NCBI RefSeq assembly: GCF_007745175.1
Contig: NZ_CP036271.1
Span: forward strand, 806,001 to 870,000
Origin: Caulifigura coniformis
Lineage (GTDB): Bacteria > Planctomycetota > Planctomycetia > Planctomycetales > Planctomycetaceae
Length of the DNA: 64,000 nt
Direction of reading: 5' to 3'
This document shows positions 1 to 64,000 of the stretch, one piece after another. A program made the translations under genes and the position numbers. The stretch's first letter is position 1, and every line of letters begins with the position of its first letter. The notes beneath the pieces were generated by a model that saw only the letters and a program-made list of their open reading frames with translations, searched no databases and was not told the origin of the DNA.

Positions 1-269
1 GGGATTGGGCTCGACTCGACCGATTCCGAGGGCCGCCAGCGTAAGGGCTTGCCTCATCGCATCTTCGGAAGACTGGAATTGCATGGCGGCCTCGGCGGGA
101 AGTTGCTACACTCCGCGGCTCGACTTTTCGGGACGGCGTCAGCATCTGGCGCGAGCCCCGGCGGGGCGGGTCTCCATTGGAGACCTGCGAGTCTCAAAAT
201 GCAATTTGCAGCGGTCCGATCCGGGCGCGGCTGCTCCAGTGAACACCGAAGTGGATTGAGAGTCGTTCG

Positions 270-455
270 ATGACCAGCTGCCCCAAGCATCTCGCCGAAG
301 TGAAGCGCGCCCTCGCGAAGAAGTACACGAACCTCGCGAACATCGCTGGAAGCATCCCGAAGCGGAAGCAGTTCCAGACCCGCGCCGACAAGCACAACCG
401 CCAGGCCGAGGCCTTCGAGCGGACCGCGGCCCAGCAGGCGGCCGAGAAGGCCTGA
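270..455 (+). CDS. Small basic conserved hypothetical protein
   Basis: A 61-residue, Lys/Arg-rich protein beginning MTSCPKHLAEVKRAL. It looks like one or two amphipathic helices, with basic residues throughout and an alanine-rich C-terminus (TAAQQAAEKA). There is no signal peptide or membrane segment. A weak GAGAG ribosome-binding site lies about 8 nt before the ATG. A hairpin followed by four T residues (509-536) lies 50 nt downstream and supports a separate short transcript. I do not recognise the family. The charge pattern would suit a nucleic-acid-binding or ribosome-associated protein, but that is only inference. Confidence 0.55.
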   Translation: MTSCPKHLAEVKRALAKKYTNLANIAGSIPKRKQFQTRADKHNRQAEAFERTAAQQAAEKA

Positions 456-508
456 TCGGCGGAAGAGGCCGGATCCGGTCTCTCCGCGATGATCCCGCCG
501 GGACAATC

Positions 509-536
509 AACGGCGTGCCTCCGAGCGCGCCGTTTT
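509..536 (+). terminator. Intrinsic terminator-like hairpin
   Basis: The 7-bp perfect inverted repeat AACGGCG (509-515) / CGCCGTT (528-534) is followed by TT to complete a TTTT run. It lies downstream of the small 61-residue gene, whose transcript it could end. The stem is short. Confidence 0.45.
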
Positions 537-705
537 GCATGCGCCGACTTCGTTCCGCGGAAAAGCGACAGGCCCCGAAGAGGCGGCTCGCGGGGGGGGG
601 ACTCTGGAAGAGCGCCACACAGCCGCGGTCATCACTCACTCTCACTGACTCGAACGGCGTCCAACTGAACGGCGCTGAACTGAGCGGTGCCGTTCCGGCG
701 GCGAA

Positions 706-1641
706 TCAGGCGTGAGGCGCGACCTGCGGTGGTGACTTCTTCGCAGCCACCCGGGCGGCGACGCTCCGGAGAATGATGTTCATAAAGGCGAACAGCCCGG
801 TCGCTCCCAGGAAGCCGATGCTCACCGCTTCGAGGCGGCCTTGCTGAACTGTGGGCCTCCAGGCATCGACCACCGACGTTCGCAGATCGGTGGAGAGGGA
901 GGCCTTCCAGTGGACTCGGTACATCGGCTCGACGAACTGCCCGACCTGGATCTCGGTGCGCTCGACGCAGCGTTCCACGATCAGGCCGCGGGACTTGAGC
1001 AGGTCGGACGACGGGGACCACCCGGCAGCGTCCGGAATGCGTTCCCTCAGGTCGCGGGCGACAAAGTCGCGTGCCTTGGTCCACAACTGCTTGTCGGCCT
1101 CTTCGATCGTGGCAAAGCGGTCGCTGCTGAAGGCGACGGAGTTGGAGCCGGGGCTGGAGTTGGCGAGTTCGGCGATCCAGGCGGGAAGGGCGTCGATCGG
1201 GCGTCCTGTTCTGGATGTTCCCTGATAGAGCGTGATCGGCGATTCGGCATCCTCCGGGTCGACGTCGCTGCTGACCGGGTCGGACGGCAGGACGCCAGCG
1301 ACGGGAGGAGCAGGCGGAGCGTCGGGACTGGCGGTGCCCCCCGCATGGAGCGGGGCGGGAGAGGGCTTTGCCTTGGGTGCGCGCCTGGGTTTCCCCTGCC
1401 TGGCGGGAGGCGGCGCCGGCGACGGCAAAGCACTGTCTGCCATGGCCAGTTCATGCGGCCCTCGATGCGCGACAAGCACATTCTGTTGAGGATGCCGGGC
1501 CACAGAGATGGTCGCTAAGAGGCCGACCGCGATGAGCACCAGTCCGATCCGACCGGAGGTCGTCAGCCGGATGAACATGGCGAACGCGAAGATCGCGACG
1601 AGCATGACGATCCAACTTGGCATGAGGACGGTGGCGTCCAT
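706..1641 (-). CDS. Membrane protein of unknown function
   Basis: A 311-residue protein with two hydrophobic segments near the N-terminus (about residues 8-24 and 31-46). A Pro/Ala-rich low-complexity linker follows (about 70-120), then a soluble region (about 135-270) and a C-terminal hydrophobic segment (about 275-292) followed by basic residues. The start is supported by GGAGAG about 6 nt upstream on the minus strand. The gene lies just downstream of the membrane-anchored Ser/Thr kinase in the same direction (about 55 nt gap), so it may be co-transcribed and act in the same membrane system. I recognise no family; the soluble part has no catalytic motif I can name. Confidence 0.7.
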   Translation of the reverse strand: MDATVLMPSWIVMLVAIFAFAMFIRLTTSGRIGLVLIAVGLLATISVARHPQQNVLVAHRGPHELAMADSALPSPAPPPARQGKPRRAPKAKPSPAPLHAGGTASPDAPPAPPVAGVLPSDPVSSDVDPEDAESPITLYQGTSRTGRPIDALPAWIAELANSSPGSNSVAFSSDRFATIEEADKQLWTKARDFVARDLRERIPDAAGWSPSSDLLKSRGLIVERCVERTEIQVGQFVEPMYRVHWKASLSTDLRTSVVDAWRPTVQQGRLEAVSIGFLGATGLFAFMNIILRSVAARVAAKKSPPQVAPHA

Positions 1642-1696
1642 GGAGGCTCTCCGGAAAAAAAACGCAGCGTCTGCGAACTTCAGGCGACTTGAGGGG

Positions 1697-3643
1697 CTAC
1701 ACGGCGCGACGATCGACGGTCGTGGGTCGCCAGACGGAGGCGAGCTGGACGGACGACGAGACGACGGCGGCCCAGGTGAGGAACGTCGGAGACATCACGC
1801 CGAACAGTGCGCCGGCAAACCAGGCGGTGAAGACCGTCGCGAACAGCGAGCTGAGTCGGAATCGGGACGGACGGGCCTCATCGGTCTGACGGGACCAGTT
1901 CCTGAGGGCGAAGAAGACTCCGAAAAGGAGCGCCGTGGCGACGATCAACGGGTCGGCAAGTCCAAATGCCCGCTGAAGTTCGCCGATGAGCGCCCCGCCG
2001 GGCGGGTTGCGGTTCCAGGCGCCGTTCAGGATGTCGCCGAACAGGGCGGGGACTTGTCCATCGACGGCCAGATACCGGCTGATCGCTCCGCTGAAGGCGC
2101 CGACGACCAGGCCGACGGCCCCCAGGCTGAGGCGGCGGGCGATTCCGGCGGGGGAGCGGCCCTCCCAGTACTTGCAGGCGGCGGTGATGCCCCAGCACGC
2201 GGCGATGGCGGAGCCGACAAACGTCGCGAAGGAAATCCACGATCCAGGGTTGGAGTCATGGAAGATCCGGAACATGGGCCGCGAGGTGAAGCGGGCGGTG
2301 ACGAACGTTGCGGCGAGTGTGGTGAGGACCGCGATGATCGCGGCCAGGGGGGCGGCGCCCGTCCAGTGGGTCCAGCGGGTCAGGGCTGGAGCGGCGGACT
2401 GGCTGAGGGACGCGGGAAAGATGACGTTGGTGACGGTGTCCTTCACGGAGCGCGCGGCGCCGGCGACGTGATGTCCGGCCGCCGCCGCGTGGCGGGCGAC
2501 GAGCGGAGGCTGCGAGGTCGCGCCGGCGATTGCGGAACGAAACGCACTGGCCACGCTTCCGCCGACGCCGGTGGCCTTGCGGTAGGCCCAGTTGCCTCCG
2601 TAGTACATCGCGAACATGAGCGAGATCGGGGTCAGCACCCAGATCTGCATCATGCTGAAAAAGATCATCAGGCAGAACCAGGTGAAGGCGGCCTGGCCGT
2701 AGTCGCTGCCGTCTTCCTGCGGCCACGGTTTCATTCCGCAGAGCTTCCGGCAGCCTGCCCTGGTAGCGCGCCGGAACCTGGGAGAGGCCTCTCCGGATCG
2801 TGCGAAGTCCCCGCCCGCCGCGGTGAATTCCGTGGCCGGTGCGCTATGGCGGCCGACGACGGCAGCGTCGACGGCGAGGGCGAACTCGCGGGGGCTGGCG
2901 TAGCGGCGGGCAGGATCCTTCTCGAGCGAACGACCGACGACATTGCGAAGCCGCGGCGGGAGCTTCGACAGATCAGGTTTTTCGGTGAGATGCTTCATCA
3001 GGATCTCACCGGTGGAGTCGCCGTCGAAGGGGACTTTACCGGTGAGCATCTCGTAGAGGATGACGCCGAGTGCGTAGACGTCGACTTCCTTGCCGTAGCG
3101 TCCCTTCGCGACTTCGGGGGCCATGTAGTAGACCGTGCCGACGCTCTGGGTCTGCGCGCTGCGGCGGCTCTGGGTGATGAACTTCGAGAGGCCGACGTCC
3201 CCAACCTTCACGCAGCCGCTGTCGGAGAAGATGTTCGCAGGCTTGAGGTCGCGATGGACGAGTCCGTTGTCATGAAGGTACGAGACCCCTTCCGCGATAC
3301 CGGGGAGCCAACGACGGATTTCCTCCATCGGCATCCCGGAGGGGAACCGGCGGATGGCCTGGTCCAGCGTTTCGCCCGCGACATACTCCATCACGATCCA
3401 GTGGTCGCCATCGCCGTCCTGGCGGATGTCGAAGATCGTGACGAGGTTGGGATGGCTCAGGTTGAGGCACTGCTGGACGCCGCGGAGCTCAACCTCGGTG
3501 TTGTGCTGCAGGAGCTTCAGGGCGACTTCGCGTCCGGCGTCGGAGAGCGCGTAGTAGACTTCGCCAAACCCGCCGCGATAAATGGCACGCTTGATCGTAT
3601 AGCCTTCGAGCGGCTTCGATTCGGGGGCGAACGTGAACTTCAT
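1697..3643 (-). CDS. Membrane-anchored Ser/Thr protein kinase
   Basis: A 648-residue Hanks-type kinase. The catalytic domain is N-terminal (about residues 12-265): the Gly-rich loop is RGGFGEVYYA, the ATP Lys lies in VALKLL, the catalytic loop is HRDLKPANIF, and the activation segment runs from GDVGLSKF to MAPEV. The metal-binding DFG reads DVG here; the Asp is kept. After a short linker come about six hydrophobic segments (about residues 320-630), so the C-terminal half is a multi-pass membrane region with no recognised sensor domain. It heads a minus-strand run with a membrane protein downstream and an FHA protein upstream. FHA domains bind phosphothreonine, so the two may work together (inference). 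Confidence 0.9.
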   Translation of the reverse strand: MKFTFAPESKPLEGYTIKRAIYRGGFGEVYYALSDAGREVALKLLQHNTEVELRGVQQCLNLSHPNLVTIFDIRQDGDGDHWIVMEYVAGETLDQAIRRFPSGMPMEEIRRWLPGIAEGVSYLHDNGLVHRDLKPANIFSDSGCVKVGDVGLSKFITQSRRSAQTQSVGTVYYMAPEVAKGRYGKEVDVYALGVILYEMLTGKVPFDGDSTGEILMKHLTEKPDLSKLPPRLRNVVGRSLEKDPARRYASPREFALAVDAAVVGRHSAPATEFTAAGGDFARSGEASPRFRRATRAGCRKLCGMKPWPQEDGSDYGQAAFTWFCLMIFFSMMQIWVLTPISLMFAMYYGGNWAYRKATGVGGSVASAFRSAIAGATSQPPLVARHAAAAGHHVAGAARSVKDTVTNVIFPASLSQSAAPALTRWTHWTGAAPLAAIIAVLTTLAATFVTARFTSRPMFRIFHDSNPGSWISFATFVGSAIAACWGITAACKYWEGRSPAGIARRLSLGAVGLVVGAFSGAISRYLAVDGQVPALFGDILNGAWNRNPPGGALIGELQRAFGLADPLIVATALLFGVFFALRNWSRQTDEARPSRFRLSSLFATVFTAWFAGALFGVMSPTFLTWAAVVSSSVQLASVWRPTTVDRRAV

Positions 3644-3812
3644 GTCAGTGGAGCCCTGGGTCCTGATGATGCTTGCGGCTCGCAGCCGGGAACTCGGGCG
3701 ACGACGTCACTTGAACGCGACCGTGTGTGCGAAGGATCAAGAAGTCTTGCGCCATCATCTTGTTGATCCAGGTGAAGCAGTTCGTGGAGCCGCATGATTC
3801 TACCAGTGCGGC

Positions 3813-4745
3813 TCACGTTCGGCAGGACAATTCGACACGCAGCCGCAGGTCTTCCGTCGTCAAAACGTCTCCATTTTCAAGCTTTGCTTCACCGGAAACG
3901 GGCGTTCCGTTTCGCTGAAGGTCCGGGATCGCTTTGCACCAGAGGGAATTGTCGCGGCGGAACAGGAGCAGCGGCGTGGACCACTCGGGATTCCGGACGT
4001 GGGCGTCGGCTCCCGCTCCAAGAACACACACCTGATCGAGAAGGATTACGCCGTCGCAACGGGGTTCGATGCGATGGGCCGACACGACTTCGAGCACGGC
4101 CGACTGACTGAGGGCGTTCGGCACGCGGAGACGCATCTGCACGGCCCCGCCGATGTCAAAGGCCTCGCTCGAACGGACGAGGCGACTCGGTTGCGGTTGA
4201 TCGCCAGCCGGAAGCAGCAGGAAGCCTTCCTCGCTCCGGACGATCTGGACCTGACGCCGCGAGATGGCAGCCATGATCGCGACGTCCGGACGGTCGCGGC
4301 TGGTGGACGGACTTCCAATCGTGATCGCGTCCTCAGTCAGAAGCAGAAAGGAGCCGGCCCCGTCGATCCACAGCCGGCAGCTTCCCGGGAGCAGGGAGGC
4401 CGAAGTTTCCGTTTCAGTTCCGCCGGCGATGCCCCAGCCCTGTTTGACGGAGGTCGGCAGAGGGCCGACTTCCGCAAGACTGCCGGTGGGAGCCTGCGGA
4501 TGCGATTTCCGATTGCTCGACCCGGCTCGATAGAGCTGGCCCAGGAAAGCGTTGCTGCAATGAATGCAGCGAATGCGGCGGAAGGGCGTCCCCGCGGCCT
4601 TGAACCTGACGCCTCCAAGATCCCAGACCGATGTTTCGCGAAGGCACTTCGGACACCGCGCCCGCCAATCGCGGGATTCCTGCTCGATGGCCGTCTGCCA
4701 GCTCGGCGGCAACCATTCCAGAGCGCGGTGAACCAGGCCGGCCAT
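3813..4745 (-). CDS. FHA domain protein with N-terminal zinc ribbon
   Basis: A protein of about 310 residues. The N-terminus holds paired CxxC motifs (CPKC and CIHC, about residues 34 and 61) typical of a zinc ribbon. The middle contains an FHA-like fold: a strand with TEDAITIGSPS, then AAISRRQVQIVRSEEGFLL, equivalent to the usual G-R/S-R-x-H region. A second FHA-like block follows towards the C-terminus, with LDQVCVLGAGADAHVRNP and ending in LENGDVLTTEDLRLRV. FHA domains recognise phosphothreonine, which fits the adjacent Ser/Thr kinase. The ATG at 4745 was preferred over the GTG three bases upstream. Some FHA core residues are substituted (Gln for His), so phosphopeptide binding is not assured. 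Confidence 0.7.
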   Translation of the reverse strand: MAGLVHRALEWLPPSWQTAIEQESRDWRARCPKCLRETSVWDLGGVRFKAAGTPFRRIRCIHCSNAFLGQLYRAGSSNRKSHPQAPTGSLAEVGPLPTSVKQGWGIAGGTETETSASLLPGSCRLWIDGAGSFLLLTEDAITIGSPSTSRDRPDVAIMAAISRRQVQIVRSEEGFLLLPAGDQPQPSRLVRSSEAFDIGGAVQMRLRVPNALSQSAVLEVVSAHRIEPRCDGVILLDQVCVLGAGADAHVRNPEWSTPLLLFRRDNSLWCKAIPDLQRNGTPVSGEAKLENGDVLTTEDLRLRVELSCRT

Positions 4746-4839
4746 CACAAACCCGCTCGCAGATCAAGGACGGAGAAGACATCGACCGCATGCCGTCCCG
4801 CGGAGAGCGGGACCGCATGCTTATCGACTACCAGTCAGA

Positions 4840-5670
4840 CTAGTCCTCCGACTCATGGCTGGCGACAGTGGCCGCCGCCTTCGCCGCGTCCTGGTCCTTG
4901 CCGAAGTACTTCTGGACCTGCTCGGCGATGTCCTGCGGAGCAACCGATTTGGTTTCGACCGGAATCAGGCCGGTGAAATTGCCTTCGGCGTCCAGGATGC
5001 GTTCGCGGACATCGAGTTCCTTGTTGATCTCGGCCACCAGCGACTTGGCGCGGTTCAGCGCGGAGTCGTCGAACTGCAGATTGCTCATGGTCTCGGCGGC
5101 CTGGACGCTCTGCAGCCGCGCCTGGAGCCGTTCGATTTCGACTTCCAGATCCTTCCGGGCGGAGAGCATCCCTTCAAGCTTCTGGCGATTGGCGGTCAGC
5201 GATTTCTCCTTCGCCTGCAGCACGTCCCGTTCGCGATCGAGAGTGTCCTCCGCCACCTTGAAGCGATTAAAGCGCTCGGCGAGGTCCTTCTGCACCTCCT
5301 TCACGGAATAGTTGCGGCCCGAGTAGGTCAGGCGCGTCGAGCCCGATTTCAGATCGCCCGACAGCGAGAGGATGGCTTCCTGCTGGCCATCCATGTCGGC
5401 CGAACGCTTCGCGATCGACTTCTGAAGCTGCTCGACATTCACTTCTTCCGTGGCGATGGCATGCAGCGAACGATGGATCTCGGGAGTGAGCTGCTTGACC
5501 ATCTCCTTCGCGCGTTCGATCTGGAACTCGACAGGAACTTCGCGTTTGATCGATTCGCGGACCGTGTTCGCTCCGGTGCGGACGTAGCTGCAGACATCGC
5601 GGCCGAAGACAAAAGCTCCGACGCCCGCGACGGCTGCGGTGCCCACCAGAATCTTCTTGACGCCAAACAT
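4840..5670 (-). CDS. Coiled-coil protein with N-terminal membrane anchor
   Basis: A 276-residue protein. The start MFGVKKILVGTAAVAGVGAF is preceded by GGGAGAA on the minus strand and is clearly better than the in-frame ATG 65 codons upstream. Residues about 6-22 are hydrophobic (anchor or signal). The rest is strongly helical and charged, with long heptad-like stretches (about residues 45-235) rich in Glu, Lys, Leu and Gln, indicating an extended coiled coil. The C-terminus is acidic and includes a KYFGKDQDAAKAAA segment. Families with this build in planctomycetes are uncharacterised. It sits between the FHA gene and gpsA on the same strand. A structural or scaffold role is only inference. 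Confidence 0.75.
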   Translation of the reverse strand: MFGVKKILVGTAAVAGVGAFVFGRDVCSYVRTGANTVRESIKREVPVEFQIERAKEMVKQLTPEIHRSLHAIATEEVNVEQLQKSIAKRSADMDGQQEAILSLSGDLKSGSTRLTYSGRNYSVKEVQKDLAERFNRFKVAEDTLDRERDVLQAKEKSLTANRQKLEGMLSARKDLEVEIERLQARLQSVQAAETMSNLQFDDSALNRAKSLVAEINKELDVRERILDAEGNFTGLIPVETKSVAPQDIAEQVQKYFGKDQDAAKAAATVASHESED

Positions 5671-5861
5671 CGCCTGTTCTCCCTGATAAACGGGCCGCCG
5701 GGGGCAGCCCTTGTTGCGGTGTCGGCGGTCGTGAAACCGGCCAAATGCCGACAACTCTCTGGGAGGGTGTTCGCCGGGGCGTTCAGAATCTTGAACGGAA
5801 TCGGGCGGAATTCTGGCGACGGCGGCAAGTGGCGTGCTCTCCGGGGATTGCGGAGCGAAAG

Positions 5862-6851
5862 TCACTCGTGTCCGGCGGGGCGGTGCATGAGGTCGCGGGC
5901 GGCGTCGGCCGCGGCCTTTCCATTGAACAGCACCTCGTAAACCTCGTTCGCGATCGGCATCCGGATTCCCTTCGCGGCCGCGATGGCGTGGACGCCGCCG
6001 CAGGTGGTGACTCCCTCAGCCACGGAGGACATTGAGGCGGTGATCGCCGCCAGCGACTCGCCCTGGCCGAGACGCTGGCCGACGTGCCGGTTTCGGCCAT
6101 GAGGGCTGATGCAGGTCGTGATGAGGTCTCCCACTCCGGCGAGGCCCGCGAGAGTCGCGGCGTCTCCTCCCAGGGCGACCACGAAGCGGGTCATTTCCAC
6201 AAGCCCGCGGGTGATCAGGGCGCTCTTCGCGTTGTCGCCGTACCCGAGCCCGTCGCAGATGCCGGCCGCAATCGCCATCACGTTCTTGAGAGCCCCGGCG
6301 AGTTCGACGCCCACAATGTCGGTGTTCGTGTAGATGCGGAACGACTCCGTTGAGAACTCGTCGCGGACCCGTTCAGCCCACGGGAGGTCGCTGGAGGCGG
6401 CGACGAGCGTGGCGGGAAGGCCGCGGGCAGCCTCTTCGGCATGGCACGGGCCGCTGAGAACGACGACCGGTCTGGGGCCGATCGTCTCGAGGACAATCTC
6501 ACTGGGCCGGCGGAAAGTGGAGTTCTCGATCCCCTTGATGACGCTGACGACCGGGAGATTGGCGGGAATGCGCGCGGCAAGGTCACGCAGGGTTTCCCTG
6601 AGATAGGCGGAGGGAATCGCGACGACGAGACATTCGACATCCCGCACGGCTTCGTCGATCTCGCTCGTGACAACCAGCGCTTCGGGGAGGGGGACGCCCG
6701 GGAGCAGCCTGCGGTTTTCGCGACGGAGGGCGATGTCGTCGACATTCGATTTCCGGTGGCCCCACAGGGTGACCCGCCGTCCCGGACGGTTACAGAGAAT
6801 CAGGGAACAGAGCGTTCCCATGGCTCCGGCGCCCAGTACGGCAGTGTTCAT
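5862..6851 (-). CDS. gpsA: Glycerol-3-phosphate dehydrogenase [NAD(P)+]
   Basis: A 329-residue enzyme that reduces dihydroxyacetone phosphate to sn-glycerol 3-phosphate, the backbone for phospholipid synthesis. The N-terminal Rossmann motif is AVLGAGAMGTL. Other GpsA hallmarks are SVIKGIEN, SGPCHAEEAARG, and the C-terminal catalytic region LAGALKNVMAIAAG...GYGDNAKSALITRG, with the conserved Lys and Asn. The ATG that places the Rossmann strand at the N-terminus was chosen over a site 14 codons upstream; GAAAGG lies about 9 nt before it. Length is normal for the family. It is the first gene of the minus-strand run. Confidence 0.95.
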   Translation of the reverse strand: MNTAVLGAGAMGTLCSLILCNRPGRRVTLWGHRKSNVDDIALRRENRRLLPGVPLPEALVVTSEIDEAVRDVECLVVAIPSAYLRETLRDLAARIPANLPVVSVIKGIENSTFRRPSEIVLETIGPRPVVVLSGPCHAEEAARGLPATLVAASSDLPWAERVRDEFSTESFRIYTNTDIVGVELAGALKNVMAIAAGICDGLGYGDNAKSALITRGLVEMTRFVVALGGDAATLAGLAGVGDLITTCISPHGRNRHVGQRLGQGESLAAITASMSSVAEGVTTCGGVHAIAAAKGIRMPIANEVYEVLFNGKAAADAARDLMHRPAGHE

Positions 6852-7158
6852 TTCGAGCGGCCTTTCGTGAGGGACGAGTCCGGCGGGGTACACAGACCGC
6901 GAACCGATTCGACCGGCTTATTCCATTCAACCGGCAAAGTCAAAAGTCGAACAGTTCTGCACCGGCCGGTTTCGTCCGGCCTGTCTCAATCACCGGTGTA
7001 CGGTTGAACCGAAGAACTTGAGTGTGCCCGAGTCTGCGCGTTCCGCGAGAACCGGTCCAGAAGTTCACCGGCCCCTCAGTGGGGCGTCGAGCCGACAGGA
7101 GGCGGCTGCAGTTCGGGTCAGGGATGGCCGTCTCGGATTCGTCCGGAGGATTTGGCAG
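6852..7158. other. Intergenic region between divergent genes
   Basis: About 307 bp separate gpsA (minus) from the 81-residue gene (plus). The region should contain both promoters, but no convincing -35/-10 pair or operator could be picked by eye. Open frames on either strand here lack a ribosome-binding site and a protein-like composition. Confidence 0.5.
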
Positions 7159-7404
7159 ATGGCGTCCGTCTTCGAGCAGAGTCAGCAGCACATCGGCGAC
7201 ACGAACTTCACGGAGCGGCGCAAGCAGCCTTCGGGCGCTCCGGGTGTCGAACGCCGGCAGTTCTCCGATTCGCGCGAGTCGTCGCGTCCGGAGATCGATG
7301 AGCTCGCCAAGGCGGTCGACCAGTACAAGCTGATCCATCGCCGTCGGTTCATCACGTTCGAAGAGCTTTATGACGTGATGATGTCGCTTGGCTATCATCG
7401 CTGA
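7159..7404 (+). CDS. Small conserved planctomycete protein
   Basis: An 81-residue protein. The ATG at 7159 is fixed by a perfect GGAGGA eight bases upstream; in-frame codons before it are not needed. The N-terminal half is polar and probably disordered (SQQHIGDTNFTERRKQPSG). The C-terminal half is helical and ends in the block DQYKLIHRRRFITFEELYDV...LGYHR. From general knowledge, planctomycete genomes carry many small proteins with this R-R-R-F-I...SLGYH ending, of unknown role. The basic helix followed by an acidic helix would suit binding to DNA or to another protein. It lies 54 nt before the DUF1802 gene in the same direction, so the two may be co-transcribed. Confidence 0.75.
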   Translation: MASVFEQSQQHIGDTNFTERRKQPSGAPGVERRQFSDSRESSRPEIDELAKAVDQYKLIHRRRFITFEELYDVMMSLGYHR

Positions 7405-7458
7405 GCGGACCCGGCGCAGTTCCTCGCTCATGGTCAGGTCCGCCATTGTGGACCAGCC

Positions 7459-8025
7459 ATGACGACAGAGAACTCGATCGCGTTGAAGGAATGGGCGGCT
7501 GTCTGCCTGGCGTTGGCCGAGGGACGACAGTCGCTTCTGCTTCGTAAAGGAGGGATCGCCGAGGGCTCCGGCGGATTCCGGATGGAACACCCTGAGTTCT
7601 GGCTGTTCCCCACCCAGTTCCATCAGTCGCCCGACCAGTTGTCGCCGGAAGGGTCTGAACTGCTTTCACGCGTTCAGCAGCAGGCGCCTGCCGCGGGCCG
7701 CCTTCGAATCGATGCCTTCGCGACGATCCGCTCCGTCGCGTTCATCGACGATGAGAAGCGCCTGAGTGAATTCGATGGGCGACATGTGATGTCGACCGAT
7801 GTTGTCAGGGAGCGCTTTCATTACCGCCGCCCCGGGCTGTTCGTCGCGGCGGTGGAGGTGCATCGCCGATCGGACCCGGTCGAGATTCCCGACGAGCCGC
7901 GCTATGCCGGTTGCCACAGTTGGGTCGATCTCAGTTCGCCGATCTCGACCGCGGAACTTTCGCCTGTCGTGCCTGTCCGTGCACTCGCTGAATCGATTGC
8001 CCTGGTGGAGTCCTTTCGCCGCTGA
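7459..8025 (+). CDS. DUF1802 family protein
   Basis: A 188-residue protein matching the DUF1802 pattern: LKEWAAVCLALAEGRQSLLLRKGGI near residue 8, followed by the conserved block FRMEHPEFWLFPTQFHQ, then a variable middle and a C-terminal segment about hydrophobic residues flanking SWVDLS. The family occurs in cyanobacteria, firmicutes and planctomycetes and has no established function. The conserved Glu-His-x-Glu-Phe-Trp and His-Gln residues look like a ligand or metal pocket (inference). It follows the 81-residue gene at 54 nt. Confidence 0.85.
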   Translation: MTTENSIALKEWAAVCLALAEGRQSLLLRKGGIAEGSGGFRMEHPEFWLFPTQFHQSPDQLSPEGSELLSRVQQQAPAAGRLRIDAFATIRSVAFIDDEKRLSEFDGRHVMSTDVVRERFHYRRPGLFVAAVEVHRRSDPVEIPDEPRYAGCHSWVDLSSPISTAELSPVVPVRALAESIALVESFRR

Positions 8026-8209
8026 TTGGAGTCGGCGAGAAGGTGAATTCGCGTAAGATGTGCGGGCTTAAGGAATTTGGAGTTGGTCAGGTCGTCTGCC
8101 GTCCGATATACTCAATTGCCTCACCGACGGCGTATCGTCCCACCCATTTGGCGGTCAGCACCCACGACCGCCGCACCGTCGCGGCAGCCACCCCAACACT
8201 ACCCCGCCG

Positions 8210-9784
8210 ATGCCTGAGGGCCACTCATCCATCGAAGTCACCGTGCGCCGCGGTCGTCGTCTGCGCCGGTGGGCCGTTCTGCTCGGCGTGATCGGGCTGG
8301 GCGTGAGCGGGCTGATTGGCGGACGTGCCGCGCTCTCCGAACCTGAACCGAGGGAAGTCGCCGTTCCGGTCTCGCTCGTGGCCCCAATGCCGGGAACGAC
8401 CGTCGCCAGACGTGCGCCGCTTTCGCTCGTGCTGACTCAGCGGGGAGCACTCGACTGCGTGCAGAAGACGACGCTCTTCAGCAGAGTCGAATGGGAAACC
8501 AAGCTCACCTACGTCCTGCCGGAAGGGGCATTCGTCAAGAAGGGGGACGTCGTCGCCAGTCTCGACGTCTCGAAACTGCGCGAGGAATATGGTGACGAGC
8601 AGGTCGACGTCATGACCGCTGAAACAGCGCTCGCGGCCGCCGAAGACGCCCTGCTCCTGCAGCGCATCGACAACGAAAACCTGCTGGCGAGCGCCGGGCT
8701 GAAGAAGGATCTGACGGCTCTCTCTCTTGAGGGCTACACGGCTGCGGAATATCCGTATCAGGTGCGCGACCTGGAACGTCAGATTGCCGCCGCCGAAGAC
8801 GCCCTGCACACCGCCCGCGAACGATTCGACTTCACCCAGCGGCTGCGGACCAAGGGGTACGCGCAGGCCGTCGAGGTCGACAAGGTGCGGCTGACGCTCA
8901 ACCAGGCCGAGCAGAAATTCAACGACCTGTCGGAATCGCTACGGGTTCTCGAAAAGCACCAGCACCAGCGGACATTGAAGGCGCTCGAGGGAGATGCCCG
9001 GACTGCCGAGCACAACCTCACGCGCGCGGAATCCCTTGCGGAACTGAGGCTGCTGGCTCGTCAACGGATCATCAATTCCCAGCGCCAGCGGCTGATGAGG
9101 CAGAAGCAGCAGTTCGATTGGGCCACCAGAATGCTCGCGGAGTGCGAGATCCGCGCGCCGCACGATGGGCAGGTCGTTTACGCTCAGCAGCGGGATGCGG
9201 TTGAGCCGATCGGTGAGGGGGTGAAGGTCAAGTTCCTTCAGCCGATCGCCGTGATTCCCGATCGATCGAAGATGAAGGTCACGGTCCGTGTGCACGAGAC
9301 GCAGCGGCGTCTCCTCAGCGTGGGGCTTCCCTCGGAAATCCGGACGGACGCAGATCCGCGGCGGGTGATTCGCGGCACGGTCGCCGGCTTCTCGCAGTTC
9401 CCCGTGACGGGCCGCTTTCCGAACTACGATCTGCGCGAATACGAAGTCGTCGTGAATCTCGAGGAAGGCGTGGAACTGACGCCGGGCCTGACGGCCAGGG
9501 TCGACCTGATTGCGGCCTCGAAGGCGGATGCGCTGCAGGTTCCGTTCGAAGCGGTCACGGAAGTCGACGATTGCCACCTTGTGTTTGTCCGCCAGGGAAC
9601 GGATGTCGTCCCCTGCGAAGTGACGCTCGGCGAGCGTTCGGAGGACCACGTCGAGATTCTTGCGGGGCTGGATGAAGGGCAGCTGGTTGTGCTCGATCCC
9701 CGTGAGCGGTGCCAGGACGCGATCGTCTCCTGGGAAAGGTCGCGTCGCGACGTGCTGCAGTCGGTGACCGTGCTCGGAGAGTGA
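8210..9784 (+). CDS. HlyD-family periplasmic adaptor protein
   Basis: A 524-residue membrane-fusion (adaptor) protein. A cytoplasmic N-terminus rich in Arg is followed by one membrane helix (about residues 23-42). Then come a barrel-sandwich (lipoyl-like) half at LPEGAFVKKGDVVASLD, a long coiled-coil hairpin (about residues 125-300), the second lipoyl half at IRAPHDGQVVYAQQRDAVEPIGEG, and beta-barrel domains to the C-terminus. Such adaptors link an inner-membrane pump to an outer-membrane channel. No ABC or RND pump gene and no TolC-like gene lies beside it, so the partner is elsewhere or it works alone. No clear ribosome-binding site precedes the ATG. The next gene is a PlsC-type acyltransferase after 152 nt. 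Confidence 0.85.
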   Translation: MPEGHSSIEVTVRRGRRLRRWAVLLGVIGLGVSGLIGGRAALSEPEPREVAVPVSLVAPMPGTTVARRAPLSLVLTQRGALDCVQKTTLFSRVEWETKLTYVLPEGAFVKKGDVVASLDVSKLREEYGDEQVDVMTAETALAAAEDALLLQRIDNENLLASAGLKKDLTALSLEGYTAAEYPYQVRDLERQIAAAEDALHTARERFDFTQRLRTKGYAQAVEVDKVRLTLNQAEQKFNDLSESLRVLEKHQHQRTLKALEGDARTAEHNLTRAESLAELRLLARQRIINSQRQRLMRQKQQFDWATRMLAECEIRAPHDGQVVYAQQRDAVEPIGEGVKVKFLQPIAVIPDRSKMKVTVRVHETQRRLLSVGLPSEIRTDADPRRVIRGTVAGFSQFPVTGRFPNYDLREYEVVVNLEEGVELTPGLTARVDLIAASKADALQVPFEAVTEVDDCHLVFVRQGTDVVPCEVTLGERSEDHVEILAGLDEGQLVVLDPRERCQDAIVSWERSRRDVLQSVTVLGE

Positions 9785-9936
9785 TCTCCAACGAAAACCA
9801 GGCATTGCCGTCCGCCGACGGGGGCAAATCGCGGGGAAATCGGGCTTCGGGGCGCTTTGCGCAATCGGCGTTGACGCAGTGCGACGGATGACCCACGATC
9901 CGGGCTGAAGTCGCATCTCAGTGGAGCCTCCCCCGC

Positions 9937-10719
9937 GTGTCGCCGGACCTTTCTGGTTTTTTGATCGTTCTGCTGTTCGCCGCGACCGCTGTGGGCGTGG
10001 TGGCGGCGGCCATCCGGCGGACCGGCGCATGCTGGAAGACGTGGATGCTGGTCGCCATCGCCAAGACTTACGGCGGGCTTTTCTTCGGGCTCAGGTATCG
10101 ACAGCATTCGCCGTTTCCCCCGGGCGGCGCGCTGATCCTGGTCAACCATCGCAGCCCGGTCGATCCCCTGTTCATCCTGGCGACGACGGCGAGAGATCCC
10201 TTTCGCGGGCCGATGACGGTGATCGAGTTCCTTACGGCCACCGAGTACACGCGGATTCCCGGCGCGATCGGATTCATCTGCAAGTACATGCGTTCGATTC
10301 CGGTCGATCGCGACGGCGAGGACATGGAATCGGCGAAGGTGGCGCTGCGGCGGATGCGGGCAGGTTTCACCGTCGGCATTTTTCCGGAAGGGCGGATCAA
10401 CTTCGGCCCGGGCCTGCTGCCGCCGATCGGGGGCGTCGCCTGGCTGGCGCTCAAGGCGGGCCGGCCGGTCGTTCCAGCCTATATTCACGGCGCGCCCCAG
10501 GTGGCGTCGAAGAGCATGGTCGCTCCGTTCCTGACGAAGAGACGTGTCCAGGTCGATTATGGGCCCCCCGTCGACCTGTCGGCCTATGATGGGGTGAGAG
10601 TCACGCCGGCGATCCTCTCGGACGTTTCGCGCATGCTGATGGAGAAGCTGGCCGAAACCGGGGGCCTGCGCACGGGGGGACTCAAAGTCGCCCAGCCTGA
10701 CGGTCGGGTTTCGGCCTGA
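9937..10719 (+). CDS. plsC: 1-acyl-sn-glycerol-3-phosphate acyltransferase
   Basis: A 260-residue PlsC-type enzyme that adds the second acyl chain to lysophosphatidic acid. One N-terminal membrane helix (about residues 5-27) is followed by the catalytic NHRSPVD motif (NHx4D, about residue 69) and the phosphate-binding FPEGRI block. A further conserved hydrophobic strand ends in VVPAYIHGAP. The start is a GTG, as no suitable ATG gives the N-terminal helix. It lies between the HlyD-like adaptor and the aldo/keto reductase on the same strand. gpsA, an earlier step of the same pathway, is 3 kb away on the other strand. Acyl-donor specificity cannot be told. Confidence 0.9.
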   Translation: MSPDLSGFLIVLLFAATAVGVVAAAIRRTGACWKTWMLVAIAKTYGGLFFGLRYRQHSPFPPGGALILVNHRSPVDPLFILATTARDPFRGPMTVIEFLTATEYTRIPGAIGFICKYMRSIPVDRDGEDMESAKVALRRMRAGFTVGIFPEGRINFGPGLLPPIGGVAWLALKAGRPVVPAYIHGAPQVASKSMVAPFLTKRRVQVDYGPPVDLSAYDGVRVTPAILSDVSRMLMEKLAETGGLRTGGLKVAQPDGRVSA

Positions 10720-10749
10720 CCGCTCCCTGGTTCCCATACTGCATCGATC

Positions 10750-11721
10750 ATGGTGTCTCCCTCTCATCTGCGTCGTCTTGGCCGTACCGACATCCATGTC
10801 AGTCCCGTGGCGATGGGGACGTGGCCTCTCGCGGGCATCAGCAGCATCAACGTGACCGATGAGGCGAGCATCGCGACGCTGCAGGCGGCCGTGGATGCCG
10901 GGATCAACTTCTTCGACACGGCGTATGTCTACGGCTACACCGGCGAGAGCGAACGATTGATGGCCCGGGCGCTGGGGCGCCGGCGAAAGGAGATCGTGAT
11001 CGCGAGCAAAGGAGGGCTCGAATGGGGGCCCGACAAAAAGCAGGTGCGGAACGGACGCCCGGAAACGATCAAACGCCACTGCGAGGAAAGTCTGAAACGC
11101 CTCGGCACGGATGTGATCGACCTCTATTACCTGCACGCGCCGGACGTCAATACGCCGCTGGCTGAATCGGCAGGGGCGTTTCGCGAACTGCTGGACGCCG
11201 GGAAGATCCGTGCAGTAGGCGTCTCGAACTTCGAACAGGTGACGCAGTTCGAAGAGTTCAGCGCCGTCTGCCCGATTTCGGCCGACCAGCCTCCCTACAA
11301 CATGCTGCAGCGGGAGATCGAGACGACGACCCTTCCCTGGTGCCGGGCGAACGGAGTGTCGGTGATGCCGTACTGGCCGTTGATGAAGGGGCTGCTGGCC
11401 GGAAAGCTGCCGCGCAATCACCAGTTCGACCCCAATGACAAGCGGTTGACGTATCCGCTGTTCCAGGGGGAGGAATGGCAGAAGAACCAGGATTTCCTCG
11501 ACAGCATCCGGCCCATCGCCGAGGAAAGCGGAAAGACGGTCGCGCAGCTGGCGATTGCGTGGGTCATCCAGCGTCCGGGAATCACTTCGGCCCTCTGCGG
11601 GGCAAAAAGGCCCGAACAAATTCGTGAAACGGCTGTCGCGATGGACTGGACGTTCACGCCAGACCAGCTGGCCCGAATCGACCACGCGATCACCGAACGC
11701 GGCCCCGTGAAGGCGCGGTAA
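10750..11721 (+). CDS. Aldo/keto reductase
   Basis: A 323-residue NADPH-dependent oxidoreductase with a TIM-barrel fold. The catalytic tetrad is visible: Asp and Tyr in FFDTAYVYG, Lys in IASKGG, and His in YYLHAPD. The GVSNF block and a C-terminal cofactor region ([12 protein letters not shown]) match the YghZ/general-stress AKR branch, not the classical AKR1 sugar reductases. The substrate is unknown. It begins 30 nt after plsC and is followed 68 nt later by proA, all on the plus strand. Confidence 0.92.
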
Positions 11722-11789
11722 CCGCAAGGACCGGCGTCCCCACGGTTCGCGGACGACGCGGCGATGATGAACCCCTCTATACTCTCTCT

Positions 11790-13049
11790 ATGAACAACTG
11801 GACTGACTACGCCCGTGGATACGGGCAGCAAGCTCGAATCGCCTCGCGGCAGCTCGCGCTCGCCCCCACTGAGGCGAAGAACCTGTGGCTGAAGACCGCG
11901 GCTGCCGAATTGCGCCGTCATTCGGCCCGGCTGATTGCCGAGAACGCCAAAGACGTGGCCGCGGCTCCGTCATTCGGACTGAATGCTGCCGCGATCGATC
12001 GCCTCACGCTCAACGAGAAGCGGATCGACGGTGTCGCCTCGGCGCTCGAGGAAGTGGCGGCGCTGGCCGACCCGGTGGGGGAAGTGATCGAACGGTCGAC
12101 GCGACCGAACGGGCTGGCGATCCAGCGCGTGCGGGTTCCCCTGGGAGTGGTGTTCTTCATTTACGAATCGCGTCCGAACGTCACGGCTGATGCGGCGGCC
12201 ATCTGCGTCAAAAGCGGGAATGCGGTGATCCTGCGTGGCGGCAAAGAGGCCCTGCATTCGAACCTGGCGATGCACCAGCTGTTGTCGGAGACACTGGCCG
12301 CCTGCGGGCTGCCGAAGGACGCCGTACAACTCGTGGACACCACCGACCGCGACGCGGTCGGGGCGTTCCTAAAGCTCAACGAATTCATTGACGTCACGAT
12401 TCCCCGCGGCGGCAAGACCCTGATCGAGCGCGTCGCGGCGGAAGCGACGATGCCGGTCATCAAGCATTTCGACGGCGTCTGCCACGTCTACGTCGACAAG
12501 TCGGCCGACCTGGTGATGGCCGAAAAGATCCTGATCAACAGCAAGACGCACCGGCCCGGCGTGTGCAACGCGGCGGAATCCGTGTTGATCCACCGCGATG
12601 TGGCGGTTCCGTTCCTGAAGTCGGCCGGAGTGGCGCTCGAGAAGGCAGGCGTGCAGGTGCGGGGAGACGCGAGAGTGCGTGAACTGCTCCCGTCCGCGAC
12701 GCCCGCAACGGAGCAGGACTACCGGACCGAATACCTCGACCTGATCCTGTCGGCCAGAGTGGTCGACAACTTCCAGGAAGCAATCGATCACATCAACGAG
12801 TATGGGTCGCACCATACGGATGCGATCGTGACGCGCGACGGAGAGGCGGCACGCCAGTTCACTGCGGCCGTCGATTCCTCGGCCGTCATGGTGAACGCCA
12901 GCACGCGATTCAACGATGGCGGCGAACTCGGGCTGGGAGCCGAGATCGGCATCAGCACCGACAAGTTCCACGCACGGGGCCCTTGCGGCCTGCGGGAACT
13001 GACGAGCTACAAATACATCGTCGAAGGCGCAGGGCAGGTACGTGCCTGA
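11790..13049 (+). CDS. proA: Glutamate-5-semialdehyde dehydrogenase
   Basis: A 419-residue gamma-glutamyl phosphate reductase, the second step of proline synthesis, making glutamate 5-semialdehyde with NADPH. The ALDH-type catalytic Cys is in [10 protein letters not shown] (about residue 259). Other family blocks are [37 protein letters not shown] and [17 protein letters not shown]. Length is typical. proB is not adjacent. Convergent with the esterase gene, whose end lies 27 nt away. Confidence 0.96.
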
Positions 13050-13076
13050 GCTGACTTGGCCATCGCCATGCAGGCG

Positions 13077-14246
13077 TTACTCGACGGCCTTGGCCGCGGT
13101 TGCTTCTGCGGGTTTCAGATGGGCGTCGAGGAAGCCGTAGATCAGTTCGCGGGATTCATAAGGGACGGAATGCCCGCGGCCGTGGACGAAGAACGCGAAG
13201 TTCTGGGACGCCTTCTCGAACTGGTAGGCATCGGCGACTTTGAGCAACGCCAGGACACGCTGTCGCTGCGTCAGCCCGTCGCCGTCGTTCAGGGCTGAGA
13301 CGTCGAGCAGCGCCCGGGGCGCGACGAGCGCCATGATCTCGTGGAAGTCGATGGGGGGCAGCTGACCTTCGAGCAGGTCGGGGCGCAGCGGCTTGAAGTA
13401 GATGTACCAGCGGTTACGTGACCACTCGGTCGCCTTCGCGTTCTGACGGAACGTCGGGGCTGTGCAGTTCGAGGCGGCCGCCTTGATCCGTTCGTCGTAG
13501 GCGGCGAGGAACAGCGTTCCCTGGCCGCCGAGCGAGTGTCCCATACATCCGATGTGGTCCTTGTCGACTTCGGGGAGCGACTGCAGAACGTCGATGGCGA
13601 TCGAATGCTCGTAGGTGAATTTGCCGACGGCCGTCCAATCGGGGTGCTTTTCGTAGAAGGCCGAAGTGACGTAAGAGCCCTCTTTGGGGATGCGATGGCC
13701 GGCGGTGAAATGATCGGGGGCGATCGCGACGTATCCGCGGCGGCAGAGGTGATCGAGGTAGGCCTTGTCCGGTGTGAACTTCGGGCCCGCGAGTTCGGCG
13801 AGTCCTGCGGCCATCTCCTTGCCGCGATCAGATGTGCCGTGCATCGCAACCACGCCCGGAAGCGACTTCTCGCGTTTGAGCGGAATTCCGATATAGGCGT
13901 GCGCCCGTTCGTCGGCCTCGACCGAATAGCTCACGAGACGCCGCTCGTAGAGACCGTCGACAACCACCGACTCGTGCACCTGGAGATCCAGCGGCGGGCG
14001 TTTCGCCGGCTTGTGCTGGTCTCGAAGAAGCTCGAGATAGCGGCGCTTCAGATCGGACTTTCGCGCGGACCATTGCTCGGGCGTGGTGACGCCCTCCGTC
14101 AGGTCGTCCCAGGTCGAAACGATCTTCTCGGGGGGCGTGAGCGTCCGGCCAGGCTCGGCAGCGTGCAGCGCGAGGGGCGTTGCGAGGAAGGCCAGGGCCA
14201 GCGTGAACGGATGCAGGCCGATGGTGGTGGTTCGGAGAATCATCAT
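13077..14246 (-). CDS. Secreted alpha/beta hydrolase, dienelactone-hydrolase-like
   Basis: A 389-residue protein with a signal peptide (about residues 1-29, ending ALHAAEP). The nucleophile elbow is GHSLGGQG (about residue 240), a late Asp lies in the DVSALNDGDG region, and a His near HGRGHS completes a plausible triad. The build fits acetyl-xylan-esterase or dienelactone-hydrolase-like enzymes common in planctomycetes. Its start codon overlaps the stop of the upstream methyltransferase gene by 4 nt (ATGA), so the two are translationally coupled, which is odd given their different locations. The substrate is unknown; a polysaccharide ester is a guess. Confidence 0.82.
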   Translation of the reverse strand: MMILRTTTIGLHPFTLALAFLATPLALHAAEPGRTLTPPEKIVSTWDDLTEGVTTPEQWSARKSDLKRRYLELLRDQHKPAKRPPLDLQVHESVVVDGLYERRLVSYSVEADERAHAYIGIPLKREKSLPGVVAMHGTSDRGKEMAAGLAELAGPKFTPDKAYLDHLCRRGYVAIAPDHFTAGHRIPKEGSYVTSAFYEKHPDWTAVGKFTYEHSIAIDVLQSLPEVDKDHIGCMGHSLGGQGTLFLAAYDERIKAAASNCTAPTFRQNAKATEWSRNRWYIYFKPLRPDLLEGQLPPIDFHEIMALVAPRALLDVSALNDGDGLTQRQRVLALLKVADAYQFEKASQNFAFFVHGRGHSVPYESRELIYGFLDAHLKPAEATAAKAVE

Positions 14247-15388
14247 TCCTCAATCCGCGGGGGCTTCGGCCCGAAATACTGGAACAGGGTGCAGGCGAGC
14301 TTCGCGTTGTACAGCTTCCGCCGACGATCGGCCGACCATCCGAAGATGGCTTCGAACTCGGGATGGGCAGTCAGCAGGTAGAACGACCATGTGTCGAGCG
14401 ACTGACAAAGATCCCCAAGGCGGTAATACGTTTCCTCGGCTTCATCGATCGTGCCGAGGCGTTCGCCGTAAGGAGGATTGGAAACGAGGCAGCCGTAGCT
14501 CGGCAGATCTTTCCATTCGGTAACGTTGCGCACGACGAAGTCGATATCGCTGCCGACGCCGGCCGAAATCGCATTTCGACCAGCCAGGGAAATCGCGCCC
14601 GCATCAAGATCACCGGCCAGGAGCTTGCCGTCGCTGGGCACGACCGCGGCACGGGCTTCCTCGCGGGCTTCGTCCCACAGGAGCTGCGGAACGCGGTACC
14701 AGTGCTCCGCGGCGAAATGACGGCGATAGCCGGGAGCCATCTTGCGCCCCAGGAGAGCGGCTTCGATCGCAATGGTTCCAGAGCCGCAGAACGGGTCGAG
14801 GAAGGGCCGGCCGTGACGCCAGTAGCTGAGCTGCAGCATCCCTGCGGCGAGGGTCTCGCGGAGCGGCGCAGCCCCGGATTTCACGCGGTAGCCGCGCTTG
14901 TGAAGGCCGTCGCCCGAGGTGTCGATCGAGAGCGTGACGAGGTCGTCGACGAGCGAGACCTCGATGGCGTATTCGGGGCCCGTCTCGTCGCACCACGTGA
15001 GACCGTAGGCCGCCTTCAGCCGTTCAACGATCGCCTTCTTCACGAGACGCTGGATGTCGGGCGTGCTGTGAAGCTGCGAACGGACGCTGCGGCCTGCGAC
15101 CGGAAACTTCGCGTCTTTCGGAAGCCAGTCTTCCCAGGCGATCGCCCGCACTGAATCGAAGAGGATCCCGAAGTCGACGGCCTCGAACCTCGCTGGTACG
15201 ACGCTGACGCGCTCGGCCGATCGGAGATTGATGTTGGTGCGGCAGATCGCCAGCTCATCGGCCTTGAACCACACGCGGCCGTCTTCGACGGTCGTGTTCT
15301 CATAGCCCAATTGCTTGAGCTCGCGGGCGACGACCGCTTCGAGTCCAAACGCAGTGACAGCGGCGAGCTGAAAAGACTCAGTAGACAC
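14243..15388 (-). CDS. RlmL-like RNA methyltransferase with THUMP domain
   Basis: About 381 residues. The N-terminal part (about residues 8-150) is THUMP-like, for RNA binding. The C-terminal part is a SAM-dependent methyltransferase with the SAM loop DPFCGSGTIAIEAAL and the target-nucleotide motif SNPPYGERLG. This layout is that of the RlmL N-half/YpsC/Trm14 group, which makes m2G in rRNA or tRNA. The GTG at 15388 was chosen because homologues begin near FQLAAVTAFGLE; a TTG 11 codons further upstream (15421) is possible and neither has a good ribosome-binding site. It overlaps the esterase gene by 4 nt. Confidence 0.87.
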   Translation of the reverse strand: MSTESFQLAAVTAFGLEAVVARELKQLGYENTTVEDGRVWFKADELAICRTNINLRSAERVSVVPARFEAVDFGILFDSVRAIAWEDWLPKDAKFPVAGRSVRSQLHSTPDIQRLVKKAIVERLKAAYGLTWCDETGPEYAIEVSLVDDLVTLSIDTSGDGLHKRGYRVKSGAAPLRETLAAGMLQLSYWRHGRPFLDPFCGSGTIAIEAALLGRKMAPGYRRHFAAEHWYRVPQLLWDEAREEARAAVVPSDGKLLAGDLDAGAISLAGRNAISAGVGSDIDFVVRNVTEWKDLPSYGCLVSNPPYGERLGTIDEAEETYYRLGDLCQSLDTWSFYLLTAHPEFEAIFGWSADRRRKLYNAKLACTLFQYFGPKPPRIEE

Positions 15389-15743
15389 AGCAGCACGACC
15401 GCGCGGCGCCGGGCCGCTCAAAGGAGGAACAGAAGAAAACGGGGGGGACGAAGACGGTCAGTATGAAGGACGATCGGTCGCGATGCGACCGGCGGGACGG
15501 GAATTGTAGGGCAGTCGCGTCTCGCAGCCCGGCTGGCCGAACATCGACGAGCCCGGGCTCGGAGAATCGCCCGAATCGAGGCGGAGGCTTCCCGCTGAAG
15601 CGAATCAGTCGGGCTGCTTCGCGTTGCGGCCGCACTCCCTGGATGGAAACTCCCGATCGCCCCCTGCGGGAATCTGAGTCACGGCGCGATGGGCGGGAGT
15701 GAACCACCGAACACAAGGAAGGGGGTGAACGGCTTCGCGGCCG
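15389..15743. other. Intergenic region upstream of the methyltransferase gene
   Basis: About 355 bp between the end of deoC and the methyltransferase start, both on the minus strand. It is GC-rich with a poly-purine AGGAGGAACAGAAGAAAACGG-like stretch. No gene, RNA or clear promoter was recognised; reading frames here are Arg/Ser-rich and non-protein-like. Confidence 0.5.
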
Positions 15744-16424
15744 TTACGCGAGTCGCCCGCGAGCGTCGTCGAGGACATCTTTCGTGCGGCTGCACCCGAC
15801 GCGGGTCACTCCCAGGGAGCGGGCCTTGAGAATGCTGTCGAGGTCGCGAAGTCCTCCGGCCGCCTTCACCTGGACGTGCGGAGCGGAGTGTTTCCGCATG
15901 AGGACGAGGTCCTCCCAGGTCGAACCGCCGGAACCGTAGCCGGTCGATGTCTTCACCCAGTCGGCGTCGAGCTCGCTGCAGATCTCGCAGAGCCGGATTT
16001 TGTGTTCGTCCTTGAGATAGCAGTTCTCGAAAATGACCTTCACCTTGCGTCCGTGAGCGTGGGCCGCATCAACGACTGCGCGGATCTCGTTGCGAACGTA
16101 GTCCCAGTTGCCGCTGAGAACCTGCCCGATGTTGACGACCATGTCGAGTTCGGTGCAGCCCTCGGAGATCGCCAGGGCCGCTTCGGCCCGCTTCATGGCG
16201 GTGGTGTGTCCGCCATGCGGGAAGCCGATCGTCGTGCTGGGCTGGACGGTCGTCTCTCGCAGAACTTCCGCGCAGCGCCTGAGATAGAAAGGAAGGATGC
16301 ACACGCTGGCAACGTCGTATTCCACCGCGAGCTTCAGCCCGGCCTCGAGTTCCTCGGTGGTGAGGACCGGGTTGAGCAACGAGTGGTCGATCATCTTGGC
16401 GATGTCGGCGACGGTCACGGACAT
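15744..16424 (-). CDS. deoC: Deoxyribose-phosphate aldolase
   Basis: A 226-residue class I aldolase that cleaves 2-deoxyribose 5-phosphate to glyceraldehyde 3-phosphate and acetaldehyde in deoxynucleoside breakdown. The Schiff-base Lys is in WVKTSTGYGSGG, a second conserved Lys in VKAAGGLRDL, and the Asp/Glu region in TELDMVVNIGQV. The ATG is fixed by GAGGAG about 6 nt upstream. That ribosome-binding site directly follows the poly-T end of a strong hairpin (16445-16485), so deoC expression may be controlled by attenuation or use a promoter overlapping the hairpin. Confidence 0.95.
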   Translation of the reverse strand: MSVTVADIAKMIDHSLLNPVLTTEELEAGLKLAVEYDVASVCILPFYLRRCAEVLRETTVQPSTTIGFPHGGHTTAMKRAEAALAISEGCTELDMVVNIGQVLSGNWDYVRNEIRAVVDAAHAHGRKVKVIFENCYLKDEHKIRLCEICSELDADWVKTSTGYGSGGSTWEDLVLMRKHSAPHVQVKAAGGLRDLDSILKARSLGVTRVGCSRTKDVLDDARGRLA

Positions 16425-16433
16425 GCGATGCTC

Positions 16434-16485
16434 CTCGAAAAAATGAAGCCCGGCTCTTTCGCCCTTTGACTGCAAGCCGGGCTTC
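16434..16485 (-). terminator. Intrinsic terminator or attenuator before deoC
   Basis: On the minus strand, an 11-bp perfect stem (GAAGCCCGGCT / AGCCGGGCTTC, 16475-16485 with 16445-16455) with a 19-nt loop is followed by ATTTTTT. The T-run ends next to the GAGGAG ribosome-binding site of deoC. The hairpin ends transcripts from the folate cyclo-ligase gene or regulates read-through into deoC. Confidence 0.8.
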
Positions 16486-16517
16486 CGAATTTCAGGCCGT
16501 GTGAAAAGCCGGGACCC

Positions 16518-17111
16518 TTACGAGCGGCCCTTGCCTTCGTAAACGGTCTCTTCGGTGACGACCTTGTCCATGAAGATGTCGTGGCCGTCCATCGGAATCT
16601 CCGGGAACATCTGGCACTCGAATGCCAGGGCGACGAGCGGCGTGTTTGCGCGGCAGTGCTCCAGGAGCTTGTCGTAGTAACCCTTGCCGTGTCCCGTCCG
16701 GCCGCCGCGTTTATCGAAGGCCACCCCCGGAACAAGGATCAGGTCGAGATCCTTGACATCGACCTTCTTCTCGGCGACCGTCCGCAGCTCGGCCTTCGGC
16801 TCGAGGATGCGGTACATGCCGAGTTCGAGCTCGTCCATCGACTCCAGGTGAAACAGTTCGAGCTCGCCGTCGACGCAATACGGGACGATGATCCGCTTGC
16901 CGCTTTCAAGGGCGATCGGCAGCGCCTGACGGGTGCGGACTTCCGAACGCACGTCGATGTAAAACATCACCGTCTGTGCGGCGTTGTATTCGGGCAGCGC
17001 CATCACGCGGGCGAGAATCAGCTTGCTGAGCTCATCTTTCTCGGCCAGGGCATTGCGATTCGCGTGGGATTGCTCGCGAATGGTTTTCTTCAGTTCAGCG
17101 ACGGACGACAT
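16518..17111 (-). CDS. 5-formyltetrahydrofolate cyclo-ligase
   Basis: A 197-residue enzyme of the MTHFS (YgfA/Fau) family, which uses ATP to convert 5-formyl-THF to 5,10-methenyl-THF. Family marks are the basic N-terminal helix, VMFYIDVRSEVRT, the substrate strand ELGMYRILEP, and the C-terminal block LVPGVAFDKRGGRTGHGKGYYDK that holds the ATP-phosphate contacts. Length is typical. A strong terminator hairpin lies 33 nt past the stop, separating it from deoC. Confidence 0.92.
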   Translation of the reverse strand: MSSVAELKKTIREQSHANRNALAEKDELSKLILARVMALPEYNAAQTVMFYIDVRSEVRTRQALPIALESGKRIIVPYCVDGELELFHLESMDELELGMYRILEPKAELRTVAEKKVDVKDLDLILVPGVAFDKRGGRTGHGKGYYDKLLEHCRANTPLVALAFECQMFPEIPMDGHDIFMDKVVTEETVYEGKGRS

Positions 17112-17334
17112 GGACTACAACCCGGGAAGAACGCGAATCGGCCGCTGCAACGGGGGGCGCGGCCATTCAGGCAGGCTCAAACGATAAGCCGCGGGGGAAC
17201 CGCTGTCACGAGATGGGCCGAGGCAAGTTGCTCACGGCTTGAATTCGCGGGATGTCGCCGCGACATTGAACTGGAAGCCCGGTGACGAACCGGTCGCCAG
17301 ATGAGAGGGTTTCTCGCGGGAGGCGAAGCGCTCC

Positions 17335-18282
17335 GTGCCGGTCAAACTGATTATTGATTCCGATCCGGGAATCGGCGACGCCGTCGCCGTCGCCCTGGCG
17401 GTGCTCGATCCGGAAATCGAGCTTCTGGCGATCACAGGGGTCGCAGGTCGCGTCAGCGGCGACCAGGCGACCCGCAACCTGCATGGTGTTCTTTCCGTGC
17501 TCGATCCGTCGCGCTGGCCGCGCATCGGGTGTGGAGAAGGACCGGCATTCTTCTGGCCTCCCGAGCCGGGCTCGATCGAGCCCGTGCTCCTGCATGGGCC
17601 GCAGGGAGTGGGGGAACTCGACGTCCCGAACACCGGACTGCACCAGAAACACGACTCCTGCAAGGTGATGTGCGAGATCGTCCGCGCTCACCCGCAGGAG
17701 GTGACGATCCTCACGCTCGGACCGCTGACCAACCTCGAGCGCGCGGCCGAACTGTGGCCCGAGTTCTGGGAAAGCGTTCACGATGTCGTCTGCCTCGGCG
17801 GAGCGCTCAATGGACCGGGCGATGTCACGGCGGCTGCCGAGTTCAACATCTTCGCCGACCCGGAAGCCGCCCACGCGTTCCTGAGATCGGCCGTCACCAA
17901 GACGCTGATCCCGCTCGAGGTTGCCAGGCATCTGCAGCTCAGCTTCGAACAATACACGCGGCTGAATAACGACAAGTATTCGCGCGTCGGGCAGCTCCTC
18001 GAGAGAACTCTTCCCTTTGCACTGCGGTCGCATCGACAGCATCTCGGCAAAGAGGTGTTGTGGATGCCGGAAATTGCGGCGCTGGCCTCGATTTCCCAGT
18101 CGCGGTCGTTTGAACGCGAGACGATGGCGGTCGACGTTGAGCTGCAGGGGCAGCTCACCAGAGGAATGACGATCGCAGATCGGCGACCGACATCACAATG
18201 GCGGCGCAATACCGATGTCGCCACCAGGTATGACGTCCGCAGCGTGCTCGACTGGATGACGCGGCTGCTGGCGCGAGGGTGA
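17335..18282 (+). CDS. Nucleoside hydrolase homologue, active site altered
   Basis: A 315-residue member of the inosine-uridine nucleoside hydrolase family, whose active enzymes split nucleosides into ribose and base using a Ca2+ held by an Asp cluster. The fold is clear (LGPLTNLERA, AAEFNIFADPEAA, QLTRGMTIADRR). However, the N-terminal cluster reads DSDPGIGD, so the second Asp of the canonical DxDPGxDD (Asp14) is Gly. The C-terminal His-Asp pair expected before the last helix reads Trp-Met (about residues 243-244, LWMPEI). These changes remove a ribose contact, a Ca2+ ligand and the catalytic His, so hydrolysis is doubtful. The GTG start gives the correct N-terminal strand. Confidence 0.85.
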   Translation: MPVKLIIDSDPGIGDAVAVALAVLDPEIELLAITGVAGRVSGDQATRNLHGVLSVLDPSRWPRIGCGEGPAFFWPPEPGSIEPVLLHGPQGVGELDVPNTGLHQKHDSCKVMCEIVRAHPQEVTILTLGPLTNLERAAELWPEFWESVHDVVCLGGALNGPGDVTAAAEFNIFADPEAAHAFLRSAVTKTLIPLEVARHLQLSFEQYTRLNNDKYSRVGQLLERTLPFALRSHRQHLGKEVLWMPEIAALASISQSRSFERETMAVDVELQGQLTRGMTIADRRPTSQWRRNTDVATRYDVRSVLDWMTRLLARG

Positions 18283-18317
18283 CTCCGGTCCCGGCCGTTC
18301 CGGTTGACCGGTCGTCT

Positions 18318-20630
18318 TCAGTCCGCCGCTTTCTCGACGTCGGTGTCGCGCATCTGCACGATCACGATCCAGCCGGTGTCGCGCAGCTCCTGCGGCCGGC
18401 CCCGCACCAGCACCGGCTCGAACGCGGCCAGCCAGGTCCCCGATTCAGGCGGATCCAGCGGATCCCGGTAGTCGCGGATCAGGTTGTCGGGCAGCTCCGC
18501 TCCGGCCTCTCCGGCCATGCGCGTGGCGCGCATCTTGAGCAGGCGGCCCAGGTAGTCCGGGTGAATCCGATAGTTCTCGGCTTCGTCGTCAGGCTCCGTC
18601 GATTCCTTCATCAGGGGGTGATGCAGGACCAGACCCTGGTTCGAGTCGCCCAGTCCTTCGATGCGGTCGGCCCGCGTATCGACAAGGACCGCAATCTGAT
18701 CGCTGCCCAGGCCGAACTGCAGGACGCTGAACTCACCAAGGTCCACCGTCATCGCCAGCACGCCGAGAACTTCCCGGTGCGGAGTCCCGGCCTTGCCGCT
18801 CCAGATCGGCGCAGAGAATGCCACCTTGAGCATCCCGCTCGAGCGGCTGGAGTACACGGCCGAGCGATAGACGTTGTGGATCGGCAGCGCCTTGGACGCT
18901 TCTTCCGGCGTCAGCTCGCGCCCGAGGCCATGGAAATAGTCGCGGAACGCGAAGTTCTCGCCGATCGTGTCAGAGGCCGGGGTCCGCGCCTGCTGTGTTC
19001 CGTTGCGGGCCATGACGAACCAGCTGCTCGCCTTGGCCGTCTGGTTGTGTTCGATGTAACGGCTGTCGAGCCAGGCCTGCAGCGTCTTGCGGACCGAATC
19101 GTCGTCCGGAGTCTTGTTGAGGGCGATTAGCGCCGTCCGCAGCTCGGTGTCGTTCGCTTCGGTCTCCAGGATTCGCCAGCGGAGATCCACTTCACCGGCC
19201 ACCGTTCGCGCAGCAAAGCGCGACGCAACGCGGAGACCCTGCTCGCGCGCGAGCTCAGCCGTGACCCGCGCCCCGCGTTCGTGACCCGCCAGACGCTGGA
19301 ACGCGATAGCGGCGCTCGCGGCGCCCAGGATCGCCAGGACGCCGATCAGCGTGAGCACCTGGGCCGCACCGCGGTGATGCCGAGACCACCGACCGAGCGA
19401 CTGCATCCACGAATCGTGGGCGATCGAGACCGGTTCATCAGCGAGGAACCGTTCGACGTCGCGGGCGAGATCCAGGGCGGTCTCGTAGCGCTCGCCCGGG
19501 TTTTTCGCCATCGCTTTCAGGCAGACCGCTTCGATGGCGGAGGGGATGTTCCGCTGCACCGCGCGGGGGGACGGAAACGACGCCGTGCACGCGCGGTCGA
19601 TCACTTCGCGGGCGCTGCGTCCATCGTACGGAGCGCGACCGGTCAGGATCTTGTAGAGCGTTGCGCCGAGGCTGAAGATGTCGCTGGCGGGCGTAAGGTC
19701 AATGTTCCCCGAAGCCTGTTCCGGGCTCATGAAAGCGGGCGTCCCCGCTCCGCCGCCGGAGGAGTCGTTGCTTCCACCCGCCGTCGGCATCAGCGTATGT
19801 TCGCCGCTGGCCCGCGCCTGCTCGTCGCGGCCGATCGGCATCGCCAGGCCCCAGTCCACCACGAGCGTTTCCCCGAAACGCCCGAGCATCACGTTCTGCG
19901 GCTTGATGTCCCGGTGGAGCACGCCGCGGTTGTGGGCGTAAGCAAGTGTCTGGCACGCAGTGACGAAGCGGCCCAGCAGGTCGCGCAGTTCGATCGACTG
20001 CGCGGCGGTATTGGATTTCGCGAGCGGGTTCTCGTGATAACGGCGAATCGCGTCATCGAGGGTTTCGCCGCGGATCAGCCGCATCACGTAGAACGGGCGG
20101 CCGTCCTCGGTCTTCCCGAATGCATGCAGCGGAACGACGCCGGGATGCTCGAGCCGCGCGGTAATCTCGGCTTCGACCTGGAACCGCTGGAGGCAGAGTG
20201 GGTCGCGGATCAGTTGCGGGTGGACGAACTTGACGGCGACGTCGCGATTGAGCGTGCCATCTTCGGCGGCGTAAACCGCCCCGAGGCCTCCCTTGGCGAG
20301 GAACCTCAGCTGGCGGAAGCGGGCATAGGTGTCGAGCTTGTCGGGAGCCGGGACGTTGGGATCGACGTTCGCGGCCGGGGTGCTCGCGTCCGACCCCGGG
20401 ACATAGGTGGCCAGCCGACGGGCGTCGCGCTCCTGAAGGGCCGCGATCTTCCAGCGGACTTGGTCCATGAGTTCTGGGACGTGCGCGCAGAGCGTCTCGG
20501 CAGAGAGAAACTCTCCGCGGGCGTTCGCTTCCTCCCACTGCAGGAGAAGGCGATCGATGATGGAATCTTCCGCACCGCGGACCGTCCCTGACCCAGGTCC
20601 GCGGCGGTCGTCAACGGGCGGTTGGTTCAT
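18318..20630 (-). CDS. Ser/Thr protein kinase with extracellular Cache-like sensor
   Basis: A 770-residue receptor-like kinase. A short N-terminal helical region is followed by the kinase domain (about residues 102-400): the glycine loop is LAKGGLGAVYAAED, the Lys lies in VAVKFV, the catalytic loop HRDIKPQNVML, the metal motif DWGLAMPIG (DWG for DFG, usual in planctomycete kinases) and the APE-equivalent FMSPEQASG. One membrane helix (about residues 423-445) leads to a roughly 320-residue outer domain that resembles a double Cache sensor (FRDYFHGLG, SAVYSSRSSGMLKVAFSAPIW, LGVLAMTVDLGEF). Cache domains bind small ligands outside the cell. It is divergent from the GlmU-like gene. Confidence 0.9.
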   Translation of the reverse strand: MNQPPVDDRRGPGSGTVRGAEDSIIDRLLLQWEEANARGEFLSAETLCAHVPELMDQVRWKIAALQERDARRLATYVPGSDASTPAANVDPNVPAPDKLDTYARFRQLRFLAKGGLGAVYAAEDGTLNRDVAVKFVHPQLIRDPLCLQRFQVEAEITARLEHPGVVPLHAFGKTEDGRPFYVMRLIRGETLDDAIRRYHENPLAKSNTAAQSIELRDLLGRFVTACQTLAYAHNRGVLHRDIKPQNVMLGRFGETLVVDWGLAMPIGRDEQARASGEHTLMPTAGGSNDSSGGGAGTPAFMSPEQASGNIDLTPASDIFSLGATLYKILTGRAPYDGRSAREVIDRACTASFPSPRAVQRNIPSAIEAVCLKAMAKNPGERYETALDLARDVERFLADEPVSIAHDSWMQSLGRWSRHHRGAAQVLTLIGVLAILGAASAAIAFQRLAGHERGARVTAELAREQGLRVASRFAARTVAGEVDLRWRILETEANDTELRTALIALNKTPDDDSVRKTLQAWLDSRYIEHNQTAKASSWFVMARNGTQQARTPASDTIGENFAFRDYFHGLGRELTPEEASKALPIHNVYRSAVYSSRSSGMLKVAFSAPIWSGKAGTPHREVLGVLAMTVDLGEFSVLQFGLGSDQIAVLVDTRADRIEGLGDSNQGLVLHHPLMKESTEPDDEAENYRIHPDYLGRLLKMRATRMAGEAGAELPDNLIRDYRDPLDPPESGTWLAAFEPVLVRGRPQELRDTGWIVIVQMRDTDVEKAAD

Positions 20631-21081
20631 GGCAATCGGTGATTGCAGGTCCTATGCCGCGTGTGCAGGGCGGGAGGGCTGCTGGAACAAAGCTCATGTT
20701 CGAAAGCTTCTCAACGATCCAGACGCGGTTGTCGATCGCGTCATCGGAGTCCAGGCAGCGAGCCTGAATCCGGCAGACTCAATGGTGTTCTCTGATGGAT
20801 GACATCATATCGACGGAGACGCTCCGGCGCATCCAACGGCCGACCACCAATCGCGCGGACAGGACAACCCCGGCCGTCTCAACCGGAAGGATTTACAAGG
20901 AAGTGTTGCAGGAACAGACGTCGCCTGCGTGTTTCGAACGATTCGCGAATCCAGCGGTGAAACTGCGCCAGGCGGGCGGGACGCGCCGATGGCGGAGACC
21001 GTTCGGGAATTGCTCTAGCTGCAAGATTTGCTGGAAACGTAGATTGCGCAATTCAGGTTCTGTTTGCAGGGAAGCAAACCT
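20631..21081. other. Intergenic region between divergent genes
   Basis: About 451 bp between the kinase (minus) and the GlmU-like gene (plus). The frame at 20795-21136 has no ribosome-binding site and an atypical Arg/Ser/Thr-rich composition and overlaps the next gene, so it was not called. No RNA or operator was recognised; promoters for both genes are expected here. Confidence 0.45.
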
Positions 21082-22371
21082 ATGGAGCGACTGGTCTTTT
21101 TCGAGGACGCAGCGGCGGAAAATTTCCGACCGCTGACGTGGCTGCGTCCCGTCTTTGAACTCCGCTGCGGGCACTACACCGTTCGCGAGCGAATGCTGGC
21201 TGCGTTTCCGAAGGCCGAGTGGGGCGTCTCGATCCGTCCCGACTTGGCCGAGGTCTATGCCGAAGAGCATCCCGCCGCGCATGTGAACAAGGAACGATGG
21301 CTGGCGGCGGGGCCTGCACTGCTGGTGAACGGCCGATGGATCGGTGACCCCGCGTTCCTGGCGTCGCTCACCCCGGGAGAGGCGGTCATCTGCGACGGCG
21401 TGGTGGCCGCCATTCGCGTGGATGCGGAAGAGGCCGCTGTGTTGTCGTCGGTTCCCGACTGGACGAACGCGATCACCCGCCTGGCAAACTCGCGGGACGC
21501 AGTCACGCGTCCGGGGCGCCTGCTGGAGTATCCGTGGCATTTGATTGAAGCGAATCCGACGCAGCTGACCAGTGATTTCCGCGCCCGCCGTCGCGGGCCG
21601 ACCAAAGCCAACCTGAATGCCCAGGTGGCTATCCAGGGACGCGACGCCGATGTGTTCATCGATCCCTCGGCAGAGGTTGATCCCTTCGTCGTGCTCGATG
21701 CGCGGTCGGGGCCGATCTGGATCGATGCCGGGGCAAAACTGCAGCCGTTCACCCGCCTGGAAGGTCCCTGCTATGTCGGGCCGGGAAGCCAGCTGTTCCG
21801 CGCGAACGTTCGTGAAGGAACCACCATTGGACCGGTCTGCCGGGTCGGCGGGGAGATCGAGGAGAGCATCCTCCACGGATACGCCAACAAGTATCACGAC
21901 GGGTTCCTCGGCCACAGCTACGTCTGTCCCTGGGTGAACCTGGGGGCGCTGTCGACCAACAGCGACCTCAAGAACGACTATTCGGCCGTCAAGGTTCCGC
22001 TGTGGGGCGAGCCGATCGACAGCGGGTCGACAAAAGTCGGCTGCTTCATCGGCGACCACTCGAAGACGGCGATCTGCAGCCTGTTCAACACCGGCACTTC
22101 GGTCGGCGTCATGAGCATGGTTCTCCCCGGTGGAGAACTCCTGCCGAAGCACATCCCGAGTTGCAGCCGCTACTGGCACGGCACGATCGAGGAACTGCCT
22201 GCGTTCGACGCGGCTCTCGAAACGGCCCGTATCGCGATGTCGCGACGGAACTGCATTCTCTCACCCGCCGGGGAGCGACTGCTGCGCCGCGTGCTGCATC
22301 TCACGGCCGAAGAACGCGAGGTCGCCAGCCACCGCTCCCAGATGATCCAGCAGCGACTGGTCCTGCGATAG
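21082..22371 (+). CDS. Alternative GlmU: sugar nucleotidyltransferase/acyltransferase
   Basis: A 429-residue protein of the alternative GlmU type (NTP_transf_4 family). The N-terminal part (about residues 1-190) starts MERLVFFEDAAAENFRPLTW with the R-P-x-x-x-L-R-x-G pattern seen in this group, not the classical LAAGxGTRM. The C-terminal part is a left-handed beta-helix with hexapeptide repeats (IDPSAEVDPFVVLDARSGP...VGPGSQLFRANVREGTTIGPVCRVGG) typical of acetyltransferases. Family knowledge suggests UDP-GlcNAc (or related NDP-sugar) synthesis for the cell envelope. AGGGAAG lies 8 nt before the ATG. Confidence 0.87.
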   Translation: MERLVFFEDAAAENFRPLTWLRPVFELRCGHYTVRERMLAAFPKAEWGVSIRPDLAEVYAEEHPAAHVNKERWLAAGPALLVNGRWIGDPAFLASLTPGEAVICDGVVAAIRVDAEEAAVLSSVPDWTNAITRLANSRDAVTRPGRLLEYPWHLIEANPTQLTSDFRARRRGPTKANLNAQVAIQGRDADVFIDPSAEVDPFVVLDARSGPIWIDAGAKLQPFTRLEGPCYVGPGSQLFRANVREGTTIGPVCRVGGEIEESILHGYANKYHDGFLGHSYVCPWVNLGALSTNSDLKNDYSAVKVPLWGEPIDSGSTKVGCFIGDHSKTAICSLFNTGTSVGVMSMVLPGGELLPKHIPSCSRYWHGTIEELPAFDAALETARIAMSRRNCILSPAGERLLRRVLHLTAEEREVASHRSQMIQQRLVLR

Positions 22372-22382
22372 ACTTGGCAGGC

Positions 22383-22730
22383 TCATTGTGCCGGCGGAAT
22401 GACGAACGAGAACGCCGGCGGAACGTCGTGCGTCAACGGGACACTGCGGATCCGTTCGGCCAACCCGCGGTTGTGCCGGAGCCCCTCGCGAATCCCTTCC
22501 CGCATCGCGTCGGTCAGGTGCGGGGCCGGATGCCATTCGGCGAGCACCGCCAGTTGGTGATCGTCATAAGCCATCGGCGACGCCGGTTGCGGGACGGCGG
22601 GAGAAGTCGTCGACTCAGGCATCGGATCGGCGGCAGGGCTGGAGACCGGGGTCGTCAGCGACGCGATGACGGCGCCCGAAACCACGGTGGTCATCTGCGT
22701 CGTGAAATCGCGACGGGAAACTGTCGACAT
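22383..22730 (-). CDS. Small Tat-signal protein, unknown function
   Basis: A 115-residue protein. It begins MSTVSRRDFTTQMTTVVSGAV, with an S-R-R-D-F twin-arginine motif and a hydrophobic stretch (about residues 10-28), so it is probably exported folded by the Tat route. The mature part has a Pro/Ser-rich region and a short C-terminal segment with HPAPHLTDAMREGIREGLRHNRG. I recognise no family. The ATG at 22730 was chosen because it starts the Tat signal; upstream codons would run into the ferrochelatase gene. It is 79 nt downstream of ferrochelatase on the same strand. Confidence 0.6.
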   Translation of the reverse strand: MSTVSRRDFTTQMTTVVSGAVIASLTTPVSSPAADPMPESTTSPAVPQPASPMAYDDHQLAVLAEWHPAPHLTDAMREGIREGLRHNRGLAERIRSVPLTHDVPPAFSFVIPPAQ

Positions 22731-22809
22731 GCGAGTGACCAACGGCGAGCGTCTGTGGGAAAGTCGAACGCGTCGAGAGTGTAGCAGCCTGCCTCCGTTC
22801 GGGCCGGTT

Positions 22810-23847
22810 TCACGTCCGGGCTGGCTCCGGTCGGCCAGGCCGCTGCGGGGCCGGGCAGCAACCGGCGGCGCACACATCCCAGTTCGGACCGAACTTTCCA
22901 ATCGCTTCCCGGGGCGTTCCAGGGGCGAGACGCTCCTGGATGAGCTTGCGGATCATGCTGATGAAACGGGAATGCGTCCCGACCGTGCCAGCTCGGTGCA
23001 GGGTCATCTTCAGTTCGTCGGCCAGTTGGACGCACTCTTCATCGAGATCGAACAGCACCTCGATGTGATCCGAAATGAAGCCGATGGGAGCGATGACGAC
23101 ATGGTTCACCCCCCGCTGGCGAAGGGCCGTCATCGCGTCCTTCACGTCGGGCTCGAGCCACGGATCTTCCGGCCGTCCGCTGCGGCTCTGGTAGACGAGC
23201 TGAACGCGATCGGACGGGAACCCGATCGCTTCGGCGATCAGCCGGGTCGATTCGGCGAGCTGTTTCACGTAATCGCACCGGCTGGCCATCGAATCGGGGA
23301 TGCTGTGCGCCGTGCAGAGCAGGTGAATTTGGTCGCGGTCGGCCGCGTCGAACTTCGCGATCTCGTGTTCGACCCGTTCGACCTCGGCGGCGATGTAGTC
23401 CGGGTGGTTGTAGAAGACGCGGAGTTTGTCGATGACGGGGGCGTCGTCGCCGACGACCTGCTGGGCGGCGGCGATGTTCTCGCGGTACTGGCGGCAACCG
23501 GAATAGGAACTCTGGCCTGACGTCACGAAGGCGAGCGTTTTCCGGCGGCCGTGCCGGGCCATTTCGGCGAGTGTGTCCGGCAGCAGCGGATGCCAGTTGC
23601 GGTTGCCGAAATAGATCGGCAGGTCGATGCCGTGCGCGTCAAGCTCCGGACGGAGCGCGGCAATGAGCGCCCGGTTCTGGGCGTTGATCGGGCTGACGCC
23701 GCCGAAATGCTGGTAATGCTCGGCAACTTCGAGCATGCGTTCGCGCGGGACGTTGCGACCGCGAAGGACGTTTTCCAGGAACGGAATGACGTCGTCCGGA
23801 CCTTCGGGGCCGCCAAAGGAGACGACGAGGATGGAGTCGTAGGACAT
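22810..23847 (-). CDS. hemH: Ferrochelatase (coproporphyrin type likely)
   Basis: A 345-residue enzyme that inserts Fe2+ into a porphyrin in haem synthesis. The metal-binding His is in LCTAHSIPDS (residue 181) and the conserved Glu in FISDHIEVLFDLD (residue 263). The block FVTSGQSSYSGCRQYRENI is like that of actinobacterial and firmicute enzymes, which act on coproporphyrin III. The C-terminus carries CxxxCC (Cys 326, 330, 331), reminiscent of [2Fe-2S] ligands of some ferrochelatases; Cys 118, 178 and 191 are further candidates. Length is normal. A small Tat-signal gene follows on the same strand. Confidence 0.93.
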   Translation of the reverse strand: MSYDSILVVSFGGPEGPDDVIPFLENVLRGRNVPRERMLEVAEHYQHFGGVSPINAQNRALIAALRPELDAHGIDLPIYFGNRNWHPLLPDTLAEMARHGRRKTLAFVTSGQSSYSGCRQYRENIAAAQQVVGDDAPVIDKLRVFYNHPDYIAAEVERVEHEIAKFDAADRDQIHLLCTAHSIPDSMASRCDYVKQLAESTRLIAEAIGFPSDRVQLVYQSRSGRPEDPWLEPDVKDAMTALRQRGVNHVVIAPIGFISDHIEVLFDLDEECVQLADELKMTLHRAGTVGTHSRFISMIRKLIQERLAPGTPREAIGKFGPNWDVCAAGCCPAPQRPGRPEPART

Positions 23848-23963
23848 GCAGGGAACGGGAGCGTGAGAGCGGTCAGGGGGGCGGACCCGACAGAATACCG
23901 TCAGCCGCGAACGGCATCACATCCGACCGCAATTCACTTCCCGCCTTCACCGGAATCCTCGAA

Positions 23964-24188
23964 TCACTGCTTCCGGACGGGAACGCGTTTCAGGCTGTTC
24001 CGGCGGCGTTTCAGCCACAGGCCGACGCCGAATCCAGCGACGAGCAGCAGGACGACGGGGGCGATGTGGATCGGCTCGACGAGATAGTGCATGGTGGAGT
24101 CGCCTTCCGTGACACCGTGGCCTGGATGTGCCAGAAGAGATCCGGTGCAGACGAGGCAGGCCGTCAGGCTATACGCAAACAGTCGCAT
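23964..24188 (-). CDS. Small membrane protein with signal peptide
   Basis: A 74-residue protein starting MRLFAYSLTACLVCTGSLLAHPGHG. The first ~22 residues look like a signal peptide, followed by a short HPGHG segment (possible metal ligands), and a second hydrophobic helix (about residues 43-61) followed by Lys/Arg-rich C-terminus. Such HPGHG-type mini proteins occur near haem or metal genes in planctomycetes, but no function is established. It lies between ferrochelatase and hisH on the same strand. Confidence 0.6.
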   Translation of the reverse strand: MRLFAYSLTACLVCTGSLLAHPGHGVTEGDSTMHYLVEPIHIAPVVLLLVAGFGVGLWLKRRRNSLKRVPVRKQ

Positions 24189-24274
24189 CCGGTGATCCGT
24201 TCCCTGGTACAAACTGGCCCGGGTTCCAATGTGGCCCGGCCTCTAAAACTGGCCCGAAATCGCTCGCGATCCGT

Positions 24275-24907
24275 TCAACGGGCGACTGGGGAATCCAGTG
24301 TCGCGAAGTTGCCGAGCAGGTTCAATCCCTGAGTCTGGCTCTTCTCCGGGTGAAACTGCGTCGCGAACAGGTTGCCGCGGGCGATCATCGCAGTGAACTC
24401 GACACCGTGCCCGGCCGTTGCGGCAATGACGGCCGGATCGCGGGGTTTGACGTAGTAGCTGTGAACAAAATAGACCGATGGGCTCGGGCCGGCCCCATCC
24501 AGGAGCGGATTGGGCTTCCGGATCGTGAGGGTGTTCCAGCCCATGTGCGGGATCTTCAGGCCGGGCTGCGACTCGAAACGGACCACCTCTCCCGGCACGA
24601 TTCCGAGCCCTTCGTACTCGCCGTCTTCGTAGCTGACGTCGAAAAGGAGCTGCAGGCCCAGACAGATGCCGAGGAAGGGGCGATCGGCCGCGATGTGCTC
24701 TTTGATCAGCCCGACGAAGTCGTGGCGTTTGAGTTCGGCGATGGCGTCACGAAATGCGCCGACGCCGGGCAAAACCAGCGAATCAGCTCCGGCTGCTTCT
24801 GCCGGCGTGCGACAGATGACCGCCCCGGCGCCGACCTTTTCGAGCGCCTTCTGCACGCTGCGGAGGTTGCCCATCCCGTAGTCGATGATGTGAACCGTAG
24901 AGGGCAT
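24275..24907 (-). CDS. hisH: Imidazole glycerol phosphate synthase, subunit HisH
   Basis: A 210-residue class I glutamine amidotransferase that supplies ammonia to HisF in histidine synthesis. The triad is clear: Cys82 in [11 protein letters not shown], and His186/Glu188 in QFHPEKSQ. The start of family homologues ([16 protein letters not shown]) fixes the ATG at 24907. hisF and other his genes are not adjacent. A strong hairpin lies about 60 nt upstream (24964-24996), separating it from the acidic small gene on the same strand. Confidence 0.95.
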
Positions 24908-24963
24908 GGAGATTGCGTCGCAGAGAGCAGGGGGAGTTTGCCCGCAGAAGGGCGGAAATGACA

Positions 24964-24996
24964 TCGGGCTTCTTCCGAGAACCGGAAGAAGCCCGA
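24964..24996 (-). terminator. Perfect 14-bp hairpin, terminator-like
   Basis: The perfect inverted repeat TCGGGCTTCTTCCG (24964-24977) / CGGAAGAAGCCCGA (24983-24996) has a 5-nt loop. On the minus strand it is followed by TGTCATTT, a weak T-run. It lies 72 nt past the end of the acidic small gene and before hisH, so it probably ends the former's transcript. Confidence 0.65.
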
Positions 24997-25065
24997 GAAA
25001 GGTCAGATCCACACATCCGGGCGGGTCTCAGGCGTCATAGAGGAGCCTGGCCGGCCGGCGAGGGT

Positions 25066-25359
25066 TCACAGTTCGTCGTCGTCTTCTTCCGACGAGGCGA
25101 ACGAAGGGTGATTGGCGAAGGCGGCGTCGGCCGGGCCGTGGTCGTAGCAGTCTTCGTCGTGCCACAGCGGCACGCCAGCTGCATACCGGGCAGCGAGCAT
25201 ACGGACCTTGTCATCCGAGCCGGGCTTGGCGGCCGTCGGAATCAGCGGGTCGATTCCCTCAAACGATTCAATCTCGAATTCGCCTTCAGCCTCGTCGAAG
25301 CTGAGCTCCGTGCCGATAGCGACGTCAAATTCCGGGTCCACTTCAAAATGAAATTCCAT
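25066..25359 (-). CDS. Acidic small hypothetical protein
   Basis: A 97-residue, strongly acidic protein beginning MEFHFEVDPEFDVAIGTEL and ending SSEEDDDEL. GGAG lies about 11 nt before the ATG at 25359. There is no signal peptide or membrane segment. A middle block has LAARYAAGVPLWHDEDCYDHG, with clustered His, Asp and Cys that could bind metal (inference). I recognise no family. It is divergent from mfd and is followed by the 14-bp hairpin. Confidence 0.65.
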   Translation of the reverse strand: MEFHFEVDPEFDVAIGTELSFDEAEGEFEIESFEGIDPLIPTAAKPGSDDKVRMLAARYAAGVPLWHDEDCYDHGPADAAFANHPSFASSEEDDDEL

Positions 25360-25706
25360 GTCGCTATCTCCGTCCACCGAATTGCAAGGGGATGTGCTGC
25401 AGCCGACTGCTTCACGAAATCGAAGGCACTCGATCTGGGTTCCTGAGACCGAACGCTCTCGATCAGGCGCAAGTCCGTGCGCAAGAGGCGAAGCACCAAA
25501 ATGTCATGTTATGACATCGGCGCACGCGTCATCCGAATCCTTCGGAGAAACCAAGTTCCTGGCGGGAAACTCAAACTGACGTCTGGGGTGACGTACGAGG
25601 AACTTGCGACGCGATTTTTGAGCAGATGTCGCGGGTTGTCAACAGGAATTTCCGCTGTTCACGGTTCGCCGGCGATCAAGGTGACTGCTAATCTTCCGTC
25701 CTCCCG
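25360..25706. other. Intergenic region upstream of mfd
   Basis: About 347 bp between the divergent acidic gene and mfd, less GC-rich than the genes around it, with T-rich patches as expected of promoters for both. No site was clear enough to call, and no RNA or repeat was recognised. Confidence 0.45.
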
Positions 25707-28700
25707 ATGAGTGATTCTACGGAAGATGTGCCGGTCCTGGCGCTGCCGGATCTGATTCCTCGACTCCGCCGCGTTGATGCTTTCGCAGCCGTCGTCCGTG
25801 CCCTTCAGCGTGGAGACAGCGGCACGATTGACGGGGCGTGGGGCTCATCGTCCGCGCTCGCCACGGCCGCACTCGCCGCCGCACTCCCGCGCACCGCCGA
25901 CGCCGGGGAAACCCTGCTCGTCGTCACCCCGAGAATCAGTGACGTCGACGACGTGGTTGCGGATCTCGCTTCCTATTTCGAAGAACCGCCTGAAGTCTTT
26001 CCCGCCTGGGAGACTCTCCCTCAGGAACAATCAGTCTCCGACCCGATCTTCGGTGCTCGGCTGCAGCTCCTGAATGACGTCGAATCGGGGCACGCTCCTC
26101 GCGTTGTTGTCGCCAGCCTGCCCGCGCTCCTGCAACCCGTTCCCGACGCGGCCGAACGGAAACTGGGAACGCGGCGACTCGTCGTCGGTGAGTCGCTCGA
26201 CCTGGAAGAGTTCCTCAAGTGGCTCGTCGACCGGGGCTTCGAACGGCAGTCGGCCCTCGAGAGGCCGGGCGAGTTCAGCGTTCACGGCGGAATCCTGGAC
26301 GTCTTCTCTCCGGGATCGGCAGAACCGATCCGGGTGGAACTCTTCGGCGATGATATTGAATCGATCCGCACGTTTGATCCGGAGACGCAGCGCAAGACTG
26401 GGGAACTGCAGGAAGCGAAAGTCACCGCGGTGTCCGCCTCGGCGGGCGCGGCACGCCCCCCCGCCGGCGACTCCTCAGGCAACGGCGACACCAATGGCGA
26501 GGAGCGCGATCCGTCCGTCCACGTGGGCCGCGCGCCGGCCACCGCCGGCGGGCAGTTTGTCGAGTCCCTTCCCGCGGGAAGCTGGGTCGTCCTCTACGAA
26601 CCGCAGGAACTGATTGAGGAAGGGAAGCACTACCTCAGCCGACTGAACAACCCTCGCGGGTTGTTCAGCGTGCCAGCGGTCATCGAGGCGTGCACGCGCC
26701 GGCCGAGCGTGACGATCGCCGCCCTCAGCGGCGGCAGCCTGGAGACCACCTGTCGCCTGCAGGTCGAATCGATCGAACGGTTTGGCGGACCGCGGGCGGA
26801 AGTGCTCAAGGAACTGGCCAGCATCGTCGGCCGCGAAGAGAAAGTGGTGATCGCCTGCCACAACGAAGGCGAGCGCGAACGTCTCAAGGAACTGCTCGAG
26901 CAGTCCGCCCCCGAACTCGCCCCGCAGGTGAGGCTCTGCCTGGGAGCCGTGACGCGCGGTTTCCGGCTGGTCGTCGAGCGGGTGCTGGTTCTCAGCGACG
27001 CCGAACTGTTCAGCCGCGTCGACGTCCGCCGCGTCGCCCGCAAGAAAAAGATCGAGAGCCGGGCCCTCGATACGTTCCTCGATCTGAACGAGGGTGACCT
27101 CGTCGTCCATCTCGCGCATGGCATCGGCCGCTACCGCGGGATGCAGGTGATCGAGAAGGAAGGACGGCGCGAGGAGCACCTGTCGCTGGAGTTTCGCGAC
27201 AACGTCCGCATCTGGGTGCCGGTCTCGCTGATTCACCTCGTCCAGAAATACATCGGCGCGGCGAAAGCGGCCCCGACCCTGTCGAAGATCGGCGGGACGG
27301 CATGGTCGAAGAGCAAGGAACGCGTCCAGCAGGCAGTATCGGACATGGCGTCCGACATGCTCCGACTGCAGGCCCAGCGGGATGCCATGCCCGGTTTTCC
27401 CAACCCGGAAGATTCGCACTTCCAGCATGAATTCGAAGCCGCGTTTCCCTACACGGAAACGCCCGACCAGCTCACGTCGATCGAAGCGGTCAAGAAGGAT
27501 CTCGAGAAGCCGCGGCCGATGGACCGCCTGCTCTGCGGCGACGTCGGATTCGGAAAGACGGAAGTCGCGATGCGGGCGGCGTTCAAGGTGGTCGATTCCG
27601 GCAGGCAGGTCGCCGTGCTCGTGCCGACGACCGTGCTGGCCGAACAGCACTACCGCACGTTCTGCGAGCGGATGGCCGAATTTCCAGTCCGCGTCGAAGT
27701 GCTGTCGCGGTTCAAATCGAAGGCCGAACAGCGGGAAGTGCTGAAGCAGGCCGAAGAAGGACGGGTCGACATCGTGATCGGCACCCACCGCCTGGTTCAG
27801 AAAGACGTAAGATTCAAAGACTTGGGACTTCTGGTCGTCGACGAGGAACAGCGATTCGGAGTCGAGCACAAGGAGCGGCTGAAGCACCTGCGGCTCACCG
27901 TCGACGTCCTGACGATGACGGCCACGCCGATTCCGCGAACGCTCCACTTCTCGCTGATGGGGATTCGCGACATCTCCAACCTGACGACTCCGCCGCAGGA
28001 TCGCGTCCCCATCGAGACCCGTATCGTGCGCTGGGACGGCGAACTGATCCGCTCCGCGATCGTCCGGGAGTTGAACCGCGGAGGGCAGGCCTACTTCGTC
28101 CACAACCGCGTCTACGACATCTACGAGATCGTCGACAGGCTGCAGAACATCATCCCCGAAGCGAAGATCACCGTCGTCCACGGGCAGATGGATGGCGACG
28201 AACTCGAACGCAACATGCTCGAGTTCGTGCAGGGGAAAGCGAACGTGCTCGTGGCCACGACGATCATCGAAAGCGGCCTCGATATCCCGAACGCCAACAC
28301 CATCTTCATCGATCAGTCCGAGAACTACGGACTGGCTGACATGCACCAGCTGCGGGGACGCGTCGGACGTTATAAGCATCGCGCCTACTGCTACCTGCTG
28401 CTCGATCCGCGAAAGCATCTGTCGGCCGTCGCGGCCAAGCGTCTCAAAACCCTCGAGGAATACAGCGAACTCGGGGCCGGATTCAAAATCGCGATGCGCG
28501 ATCTCGAGATCCGCGGAGCGGGCAACATCCTCGGGACGGAGCAGAGCGGCCACATCACGACCGTCGGCTACGAGCTCTACTGCCAGTTGCTTGAGAACGC
28601 CGTCCGCGGCCTGCAGCACCTGCCCGCCAGGGAAACGAAGCACGTCAACATCGACCTCCCGCTCACGGCGTTCGTTCCGAATTCCTATGTCCCGCCCGGA

Positions 28701-29135
28701 CGCCAGAAGATCGATGTCTACCGCAAGCTGTTTTCCGCGGCGTCGCAGGAAGAGCTGGTGGATGTGCTGAGTGAAATGCGGGATCGGTTCGGGCCGGTGC
28801 CGATGGAACTGGAACAGCTCGCCCGCGTGCGAGAGCTGCAGATTCACGCCCAGACCTGGACCATCGACAAGGTCCATCTCGAGGACGACGGCCGCTTCGC
28901 AGTGTTCCACTACCGTAAGTCGAACGAGATCGTGGAACTCCAGAAGCGTGTCGGCCGCGACCTGCGGATCGTCGACAACGACCGGAAGGCGTACTACCTG
29001 CTGCCGAAGCGCGGAATCGAAGGAGACGAACTGATCGCGGTGCTGATCAGGGTGCTGACGAGTCCTCCGGTCGCAACTCCGGTGTCGCGGACGCCGCCCC
29101 CGCGTCGCCCGGCGCCGCCGCGAAGGCCGGTGTAG
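25707..29135 (+). CDS. mfd: Transcription-repair coupling factor
   Basis: A 1,142-residue ATPase that removes stalled RNA polymerase and recruits UvrA. The order is that of Mfd: a UvrB-like N-terminal region (about residues 1-400), the CarD-like polymerase-interaction domain with NEGDLVVHLAHGIGRYRGM (about 455-530), the RecG-like motor with Walker A GDVGFGKTE and the DEEQ box (VVDEEQRFGVEH), motif III TATPIPRTL, the later motifs ESGLDIPNAN and QLRGRVGR, and the C-terminal TRCF domain. A Gly/Pro/Asn-rich insert (about residues 245-280) lengthens the N-terminal region, and the C-terminus ends in a Pro/Arg-rich tail. The ATG has no obvious ribosome-binding site. Confidence 0.97.
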   Translation: MSDSTEDVPVLALPDLIPRLRRVDAFAAVVRALQRGDSGTIDGAWGSSSALATAALAAALPRTADAGETLLVVTPRISDVDDVVADLASYFEEPPEVFPAWETLPQEQSVSDPIFGARLQLLNDVESGHAPRVVVASLPALLQPVPDAAERKLGTRRLVVGESLDLEEFLKWLVDRGFERQSALERPGEFSVHGGILDVFSPGSAEPIRVELFGDDIESIRTFDPETQRKTGELQEAKVTAVSASAGAARPPAGDSSGNGDTNGEERDPSVHVGRAPATAGGQFVESLPAGSWVVLYEPQELIEEGKHYLSRLNNPRGLFSVPAVIEACTRRPSVTIAALSGGSLETTCRLQVESIERFGGPRAEVLKELASIVGREEKVVIACHNEGERERLKELLEQSAPELAPQVRLCLGAVTRGFRLVVERVLVLSDAELFSRVDVRRVARKKKIESRALDTFLDLNEGDLVVHLAHGIGRYRGMQVIEKEGRREEHLSLEFRDNVRIWVPVSLIHLVQKYIGAAKAAPTLSKIGGTAWSKSKERVQQAVSDMASDMLRLQAQRDAMPGFPNPEDSHFQHEFEAAFPYTETPDQLTSIEAVKKDLEKPRPMDRLLCGDVGFGKTEVAMRAAFKVVDSGRQVAVLVPTTVLAEQHYRTFCERMAEFPVRVEVLSRFKSKAEQREVLKQAEEGRVDIVIGTHRLVQKDVRFKDLGLLVVDEEQRFGVEHKERLKHLRLTVDVLTMTATPIPRTLHFSLMGIRDISNLTTPPQDRVPIETRIVRWDGELIRSAIVRELNRGGQAYFVHNRVYDIYEIVDRLQNIIPEAKITVVHGQMDGDELERNMLEFVQGKANVLVATTIIESGLDIPNANTIFIDQSENYGLADMHQLRGRVGRYKHRAYCYLLLDPRKHLSAVAAKRLKTLEEYSELGAGFKIAMRDLEIRGAGNILGTEQSGHITTVGYELYCQLLENAVRGLQHLPARETKHVNIDLPLTAFVPNSYVPPGRQKIDVYRKLFSAASQEELVDVLSEMRDRFGPVPMELEQLARVRELQIHAQTWTIDKVHLEDDGRFAVFHYRKSNEIVELQKRVGRDLRIVDNDRKAYYLLPKRGIEGDELIAVLIRVLTSPPVATPVSRTPPPRRPAPPRRPV

Positions 29136-29297
29136 AAATCGACACTCTTGCCGACGCTGCCCGCGTCGGCCCGACTTCGTCAGATCGCATTCCGGGCAAC
29201 AATGAGTTCTTCAACCGTCTTGAGGAGGGAGGGAACCTCTCGGCGCGTTACGATCCGCGGCGACATCGTGTCCTGCAACTTCAAACAGGAAGCTGCC

Positions 29298-30233
29298 ATG
29301 AAGCACTGCCTTGCGCTCGTTGTGATGTTGGTCTCCGCGGCCGCCGGCGCTGCGGAACCCCAGGTCAGGGCGCTCTGGCCCGCTGAGGTCCCGGGGCCAC
29401 TTCCGATCGTCGATGGAGACGAGCGCGATCTCACAAAGGACACCGACAGGCCCATCGCCGGCAGGCGGATCATCAAGCTCGGTCACGTCCGCACGCCGCA
29501 GATGCACGTCTATCTCCCGGCAAAGGACAAGGCGAATGGGGCCGCGGTGGTCATTGCTCCGGGCGGCGGCTTCAGCATTCTCGCCTGGGATCTCGAAGGG
29601 ACCGAAGTCGCGGAATGGCTCAACTCGCTCGGGTACGCGGCCGTCGTTCTCAAGTACCGGGTGCCGACACGGACGCACGGCGAAACGCTCGATGCGACCC
29701 ACCCCGTGCCGCTCGTCTCCTTGGGACCGGTGATGGACGCCCAGCGAGCGCTGTCATTGACCCGGTCACACGCCGCCGAATGGAACATCGATCCCGGCCG
29801 CATCGGCATCCTGGGATTCTCCGCGGGCGGAAACATCGCGGGGCTGACGGCCTGCCTCACGGGAGAGCGGGTCTATGGCCCGGTCGACGACGCGGACAAG
29901 GCGGGCTGCGAGGCAAACTTTGCGATCCTCGTCTACCCGGCCCGTCTCGTGGACGAGACTTCGGGGCAGCTGAAGCCGCATGTCAAGGTGTCGGAGAAGA
30001 CCCCTCCAATGTTCTTCGTGATGACGCAGGACGATCGCGTCGGCTGTGAGAACTGCACGGCCCTGTTCACCGCGCTCACCCGGGCGAAAGTCCCCGCCGA
30101 GATCCATGTCTTCACGCATGGCGGCCACGGCTACGGGCTGCGTCCGACGGAGAAACCCGTGACGCACTGGTCGGAGGACGCCGCCGCGTGGATGAAGGCG
30201 ATGGGATTTGATGACGCTAGGATGAAAGAGTAA
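29298..30233 (+). CDS. Secreted alpha/beta hydrolase, acetyl-xylan-esterase-like
   Basis: A 311-residue protein with a signal peptide (about residues 1-20, ending AAGAAEP). AGGA about 7 nt before the ATG fixes the start. The oxyanion block APGGGFSIL and the nucleophile elbow GFSAGGN (about residue 180) are followed by an Asp in MTQDDRVG and a His in HGGHGYG. This pattern fits the BD-FAE/acetyl-xylan-esterase group of planctomycete exported hydrolases. The likely substrate is an ester of a plant or algal polysaccharide, but that is inference. It is 162 nt downstream of mfd. Confidence 0.85.
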   Translation: MKHCLALVVMLVSAAAGAAEPQVRALWPAEVPGPLPIVDGDERDLTKDTDRPIAGRRIIKLGHVRTPQMHVYLPAKDKANGAAVVIAPGGGFSILAWDLEGTEVAEWLNSLGYAAVVLKYRVPTRTHGETLDATHPVPLVSLGPVMDAQRALSLTRSHAAEWNIDPGRIGILGFSAGGNIAGLTACLTGERVYGPVDDADKAGCEANFAILVYPARLVDETSGQLKPHVKVSEKTPPMFFVMTQDDRVGCENCTALFTALTRAKVPAEIHVFTHGGHGYGLRPTEKPVTHWSEDAAAWMKAMGFDDARMKE

Positions 30234-30412
30234 CCCGGGGATACAACTGCGGACTCTGTACTAGCTTGGAGCTTCGCCTGGGCCACGAGACGGAAACTCA
30301 GTCGTCAGCCGTCTGGTGTTGACGATACTCTTAGACAATGCGATTGAGAATAAGGACGGCCTGCCAGTCGCCGTCGCGTTAGGACTGAAGGGCTAGTTGG
30401 CGGAGATGTCGT

Positions 30413-31354
30413 ATGGTTACGCAATCGATCACACTAAAAAGCGACGAGCAATTCGGCCGTCGGGTGCCATCCGAGTCCCTCGGTTGCGTTCTTGAACAAA
30501 TTCCGGAAGCCGTGCGACGGTCAGTCCGAATGGCGATGGAAGGCCGCAGTCGGTCTAGAGGGAAGCGACCGAACTGGCTTCGTACCGCTTCCGACCTCCG
30601 ATTCTTGGGCCACGAAGGCAATGACCAAACGATCCTTCACTTCGAGATTTCCACGCTGAAGGAAGCGGCCCCTCGCCTGTATGAGCAGCAAGAGATTTGG
30701 CCGACCCGGCCGCGAGCTGACGACACGGGGCTCGATGTTCTCGCAGATGTGTTTCGTGACGTGGCGACGAGAAATGCCGACAGTGAACGTTTCGATCGAC
30801 CTCTATTGGATTCGTTGTCCCATTTCGGGAATATCCTGAACGGCACTTTCAGTGAGTTGGTGGTCTCAAGCCATCGGAAACCTGGTGTCGAGGACGTCTC
30901 GGTTACTGCCGATGTCATCAATGCGGCCCGCGAACTTGGGACGAACACTCCGCAACCTCGACGCGTTCGCGTGGTTGGCCGATTAGATATGGTACGCGCG
31001 AGCACTCAATCGTTTGGATTGGTGCTTGACGGCGGCGAAGAAGTCAGGGGGGTGATGTCTGAAGGCGTAGTGGGGGAACTCGGTTCTTTGTTAAGTCAAC
31101 GAGTCTTAGTGGCAGGAAGTGTTGTCTATCGCGCCTCGGGGCGGGTCCTGAGAATCGATGCAGAACACATCACTGCAACAACGGAGGTCGGGGAATTCTT
31201 TTCGTCCATCCCAAAGTCTCCGCGTCAGAGATTTGACTTGCGAGACGTTGTCAGAGAGCAACACCACAAGCTCGGCCTAGCGGGTGTTATTGGAAAGTGG
31301 CCCGGCGACGAAAGTGAGGACGACATTCTTCGAGCGCTCGAGGAACTTAGCTGA
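30413..31354 (+). CDS. Large partner protein of PIN toxin, putative antitoxin
   Basis: A 313-residue protein that I cannot place in a family. The N-terminal half (about residues 1-150) is mixed alpha/beta and not membrane-bound. Residues about 195-265 form a beta-rich block (RRVRVVGRLDMVRA...GLVLDGGEEVRGVMSE...RVLVAGSVVYRASGR) that resembles an OB-like or SH3-like barrel. The C-terminus GKWPGDESEDDILRALEELS looks like the short neutralising tail of VapB-type antitoxins. Its TGA is followed at once by the ATG of the PIN gene with no gap. Codon use is less GC-biased than in neighbours (TTA, AGT, TTG frequent), which suggests transfer. Confidence 0.7.
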   Translation: MVTQSITLKSDEQFGRRVPSESLGCVLEQIPEAVRRSVRMAMEGRSRSRGKRPNWLRTASDLRFLGHEGNDQTILHFEISTLKEAAPRLYEQQEIWPTRPRADDTGLDVLADVFRDVATRNADSERFDRPLLDSLSHFGNILNGTFSELVVSSHRKPGVEDVSVTADVINAARELGTNTPQPRRVRVVGRLDMVRASTQSFGLVLDGGEEVRGVMSEGVVGELGSLLSQRVLVAGSVVYRASGRVLRIDAEHITATTEVGEFFSSIPKSPRQRFDLRDVVREQHHKLGLAGVIGKWPGDESEDDILRALEELS

Positions 31355-31804
31355 ATGGCCACTTCTGGTGCCTATCTCTTGGACACAAATATTCTCGTCC
31401 ATTTGATCCGACGGAGCATTGTCGGAGTGGCGATCGAAAGTCAGTTCGGCTTGGCTAGTTCACTCAACCGTTGCGTCATCTCGGTAGTCACAGTCGGTGA
31501 AATGTACGCACTTGCGAAGAAGTTGAATTGGGGTGGGACGAGACAGTCGAACTTGGCGCAGTTGCTTGGTCAAGTTGTATGGGTGGATATCAGCCACCCC
31601 GACATCCTTGCGGCATATGGCGACTTGGACGACGTCAGTAGCCGCTCAGGTCGTACGATGGGCAAGAACGATGTTTGGATTGCGGCAACCGCAAAGGTGT
31701 CTGGAGCTACATTGCTTACCACCGATGGCGACTTTGATCACCTTCACGTAAGTCACCTCAACCGGATTCGAATCGACTCCAGATCAGGCCAGCCTCTTCC
31801 GTGA
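31355..31804 (+). CDS. vapC: PIN-domain nuclease, VapC-type toxin
   Basis: A 149-residue PIN domain. The acidic residues that hold Mg2+ are all present: Asp10 in LLDTNILVH, Glu49 in TVGEMYAL, Asp106 in GKNDVWIAATA and Asp124/Asp126 in LLTTDGDFDHL. VapC toxins cut tRNA or rRNA and are blocked by a partner encoded just upstream, which fits the gene order here, with the ATG immediately after the partner's stop. The upstream partner is far larger than a normal VapB. The module is flanked by mfd/esterase on one side and a ROK kinase on the other and looks like an island. Confidence 0.88.
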   Translation: MATSGAYLLDTNILVHLIRRSIVGVAIESQFGLASSLNRCVISVVTVGEMYALAKKLNWGGTRQSNLAQLLGQVVWVDISHPDILAAYGDLDDVSSRSGRTMGKNDVWIAATAKVSGATLLTTDGDFDHLHVSHLNRIRIDSRSGQPLP

Positions 31805-31840
31805 TCGTCAGGGCATGAAAAAGGCGACTTCGCTCGGTTC

Positions 31841-32827
31841 CTAGACTGGATACTTGATTCGCGCACACGCAGCCGCGCCGATGAATCCCGCTTCGTTGCC
31901 GAGCGAGGCGTAGTCGATGACCGTGCGCTCTCCCGTGATGGGGAACGTCCGTTTCTTCACCTCGGCCCGCAGCGCCTCCAGGAAGGCCCGGCCAAGCTCC
32001 GTCGTGTGCTGGCCGAACGTCATGGCGCCGCCGACCAGGACCATCTCCGGATTCAGGATGTGAATCACGTTGACGGTGCCGATGGCGAGATACTTCGCGG
32101 ATTCGAGGATCAGGTCGTGGGAGAGTTCGTCGCCCGACTGAGCCGCCTGAGAGATCGCCAGAGCCGTCAGCGAGGCATCGTCACTGGCGAGAGATGAGGA
32201 ACGGCCAGCGGCAATGGCTTCCCGGAAGCGCCTCACGAGGGCCTTCGCGCCGACATACAGCTCCACGCAGCCGTGAATGCCGAACTCGGACCGCGGTCCG
32301 CCATCTTCCTGGATGATGATGTGCCCGCACTCAGCGGCATGCGAATGGGCCCCTTCCCAGACCTTGCCATCCAGTACGATGCCCCCGCCGACGCCCGTGC
32401 CAAGCGTCCAGAACATCAGGCTGCCGGCGTTCTTTCCAGCGCCGAGCCAGGTTTCACCGAGGGCCGCCGCATTGGCGTCGTTCTGCAGGACCGCCGGCTT
32501 GCCGAACCGCTGCGAGACCATGTCGCGAAGGGGAAGGTTCTTCCATCCCGGAAGGTTGAACGGATGGAAGACGACGCCAGCCGGGATGTCCATCGTCCCC
32601 GGAGCGGCGACGCCAATCGCCCGGACCTGATCCCAGGTGATGCCCGCGTCGACGACGAGCTCGCGGGAAATTCGCTCCAGGTTGGCGAGCCCCGCTTCGA
32701 GACCGTCTTCCAGCGCCGAGGAGGCATGCCGCTTCTGGAGAATCCGGCCGTCATTCGTGACGATTCCGGCCTTGATACTGGACCCGCCGATGTCGATGCC
32801 AAGGTAGCAGGATTCCGACGCTGGCAT
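31841..32827 (-). CDS. ROK family sugar kinase (glucokinase-like)
   Basis: A 328-residue ROK protein. The phosphate-binding N-terminal motif is YLGIDIGGSSIKAG, the catalytic Asp lies in VLQNDANAAALGE, and the ATP loop in TLGTGVGGGIV. A His in AECGHI is kept, but the zinc motif CxCGxxGC expected next reads EFGIHGC, with only the last Cys kept, so the usual structural zinc is probably absent. The substrate is likely glucose, but N-acetylhexosamines are also possible. The ATG at 32827 was chosen because homologues begin there. It is convergent with the PIN module. Confidence 0.9.
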   Translation of the reverse strand: MPASESCYLGIDIGGSSIKAGIVTNDGRILQKRHASSALEDGLEAGLANLERISRELVVDAGITWDQVRAIGVAAPGTMDIPAGVVFHPFNLPGWKNLPLRDMVSQRFGKPAVLQNDANAAALGETWLGAGKNAGSLMFWTLGTGVGGGIVLDGKVWEGAHSHAAECGHIIIQEDGGPRSEFGIHGCVELYVGAKALVRRFREAIAAGRSSSLASDDASLTALAISQAAQSGDELSHDLILESAKYLAIGTVNVIHILNPEMVLVGGAMTFGQHTTELGRAFLEALRAEVKKRTFPITGERTVIDYASLGNEAGFIGAAACARIKYPV

Positions 32828-32989
32828 CGTGACTGAGGCTGTTCGAATGGAGGACGGCAAGGCGAACGCCGCAGTGCCGCCGGGCCCGCGTGGACGGTCA
32901 CCGGGCGCGACCGTTCCATGCGATCATTCGAAGATACGGCAGGCCGCCAAGACATCGCAACAGCGAGTTTGATGCAGGAGGCCTGAACT

Positions 32990-33373
32990 TCAGCACTCGA
33001 TGGCTGCCGCCGGACTTTCCCGGACCACCACCTGATCGAGGACATTGCTCAGACCGGAAATCCTGCGGACCAGCGCGGCGATATCCGGTTGGACGCTCGC
33101 GGTTTCGAGGACTCCCTGCACGCAGAGACCATTCTCCAGGCGGCGGACCACAAGCGACGAGAAATGGAGCCCCGGTGTCTCCTGAAGCTTCCTCTGGACG
33201 TCGCGCTCCAGGTCGTGCGACCGCGAGCATTCGCCGTAATCGAGAGGGCAGTAGTCTCCGACCGGGCTGAACTCATCCCAATCGCGGGGAGCCTCGGAGA
33301 AGTCGTTGTCGGCGAGCAGCATCTCCGCGGCGGAGGCGGCAGCACCGACGTCCACGCAATCACGAGTGACCAT
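32990..33373 (-). CDS. BON-domain-like protein
   Basis: A 127-residue protein. GAGGTG about 5 nt upstream fixes the ATG at 33373. The N-terminal ~60 residues are acidic and polar. The C-terminal part matches a BON domain: a helix LERDVQRKLQETPGL, then strands FSSLVVRRLENGLCVQGVLE, and a second helix DIAALVRRISGL, ending VLDQVVVRE. BON domains bind lipids or partner proteins at membranes. No signal peptide is visible. It follows aguB on the same strand at 115 nt. Confidence 0.72.
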   Translation of the reverse strand: MVTRDCVDVGAAASAAEMLLADNDFSEAPRDWDEFSPVGDYCPLDYGECSRSHDLERDVQRKLQETPGLHFSSLVVRRLENGLCVQGVLETASVQPDIAALVRRISGLSNVLDQVVVRESPAAAIEC

Positions 33374-33488
33374 AGGACACCTCGTTGACACGGACCTGGG
33401 AGAACTGGGTCAGCGCATTCCATCTTCCCCGGCGGACTCGAAAACCTCAAGTCCGCCCCCGCGGAGCTTCACCCGAATTTCACATCGC

Positions 33489-34379
33489 TCAGCCGTCGAT
33501 GAAACGCCGGGTGATGTCGCCGTAAGCGTCAATACGGCGGTCGCGCAGGAACGGCCAGTGCGTTCGCTGCACGTCGAGCTTGGAGAAGTCGCATTCCGCG
33601 ATCAGGATCTCGTCCTTCTCCACGCTCGCCTTGGCCATGATCTGGCCATTCGGTCCGCAGAGGAAACTCTGTCCCCAGAACTCGATGCCTCCGCCGTCGC
33701 CCGCTTCATGCCCGACGCGGTTGGGCACGGCGACGAACACGCCATTCGCAATGGCGTGGCTGCGCTGGATCGTCTCCCACGAGTCGTGCTGGGCCTTCCC
33801 GTACTCGGCCTTCTCGGAGGGATGCCAGCCGATCGCCGTGGGATAGAACAGGATCTGAGCGCCGGCGAGGGCCGTGAGCCGGGCCCCTTCCGGATACCAC
33901 TGGTCCCAGCAGACGAGCACGCCGATCCGGCCGAACTTCGTATCGTGGGCCTTGAATCCGAGGTCGCCCGGAGTGAAGTAGAACTTCTCCAGGAACAGCG
34001 GATCGTCGGGAATATGCATCTTGCGATACATCCCCTTCAGCGACCCGTCGGCATCCATGACGACGGCCGTGTTGTGGTACAGCCCGGGAGCCCGCCGTTC
34101 GAACAGCGAACCGACGATGACGATCCCGTACTCCTTCGCGACCTTCCCGAGCGCCTCCGTGCTGGGGCCGGGAATCGATTCCGCGAGGTCGAAACAGGCG
34201 TGATCTTCCGTCTGGCAGAAATAGAGCGAGCAGAAGAGTTCCTGGGTGCAGACGATCTGCGCCCCGCGTTTCGCGGCGTCGATAATCGCCTGGACGGTCG
34301 CTTCGCGGTTGGCGACGGGATCGCTGGAAGTCTTGCGCTGGATCAAGCCAACTCGAACGCGGGACGACGTGCCTGCCAT
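33489..34379 (-). CDS. aguB: N-carbamoylputrescine amidase
   Basis: A 296-residue nitrilase-superfamily enzyme that turns N-carbamoylputrescine into putrescine. The catalytic triad is visible: Glu47 (TQELF), Lys120 (YRKMHIP) and Cys157 (VCWDQWYPE). The specific AguB features FYFTPGDLGF, WHPSEKAEYGKAQHDSWETIQRSHAI and the EFWGQSFLCGPNG block support the substrate over the other nitrilases. Length is typical. The partner agmatine deiminase is not adjacent. It is divergent from fur. Confidence 0.93.
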   Translation of the reverse strand: MAGTSSRVRVGLIQRKTSSDPVANREATVQAIIDAAKRGAQIVCTQELFCSLYFCQTEDHACFDLAESIPGPSTEALGKVAKEYGIVIVGSLFERRAPGLYHNTAVVMDADGSLKGMYRKMHIPDDPLFLEKFYFTPGDLGFKAHDTKFGRIGVLVCWDQWYPEGARLTALAGAQILFYPTAIGWHPSEKAEYGKAQHDSWETIQRSHAIANGVFVAVPNRVGHEAGDGGGIEFWGQSFLCGPNGQIMAKASVEKDEILIAECDFSKLDVQRTHWPFLRDRRIDAYGDITRRFIDG

Positions 34380-34460
34380 GTCACCTGAACGGGAAGGGTT
34401 TTCGGTTCCGCAAACGCCTCAGGCCGTACGGTCGGCATGAAATTCGTTTCGCGAAGGCCT

Positions 34461-34469
34461 ATCATTATC
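34461..34469. promoter_or_regulatory. Fur-box-like half site upstream of fur
   Basis: ATCATTATC matches the right half of the Fur box (GATAATGATAATCATTATC) exactly. It lies 113 nt before the fur start in the fur/aguB divergent region, which would fit iron-dependent autoregulation. The left half is not recognisable, so this is a weak candidate. Confidence 0.35.
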
Positions 34470-34581
34470 ACGAGTCGGTTCCGGACGCACAGTCACCTCT
34501 CGCGCTCCGGGCCGGATTTTTCCGCAGCGTCCGCTTTCCCTGCAATTCTGGCGGCCGCGGGTCCGGTATCATTTCAAGGTC

Positions 34582-35130
34582 ATGATCGCAGAAGCCTCCA
34601 CGCACGCCCCACTGTCGGTCGACAAGAAGGCCGCCGACGATGTCGGCACCCTGTCGACGAAAGTCTCCCCTGTCGAGAAATGCCGCGAGTTCCTCCTCAC
34701 CAAGGGACTGCGGATGACGCGGGAGCGTTCCATCCTGACGGAAGAAATCTTCGCCGACCACGAGCATTTCGACGCCGAGCAGCTGATCCAGCGGCTGGCG
34801 CAGCGCACCGACGGCAAGCGGGTCAGCCGGTCGACGATCTATCGCATCCTGCCGCTCCTGGAAGAAGCCGGAATGCTTCGCAAGGTCGCCCGGCAGGACG
34901 GCCGCGACGTCTACGAGCATGACTACGGCTACCCGCGGCATGACCACATGATCTGCCGCAAGTGCAACCGGCTGGTCGAATTCAAGAACACCCGCGTCCG
35001 GGAACTCGTGGAAGAAATCGCCAGCGAACATGGCTTCCGCACCGAGGCCCATCGTCTCGAGGTCTACGGACTGTGCCGCACCTGCTCGCGGCCTCCGGAG
35101 AGCCGGCACAAGAAGCTGAACCTGCTCTGA
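34582..35130 (+). CDS. fur: Fur family metal-responsive repressor
   Basis: A 182-residue regulator. A polar N-terminal extension (about residues 1-30) precedes the winged-helix DNA-binding domain with RMTRERSILTEEIF and the recognition region KRVSRSTIYRILPLLEEAGM. The dimerisation part holds the HDHMICRKCNRLVEF site, and the C-terminal CRTC completes a structural zinc site. The family includes Fur, Zur and PerR; metal specificity cannot be fixed from the sequence alone. The gene ends 14 nt before the arginyl-transferase start on the same strand. Confidence 0.93.
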   Translation: MIAEASTHAPLSVDKKAADDVGTLSTKVSPVEKCREFLLTKGLRMTRERSILTEEIFADHEHFDAEQLIQRLAQRTDGKRVSRSTIYRILPLLEEAGMLRKVARQDGRDVYEHDYGYPRHDHMICRKCNRLVEFKNTRVRELVEEIASEHGFRTEAHRLEVYGLCRTCSRPPESRHKKLNLL

Positions 35131-35144
35131 CTCTCCACGCCGGA

Positions 35145-35888
35145 ATGAGCAGCCTCGACCATCTGGGTTTCGTCGAACCGCAGCGGGTCTGCTCCTACCT
35201 GCCGACAGAAACCGCGTCGCTCGAGTACCGGGTTTACCGGCAGTTGACCGCCGTGAACTACGGCCGGCTGCTGGAACGTGGCTGGCGGCGACATGGGCGG
35301 ATGTTGTTCCGACCGCAATGTCCCACGTGCCGGCAGTGCCGCGGGCTTCGCGTTCCGGTCGCGACGTTCGAACCGACGAAGAGCCAGCGCAGGACGCTCA
35401 ACAAAAATCCCGATGTCGAAGTGCGGCTGTCCCCCGCGACGGTCTCGCCGGCGCACGTCGAACTCTACAACGCCTATCACGCCGACATGGCCGCCCGCCG
35501 CGGCTGGCCCGGCACGCCGACCACGCTCGACGACTACGCCGAATCGTTCCTGACCGGCGGGTATCCGTTCGCGTTCGAGCTCCAGTATTTCCGGGCCGGG
35601 AAACTCGTCGGAGTCGGGCTGGTCGACATCCTGCCGCAGGGGCTGTCGAGCGTTTACTTCTATCACGCGCCCGAATGGCGACCGCAGGCGCCGGGCGTGT
35701 TCAGCATTCTCTGTGAATTCGATCTCTGCCGGCAGCAGGGGATTCCATACCTGTATCTCGGCTACTGGATCGAGAAGTGCCCCTCGATGGCCTACAAGTC
35801 GGGATACGGGCCGCACGAGACTCTTGAGGAGTACATCGAAGAAGACGAAGCGCCGGAGTGGGAGCGGCCGTCGGGTTCTCCGGAGTGA
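35145..35888 (+). CDS. bpt: Arginyl/leucyl-tRNA-protein transferase (Ate1/Bpt type)
   Basis: A 247-residue aminoacyl-tRNA-protein transferase of the N-end rule pathway, which adds an amino acid to N-termini of proteins for ClpS/ClpAP decay. Family marks are the N-terminal PQRVCSYLPTETASLEYRVY, the Cys pair in CPTCRQCRGLRVPV and the C-terminal region YFYHAPEWRPQAPGVFSI...YLYLGYWIEKCPSMAYK. In bacteria this family is Bpt, a leucyl transferase; in eukaryotes it is Ate1, an arginyl transferase. Which applies here cannot be told. It follows fur by 14 nt. Confidence 0.9.
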   Translation: MSSLDHLGFVEPQRVCSYLPTETASLEYRVYRQLTAVNYGRLLERGWRRHGRMLFRPQCPTCRQCRGLRVPVATFEPTKSQRRTLNKNPDVEVRLSPATVSPAHVELYNAYHADMAARRGWPGTPTTLDDYAESFLTGGYPFAFELQYFRAGKLVGVGLVDILPQGLSSVYFYHAPEWRPQAPGVFSILCEFDLCRQQGIPYLYLGYWIEKCPSMAYKSGYGPHETLEEYIEEDEAPEWERPSGSPE

Positions 35889-35894
35889 ATACGT

Positions 35895-35928
35895 GCCACG
35901 GCCGTGTCGGCCGTGCGCGGGTGGCAGC
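35895..35928. repeat. Palindromic element
   Basis: The perfect inverted repeat CACGGCCG (35897-35904) / CGGCCGTG (35908-35915) with a 3-nt loop is flanked by outer complementary TGCCAC and GTGGCA, giving a nested hairpin. It lies just past bpt and may be a terminator without a T-run, or a dispersed palindrome. Confidence 0.5.
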
Positions 35929-36055
35929 GCTTTCCCACGGTTGCAACGCTCACAGAGCCGTAACATGCGCCGCGAGGCCATCTGACATACGAACCGGGCC
36001 ATCCGCCGCGGAGCATCATCGCAAACTCCCACCAGCGAGAGCGTTCCCGCCCCGC

Positions 36056-36240
36056 GCGCAACCTCGCCCGTCAGGGTAGGGGAATTCGTTCTTTGGCAAT
36101 TGAAAACGGTCAGGTAATCACCCGGTGAAGGTGGAGTGATAGACCACCGCAAATCTCGTCACACATGTCACAGGTCCAGAATCCCAATGGTTCCGGACAA
36201 TTTCGACTGTCACAGGTCGTCACAGCTTGTCATAGGTCCC
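36056..36240. repeat. Dispersed intergenic repeat, copy A
   Basis: Copy A of a repeat whose second copy is at 51829-52011. Identical segments: 13 nt (36067-36079), 15 nt TTCGTTCTTTGGCAA (36085-36099), 27 nt (36155-36181) and 19 nt (36207-36225). The last two keep the same 26-nt spacing in both copies. The region carries five GTCACA-type units (GTCACAC, GTCACAG x3, GTCATAG). Confidence 0.8.
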
Positions 36241-36328
36241 CCCCACCACCGCGAACGACCACCGCCAGACGGAGACCGAGCGACCTTGCAAGCTTCGATT
36301 TCGTGGCGCGTGTGAAGGTCCTTCCGGT

Positions 36329-37321
36329 CTACCCTCGAGACAGTTCTCGTGAGATGCTGGCCGCCAGGAACGGACCCTGGTAGACGAGGGCCGTGTAAAC
36401 TTGGACGAGATCGGCCCCGGCATCCCGCATGCGCCGGGCGGTTGCGGCGTCTTCGATGCCGCCGCAGCCAATCAATGTCGGGCCTGTTCCCAGTCGGCGG
36501 CGGATCTCTTCGACGCGCTGGGGCGAGATCTCTTTCAACGGCCGGCCACTCAGGCCCCCCTGCGGCAGCTCGGGGCGAACGGCTGTTGAGAGCGTGTTCG
36601 TGGCGATGAACCCAGCGGCCCCGGCTGTGAGGCAGGCGTCGATCACGGCAGCAAGGTCATCGCCCGACAGTTCCGGCGCGAACTTCACGAGGATCGGCTT
36701 CGACGGTGCGACCTCGCGGATGACGGTCACGAGCTTTCCGGCGAGTTCCGGTGTCTGCAGGCTGCGGAGGCCGGCCGTATTCGGCGAGCTGATGTTGATC
36801 GAAATCGCGTCCGCCACCGAGGCCACCGCAGCGGCCGCGGCCTGGTAGTCGGACTCGGCGTTCTCGAGAGGCGTCGTGGCGTTCTTGCCGACGCTGACAA
36901 TCACCGGGAACGAAGGCTTGGCCCCCTGCAGTCGGGCGGCGAGAGCCGGAGCGCCCGCATTATTGAACCCCATGCGGTTGACGACGGCCCTCTCTTCAAT
37001 GAGCCGGAACATGCGGGGCTTCGGGTTTCCATCCTGCGGTTTGGGAGTGACCGTGCCGAGTTCAACAAAACCGAAACCGAAGGCCCACCAGGCCCACGGG
37101 GCAACGCCGTTCTTGTCGAGCCCGGCCGCGAGTCCGACACGGTGGGGGAAGGTGAGCCCCATCAGCGAGACGACGTCGGCCTTCGGTCGCGCCATGGTGG
37201 AGCGAACGAGGCGGGCCAGCGGAGGCATCGCGGAAAGTGTTCCGGTGCCGCGGAGCGCGAAATTATGGGCCTTCTCGGCATCCATGCGGAACAGGAGTGG
37301 TTTCAGGCAGCGGTACAGCAC
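36329..37321 (-). CDS. pyrD: Dihydroorotate dehydrogenase (quinone), class 2
   Basis: A 330-residue FMN enzyme that oxidises dihydroorotate to orotate in pyrimidine synthesis, passing electrons to membrane quinone. The N-terminal helix extension RMDAEKAHNFALRG marks class 2. FMN and substrate blocks are VGLAAGLDKNG, GFGFVELGTVTPKPQDGNP, NRMGFNNAG, INISSPNTAGLR (catalytic Ser), LVKFAPELS, FIATNTLS and GCGGIEDAATARR. Length is normal. It is convergent with bpt. Confidence 0.96.
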   Translation of the reverse strand: MLYRCLKPLLFRMDAEKAHNFALRGTGTLSAMPPLARLVRSTMARPKADVVSLMGLTFPHRVGLAAGLDKNGVAPWAWWAFGFGFVELGTVTPKPQDGNPKPRMFRLIEERAVVNRMGFNNAGAPALAARLQGAKPSFPVIVSVGKNATTPLENAESDYQAAAAAVASVADAISINISSPNTAGLRSLQTPELAGKLVTVIREVAPSKPILVKFAPELSGDDLAAVIDACLTAGAAGFIATNTLSTAVRPELPQGGLSGRPLKEISPQRVEEIRRRLGTGPTLIGCGGIEDAATARRMRDAGADLVQVYTALVYQGPFLAASISRELSRG

Positions 37322-37920
37322 GTTGACACAGTCGCGTAGAGGGAGGAGTTCGGCTCCGGAGGAGCCACACAGCGTAGCCGGCGGCGCGGAGACCCGGAAC
37401 CGGCCACACCAGCGGGAGGGGATTCGACGGCCGGCCTGAGGGTTGTCGGTTCTTCAATTTGCGCCGGGCAGGAAGAAGGAATTGCAACGCCCGGGACGGC
37501 GACCGGCAGAATCCGCCGACCGGCTTGGCGTGGTTCTTCGCCGTTGCGGCGACGGGGATTGGAAGTTGGGAGGACTGCGGAAAGTTTACCAGTCGGGGGC
37601 GTGGTCTGGCCGCCTCCCGGTTTACCCTTTCGGCATAAGGGGGCGATGGGAGCACAAAGGCCTTCCGTCTCTCCAGCTCCCGGCATCCTGCTTGCAAGCC
37701 ATCGCGTAGAATCCCTCGACGGGCCGTAGGGACGTGACCGTCTGGTTGAAGACCTCGTGGGATCTGCAACGTGCAGACTTCCGATGGCGACATCGCCAAA
37801 GACGAGGAGAACGACCTCCGCGAGGCCTCATCAGACGAGGCCGACGCGGCGTGGCTGGCGTTTCGCGCGAGCGGAGCGCTCCGGCTGCGAACAGTCCGTC
37901 CCCTTGGGGAGATTTTGTTC
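37322..37920. other. Intergenic region between divergent genes
   Basis: About 599 bp between pyrD and the TPR-like gene. An in-frame extension of the TPR-like gene back to a GTG at 37771 is open (50 codons, acidic at first), but the downstream GTG has a better ribosome-binding site and starts a signal peptide. No RNA or repeat was recognised. Confidence 0.45.
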
Positions 37921-39765
37921 GTGACGTCCGCCTGGCGTAATGCACTGCTGATCGCTGCGCTCCTTCCACGCAGCCTCGCTTTCTCCGCGGAGGATGCGCC
38001 GCCGTTGCAGACCGCATCCGCGCCGCCGACGGCAGCGAGCCCTGCCTCTTCGGCCGCGCCGAAAGAGCAGACCCCGGCCCAGCCCGCGGCGCTCATCACA
38101 CCGACCCCGTCCGGCGCTGCTGCCGCCACCTCGCCGGAACAGGCGAAGGCCACGGCCGTCGCGCTCAACTACTGCCGCGCCTCGTTCCATCGCATCCGGC
38201 ATTCGCCAACCAAGATCGTGATGGCGGAGGAACAGGAAAAGATCCTCAACAACCTGAACCTGAGTTCAATCCAGGATCCAGAGGTCATCAACCTGTATTC
38301 GGGCGTTCTGGATGAAATCAACCAGGTCGGCCTGGCGGACTATGAACGCAAGCTGCTCAAGGACAATTTCCAGAGCAGCGTCCGCAAGAAGCTGACCTGG
38401 GATGCTCTCGCATTCTCGACCGATCTCGCCACCGCGCAGTTCGGAAGCGCCGTGCGCAACGGCGCGAACAGCTGGTGGGACTACCGCGTGACGACGGTCC
38501 AGAAGGACATCGACATGCTCAAGATCGACCGCGCGCGGATGACCGCGGTTGTGCAGAAATCGTCCCAGTTCCTCGACACGTTCTGGCGGCTCGCCCAGAA
38601 AAAGCAGATTCCAGACAAGTGGCTCGTCCGTGGGGACGATATCGACGCGCTCGACAAGGCGGTCCGCGAACCGGATCCCGTCGTGAGGCATCGCGTGCTG
38701 CGCCGGATGAACGGTTTCATGGAGGCGTATCCTCCGTACTGGTACTACCTGGGGCGGACGCAACAGGAGCTCGGCGAACTCGATGACGCCATGCAGACCT
38801 ACGACCAGCTCGTGGCACTCGGGAACAACCATTTCCGCAAGGACGACATGCTGGCGACCGGCCTGGCGAACAAGGCCGCGATCCAGGAATACCTGAAAGA
38901 CTCCTCGGCCGTCTCCACGGCCCTCAAGGCGCTCGACAAGTCGACGGAAGTGTGGGAAGCGAACCTCGTCTGTGCCCGGATCCTGCAGCGGCACCGCCAG
39001 TTCGTGGCCGCCGAAGACGCGGTGCTGCGGAACCTGGATGTCGGACTGGAACTCGACCAGAGCCGGGTGTTCCTCGCCTCCGTGTACTATCACGCCGAAG
39101 AACGGGGCAAGCTGGCGAAGATCCTCGCGGACCCGCAGTTCGCAAACCTTCCCCGTCCCGTGTTGATCCGCTGCGCGGCGCTACTCGGCCCGGAGCAGGC
39201 GCCGACTGGCGTGATGCGGATGGTGGCCGGCTCGATTGATGCGCAGCCGCAGATCACGTTCGGACAGGACGAAGTGATCCTGCATGCGTCCGATGCGTGG
39301 CAGCTGCCACTCGCGCACATGAAGGCGTCGATCAATGGCGTCGAACTGACGGCGGCCCACGCGGCCACGATCAGCGGCGGGCACGAATTGCGGCTGACGC
39401 CCGCACGCGACCTCGGAACCCCTCTGGGAGGGACGCAGAAGTACGACCTGAAGCTCGACCTGACCTATCCCGATTCCTCGACGGTGACGCTGACGATGGC
39501 CCTCAGCGAAGAACCGGCCCGGTCTGGCCCGCAGACGCGGATGACATCGTTCCGCGGGCCGGCCGCTCCGACCCTCCGTGTGTCGTCCATCCAGATTGGA
39601 GACAAGATGCTGAACGTGGCCGGCATGCCGTCGACCGCGGACGCTCCGTCAGGGCTGGCGCCGGAAAAGCCGGCTCCGCCAGCGGTCGATGTTCCGGTGA
39701 GCGGTCCGGGAATCGGGCATTTTCCGCGGCTGCTGTCGATCGAATCCGACGGGCCAGCGGGTTGA
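37921..39765 (+). CDS. Secreted TPR-like protein of unknown function
   Basis: A protein of about 614 residues. The GTG start has GGGGAG 11 nt upstream and begins a signal peptide (VTSAWRNALLIAALLPRSLAFSAED). A Pro/Ala-rich linker (about residues 25-75) precedes a helical region. Residues about 270-330 resemble TPR repeats (YPPYWYYLGRTQQELGELDDAMQTY...). The C-terminal part is beta-rich. A conserved-looking block WDALAFSTDLATAQFGSAV lies near residue 160. No enzyme motif was seen. It is followed by an inverted gene pair. A planctomycete envelope role is plausible but not shown. Confidence 0.72.
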   Translation: MTSAWRNALLIAALLPRSLAFSAEDAPPLQTASAPPTAASPASSAAPKEQTPAQPAALITPTPSGAAAATSPEQAKATAVALNYCRASFHRIRHSPTKIVMAEEQEKILNNLNLSSIQDPEVINLYSGVLDEINQVGLADYERKLLKDNFQSSVRKKLTWDALAFSTDLATAQFGSAVRNGANSWWDYRVTTVQKDIDMLKIDRARMTAVVQKSSQFLDTFWRLAQKKQIPDKWLVRGDDIDALDKAVREPDPVVRHRVLRRMNGFMEAYPPYWYYLGRTQQELGELDDAMQTYDQLVALGNNHFRKDDMLATGLANKAAIQEYLKDSSAVSTALKALDKSTEVWEANLVCARILQRHRQFVAAEDAVLRNLDVGLELDQSRVFLASVYYHAEERGKLAKILADPQFANLPRPVLIRCAALLGPEQAPTGVMRMVAGSIDAQPQITFGQDEVILHASDAWQLPLAHMKASINGVELTAAHAATISGGHELRLTPARDLGTPLGGTQKYDLKLDLTYPDSSTVTLTMALSEEPARSGPQTRMTSFRGPAAPTLRVSSIQIGDKMLNVAGMPSTADAPSGLAPEKPAPPAVDVPVSGPGIGHFPRLLSIESDGPAG

Positions 39766-39851
39766 GGCGGGAGTCGCATGACTCACCGGGGCGCTGCGTT
39801 CGCGTCGTCCCGGTCGTGGGTCGGGACGACCTTCACCCTTCCGTGGATCGC

Positions 39852-40286
39852 TTACTGCAGATCGAACTTGAATTCGTTCTTCACATCGGGCTTGATCGTC
39901 TCGTTCAGGCCGCTCGTTTCAGGGCGGCCATACTTTGCGGGGATCAGCGACGTGTTCATCTTCTTGATGTCGGCCGCGGTCAGCTGCTCTTCCGACTTCT
40001 TCACCGCCAGCTGTTCGAAGGCAGTGACGACAAACGTGCCAGGCCCGACCATCGCGCCGGGGTCTCCTGAAGTCGAGAGCGCGAAGGCGCCCGCCTCATC
40101 CGTGCTCGTATAGGCCGCCGGCCCCGAGGCGGGGATGAAGGTGACGTTTGCGCTGGCGAGCGGCTTGCCTTTGTACATCACGACGCCCACGGTCTCTGCC
40201 AGTTGCGGGCCCGTCTCACCGCCACATCCGCCGGCCAATGCCGTCAGGAGAATGAGAAGGACTGCCGTCACCGTTGGTCGCATCAT
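39852..40286 (-). CDS. Lipoprotein with carboxypeptidase-regulatory-like fold
   Basis: A 144-residue lipoprotein. The signal peptide ends in a lipobox LAGGC (about residue 18-22), and the mature part is a beta-sandwich of the transthyretin/carboxypeptidase-regulatory type (VGVVMYKGKPLASANVTFIP, TDEAGAFALST). AGGAGA about 9 nt upstream supports the ATG at 40286. In planctomycetes such small lipoproteins very often follow a DUF1559 gene, as here. The function of the pair is unknown. Confidence 0.82.
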   Translation of the reverse strand: MMRPTVTAVLLILLTALAGGCGGETGPQLAETVGVVMYKGKPLASANVTFIPASGPAAYTSTDEAGAFALSTSGDPGAMVGPGTFVVTAFEQLAVKKSEEQLTAADIKKMNTSLIPAKYGRPETSGLNETIKPDVKNEFKFDLQ

Positions 40287-40392
40287 GGAACGGGTCTCCT
40301 GCGAAGTGTGAGTCAGCCGGAAGCACGAGGCCTTCACGGACGCGGATCAATGTCCGCGCCCGCCGTCGCCACGGTCGACTTTGATTGCTCGA

Positions 40393-41421
<1,029 letters not shown>

Positions 41422-42113
41422 TCGACACCTCGTCTCTCGTACAAAAGAACCGTCGATGACGCGTGGACTCTGGCAGCCGGAGAAAAATTCCTCTTAAAGA
41501 GGGGGAGAACTTCGGGCAAAAGGCTGGCGCAGATGCGGCCCACTCCTCCGATTTTGAACGCAGGGCCAATCTATGAGTGCCGGGAGCAGGCCGCAACAAG
41601 TCGATTGCGCAGTTCACGAGCGAATCTGCGCAGCAATCGGAGCGAATTCAAATCAATGCCGGCGGGAGTTTCATGCCGAGCGTGCCGGTCGTCCGGGCCG
41701 CGCAGGCACGCGAGCGATTGGGCGCTGACTTCCTCCTTGCTGGCCGCCGGTTGGCCGGGTAGATTGAGGATGCGATTCGTCGATGCTTCAAGATGGGCCG
41801 CCGGGGACAACGCTGTCGTCCCCCGCCCGGGCACGGACAGCCCCACGACGAGCGCTGTGTTGCGTTCCATCGATGCTGCCGGGAAACCGCTGGTCATCGG
41901 TCCGCCTGCACACCGGGCTGCATCCCGGTCACCCTGCATTTCGGGCCGCGATCGGACTTCTTCCCGCTGGTTGAAGATCGTCCCGCATCACACTCCAGAT
42001 GCCCACCTGCCTGTTGCCCTGGCCCGCGCGACCCAGCGCGGGCGGTCTGCTGCCCGCCAGCCCCCTGTTTGACCGCTGGCCTGCAGTCCTGCCGCCGACA
42101 CCGAGGTTGCCCG
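41422..42113. other. Intergenic region between divergent genes
   Basis: About 692 bp between the DUF1559 gene and the giant cytochrome/WD40 protein gene. It contains a CCTCTTAAAGAGG-like palindrome near 41490 just upstream of DUF1559 and an AT-rich patch, both possible regulatory sites. No gene or structured RNA was recognised; an in-frame extension of the giant gene upstream of 42114 lacks support. Confidence 0.5.
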
Positions 42114-45100
42114 ATGCGATTCCGCTCGTTTGCGTCGCTGTGCTGCTCGTTTTTCTCTGTGGCGTTGAACGCGATTTCCATCGCCGCTGTGGCCGACGAG
42201 CCAGCCGCGAAGATCAGCTTCGACAAGCAGATTCGTCCGATCTTCCAGGCGAACTGCCAGGGCTGTCATCAGCCGGCCAAGGCGGCTGGCGGCTACGTCA
42301 TGACGTCGTTTGAACGCCTGGCCAAAGGGGGCGAAAGCGGCGACGCGGCGGTGGTGGCAGGCAAGCCGGAGGAGAGCGAACTGCTGAAGCAGATCGTCCC
42401 GGGTAGCGATGGCAAGGCCGCGATGCCCAAGGACAAGCCGGCCCTCAGTGCGGCCGATATCGACCTCGTCCGCAAATGGATCGAGCAGGGAGCGGCGGAC
42501 GACACGCCGGTCAACGCCGTCCAGCACTACGATGTCCACCACCCGCCAGTCTACTACCGGCTCCCGGTTGTCACGTCGCTCGACCATTCGCCTGACGGAA
42601 GCCTCCTGGCGATCGCCGGCTTCCATGAAGTGATCCTGCGGAAGACCGATGGGGGTGAAGTTTACGGCCGGTTCATCGGCGTTTCGGAGCGGATCGAATC
42701 GGTCCGCTTTTCTCCCGATGGCAAGAAGCTGGCAGTTGCCGGCGGTCTCCCCTGCCGGATGGGGGAACTCCAGATCTGGGACGTGGAATCGAAGAAGCTG
42801 GAGATCTCGATCCCGGTGACGTTCGACACGATCTACGGGGCCAGCTGGTCACCGGATGGAACCCGTGTGGCCGTTGGGTGCGCCGACAAGACGGTCCGTG
42901 CATTTGATGTCGCCAGTGGCCAGCAGACGTTCTTCAGCGGCGCGCACGACGACTGGGCGGTCGACACCGTGTTCGGCGTTGACGGCAAACACCTGGTGTC
43001 CGTGGGCCGCGATATGTCGGCCAAACTCTATGAAACGGAAACCCAGCGGTTCGTCGACAACATCACGTCGATCACTCCGGGTGCGCTGAAAGGGGGCCTG
43101 CAAACCGTTGCCCGGCATCCCAGGCGGAACAACATCCTGATTGGCGGCTCGGACGGCGTGCCGCGGGTCTACCGGATGGAGCGAGTCACCAATCGCGTGA
43201 TCGGCGACGACGCCAATCTGATTCGCAGGTTCCCGGCGATTCCGGGGCGCATTTTCGGAGTCGACTACTCGGCCGATGGCAAGCAGATCACCGTCTGCAG
43301 CTCGCTCGACGGCAAAGGCTGGGTCTACACCTATTCCGCGGACTTCGATGACGTCCTGCCCGACGAAATCAAGGCGATCGTGCAGAAGGTCGCCAGCAGC
43401 CAATCGGCCGACGAAAAGAAGAAGCTCGAAGAATTCGTCACCAAGGATGTCGCCCTTCTGAACAAGGTCGAACTCCCGTCGAGCATCTATGCCGTGTCGG
43501 TTTCACCGGACGGTAAGTTCGTTGCAGCGGCCGGGGCGGAAGGAATTCTGCGAAAGATCGACGCGGCGAGCGGGGCGGTCCTCAGTGAGACCCCGGTCGT
43601 CGATGTCAGCCCATCAGCCGTCGCCGCCCTGCCGGCGACACCTTCGGCCTCGGAGAGCGCCCCGGTTCCCTCGGCCCCGGAGCCGACGCCTCCCTCGATG
43701 ACGATCACGCGGCTGCACACTCAGCCCGAATCGATCAGCCTCGCCGGACCGTACAGCTACAACCAGTTGCTCGTGTTTGCCGAACTGGCGTCGGGCGACC
43801 AGGTCGACGTCACGCGGCTCGCGTCGTACGAACCGGCGGGTGGAGCGAATGTTCGCGTCAGCAAGACGGGCCTCGTCAAGCCGCAGGGGAACAGCACCGG
43901 CACGCTGAAGATCTCGGCCCTCGGACAGTCGGTCGACATTCCCGTCACGGTGGAAAGCTATGAAGCCTCGAAGCCGTTGAGCTTCATTGAAGACGTGAAC
44001 CCGGTGCTGTCGAAGGTCGGCTGCAACGCGGGGACGTGTCACGGTTCGAAAGATGGCAAGGACGGGTTCAAACTGTCGCTACGCGGTTACGACGCGATCT
44101 TCGATATCCGCTCGCTCACTGACGATCACGCCTCACGCCGCGTGAACACGGCGTCGCCCGACGACAGCCTTATGCTGTTGAAGGCGACGGGGGCTGTTCC
44201 GCATGTGGGCGGCCAGTTGTTCAAGCCGGGCGACGAATACTACCGCATCGTCCGGACCTGGATCGCTGAAGGCGCCAGGGTCGATCTGTCGCATGCCAAG
44301 CCGACACGGATCGACGTCTACCCGAACAATCCGGTCGTGCAGACGATTGGATCGCGGCAGCAGGTGCGCGTCGTTGCGACCTGGCCGGATGGGCATCAGC
44401 GCGACGTCTCTCGCGAATGCTTCATTGAAAGCGGCAACGGCGACGTGGCCGCCACCACCTCAGCCGGCCTGATCACCGTGCTTCGCCGCGGCGAAGCACC
44501 GATTCTCGCCCGCTACGAAGGGGCCTACGCCGCAACGACGGTCACCGCGATGGGCGAGCGCGGCGGGTTCGCCTGGGTCGATCCGCCGACCTGGGGCGAA
44601 GTCGATCGTCTCGTGGCCGAGAAGTGGAAACGGGTGAAAGTCCTGCCGTCTGATCTCTGCACCGACCACGAATTCATCCGCCGGCTGTACCTCGACCTGA
44701 CCGGCCTTCCGCCTTCCGCGGACGAGGTCCGCAAGTTCGTGGACGATGGACGCGATACCCGCGTGAAGCGCAACGAACTCATCGACAAGCTCATCGGCAG
44801 CGAAGAGTTCATCGTGTTCTGGACCAACAAGTGGGCCGACATGCTGCAGGTCAACGGGAAGTTCCTGGCCCGTGAAGGAGCCACGGCATTTCGCCAGTGG
44901 ATCCGGGAAGAGGTGGCCAGCAACACCCCCTACGATCAGTTCGCCTACAAAGTGCTGACGGCATCGGGATCGAACAAAGACAACCCGGCCGCGTCGTACT
45001 ACAAGATTCTTCGGGATCCCGAGATGATCATGGAGAACACGACGCACCTGTTCCTCGCGGTACGGTTCAACTGCAACAAGTGCCACGACCATCCGTTCGA

Positions 45101-47228
45101 GCGCTGGACGCAGGATCAGTACTACCAGACGGCCGCGTACTTCGCGCGGATCGGTCTCGAAGCGGATCCGGCCAGTGGCGACAAGAAGATCGGCGGGACG
45201 GCCGTGGAAGGGGCGAAACCGCTCTACGAGAAAGTCGTCGACAAGAAAGAAGGCGAAGAGATCCACTTGCGGACCGGCGCCGTCGCCAGGCCGGAGTTCC
45301 CGTACCACGCCGAATATCAGATCGCAGGCGACCCGAGCCGCCGCGAAGAACTGGCCCGCTGGATCACATCGGCCGACAACCAGTATTTCGCCAGGAGCTA
45401 CGTCAACCGCATCTGGGGTTATCTTCTCGGCGTCGGATTGATCGAGCCGCTGGATGACATCCGGGCCGGCAATCCTCCGACGAACCCGGAGCTGCTCGAC
45501 TGGCTGACGAAGGATTTCATCGATCACGGGATGGATGTCAGGCACCTGATGCGCACGATCTGCAAATCGCGGGCATATCAGCTGTCAGTGTCGACGAACG
45601 CCTGGAACGCCGACGACACGCAGAACTACTCGCACGCCCTGGCGCGGCGCCTGCCGGCCGAGGTGCTGTTCGACGCGATTCACTCCGTCACGGGCCATGC
45701 CTCGAAGATTCCAGGAGTGACTCCCGGTCTGCGGGCGGCAGCCCTGCCCGATTCGGAACTCGGCACGAAGGATGGATTCCTCGACAACCTGGGACGCCCC
45801 GCGCGGGAAAGTTCCTGTGAGTGCGAGCGGGCGAATGACCTGCAGCTCGGCCCGATCATGGCGCTGATGAGTGGTCCGACCGTGGGCGACGCCATCTCCG
45901 ATGGCGAGAATGCGATCGCAAAACTCGTCAAAGAAGTCCCGGACAACGCGAAGCTGTTCGACGAACTCAGCCTTCGCATCCTGAACAAGCCGGCGACGAA
46001 GGAGGAGATCGGTGCGGTCGAGTCGCTGCTCACCCAGATGGATGCGGAGAATGCCGACCTGGAGAAGGAGCTCGCGGCGTACGAAACAAAGATTGCGCCG
46101 GTCGTCGCCGAGCAGACAATGAAACGTGAGGCCGCCATCGCTGCCGCGAAAAAGGCGCACGATGAGCACTTCGAATCGATCAAGCCGGCGATCGAGGCGG
46201 CCGAAAAGGAACGTACCGGGAAGATCGCTGCCGCCGAAAAGGACCTGGCCGATTATGAGAAAACGCTGGAGCCGAAAGTCGCAGACTGGCTGGCCGCGGC
46301 GAAAAGCGAATCGACCGGCTGGACGACGCTCAACATCGACCTGAAGCGGTCGAAAAGCGAGATCGGCGGGAAGTTCGCGAAGATGGAAGACGGCTCGATC
46401 TACATCGCTCCCTCGAATCCGAAGAAGGGGCAGTACGTGCTCGTCGCCGATGTCGACCTGACCGGCATCACCGGGGTCAAACTTGAAGCCCTGACGGATA
46501 GCCGGCTCAAGGGAATGGGGCCCGGTCGTTCACCGAACGGCAATTTCGTCGTGACCGAGTTCGAGATGAGCATCGCTCCGAAAGGGAAACCGAACCAGAA
46601 ACAGAAGGTGGATCTGCACAACGCCAAGGCCGACTTCAGCCAGGCGGGATACGAGGTCGCCACGGCGATCGACGGCAAGCGCCCCGAGTCCAGCAATGGC
46701 TGGGCCGTCGTCCCCGAGACAGGCAAGAACCACGTCGCCACGTTCGAATGCAAATCGCCGGTGGGCCATGACGGCGGCTCGACGATCACGATCGCGATCG
46801 ACCAGCGGTATGCCGACTCGGCCCACAGCCTGGGACGTTTCCGGTTGTCAGTGACGAAATCCCCCGCGCCGGTCAGCTTCGGCCTGCCGGAGAACCTGCT
46901 GCAGATCGCGGTTCTGGACGCCTCGGCCCGCACACCGGAACAGAACAAGACCGCGTTCGACTACGTCAAGTCGCAGGATGTCGAAGCGAAGAAGAAGGCA
47001 GACGCACTGACAGTCGCGAAGAAGCCGCTTCCGGAAGATCCGAAGTTGGTGGAACTGCGGAACTCCCTGAAGGAAGCCGAAAAGCCGCTGCTCGTGGATC
47101 CGCAATTGGCCCGTCTGAAGCGGGCGGTCGACCTCAGCAGGGACCAGCTCGGCCACAAGCGGCTGACGATCGCCCAGGACTACGCCTGGGCCCTGATCAA
47201 CAGCCCGGCGTTTTTGTTCAACCGCTAG
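42114..47228 (+). CDS. PSCyt1-WD40-Ig-DUF1549-DUF1553 giant secreted protein
   Basis: A 1,704-residue protein with a signal peptide (about residues 1-29). Layout: a PSCyt1 cytochrome-c-like domain with CQGCH (about residues 44-48), WD40-type repeats (about 140-500), an Ala/Pro-rich linker, an Ig-like block (TRLASYEPAGGANVRVS), a second PSCyt-like haem site with GCNAGTCHG (about residue 640), DUF1549 containing the CNKCHDHPFE motif (about residue 985), then DUF1553, and a long C-terminal coiled-coil/beta region (about 1300-1700). Planctomycete proteins of this kind are thought to act with DUF1501 partners in an oxidative or polysaccharide-degrading complex; the chemistry is unknown. A DUF1501 gene follows at 85 nt. 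AGG lies 8 nt before the ATG. Confidence 0.92.
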   Translation: MRFRSFASLCCSFFSVALNAISIAAVADEPAAKISFDKQIRPIFQANCQGCHQPAKAAGGYVMTSFERLAKGGESGDAAVVAGKPEESELLKQIVPGSDGKAAMPKDKPALSAADIDLVRKWIEQGAADDTPVNAVQHYDVHHPPVYYRLPVVTSLDHSPDGSLLAIAGFHEVILRKTDGGEVYGRFIGVSERIESVRFSPDGKKLAVAGGLPCRMGELQIWDVESKKLEISIPVTFDTIYGASWSPDGTRVAVGCADKTVRAFDVASGQQTFFSGAHDDWAVDTVFGVDGKHLVSVGRDMSAKLYETETQRFVDNITSITPGALKGGLQTVARHPRRNNILIGGSDGVPRVYRMERVTNRVIGDDANLIRRFPAIPGRIFGVDYSADGKQITVCSSLDGKGWVYTYSADFDDVLPDEIKAIVQKVASSQSADEKKKLEEFVTKDVALLNKVELPSSIYAVSVSPDGKFVAAAGAEGILRKIDAASGAVLSETPVVDVSPSAVAALPATPSASESAPVPSAPEPTPPSMTITRLHTQPESISLAGPYSYNQLLVFAELASGDQVDVTRLASYEPAGGANVRVSKTGLVKPQGNSTGTLKISALGQSVDIPVTVESYEASKPLSFIEDVNPVLSKVGCNAGTCHGSKDGKDGFKLSLRGYDAIFDIRSLTDDHASRRVNTASPDDSLMLLKATGAVPHVGGQLFKPGDEYYRIVRTWIAEGARVDLSHAKPTRIDVYPNNPVVQTIGSRQQVRVVATWPDGHQRDVSRECFIESGNGDVAATTSAGLITVLRRGEAPILARYEGAYAATTVTAMGERGGFAWVDPPTWGEVDRLVAEKWKRVKVLPSDLCTDHEFIRRLYLDLTGLPPSADEVRKFVDDGRDTRVKRNELIDKLIGSEEFIVFWTNKWADMLQVNGKFLAREGATAFRQWIREEVASNTPYDQFAYKVLTASGSNKDNPAASYYKILRDPEMIMENTTHLFLAVRFNCNKCHDHPFERWTQDQYYQTAAYFARIGLEADPASGDKKIGGTAVEGAKPLYEKVVDKKEGEEIHLRTGAVARPEFPYHAEYQIAGDPSRREELARWITSADNQYFARSYVNRIWGYLLGVGLIEPLDDIRAGNPPTNPELLDWLTKDFIDHGMDVRHLMRTICKSRAYQLSVSTNAWNADDTQNYSHALARRLPAEVLFDAIHSVTGHASKIPGVTPGLRAAALPDSELGTKDGFLDNLGRPARESSCECERANDLQLGPIMALMSGPTVGDAISDGENAIAKLVKEVPDNAKLFDELSLRILNKPATKEEIGAVESLLTQMDAENADLEKELAAYETKIAPVVAEQTMKREAAIAAAKKAHDEHFESIKPAIEAAEKERTGKIAAAEKDLADYEKTLEPKVADWLAAAKSESTGWTTLNIDLKRSKSEIGGKFAKMEDGSIYIAPSNPKKGQYVLVADVDLTGITGVKLEALTDSRLKGMGPGRSPNGNFVVTEFEMSIAPKGKPNQKQKVDLHNAKADFSQAGYEVATAIDGKRPESSNGWAVVPETGKNHVATFECKSPVGHDGGSTITIAIDQRYADSAHSLGRFRLSVTKSPAPVSFGLPENLLQIAVLDASARTPEQNKTAFDYVKSQDVEAKKKADALTVAKKPLPEDPKLVELRNSLKEAEKPLLVDPQLARLKRAVDLSRDQLGHKRLTIAQDYAWALINSPAFLFNR

Positions 47229-47313
47229 TTTCCCCGACGACCGGGATTCCCGGAATTGACGGACCGACGTTACGCTGACACCCATCGACGCAGACCTAAT
47301 AGCGAGGCTTCTC

Positions 47314-48786
47314 ATGCTTATTCGCGTTCCCGGTCAGCCCGGCAAAGATCTTTGCGACGGCCATCTTGGCGTCACCCGGCGTGACGTCCTCCGTGTCGGC
47401 GGCTCGAGCATGCTCGGGGCGACCCTCGGCGGCATGCTGCAGATGCAGGCGGCCAGCGCCGCGGAAGGAACCGTCGGCGGCGCCGGCTGGGGGCAGGCCA
47501 AGAGCATCATCCTCTGCTATCTGCAGGGGGGGCCGAGCCATCTCGATCTGTGGGACCCGAAGGAGAACGTCCCCGAGAACGTGAAGTCGATCTTCAGCCC
47601 GATCAGCACGAAGGTCCCGGGGCTCCAGTTCACCGAGCTCCTGCCGCAGCTGGCCAACGTCACCGACAAGGTGACGATGATTCGCTCGATGAGCTACACG
47701 CCGAACGGCCTGTTCAACCACACGGCCGCCATCTACCAGATGATGACCGGCTACACGACCGACAAGGTCAGCCCGTCCGGCCAGCTGGAGCCGCCGAGCC
47801 CGAAGGACTTCCCGAACTTCGGCTCGAACATCATGCGGCTGAAGCCGACGAATACGCCGATGCTGCCGTTCGTCATGCTTCCCCGTCCGCTGCAGGAGAG
47901 CAATGTCGTCGGCAAGGGAGGCACGGCCGGCTTCCTCGGAAAAGCGTTCGACCCCTACACGCTGTATCCGGATGGGGACGACATGGACATGACGAAGATG
48001 GACCGCATCCGCGTCGACGACCTCGAGCTGCGGGCGGACGTTTACGGCGAGCGCCTCGAACGCCGTGCGAAGCTGCGCGACGTCGTGAACGCCGGCATGC
48101 CGGAAGTCGACCGCGCCGTGAAGAGCTACAACCTCAATGAGTACTACAGCCGGGCCCTGAGCCTCGTCGCCTCTGGAAAGGCTCGCGACGCGTTCGCCCT
48201 CGAACAGGAAAAGCGTGAAACCCGCGACCGCTACGGCCGGAATACCTTTGGCCAGTCCCTGATGCTCGCCCGCCGCCTGGTGGAAGCCGGGACCCGCGTC
48301 GTGGAAGTGGTGTGGCCCAAGGTGGCCAACAGCGACAACCACTCGTGGGACGTGCATACCGGCCTGCCAGACCGCATGAAGAAGCAGTCGGCCCCGATGC
48401 TCGATACCGGGCTTTCGGCCCTGATTGAAGACCTCGACGACCGCGGCATGCTTTCGGAGACGCTGGTGGTGGCGGTCGGAGAATTCGGCCGCAGCCCGCA
48501 GCGCGGCGTCAGCACCTCCGGCAACGGCAACAGCGCCGACGGCCGCGACCACTGGCCGTACTGCTACACGGCGGTCGTCGCCGGCGCCGGCATGAAGCGC
48601 GGCTACGTGCACGGCCAGAGCGATGCCACCGGCTCGGCCCCGCTCAAGGATCCGGTCCATCCCGGCCAGCTCCTGGCGACGATCTACCATGCCTTCGGCA
48701 TCAACCCGCAGACGATCGTCTACAACCACCTCAATCAGCCGCGCGAGCTGGTGAAGGCCGAGGCGGTGAACACGCTGTTCGCGTAA
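47314..48786 (+). CDS. DUF1501 protein, Tat-exported
   Basis: A 490-residue protein of the DUF1501 family (alkaline-phosphatase-like fold, sometimes called sulfatase-like). The N-terminus has [15 protein letters not shown], a twin-arginine motif followed by a hydrophobic stretch. The family blocks are [60 protein letters not shown] and a [16 protein letters not shown] metal/substrate region. It nearly always follows a DUF1549/DUF1553 gene, as here at 85 nt, which suggests one complex. A strong terminator follows at 48806. Confidence 0.93.
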
Positions 48787-48805
48787 TTCGGTCGACCACA
48801 CTCCC

Positions 48806-48840
48806 GAAGCCCGGCTTCTCTTAAGACGCCGGGCTTCTTC
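48806..48840 (+). terminator. Intrinsic terminator of the DUF1549/DUF1501 operon
   Basis: The perfect 10-bp stem GAAGCCCGGC (48806-48815) / GCCGGGCTTC (48828-48837) with a 12-nt loop is followed by TTC and, within 25 nt, a CTTTTTT run. It lies 20 nt after the DUF1501 stop. Confidence 0.8.
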
Positions 48841-48957
48841 ATGCGCAGGGGCCTTTTTTGCGACTCCACCGGCCGGAACCATGACAATACGCCGGCCACC
48901 CGGAATAATGCCGGCTCAACTCAATTTCGAACCCGCAGAGAAACGGCAACAGCTTCC

Positions 48958-50028
48958 ATGAAAACTGGCTTCGGCATCGTCGGCACAGGAATGATCTCCA
49001 AGTTCCACGCCCTGGCGATCAAGGACATCCCCAACGCCCGCCTCGTTGGCTGCTCGGATATGAAGCCGGAACGGGCCGCCGCGTTCGGCAAGGAAGAAGG
49101 CTGCAAGGGATACGAATCGCTGGACGCCATGCTGGCCGATCCGGAGATCCAGGTCGTGACGATCTGCACCCCCAGCGGCGCGCATGTCGAGCCGGCCGTC
49201 GCCGCCGCGAAAGCCGGCAAGCATGTTCTCGTCGAGAAGCCGCTCGAGATCACGCTCGAGCGCTGCGACAGGATCATCAACGCCTGTAAAGAAGCCGGCG
49301 TCTATCTCGGCGCCATCCTGCCGTCGCGATTCTCGCCGGCCAACCTGGCGCTGAAGAACGCGATTGATTCCGGCCGGTTCGGCAAGTTGACGCTGGGCGA
49401 CACGTATGTGAAGTGGTGGCGGACGCAGGAATACTACGACTCGGGCGCCTGGCGCGGCACCTGGGAGCTGGACGGCGGCGGCTCGTACATGAATCAGGCG
49501 ATTCACAATGTCGACCTGCTCTACTGGTTCATGGGCGATGTCGACCAGGTTTGCGGTTTGACATCGACCATCGCGCACGAGCGGATCGCCGTGGAAGACG
49601 TCGGCACCGCCATCGTGAAGTTCAAAAACGGCGCTCTCGGGACGCTCGAGGCCACGACCTCGGCCTGGCCGGGACTGCTGAAAAAGACCGAGATCCACGG
49701 CACTCAGGGCTCGGCCATCGTCGAGCAGGACGACGTCCTCATGTGGGAATTCGCCAACGCCGTCGGCGACGACGCCCAGGTGAAAGAGAAGTTTGCGAAG
49801 AAGGCCGGCACCACCGGCGGCGCCTCTGACCCCAAGGCGATCGCCTATACGGGGCACAAGCTGCAGTTCGAAGACTTCGTCGAAGCCGTCCAGAAGGGCC
49901 GGCCCCCGGCAATCGACGGACTGCAGGGGCGCAAGAGCGTCGAGATCATCCTCGCGATCTACGAATCGTCGTGGACGGGCAAGCGCGTCCAGCTGCCGCT
50001 CAAGGCCGATCCGAAGCGCCCGGCGTAA
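48958..50028 (+). CDS. Gfo/Idh/MocA family oxidoreductase
   Basis: A 356-residue NAD(P)-dependent oxidoreductase. The Rossmann motif is FGIVGTGMISKFHA, followed by VVTICTPSGAHVEPAV and the family's EKPLEIT (catalytic Lys in VEKPLE). The C-terminal sugar-binding domain has DGGGSYMNQAIHNVDLLYW, with the conserved His. Such enzymes oxidise or reduce sugars, inositols and related compounds; the substrate is not deducible. It follows the terminator of the DUF1501 operon and precedes a ceramidase-like gene at 57 nt. Confidence 0.94.
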   Translation: MKTGFGIVGTGMISKFHALAIKDIPNARLVGCSDMKPERAAAFGKEEGCKGYESLDAMLADPEIQVVTICTPSGAHVEPAVAAAKAGKHVLVEKPLEITLERCDRIINACKEAGVYLGAILPSRFSPANLALKNAIDSGRFGKLTLGDTYVKWWRTQEYYDSGAWRGTWELDGGGSYMNQAIHNVDLLYWFMGDVDQVCGLTSTIAHERIAVEDVGTAIVKFKNGALGTLEATTSAWPGLLKKTEIHGTQGSAIVEQDDVLMWEFANAVGDDAQVKEKFAKKAGTTGGASDPKAIAYTGHKLQFEDFVEAVQKGRPPAIDGLQGRKSVEIILAIYESSWTGKRVQLPLKADPKRPA

Positions 50029-50084
50029 GCGGCGCTCCGGGGCGACGGCTTCTTCGTCGTGTCCCAAACTCCGATGGGCTGGCC

Positions 50085-51608
50085 GTGATTGCATCCCGAT
50101 CGCTGACACTGACCCACCGCATGCTGCTGGCAACGGCGCTGCTGTGGGTTTTTTCGTGCACCGCCGACTCGCTCCATGCCGAACTGCTCGCCGGGACGGC
50201 CAAGGTGGATATCACCAACCGCACAGGCCCGGTGAATGATCCGCTGTTTGTGAAAGCCCTCGTACTGAGATCGGGCGAGACGACGGCCGTCATCATGACG
50301 CTCGATGCCGTCGCAGTAGGCGAGATCGGGCATATCAACAACGACTACCTCCCCGCGCTCCGGGCCCGGGTGCAGAAGGAGTTCGGGATTGCTCCGACGC
50401 AGATCCTGGTCAACGCGAGTCACTGTCATGGAATCGTCGCGCCGGATGTCGGCGAGTGTTCGTTCCAGGCCGTCAGCCAGGCGCTGAAGAATCTCGTGCC
50501 GGTCAGAGTGGGCGTCGGCGTCGGTCATGAAGACCGCGTCTCCGAGAACCGCCGCATCAAGCTGAAGAGCGGGAAGACGGTCGATGTGCGGCATGCGTAT
50601 TCGTTCGCCGCGGATGCCGACATCGCATCCGTGGGGCCGATCGATCCCGCCATCGGCGTGCTGCGGCTCGATCGGGTCGACGGCCGGCCGCTGGCGGTCG
50701 TCTACAACTTCGCCTGCCATCCGATCCAGGGAGTGCCCTCAGGCGCCAACACGGCCGACATGACGGGATTCGCCTCGCAGGTGATTGAAGACAACCTCGG
50801 CCACGGGGCCGTCGCCCTGTTCGTGCAGGGCTGTGGCGGCGATATCAACCCGGTGTCGTACAAGGCGGTTGACCAGCCGCGCGATGCCGAGCCGCTCGGC
50901 AACATGCTCGGCCTCAGCACGCTCAAGGCCGTTCACAGGATTCAGACTCAGGTCGACGAGCGACTGGTCGTGAGGAACGAGACGCTGGCCTTGCCGCGAT
51001 CCGATCAGGCCGATCGCATCGCGCAGCTCGAACAGGAGCAGACGCGCCTGGCCGCGAGCTTCAAAGGCACGACGCTCAACTTCAAGACCTTCCTGCAGCT
51101 GATGGTGAAGCACGGGCTGACAGGCGAATTTCCATCGTCCCCCGCCTCGCGTTATCTGCATGAAAAGGCTCTCGGCCGCGAGCAGCTCAGCCGTCTTGAC
51201 GCTGAGAACCGGAAGAACGTCGAAGCCTACCTTCAGAACATCCTGGCGATGGAAGAGCTGACCCGCGTGCAGACGAATCTTGCGCTCCTGCGGAAGCATC
51301 AGGCGCAGAACATCGCGGCCGGCAAGCGGACGGTGGATGTCGAACTCGCAAGCCTGCGAATCGGCGAGTTCATGCTGCTCACGTTCCCCGGCGAGCTGAC
51401 GGTGCAGATCGGGCTCAATCTCAAGTCGAAGTCGCCGCACCCATCGACCTTCATCGCCGGCTACACCAACGGCTACATCTACTACGCCCCGACAAAGGAG
51501 CAGCTCGAGAACCCGGGAAACGCCCAGGAAGATTGCGACAGCATCCTCGCCCCGGAATGGCAGGAGATGTTTGAGAAAAAGGCCATCGACATGCTCAATG
51601 CACTGTAG
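50085..51608 (+). CDS. Neutral ceramidase-like secreted hydrolase
   Basis: About 507 residues if the GTG at 50085 is used, which gives a signal peptide with Arg residues ahead of the hydrophobic core (MLLATALLWVFSCTADSLHA). An ATG at 50121 is the alternative. The family blocks are LLAGTAKVDITNRTGPVNDPLFVKALVL, ASHCHGIVAP (metal His), FACHPIQG, GASQVIEDN-like and VQGCGGDINP, as in neutral/alkaline ceramidase N-terminal domains, which hold Zn2+. The C-terminal ceramidase domain is only partly recognisable, so the substrate may differ. It follows the Gfo/Idh/MocA gene in the same direction. Confidence 0.83.
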   Translation: MIASRSLTLTHRMLLATALLWVFSCTADSLHAELLAGTAKVDITNRTGPVNDPLFVKALVLRSGETTAVIMTLDAVAVGEIGHINNDYLPALRARVQKEFGIAPTQILVNASHCHGIVAPDVGECSFQAVSQALKNLVPVRVGVGVGHEDRVSENRRIKLKSGKTVDVRHAYSFAADADIASVGPIDPAIGVLRLDRVDGRPLAVVYNFACHPIQGVPSGANTADMTGFASQVIEDNLGHGAVALFVQGCGGDINPVSYKAVDQPRDAEPLGNMLGLSTLKAVHRIQTQVDERLVVRNETLALPRSDQADRIAQLEQEQTRLAASFKGTTLNFKTFLQLMVKHGLTGEFPSSPASRYLHEKALGREQLSRLDAENRKNVEAYLQNILAMEELTRVQTNLALLRKHQAQNIAAGKRTVDVELASLRIGEFMLLTFPGELTVQIGLNLKSKSPHPSTFIAGYTNGYIYYAPTKEQLENPGNAQEDCDSILAPEWQEMFEKKAIDMLNAL

Positions 51609-52128
51609 GCGGAACAGGGGGAAGTCAGTCCGACACAGTGTTTTCTCGCGTTTCAGCAGGTCTGAGCAATAAGTGCTTTCGGCCGCCCGGACATTCAACC
51701 TGCCCACCGCACAGGCGAGAGCTTCCCGGCTCGATGTCAGAATCTCGCTGCGGCATGCGACGCAATCACTTTCGCAACTGAAGGTTAAGGCCCAAAGCCC
51801 CTTCAGGCGCGCGAAGACTCTGCCCGATGCGCAACCTCTCCCGTCAGGGTAGAGAGTTCGTTCTTTGGCAACGCAAACAGGGGGTGATCAGCCCCGCGGG
51901 AGGAGGTGAAAGACCACTCCAAAGCTCGTCACACATGTCACAGGTCCAGAACTCCAATGTTTTAGTCGGTTCTCCGCTGTCACAGGTCGTCACAGGTCTC
52001 CCTCCGGGGGACCGGCCTCCGCGATAACGAATGTCCACGCACCCTAAGAGGAAACTGGTACTCGCGGGATCTGCCGCTCGCATCGTTATCCTGCGTTGCG
52101 CCGCATCGCGAATCTCGCCTGCGGTGCC
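51609..52128. other. Intergenic region with dispersed repeat copy B
   Basis: About 520 bp between the ceramidase-like gene and the P450 gene. It contains copy B of the ~180-bp repeat (51829-52011). No gene was recognised. A promoter for the P450 gene is expected near its 3' end. Confidence 0.55.
51829..52011. repeat. Dispersed intergenic repeat, copy B
   Basis: Copy B of the repeat at 36056-36240. Shared identical segments: 51840-51852 (13 nt), 51857-51871 (15 nt), 51925-51951 (27 nt) and 51977-51995 (19 nt). Here a CTCTC/GAGAG inverted repeat (51836-51840 / 51852-51856) encloses CCCGTCAGGG. Confidence 0.8.
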
Positions 52129-53751
52129 ATGGCGACCCTCACTTCTGCAGTCCGCTCCATGAACGATACGTCGCAACCGTCTGCACCGCCTGCCAGTTCG
52201 GAGGTCCCGGTGGCGACCCCCCGAACCTCTGGCTTCGGCCTCTGGGAGCGGCTGGCCCGTCTGCCGGGGCAGCTCCTCGGGAGGAATCCATTCGGCGGCG
52301 AACTGCTTCCCGGGCGTGTTCCAATTCTGGCTCCCGGTTCTGGACGACCGGCGTTGCCATTCCCACACCCGTGGAACTACCGGGACCCGCTGTGCATTCT
52401 CGACTCCTACTTTCACGGCTCCGAATCGGCGGAAGGCGCCGCGCGGCACAACCGATATCTCGACTTTCCTGGCTTTCCGCCCGTCCTGGTGACGCGCGAT
52501 CCGGCCGTCATTCGCGCCATCTGCAGCGACACGGGCGACCAGCCGGGCCAGTTCGACCGCGATCCCCTCCCGTCGGCCGGCATCGCGCGGGCAACCGGCA
52601 AGGACACGCTCCTGTATTCGAACGGCTCGGTCTGGCGGCGGCAGCGGAAGATCGCGGCGCCGCCGTTCGGCAAGACGACCCTCTTCCAGCCAGAGCGATT
52701 CCACGAGTTCGAGGCGACCTTCCGGCAGACGATTCGCAAGCGTCTGGGAGTGCTCCGCGACCATCTCGCCTCCACCGGAAAGCCGACCGCAATCGTCTCG
52801 CTCGAGCCCGAGATCAAAGTGGTGATGCTGGAATTGCTCACCAACAACTTCTTCGGAACGGAAATCGGCTACGACGAACTGCGGTCAAATTACGTTCCGG
52901 CCATCGAACGGATGATCGACCACATCGTCCGCGACACGGTGACGAACACGCTTGGCCTGCCGCTGAAGAAGTTGCCCGCATTGACCCGATCAATTGCCCA
53001 GGCGAAACGCGACGACGCCACCTTCGAGGAACTGACCAACCTGGTTCTTGCCGGTCGAAAGTCGGGCAAAGGACTGTGGAAGCAGTTCAAGTCGGATGCG
53101 CCCGACTCGGCTCTCCGCAGCAACCTGCGCGTGTTCCTGGCCGGAGCGCTCGAGGCGACGACGTCCTACGCCACCTGGACGCTGGCACACCTGTCGCGCA
53201 ATCTCCCGGCGCAGGAGAAAGTGTTCACCGAGATCGAGCACATCGACGACTACACGCCAGACCGGCTCGATGAGGCCGGCTACTTCTGTCGTGTGCTCGA
53301 TGAAACCCTGCGCCTCACGCCGTCGCTCTATTTCCTGCCCCGGCAGGCGACGGTGGATACGACGGTGACGATCTCCGACGGCCGAACCATGCAGATCCCA
53401 GCGCGGACGCACGTCCTGCTTGGCGTGTGGCATGCGAACCGGCATGATGACCATTGGGGGCCAGCGATCACCGGGTACCCCGCGAACGAGTTTGCCCCCG
53501 AGCGCTGGGAGCACCTGGCCGCCAGTGGACGGGCGTCGAAGGAGATGCTGCACTTCGGATTCGGGCACGGGGCGCGCGTCTGCCCCGGGAAGCACCTCGG
53601 ACAGCTGGAAGTGGCGCTGGTTGTCGGAGCGATCGTGAAGATGTTCCGGTTCAAGGCCGTGAACGCAACGTGTGAAGCGCGGGCCGGAGTTTCGACGAAG
53701 CCGGCCGATGGAACGCTCGTCGAGCTCGAGCTGCGCGCCCCCGCGAACTAG
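52129..53751 (+). CDS. Cytochrome P450
   Basis: A P450 of about 540 residues. The haem-Cys motif is FGFGHGARVCPGKHLG, the ExxR motif lies in DETLRLTP, the WxxxR region in VWRRQRK, and the I-helix carries AGALEATT for oxygen activation. There is a polar/Pro-rich N-terminal extension (about residues 1-45) and no clear membrane helix. The redox partner is not adjacent. The ATG at 52129 was picked; the ATG at 52159 is also possible and neither has a good ribosome-binding site. It lies alone on the plus strand between copy B of the repeat and the RNA candidate. Confidence 0.93.
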   Translation: MATLTSAVRSMNDTSQPSAPPASSEVPVATPRTSGFGLWERLARLPGQLLGRNPFGGELLPGRVPILAPGSGRPALPFPHPWNYRDPLCILDSYFHGSESAEGAARHNRYLDFPGFPPVLVTRDPAVIRAICSDTGDQPGQFDRDPLPSAGIARATGKDTLLYSNGSVWRRQRKIAAPPFGKTTLFQPERFHEFEATFRQTIRKRLGVLRDHLASTGKPTAIVSLEPEIKVVMLELLTNNFFGTEIGYDELRSNYVPAIERMIDHIVRDTVTNTLGLPLKKLPALTRSIAQAKRDDATFEELTNLVLAGRKSGKGLWKQFKSDAPDSALRSNLRVFLAGALEATTSYATWTLAHLSRNLPAQEKVFTEIEHIDDYTPDRLDEAGYFCRVLDETLRLTPSLYFLPRQATVDTTVTISDGRTMQIPARTHVLLGVWHANRHDDHWGPAITGYPANEFAPERWEHLAASGRASKEMLHFGFGHGARVCPGKHLGQLEVALVVGAIVKMFRFKAVNATCEARAGVSTKPADGTLVELELRAPAN

Positions 53752-54071
53752 TGGCGACGATTGATCGCGACCTGCTTTCGACAACGGCCCGCGCGCCGTG
53801 GAAGGCCACTCGGGGCATCACGCGGAGAGTTCAACGTCCGCGGGAAACCGGGCGCCGTCGTGGCGTTCGGCGGCCGCGAAGTGAAGGATTGACGCTGCGA
53901 GGCGCGGTCACGACTGCGGAAGGAATTCGCGAAGATCGCAAAACTCCTCTTGCCACGCCGGCGGATTTCGCAAGAATCGCGTCGTGCCGTGCGGACGCTG
54001 CACGGCTGGTTTTCAGGCCCGCCCTTCCGGTTATTCTGGCAAGTCGCCGGAGGTGGGGTGTTCTGTCAGAA
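53752..54071. other. Intergenic stretch after the P450 gene
   Basis: About 320 bp between the P450 stop and the structured RNA candidate. A GTG-started frame overlaps the P450 stop but its product is Arg-rich and lacks a ribosome-binding site. Nothing else was seen; the promoter of the RNA should lie near its right end. Confidence 0.45.
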
Positions 54072-54232
54072 AGGAGGTGGTCGCGTGCAATATCACTGTA
54101 CTAGCCAACGAGGTGCGACTGTCTGAGCGGACGTCGGCGGATGATTCGCCGGCCCGGTTTGAAGTGGCGGCTGTGGGGTAACCAGCAGTCGTCAGCACCG
54201 TGGCGTCCTTCGGGACAAGACAGCCACCTCCT
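54072..54232 (+). ncRNA. Candidate structured non-coding RNA
   Basis: A roughly 161-nt element closed by a perfect 9-bp helix, AGGAGGTGG (54072-54080) with CCACCTCCT (54224-54232). Inside it, GGTGCGACTG (54112-54121) pairs with CAGTCG plus GCACC (54186-54191 and 54195-54199) around a 3-nt bulge, giving an 11-bp interrupted helix. That helix encloses a 5-bp hairpin (54135-54139 / 54147-54151) and a 4-bp GGTT/AACC pair (54156-54159 / 54180-54183). Next to it is a GTCC-TTCG-GGAC hairpin (54205-54216) with a stable UUCG loop. A strong intrinsic terminator follows at 54283. There is no downstream plus-strand gene for a riboswitch to control, so a stand-alone RNA is the best reading. It is not an obvious 6S, SRP, RNase P or tmRNA. 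Confidence 0.6.
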
Positions 54233-54282
54233 CATTGGACCCCACGGACGACTCGTCGTTCAGGGTTGATGAGTGATGAAAC

Positions 54283-54323
54283 ACGCCCGGCCCTCGACTC
54301 GTCGAGGGCCGGGCGTTCTTTTT
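54283..54323 (+). terminator. Strong intrinsic terminator of the RNA candidate
   Basis: The perfect 15-bp stem ACGCCCGGCCCTCGA (54283-54297) / TCGAGGGCCGGGCGT (54302-54316) has a 4-nt loop and is followed by TCTTTTTT. No protein gene on the plus strand lies within 500 bp upstream, so it fits the end of the RNA candidate. It also lies past the end of ispF on the other strand. Confidence 0.85.
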
Positions 54324-54352
54324 TGGGAAGGACGTTTCGAACCAGTCGTCCG

Positions 54353-54835
54353 TCAGGATCCCGCTCGCTCGATCAACACGACGGCGTCCGCGGAGAGAGC
54401 TTCCTCCCGGCCGACGGGACCGACCTTTTCGCCAGTTTTGGCTTTCACGTTGACCATCGCAGCGTCGAGGCCCAGCAGCGACGCGACTCGCTCCTTGATG
54501 GCGGTCTTGAAGGGCGAGAGTCTTGGCCGCTGGGCGTGAACGGTGCAGTCGAGATTCACGATCGACCACCCATCCCCCTTGAGTCGTGCGACAACGTTCT
54601 CGAGCAGCATGCCCGAATCGACTCCTGCGTACTGCGGATCGTTGTCGGGAAACCATTCACCGATGTCGCCCAGCCCGGCCGCGCCGAGCAGGGCGTCGGT
54701 GATGGCGTGCAGCAGGACGTCCCCATCGCTGTGCGCGACGGGGCCGGTTTCATGCGGAATGAGGACGCCGCCGATGATCAGCGGCTTTCCGGGGGCGAGG
54801 CGATGAGTGTCGTGTCCGAGACCGATGCGATGCAT
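54353..54835 (-). CDS. ispF: 2-C-methyl-D-erythritol 2,4-cyclodiphosphate synthase
   Basis: A 160-residue enzyme of the MEP isoprenoid pathway that cyclises CDP-methylerythritol phosphate to MEcPP with release of CMP. The metal site is the N-terminal GLGHDTHRL and a later conserved His in AHSDGDVLLHAI; further family blocks are DIGEWFPDNDPQYAG and the C-terminal VNVKAKTGEKVGPVGREEALSADAV. Start chosen at the ATG that begins MHRIGLGHD. Length is normal. ispD is not adjacent. Confidence 0.96.
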   Translation of the reverse strand: MHRIGLGHDTHRLAPGKPLIIGGVLIPHETGPVAHSDGDVLLHAITDALLGAAGLGDIGEWFPDNDPQYAGVDSGMLLENVVARLKGDGWSIVNLDCTVHAQRPRLSPFKTAIKERVASLLGLDAAMVNVKAKTGEKVGPVGREEALSADAVVLIERAGS

Positions 54836-54887
54836 GCGGTTGGTGTAACGATCGCGCCGGCGCTCGTCACGCCTGCGCCCATTCGCG

Positions 54888-56210
54888 TCATTTCGCGGAC
54901 AGATCGAGGGAGATGATCTCGTTATCGTTGCGGACGTACATGCAGCGATTCGCAAACGCAGGCGGGCTCCAGATCACGGCCCGCCCGAAGGCGTCCTGCG
55001 TCGGCGCGATCACATGCGCCCGGCTCACCTCTTCGTACTTCTCGGGGGTCAGCTTCGCGATGATGACGTCGCCCTTCTCGTTGAACAGGAAGAACCGGTC
55101 GCCGTTCCGTGTGAGAAACGCCGTCGCCGAGCCGGCCCTGCGGTCTCCCGTGGTGGCGGCATAGGTCTCCCACAGCTTTCCGCCGGTGGCTGAATCGAGG
55201 GCCGTCAGCTCGCCCTCGCGATCCACTCCGTACAACGTGTTGCCGACCACCAGGATCGGGCTATGCACCGGCCCCAGGCCGATCTTGGGCGACGTTTTCC
55301 AGAGCACCTCCGGCATGCCTGTTGCCGCCAGCTTCAGCATCACGCCGATCTTCACGATGCCGCCGGCGAACAGCGAGTCGCCTACCTGCACCGGCGGGAC
55401 GATCGACATTCCGAAGTTCGGTTCGAGTGGGACCGTCCAGTGAACGGAACCGGATGCAGGATCGACACCGTTGAGCGATTCCGGAGTCCACAGCACCAGC
55501 TCTTTCCGGCCGTGAAACTCGATCATGGTCGGCGGGCAGTAACCTGCGTCCTTCGAGTTGAGGGTGCGCCAGATTTCCCTGCCAGTCTTCTTGTCGAGGC
55601 AGACGGCAAAGGCGTTCGGGCCGCCGGGCGTCGCGAACAGGTGATCGCCGTCGACGAGCGGATGGGCGGCAAAGCCCCACATCGGCGTCGTCGCCTGGTA
55701 GTCGTTCTGGAAGTTCTTCGCCCAGATGACCGAGCCGTCTTTCACGGAGAGGCAGCGGAGGTCCCCTTCCGCGCCAAGAGAATAGACGCGATCACCATCG
55801 ACCGTCGGCGTGGCCCGCGGGCCGGCCGGATAGGAGATTTCATAGGTCCGCGGGTAAGAGTGGACCCACAACTCCTGCCCTGTTTTTTCGTCGAGGCAGA
55901 GGAGCCGCTCGTTCCCCTGCAGGATGTTCTTGACCCCCGGATCGGCCTTGGCGTCACCCGATTTCCGGACGTAGTCGGAGACGAATACCCGTCCGTCCGC
56001 CACCGCCGGCCCGCTGTAGCCTCCCGCGATCCTCGCCCGCCACTTCACCGGAGGGCCTTCCGCTGGAAACGTCTCGACAATTCCGGTTTCGCTCCAGACG
56101 CCGTTCCGTTGCGGCCCAAGCCATTGGGGCCAGTCGTCGGCAAAAGCGCTGGTCGAAACCGAAACGAGGGCGGAGAAGAAAATTGCGGAGAAGGATCGTT
56201 GCGATCGCAT
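54888..56210 (-). CDS. Secreted PQQ-type beta-propeller protein
   Basis: A 440-residue protein with a signal peptide (about residues 1-24, ending SAFADDWPQW). The W-P-Q-W-L-G-P-Q-R-N-G block and the repeated (A/G)(D/T)G-(K/R)-(V/L)-(F/Y) blades (GYSGPAVADGRVFVSDY, TPTVDGDRVYSLGAEGDL, HPLVDGDHLFATPGG, DSLFAGGIVKI and others) match PQQ-like propellers common in planctomycetes. These may be BamB-like scaffolds or dehydrogenases without a bound cofactor; no catalytic residues are evident. It shares the minus-strand run with the next propeller gene, 75 nt away. Confidence 0.87.
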   Translation of the reverse strand: MRSQRSFSAIFFSALVSVSTSAFADDWPQWLGPQRNGVWSETGIVETFPAEGPPVKWRARIAGGYSGPAVADGRVFVSDYVRKSGDAKADPGVKNILQGNERLLCLDEKTGQELWVHSYPRTYEISYPAGPRATPTVDGDRVYSLGAEGDLRCLSVKDGSVIWAKNFQNDYQATTPMWGFAAHPLVDGDHLFATPGGPNAFAVCLDKKTGREIWRTLNSKDAGYCPPTMIEFHGRKELVLWTPESLNGVDPASGSVHWTVPLEPNFGMSIVPPVQVGDSLFAGGIVKIGVMLKLAATGMPEVLWKTSPKIGLGPVHSPILVVGNTLYGVDREGELTALDSATGGKLWETYAATTGDRRAGSATAFLTRNGDRFFLFNEKGDVIIAKLTPEKYEEVSRAHVIAPTQDAFGRAVIWSPPAFANRCMYVRNDNEIISLDLSAK

Positions 56211-56285
56211 GGAAAGAGTCCGGAGGCAGAGGCAGGGGAACGACGCGATTCTAGACGCATTCTTCCCGCCGGCTTCCCGGACCGC

Positions 56286-57542
56286 TTACTTCGCGGCCAC
56301 GTTCTCTTTTTCGCCGACACGGTAAAGGTGCGATTCACTGCGCAGGAACAGCGCCCCGTCAATCGGAGTGTAGGACGCGTAGGTCCTGAGCCCATTGGCA
56401 AATTCGTTCTCGGCAATCTTCTCGAACGTGTGTCCCGGCTTGAACACGATCGAACGCCCTTCTTCGTTCTGGGCGTAGATCTTGCCGTCGGCATACAGCA
56501 GGGAGGCCGAGTACTTGCCGCCGACCCGCTCCGTCCAGTGGACTTTTCCGGAGGAAACGTCGACGCAGCTGATGATCCCCGCGTCCGACACGAAGTAAAC
56601 GTCGTCCCCCACGACGACCGGCGATGGGTTGTAGGGGACTCCGCGTTCCAGCGACCACTTCACATGACTGTCGGTGATGTCGCCGCTCCCTGTGGGATCG
56701 ATGGCCAGGATCTTCCCCTTCTCATAGCCGGTGCAGGCGATGACCAGGCCGTTGGCGTAGACCGGGCGGGGGACGACCGACCAGTTGCCGTGACGCACAC
56801 GCCACAGCTCTTTGCCGTTGGCCGGATCGTAGGACATGATCGCGCCGCTGCCGGGGCAGATCGCCTGCGTTTGGCCGTTGATGTCAACGACGAGCGGCGT
56901 GCCGAACGAGAATCCTTTCGAGAAGCCAACATCGCGAGGAGTCTTCCAGGCGACGTGGCCGGTGGTCTTGTCGAGAGCCGCGACGTACTGCGAGTCGTGG
57001 CCGTCGCAGCAGATCACCAGATGATTGCCGGCCAGGGCCGGAGACCCGCCGACGCCGTGCTGCGGAAGGTACTTCAGCTCATTGGTCTTCCAGAGAACCT
57101 TGCCGTCGAAGTCGACGGCGGCCGTTCCGTGGGGACCGAAGTGGAGGAACACCCGGTCGCCGTCGATCAGCGGCGAGGCGCTGGCGTGACTGTTCTTCTT
57201 GTGGATCTCGACCTTGCTTTCGGTGCGGAAGAGTTCGTTGTTCCAGAGGATCTCACCGCTGCGGGGATCGATGCAGAGGGCGCGCAGCGACTGGGCGTCG
57301 TCGCCTTCCTGAACGGCGGTCGTGATAAAGAGTCGATTGCCGACAATGACGGGGGTCGACCAGCCGAGGCCGGGAATCTCCGTCTTCCAGACGACGTTCT
57401 CGGTCTCACTCCAGGTCGTGGGGAGCCGCGTGGCGTCGGAAAGGCCCTGGGCCGTCGGCCCGCGGAAATCGAGCCAGTCCTTCGCAGCGGCTTGAGATGT
57501 CAGGCCCAGAACAACAACGACCGCGCCAAACCAACGGTGCAT
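56286..57542 (-). CDS. Secreted PQQ-type beta-propeller protein (second copy)
   Basis: A 418-residue protein with a signal peptide (about residues 1-21, ending AAAKDWLDF). It starts with DWLDFRGPTAQGLSD and carries blades such as STPVIVGNRLFITT, ASPLIDGDRVFLHFG, GSPALAGNHLVICC, PRPVYANGLVIACTG and PSPVVVGDDVYFVSD. GGAG lies about 6 nt before the ATG. It is a paralogue of the neighbouring propeller, not close enough to be a recent copy. Function is not known; both may serve one envelope process. Confidence 0.87.
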   Translation of the reverse strand: MHRWFGAVVVVLGLTSQAAAKDWLDFRGPTAQGLSDATRLPTTWSETENVVWKTEIPGLGWSTPVIVGNRLFITTAVQEGDDAQSLRALCIDPRSGEILWNNELFRTESKVEIHKKNSHASASPLIDGDRVFLHFGPHGTAAVDFDGKVLWKTNELKYLPQHGVGGSPALAGNHLVICCDGHDSQYVAALDKTTGHVAWKTPRDVGFSKGFSFGTPLVVDINGQTQAICPGSGAIMSYDPANGKELWRVRHGNWSVVPRPVYANGLVIACTGYEKGKILAIDPTGSGDITDSHVKWSLERGVPYNPSPVVVGDDVYFVSDAGIISCVDVSSGKVHWTERVGGKYSASLLYADGKIYAQNEEGRSIVFKPGHTFEKIAENEFANGLRTYASYTPIDGALFLRSESHLYRVGEKENVAAK

Positions 57543-57609
57543 AACCACTCCGGATACGTCGAATGAGCAGAGCGATCTTAGCGGATGACCGGTTCGGAGG
57601 CAGGTGATC

Positions 57610-58758
57610 TCAGGAACGATCGCGAAGGATTCGAACGGCCGGGAGTTCCCGCTGCAGCCGCTCGAAGTTCGCGTCGCTGATGCCGTGGAAGCGCAGCGAC
57701 GTGAGCTTCGTCCACGTTTTGAGGATTGAGCTCACATCCTCCACATCGTCGACTCGCTGAGATTCGAGATGGGCCAGGTCGGGGAGTCGGGAGAGCACCG
57801 TCGCCAGCGACCGGTTCAGCGGAATCGGCACGGAAAGCGACGTGCACTTCGGGTATTGAGTGACGACAACAGACTGGATGTTCCCCGGTGTTGGAGGGTC
57901 ATCGGGATTGCTCCCCTTGTCGGCGTGAATGGAGATCAGGATCTCCTGCGTCTCCGGGTGGATCCTGACATCGGCCCTGTATGAGCCCACCCCAGGCCGC
58001 TCCCACGTTGCTCCGGTGGAGCGAAATTTTTCCGGCCGCGGGGGAAGGTCCGCCTGTTCCGCTGTCGCAACCGGAGGGGCGGAGCTCAGGATTTTGAGCA
58101 ACCGGGGATCGATCTCCGGGCTGAGCGACTCGACGGAACCATCCGCCATCACGACGTACGTGACAGCGCGGCCTGGCAGCCCGTACCCGGCAGGCGAGTT
58201 GTTGATCGCGTCTCCCAGCCGGCGCCAGTTGAAGGGGTATCCCCAGGGGAGGAAGTCGCCGCCCGCCTCACCGATCAGGAAGGTCTCGGACGTCCCGGCC
58301 GTCATGTCATCGAACGTGACGCAGTGATTCCTGTGCATGACGTTCGGATTGGCCGCGTGATGGATCAGCGGGTAGCCCTCCGGCGATACGAGCGGCGCGG
58401 TGATGAACGGGCTATGTTCGCACCACAGCGATTCGCGCATGAAGGGTTCGTTCACCGGGCTGTCCCAGGGCCGGTTCATGTCGATCATGTTGTAGAGCGG
58501 GGTTGCCGCCAGGAAGGGAATCAACCTGGTGGGCCAGCCGTGGTGAGCGACGCCGTCCGCATCGACGCTGGCGCCGAGCGGCAGGACTCTGTACACGTCG
58601 GCGTAGTTTTGAACCGCGAGCCCCCACTGCTTGAAGTTGTTCCGGGCCTGGGTTCTCCGGGCCGTCTCGCGCGCCTGTCGAACGGCCGGCAGGATCAGGG
58701 CGACCAGCAGGCCGAATACGCAGACCGGCACAACAAAACTCGTCCAGCGAGGAAGCAT
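57610..58758 (-). CDS. DUF1559-like protein without pilin cleavage motif
   Basis: A 382-residue protein. It begins [26 protein letters not shown], a membrane helix, and continues with the DUF1559 entry [34 protein letters not shown]. However, the G-F-T-L-I-E motif of the class III leader, present in the DUF1559 protein at 40393-41421, is missing. The DUF1559 domain (about residues 45-240) is followed by a C-terminal region with leucine-rich-repeat-like spacing ([29 protein letters not shown]). This suggests a membrane-anchored variant that does not enter fibres. Confidence 0.8.
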
Positions 58759-58864
58759 GCGGTGATCGGAACGGGTTGTCGTTTGCGGGCGGAGCGGAGT
58801 TTGCCCGATGACACATACGCCCGACGCGGCGCCGGCGTGGGCGCGCACCTTGCATCCGGCGTCG

Positions 58865-59398
58865 CTACGTGACGGCAGTGAACTCGGGGCGATATTCGAC
58901 GAGGCCGGTGATTGCGGCGAGGGCTGCGGGCTGCAGTTCGAGCGCCATGAAGTATTCGGCCGGGACATCGAACGGGCATTCGATTCCCGAGTTGGCAGCG
59001 GTCTGGAAGCCGAACCGCCGGTAGAACGCCGGCTCGCCCAGGACGATCACCGCGGGGAAGCCACGCTCCCGAAGTCGGCCGAGCGACCAGTGGATGAGTG
59101 CGGTGCCAACTCCGCGTCGCTGCAGCTGGGGCGCAACGGACACCGGCGCGAGCGACAACACCGGCGGTTGACCTGCGACGCCGCCGACCTTGAGCGGGCT
59201 GTAGCCGACATGCGCCACCGGCCGGTCGGCCATGCGCGCGACGGCCGAAAGGGCGAATCCTCCGTTTTTTCTCAGTGCCTGCACCAGCTGCGATTCGGCC
59301 GGCTGGCCAAACGCGTCGATCGTCGACTGGTCGACGATGGCGACGTCCCCGCCGTTCTCTTCGTCAAACACAAGCTCATCCGGGAGCGAACTGGTCAC
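58865..59398 (-). CDS. GNAT family N-acetyltransferase (YhbS-like)
   Basis: A 177-residue acetyltransferase. The acetyl-CoA binding motif A is [16 protein letters not shown] (Q/RxxGxG/A), preceded by a beta strand VLSLAPVSV, and followed by the [21 protein letters not shown] block typical of YhbS-like members. The N-terminus carries a short acidic DEENGGDVA region. The acceptor is unknown. It lies 107 nt downstream of the DUF1559-like start region and is transcribed on the minus strand. Confidence 0.9.
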
Positions 59399-59473
59399 GG
59401 TTCTGCCTTGATGGGGTCAGATGACTGGCGGCCGGCAAACGGCGGCAAACGGCGGCGGACAGACTGGCCGACA

Positions 59474-60436
59474 CTAGGCGGCGGACGCAAGTTCGCGCGA
59501 GGCTGAAGGGGCCGGATCGCCGGTTACGGCCGTCAGAAAGCCGCGGACGCGGTCATCGAACTCTTCCGGCGAGGCGTCGCGCTCGAGGTTGTGGCGTCCG
59601 CCGGGAACCGTCCAGAACGTTGCTTGGGGGATCCGATCGGCCAGCAGCCTCTGGAACGACTCCGGCACGTGCGAGTCGTCTCCTCCCGCCAGCATCAGCA
59701 CCGGGCGGCCGCCGAGTTGCTGGACTGATTGTTCCACCGGCACGAACCGCACTCGCTGCCTGAGCCCGCTCCAGGCGATCGCCAGCCGGAGCGTGCTGCG
59801 GATATGCCACAGCGGGACTGCGAGGATGGCGGGAACCAGGCGACGGATTCCGGCCATGAGGTGATGCATGGCCAGGTCGAGCGTGGAGAACGCGCCGACG
59901 GCGACCACTCCGTGGACGCTGCTCCCCGCAGCGGCGGCGAGCGCGGCATTCGCTCCACGACTTACGCCCACCAGCGTGACCGGCAGGCCCCGCCATTCCG
60001 GCCGCGTGGCGACCCACTCGAGGACCGCTTCGACATCATGGACTTCGAAGCGGGTCAGCCAATGACAGGGAGTGTAGCGGCGGTCGTGATCGCTCTCACC
60101 GTGGTTCCGGAAGTCGAACGTGACGAGGTCGTGTCGTTCGGTCACATGGTCGGCGCAGTGCCCCTGAAACGACCAGCGACTTCCGCCGAACTCGTGACAG
60201 AAGACGATGACGCCGTCGGTCGACCGGCCGGTGGCTCGGAGCACGCTGCCTCGCAGGAGCGGGCCGTCCACACTGGCGACGGAGAAGCGTTCGGCGTCGC
60301 GGCGGGGCGGGTACGCGCGGGCGCGGAGTTTCGGCTTCCGTTCAAAGTGCGAGATGATGGCGCGGGCGAACCCCGCCTGCACGAGAATATCGAGCAGCAC
60401 GATCGCGCCCGCGATCTTCAGGACCAGCAGCGCCAC
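59474..60436 (-). CDS. Alpha/beta hydrolase, membrane-associated
   Basis: A 320-residue hydrolase. The first ~20 residues are hydrophobic (MALLVLKIAGAIVLLDIL), likely a membrane anchor. The oxyanion strand FCHEFGGSRW and nucleophile elbow GVSRGANAAL (about residue 160) are clear, with an Asp in LMLAGGDDSHVPE and a His in PGGRHNLE completing the triad. The substrate is unknown; a lipid or small ester is plausible given the anchor. It lies downstream of fabF on the same strand. Confidence 0.88.
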   Translation of the reverse strand: MALLVLKIAGAIVLLDILVQAGFARAIISHFERKPKLRARAYPPRRDAERFSVASVDGPLLRGSVLRATGRSTDGVIVFCHEFGGSRWSFQGHCADHVTERHDLVTFDFRNHGESDHDRRYTPCHWLTRFEVHDVEAVLEWVATRPEWRGLPVTLVGVSRGANAALAAAAGSSVHGVVAVGAFSTLDLAMHHLMAGIRRLVPAILAVPLWHIRSTLRLAIAWSGLRQRVRFVPVEQSVQQLGGRPVLMLAGGDDSHVPESFQRLLADRIPQATFWTVPGGRHNLERDASPEEFDDRVRGFLTAVTGDPAPSASRELASAA

Positions 60437-60501
60437 GACGAACCTTTCAGGGACGCGACCGGCAGAAAATGCCGCCGGTCACCCGGCCCCCGAAATGAAG
60501 A

Positions 60502-60532
60502 CCGCCGTCCGATGGCTGGCATCGGACGGCGG
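60502..60532 (-). terminator. Perfect 13-bp hairpin after fabF
   Basis: The inverted repeat CCGCCGTCCGATG (60502-60514) / CATCGGACGGCGG (60520-60532) has a 5-nt loop. Read on the minus strand it lies about 90 nt past the fabF stop and is followed by TCTTCATTT. It may end fabF transcripts before the hydrolase gene. Confidence 0.6.
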
Positions 60533-60620
60533 CGATTCGACGCTTGAGAGTTTCAGCAGTCAGGCAGACTGCGCGGCCTCCGCTGCAATGCGGCGCGGCC
60601 GTCATCTCTGCCCAGCTTCC

Positions 60621-61904
60621 TCAACCCTTGTAGGCGGAAAAGATCAGGGACACATTCTGGCCGCCGAAACCGAAGCTGTTCGACAGCGCCCGCGTCACCT
60701 TTCCCTGCCGGGCTTCATTGGGGATGTAGTCCAGGTCGCAGTCCGGGTCGGGCGTCTCGTAGTTGATCGTCGGCGGCAGGATGCCGTCCTTGATCGTCTT
60801 CAGGCAGACGATCGCTTCGGCACAGCCGGCTGCCGCGATCAGGTGTCCCATCATGCTCTTGGTGCTTGACACCGGCGTCTTGTAGGCGTGGTCGCCGAGG
60901 GCCTGCTTGATCGACAGCGTTTCGACCTTGTCGTTCACGGCTGTGCTCGTGCCGTGGGCGTTGATGTAGTCGATGTCGGTCGCGTTGATCTGAGCGTCGT
61001 TCAGGGCCATCTTGATGCACGCGGTCGCGCCGCGGCCGTCCGGATGGATGTCCGTGATACGGTAGGCGTCCGCGGTGGACCCGTATCCCAGGATCTCGCC
61101 ATAGATCGGAGCGTTCCGCTTCAGCGCGTGCTCGAGTTCCTCGAGCACCAGGATGCCGGCCCCTTCGCCGAGCACGAAGCCATCGCGATCACGGTCGAAC
61201 GGACGCGATGCCTTGCGCGGCGCTTCGTTGTGCGTCGAAAGGGCGGTCAGCAGGTTGAAGCCCGTCACTCCGAACGGATGAATCATGCTGTGAGCGCCGC
61301 CCGACAGCATCACGTCGGCCTCCCCCTGGCGGATGATCTCGGTCGCTTCCCCGATGGCCTGGCTCGAAGCAGCACATGCCGTCAGACAGTTCAGGTTCGG
61401 CCCCTGGGCGTTGAACAGACTGGCCAGGTGGCCAGCCGGCATGTTTGGCTCCTGCTCGATTTCCACCTTCGGGTTCAACTCTTCGAGACCGCGGCGGGTG
61501 AAGGTCTCCATGTCGAACTCGCCATTCCGCTGGGCCTCGGCGATGAGCGTCATGAAAAGGTTGAAATCCTGCTGGCCTTCACCAGCGCCCAGGTAGATTC
61601 CGAAACGGCGAGGATCGACCGACTGATCGCTCACGCCCGAGTCTTTCACCGCCTGGACGGCCGCGCCAATGGCGTAACGAATGTTCCGTCCGGCGAACTC
61701 GAAGCGGTCCGGGTTCGGGATGTAGTCCGCGAGGTCATAGCCCTTCACTTCGGCCGCGAACTTCGTCGGAAAGTGCGACGCATCGAAGTGCGTGATGTAG
61801 TCGATCCCGCTCTTCCCTTCCTGGAGGGCCTTCCACATGGCGTCGACGGTTTTCCCGATCGGCGTGACGACTCCCATGCCCGTGACGACGACACGTCTGC
61901 GCAT
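60621..61904 (-). CDS. fabF: 3-oxoacyl-[ACP] synthase II
   Basis: A 427-residue condensing enzyme that extends acyl-ACP with malonyl-ACP in fatty acid synthesis. The catalytic triad is Cys177 (LTACAASS), His317 (NAHGTSTAVND) and His354 (KSMMGHLIAAAGC), with Lys349 also conserved. Other blocks are VVVTGMGVVTPIG, RPFDRDRDGFVLGEGAG and SNSFGFGGQNVSLIF at the C-terminus. Length is normal. acpP is not adjacent, although gpsA and plsC in this window serve the same lipid pathway. Confidence 0.96.
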   Translation of the reverse strand: MRRRVVVTGMGVVTPIGKTVDAMWKALQEGKSGIDYITHFDASHFPTKFAAEVKGYDLADYIPNPDRFEFAGRNIRYAIGAAVQAVKDSGVSDQSVDPRRFGIYLGAGEGQQDFNLFMTLIAEAQRNGEFDMETFTRRGLEELNPKVEIEQEPNMPAGHLASLFNAQGPNLNCLTACAASSQAIGEATEIIRQGEADVMLSGGAHSMIHPFGVTGFNLLTALSTHNEAPRKASRPFDRDRDGFVLGEGAGILVLEELEHALKRNAPIYGEILGYGSTADAYRITDIHPDGRGATACIKMALNDAQINATDIDYINAHGTSTAVNDKVETLSIKQALGDHAYKTPVSSTKSMMGHLIAAAGCAEAIVCLKTIKDGILPPTINYETPDPDCDLDYIPNEARQGKVTRALSNSFGFGGQNVSLIFSAYKG

Positions 61905-62099
61905 TTTCCACTTCTCCGGTGTCTCTACCCGCGGTTCACAAGCGGAACGCGGTCACAATGACGGCACGCCGTCCACTGACCATATCGGCCGGAACGACGT
62001 CCAAACTGATTCCAGAACCAATTCACAGCAACCTGACCGGCGGCAAGTTTAGCCCGGCGGACGGGTTGCGAAAAGGGGCACGCCCGCGGTCAGGGACCG

Positions 62100-64000
62100 T
62101 CAGAATCGCAGGGAGCGGGTTACTTTGTCTCCCGTTTCTCTTACTCTGCCAACAACTTGCGCCGTGCGGACGCCGCTGGGCATTGCTTCGTCGACCCAGC
62201 GGTAATACACGTCGCTCAGCCCCGGGCCACGTCCCTTTCTCAACTCGATTTTCTCCGGCATCACCGGCTGGCCGTCGACCGTCAGCGCCTCGAAATCGAC
62301 CAGCGGAGTCTTCGGCTGCCCCTGGGTCGTGTTCACCCAGGCGCAGCGGATCCGCAATGCGATTCCATGTTCCGGACGTCCGACTTCGTCCACGTCCTCC
62401 GGGCGGATGGCAACCAGCGAGATCAGCGGCCGGGAGATCTCCGGGTTTTCCCACCACCGCCAGTCTGCCTCGCGCGCTTTGACGAACTCGACAGCCGCGT
62501 CGCTGCCCCCATGCATCCGCAGGGCTCCGTTGGTGACTGCGTCCTTACGGACCGCGACGACCCACTGGTTCTTCATCGACTCCAGCCAGCCCTCCCACGT
62601 CGGTTCCCGTGCCAGGAACAGCGTCCGGAATCCGGTCGTCATGTCGCTGAACCACCACGGCTCCGTTCCATGCGCATCCTGCAGTCCGACGAATGGCAAC
62701 TGGCCGCGATAGCGCTTGAGAAAGGGCTCGCTGTTGGTGAAGTCGGGATTGCCGAAGTGGAACGTGCTGATCGCTGCGAAGCCCCCACGTTCAATGGAGT
62801 CGTCCAGCAACAGTCGGACGAGTTCTTCATTCTCGCCGAATTGCCAGAGGACTCTTCCGCCGGCCTCTTCCAGTGGTTTCAGTCGCTTCTCTCGATACTC
62901 GTCCCACGTCACCACGCCGGCGTTCGCGAGCGAGGGACCAATGTCAGCGCCGGCCGGCGCAATGATGTCGCTGGTGTGGCTGTAGGTTCCCATACCCGGG
63001 AAGTCGACCCACGTGCCGTATTCCTCGTTGGCGACGAAGAAGGTCACCGGAACTTTCTCGCGGTTGGCGGTTTCCTGGGCCTTCTTCAGCCAGGGCGCCT
63101 TTGCGTTCTTGGCGCCCCACAGATGAATCTTCAGCGACCTTGCCAGTTCGACCGCTTCCGTTGGGCTCCCCTGTCCGTGTGCCTCGATCTGGATCGTGAA
63201 GACTTTGAGGTCGGCAGGAAGAGCCTCTGTCTGGGGAACCGGGCGGGACCTGGGAAGCGGCTCGAATTTCTGGAAGGCTCTCAGCGAGTCGAGCGCGTAG
63301 TAGGTCGCCACGGCGTTCGAAAACCAGCCCGGCCGGTCCGAGAATCCGCCATCATCGTTTTGACGAAGCCGAATCATCCGCGCCACGGTTCCAATCTCGC
63401 TGACATCCTCTTTCAGCAGTTCGAGGCAGCGAATCGCGGCCCACGTGTAAGCCAGGTCACGCTGTTGGGCGAACTTCGCATCGGGCTGATGCAGCCCGAA
63501 ACCGCATGAGAGCACCCACGCCACCGCAGCCGTTCGGTTCTCGCCCAGCCTCCCGAGAATATCCAGTGCCTGCAGCCCCCAGAACGTGTTGAGGATGTTG
63601 CCGTCGCTGCCGTCGCTGGCCGGTGTATTGCCGAAGCTGCCGTTCGGGCGGCGGCGACTGTCGAGATACTCGATGAATTCCGGGTCGATTTCATCCATCG
63701 GCAGGCCCAGCAGCTTGCGGCAGGTGAATGCCGTCAACTGGTGGCGGAAGACCGGGTATCCATGCTTTTCATACTGCTTCAGGTAACCGACCGGCTTCTT
63801 CCAGGAAGCGACGCGCTCTCGGAACTCCGAAACGTCCTCACTCAGCCACAGCAGAGACTGAATCTGCATCTGGTCGAACTCGCGATGCTCCTGCTCGAGT
63901 TTCTTCCACGAGGCCGGGTGATTCCGGCGAACAAAGTCCGCATGCTTCTTCGGTTCCGGCGGCGCCACACCCAGAATCTGGTAGCACCCGAGGGCCGCAT
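62100..64000 (-). CDS. Prenyltransferase/squalene-oxidase-repeat protein (partial)
   Basis: The gene runs off the right end of the window; at least 633 residues are seen. The N-terminal part visible here (up to about residue 260) has alpha/alpha-toroid repeats typical of squalene-cyclase/prenyltransferase folds: CRKLLGLPMDEIDPEFIEYL, RRPNGSFGNTPASDGSDGNILNTFWGLQAL, and RQNDDGGFSDRPGWFSNAVATYYALDSL. The remaining part (about residues 275-633) has a mixed alpha/beta composition with a late His (FHFGNPDFTN) and a long C-terminal beta-rich region. No DxDD or DCTAE motif was seen, so cyclase chemistry is not supported. Codons upstream of 63968 remain open and protein-like to the window edge. Confidence 0.75.
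   Translation of the reverse strand, partial: AALGCYQILGVAPPEPKKHADFVRRNHPASWKKLEQEHREFDQMQIQSLLWLSEDVSEFRERVASWKKPVGYLKQYEKHGYPVFRHQLTAFTCRKLLGLPMDEIDPEFIEYLDSRRRPNGSFGNTPASDGSDGNILNTFWGLQALDILGRLGENRTAAVAWVLSCGFGLHQPDAKFAQQRDLAYTWAAIRCLELLKEDVSEIGTVARMIRLRQNDDGGFSDRPGWFSNAVATYYALDSLRAFQKFEPLPRSRPVPQTEALPADLKVFTIQIEAHGQGSPTEAVELARSLKIHLWGAKNAKAPWLKKAQETANREKVPVTFFVANEEYGTWVDFPGMGTYSHTSDIIAPAGADIGPSLANAGVVTWDEYREKRLKPLEEAGGRVLWQFGENEELVRLLLDDSIERGGFAAISTFHFGNPDFTNSEPFLKRYRGQLPFVGLQDAHGTEPWWFSDMTTGFRTLFLAREPTWEGWLESMKNQWVVAVRKDAVTNGALRMHGGSDAAVEFVKAREADWRWWENPEISRPLISLVAIRPEDVDEVGRPEHGIALRIRCAWVNTTQGQPKTPLVDFEALTVDGQPVMPEKIELRKGRGPGLSDVYYRWVDEAMPSGVRTAQVVGRVRETGDKVTRSLRF

Follow-up and report, generated by a model that had tools for sequence, protein, structure and literature searches.

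A stand-alone, probably translated RNA of Planctomycetota whose fold may be set by the ribosome that reads it

The element described here lies in a 64,000-nucleotide stretch of the Caulifigura coniformis genome (contig NZ_CP036271.1, positions 806,001 to 870,000; hereafter the window) and, judged by sequence comparison, is at once a structured stand-alone RNA and a ribosome-binding site with a short ORF. Comparison of relatives revealed a conserved structure, a kept reading frame, a first SD sequence (SD1) that is a near-complete complement of the 16S tail, and a CCACC strand that fits either SD1 or a second SD word (SD2). Because the position of the stop codon would allow a terminating ribosome to engage SD2 through its anti-SD, we propose that this is a translated RNA whose fold is set by the ribosome itself and which acts as a one-ribosome latch, a tentative reading to which we give a probability of roughly 0.36.

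The conserved unit begins at about position 53984 of the window, some 90 nt 5' of the start proposed in an earlier note on this DNA, which had placed a stand-alone structured RNA at 54072-54323. The structure within that extent was recovered; the start was not, the 5' domain and a promoter-like site having been cut off. The unit runs in the order promoter-like site, 5' domain, SD1, 13-codon ORF, helix A, hairpin B and terminator (Table 1), and the RNA is estimated to be about 340 nt in length. Long inserts like that of the window copy were also found in the copy of the same genus (L007) and in L011.

Table 1. Features of the element in the window (coordinates are window positions).
Feature	Position	Strand	Basis or remark
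Promoter-like site TTGCCA-16-AAGAAT	53950-53977 (-35, 53950-53955; -10, 53972-53977)	+	Hexamer-pair scan
Hairpin E (GCCGTGC/GCACGGC, ACGC in loop)	53986-54006	+	Arm-pairing test; just 3' of the inferred transcription start (~53984)
5' domain	54016-54058	+	Helix F around hairpin D; ends-pairing test
Helix F	CCCGCC 54018-54023 / GGTGGG 54052-54057	+	Window pairs read from sequence
Hairpin D	CCGG 54027-54030 / CCGG 54047-54050	+	Inside helix F; window pairs read from sequence
SD1 GAAAGGAGGTGGTC	54069-54082	+	Complement of relatives' 16S 3' tail, one G-U
Short ORF, GTG start, 13 codons MQYHCTSQRGATV	54085-54126 (stop TGA 54124-54126)	+	Frame kept in relatives
SD2 and helix A 5' arm	54110-54123 (SD2 GAGGTG 54110-54115; arm 54110-54115 and CTGTC 54119-54123)	+	Covariation, frame test, folding
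Hairpin B, GGCG tetraloop	54132-54143	+	4 bp in window; at least 7 bp in many relatives
Long insert with UUCG hairpin	54144-54216 (hairpin 54205-54216)	+	Outside conserved core
Helix A 3' arm	54219-54232 (GACAG 54219-54223; CACCTC 54225-54230)	+	Folding
Hairpin C (CTCAT/ATGAG ends)	54231-54273	+	Analogy with relatives; sequence inspection alone
Intrinsic terminator, 15 bp, T-run	54284-54324 (arms 54284-54298 / 54301-54315, then TTCTTTTTT)	+	Folding

The helices that the earlier note had named, matched to its list by length, were found where it had put them. The 9-bp helix joins AGGAGGTGG (54072-54080) to CCACCTCCT (54224-54232), the latter being able to pair with SD1 as an alternative partner, and the 11-bp helix with a 3-nt bulge (GAGGTG-CGA-CTGTC/GACAG-C-CACCTC) pairs GAGGTG with CACCTC and CTGTC with GACAG. 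Because one 3' strand serves both, the two helices are alternatives. Forced folds of 54060-54260 gave -83.9 kcal/mol with the 9-bp helix (SD1 masked) and -77.7 kcal/mol with the 11-bp helix, and the minimum fold of 54060-54335 holds the 11-bp helix. The 5-bp hairpin (54085-54089/54097-54101) and the 4-bp pair (54078-54081/54104-54107) are likewise contained in the minimum-energy fold, and folding was better than chance (z -5.4; 0 of 200 shuffles as good). The counterpart of hairpin C in relatives reads CTCGTA..GGATCACC..GATCC..TACGAG. As a separate observation, GGGTTGATGAGTGATGAAACACG at 54261-54282 bears a faint likeness, probably by chance, to a hammerhead core.

A DNA search of 59 genomes matched 24, own included, some of them through the terminator or other short stretches alone, and the full core was present at 21 loci, again own included. 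Eighteen of the 21 were aligned (alignment A1) for a covariance model (R1), the window copy (L001), L007 and L011 being left out for their long inserts. Within the family, R1 found the element in 119 of 150 genomes (own included; a single match in 118 and two in the other) and gave none in 31; it also matched 45 of 294 genomes drawn from the phylum. A wider covariance model (R2), built from 90 elements, matched 113 of the 294 before individual elements were read. The elements of 45 of these genomes had been read earlier; those of the other 68 (70 places) were fetched and read, and an ORF of 8-22 codons was found in 60 places and none in 10, all 10 with E >2e-4. Each of the 39 fetched places with E <2e-4 had a short ORF, and four of the 39 had no SD2-like word by script. 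One of the 60 (L264) looks false, and L254, among the 10, resembles a copy that has lost its stop. With the 10 places and the false-looking one taken into account, the count therefore drops from 113 to about 104 of the 294, and about 190 show no element by R2 and reading. Among the carriers are Thalassoglobus neptunius KOR42 (L160) and Planctomycetales bacterium 10988 (L176). A paralogue in the window's own genome was considered and rejected, the sole other match below E 0.4 being the palindrome of the terminator, and the element pattern gave 0 matches in viral_contigs. For the comparisons below, the 90 elements were divided by order of R1 score, not by taxonomy, into a class set of 61 and 29 others.

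Among planctomycete genomes the helices are kept with compensatory changes, and the covariation covers helix A and hairpin B. In the 90-element alignment, which was fitted to the model and so leans towards it, 87.7% of pair cells were standard pairs (70.0% in shuffles) and 227 cells were double changes (64 in shuffles), and pairing fell to 21-51% when the partner was slid by 1-3 columns. A MAFFT alignment of the 18 elements of A1 gave 85.9% standard pairs versus 80.6% and 22 double changes versus 10.1 in shuffles; for two of the five covariation measures, 67 and 93 of 500 shuffles did as well. A script called a GGCG or GACG (GRCG) tetraloop, closed by a perfect stem of 4 bp or more, in 66 of the 90 elements, one of these hairpin B calls (L082) being probably spurious. 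Towards the 5' end, permuted partners paired as well as the true ones in 0 of 500 trials for the arms of hairpin E and in 0 of 500 for the ends of the helix F/hairpin D domain (57 of the 61 class sequences in both tests, 4 dropped).

Upstream of the window copy, one promoter-like hexamer pair was found where 0.1 was expected from shuffles. At the corresponding place in the class sequences (offset 42-54 of 75), the second hexamer of the best pair was found in 41 of 57, with a mean best score of 8.0 against 6.8 for one shuffle each. A terminator-like hairpin followed the element in 51 of 61 class and 24 of 29 other elements (controls: other strand, 22/61 and 7/29; upstream, 10/60 and 8/28). With a promoter-like site, a terminator and a covarying fold all found, the element is, on comparative evidence, a stand-alone structured RNA.

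SD1 was predicted to pair with the 16S tail at -26.9 kcal/mol, which is rank 1 of the 4473 start-like codons in the window (next -19.7, median -6.5). The tail was read in 13 genomes that carry the element, and relatives' tail was used for the window because its own genome gave no 16S match; searches gave none in 13/20, 9/9 and 21/27 genomes, the window's own included, and masking is possibly the reason for such missing matches in genome copies, complete ones included. A compensatory change between 16S and SD1 (GGTC versus GGAC) was considered and rejected: the tail was GGATCACCTCCTTTCT in 13 of 13 readable genomes and, being identical in all of them, leaves the mismatch of SD1 as a G-U pair.

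An ORF was found in 90 of 90 elements, partly by construction, the parsers having preferred starts that give short ORFs. The distance from start to SD2 is 22, 25, 28, 31, 34 or 40 nt, all one phase, in 57 of 59 class elements (the two exceptions, 23 and 36 nt), and the control interval from SD2 to the loop of hairpin B showed no preferred phase (24/14/20); elements with no SD2-like word (2 of 61 class and 10 of 29 other) were dropped from this test. In 52 of these 59 class copies the stop comes 8 nt after SD2. An SD2-like word is present in 19 of the other 29 elements, and 13 of the 19 share a different phase; the frame of SD2 therefore appears to have changed between lineages, with an ORF ending near SD2 kept. 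As expected of a translated sRNA, the reading frame was thus found conserved in the comparison, and translation looks built in, because the frame is conserved and SD1 tops the ranking of 16S complementarity. The earlier note had offered a ribosome-binding site for a GTG-started peptide as an alternative, with the pairing then coincidental or regulatory; that opposition falls away, as both of its readings appear to hold together. A non-coding RNA that has its SD and ORF by coincidence would account for a structure conserved regardless of coding status, and can be given very little credence when 57 of 59 starts keep one phase at six different lengths.

A different possibility is that the peptide is the product, i.e. 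a bioactive peptide of 9-18 residues made from a small structured mRNA whose helices only tune translation or stability. The kept frame would fit this, as would the clustering of class peptides around M-E-Y-D-C-S-S-Q-R-G-G and the recurrence of a CEVV(T/A)S-type ending in three Planctomycetota copies and in copies from other phyla. The peptide itself, however, varies in length from 9 to 18 residues, its RGG, RRW and EV(V/A) endings are encoded by the paired GAGGTGG, whose reading frame differs by lineage, and pN/pS was 0.72 in 26 non-redundant ORFs, taken from 32 of equal length. At this weak constraint being read seems more important than the product, the frame appears to be held more tightly than the peptide, and we regard a peptide product as unlikely.

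In every one of the 61 class elements, the 3' arm of helix A is able to pair with SD1 at or below -6 kcal/mol (median -11.1), a level that a control stretch of the ORF reached in 20 of 61 (median -4.8); outside the class, SD1 pairing is weaker (23/29, control 13/29). This ability is partly due to the likeness of SD1 and SD2. In addition, GGATCACC, a copy of the 16S tail, lies 3' of the ORF in 17 of 61 class elements (upstream control, 0/61), where it was seen after helix A (e.g. L010, L016, L008 and L022), and is absent from the window copy. As a mimic of the 16S tail, it could bind SD1 or a protein that binds the 16S tail, of which Era is an example.

A further idea is that the element is a trans-acting base-pairing sRNA, in which the 5' hairpins, the GRCG loop or the CCACC strand would be the seed and translation a side regulator. 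Conserved loops, a promoter-like site with a terminator and the resemblance of CCACC to an anti-SD speak for such a role, which leaves the tight conservation of the frame unexplained and seems to us distinctly improbable. A ribosome sponge or hibernation aid, in which the maximal SD would simply hold 30S subunits and the ORF and SD2 would keep them on, would make sense of the top rank of SD1, of the spacing from SD2 to the stop, and of one match per genome with its own promoter-like site and terminator. A sponge would have no need of a kept frame, a GRCG hairpin or a 5' domain, and we regard this reading as unlikely.

Gene context was compared at 62 loci, with downstream ORFs called mechanically and those overlapping the element set aside. 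At 33 of these loci the nearest downstream ORF ran on the opposite strand and at 22 on the same one; 7 had none. Neighbours were shared by groups of at most 7 loci and none was widely common; a larger cluster (10 loci) was rejected as a neighbour, as it consisted of antisense ORFs over the element itself. In the window, a cytochrome P450 gene lies upstream and a convergent YgbB/ispF gene downstream; beyond ispF, on the minus strand (54888-57548), are two adjacent PQQ-type beta-propeller genes (PF13360). With context unshared, the neighbour convergent and viral copies absent, the element looks like a stand-alone gene. An SD, a short ORF, alternative helices and a terminator do resemble a leader-peptide attenuator or riboswitch of a downstream gene, an explanation that these strand counts, the small groups sharing neighbours and the convergent YgbB/ispF make highly improbable. 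Two statements of the earlier note were thus borne out: that there is no target gene and a riboswitch is unlikely, in that no co-directional downstream gene is conserved, and that the RNA stands alone with its terminator, on the terminator counts, the covariation and the unshared neighbours. The occurrence of mostly one match per genome over much of the family and about a third of the phylum genomes, with unshared neighbours, points to a general function more than to a local one.

For the one-ribosome latch, the following cycle is envisaged. A 30S subunit would dock on SD1, and the ribosome would read the 9-18 codons and open helix A; docking and reading are supported by the comparison. At the stop, the anti-SD of the ribosome would face SD2 at a spacing like that of initiation, so that the ribosome may linger; the CCACC strand, left free meanwhile, would close SD1 and block the next ribosome. 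Once the ribosome leaves, helix A would re-form and SD1 open. About one ribosome would thus pass at a time, and we infer that the fold may report the supply of free subunits and their recycling. Any output is more speculative still: it might be exerted on other RNAs or a protein, through either the anti-SD-like strand once freed or the GRCG loop, or might amount to a simple holding of 30S subunits. With translation wired into the fold, sensing of ribosome supply or recycling by an RNA becomes a testable question.

In agreement with the earlier note, which recognised no RNA class, no Rfam family matched the window or 10 relatives at its gathering threshold; at a relaxed threshold, 53750-54400 gave six families, every one far under its cut-off. 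tmRNA (RF00023) was rejected as an identity, with no match at the locus and the tmRNA of the genome elsewhere (G000:C1:6238443-6238817, 158.3 bits). Among the full-text literature, searched by titles and abstract openings and thus outside most subscription papers, no account of this RNA in Planctomycetes was found.

A scan of the genome collection with a pattern containing SD1, GTG, GAGGTGG and GRCGG gave 54 loci, 45 titled planctomycetes by name or taxon (two Kuenenia) and 9 with other titles. Eight of the 9 are MAGs with SD1, an ORF of 13-19 codons containing EV(V/A) and a stop (phyla as labelled); the other (L152) reads on without a stop and was taken as an ordinary gene. Inspection of the folds by eye showed terminator-like hairpins in L154, L163, L171, L177, L179 and L187. 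Whole-genome R2 searches of 8 other-phylum genomes placed the pattern locus at the top with E between 1.1e-5 and 0.08 (the highest value, that of L187, not being significant), scores that are not independent, the loci having been chosen by a pattern with the same words. Outside the phylum R2 performs poorly: a search of 118 genomes belonging to the same phylum as L163, its own included, gave 9 matches, of which 3 were read as real (L204, which is L163 itself, L206 and L209) and 6 were not. An alignment of 8 other-phylum elements (A4; L184 and L187 left out for poor fit), from which model R3 was built, had helix A paired at 93.1% versus 80.1% in shuffles, with 10 double-change cells versus 3.6, two of the five covariation measures being reached by 78 and 89 of 500 shuffles. 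Of six ordinary-SD controls, the best reached 22.8 bits with R3; 28 of 92 Planctomycetota-side loci scored higher, among them the Planctomycetota copies L276-L278 (45.7-48.6 bits), which carry CEVVAS/SEVVTS peptides of the type found in other phyla, and the family member L034 (32.2); the window copy, at 22.4, was under the control maximum. A bridge to other phyla would therefore run via other copies and not directly from the window.

Two Rfam families touch these elements. Ms_IGR-5 (RF02471), an orphan sRNA of Actinobacteria, matched the MAG loci L154 (49.1 bits) and L163 (47.5 bits) on the element, above its cut-off of 45, and L177 under it (34.2 bits). It gave no match in the window, none at E 1 in the own genome and none reaching the cut-off in 30 Planctomycetota genomes, own included; a match in G041 (L199, 26.5 bits), with no SD1-like word there, was treated as chance. 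Across 14 control genomes it matched once (Caulobacter, below the cut-off), Corynebacterium glutamicum giving none. CC2171 (RF01867), an sRNA of Caulobacter, has matches overlapping the L187 and L163 elements (39.2 and 30.3 bits, respectively), both under its cut-off of 75, and had no gathering-threshold match in the window or 10 Planctomycetota loci. IGR-5 overlaps ncMSMEG15794c (PMC10454040), RNA-seq validation of Ms_IGR-5 is indicated for Streptomyces lividans (SLIV_16488; PMC8079986), so that laboratory strains exist, an MS_IGR-5-type transcript is listed for S. avermitilis (PMC8780764), and the family is named once in PMC4974804; the portions of this literature that were covered give no function for it. 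For CC2171, one covarying pair has been added (PMC11701678) and a match noted in Mesorhizobium (PMC5596092). The literature covered also included PMC7717549 and PMC5521070.

The consensus of Ms_IGR-5 has AAGGAGGUGGUCC, then GUGAGGUGGCUG, an in-frame stop, a CAGUCACC that could form helix A, and finally a terminator, its frame, read by hand from UUG, being MIDLWTCEVAAR; it thus shares with the window the order SD1, short ORF, GAGGUGG, stop, CACC strand and terminator. It differs in hairpin B and the 5' domain, and in that the Rfam structure pairs SD1 with the ORF instead of forming helix A. In that consensus GGUGGCUG/CAGUCACC (helix A) is available and may be a better helix than the one drawn. 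CC2171 holds AAAGGAGGUGAUCCAGUG in its consensus, of which the two ends were compared. A common reading can accordingly be offered for two orphan Rfam sRNAs: a possible ancient superfamily covering Planctomycetota, Actinobacteria (Ms_IGR-5), Alphaproteobacteria (CC2171) and MAGs labelled Nitrospirota, Deltaproteobacteria, Myxococcales, Thermoanaerobaculia and Anaerolineae, each with an anti-SD strand toggle that would act as a one-ribosome latch and gauge free 30S subunits and recycling. We put this forward as a speculative grouping, more doubtful than the latch itself.

Among systems of known function, tmRNA also engages the ribosome through a short internal ORF, and differs in that the ORF of the window has its own SD and start. 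SgrS/SgrT and RNAIII are peptide-encoding sRNAs, i.e. stand-alone sRNAs with a translated short ORF; in the present element, by contrast, the conserved fold itself takes in SD, ORF and stop, and constraint is tighter on the frame than on the peptide. In leader-peptide attenuators the position of the ribosome selects between exclusive helices, as is proposed here, whereas in this element there is no downstream gene and the terminator is the end of the RNA itself.
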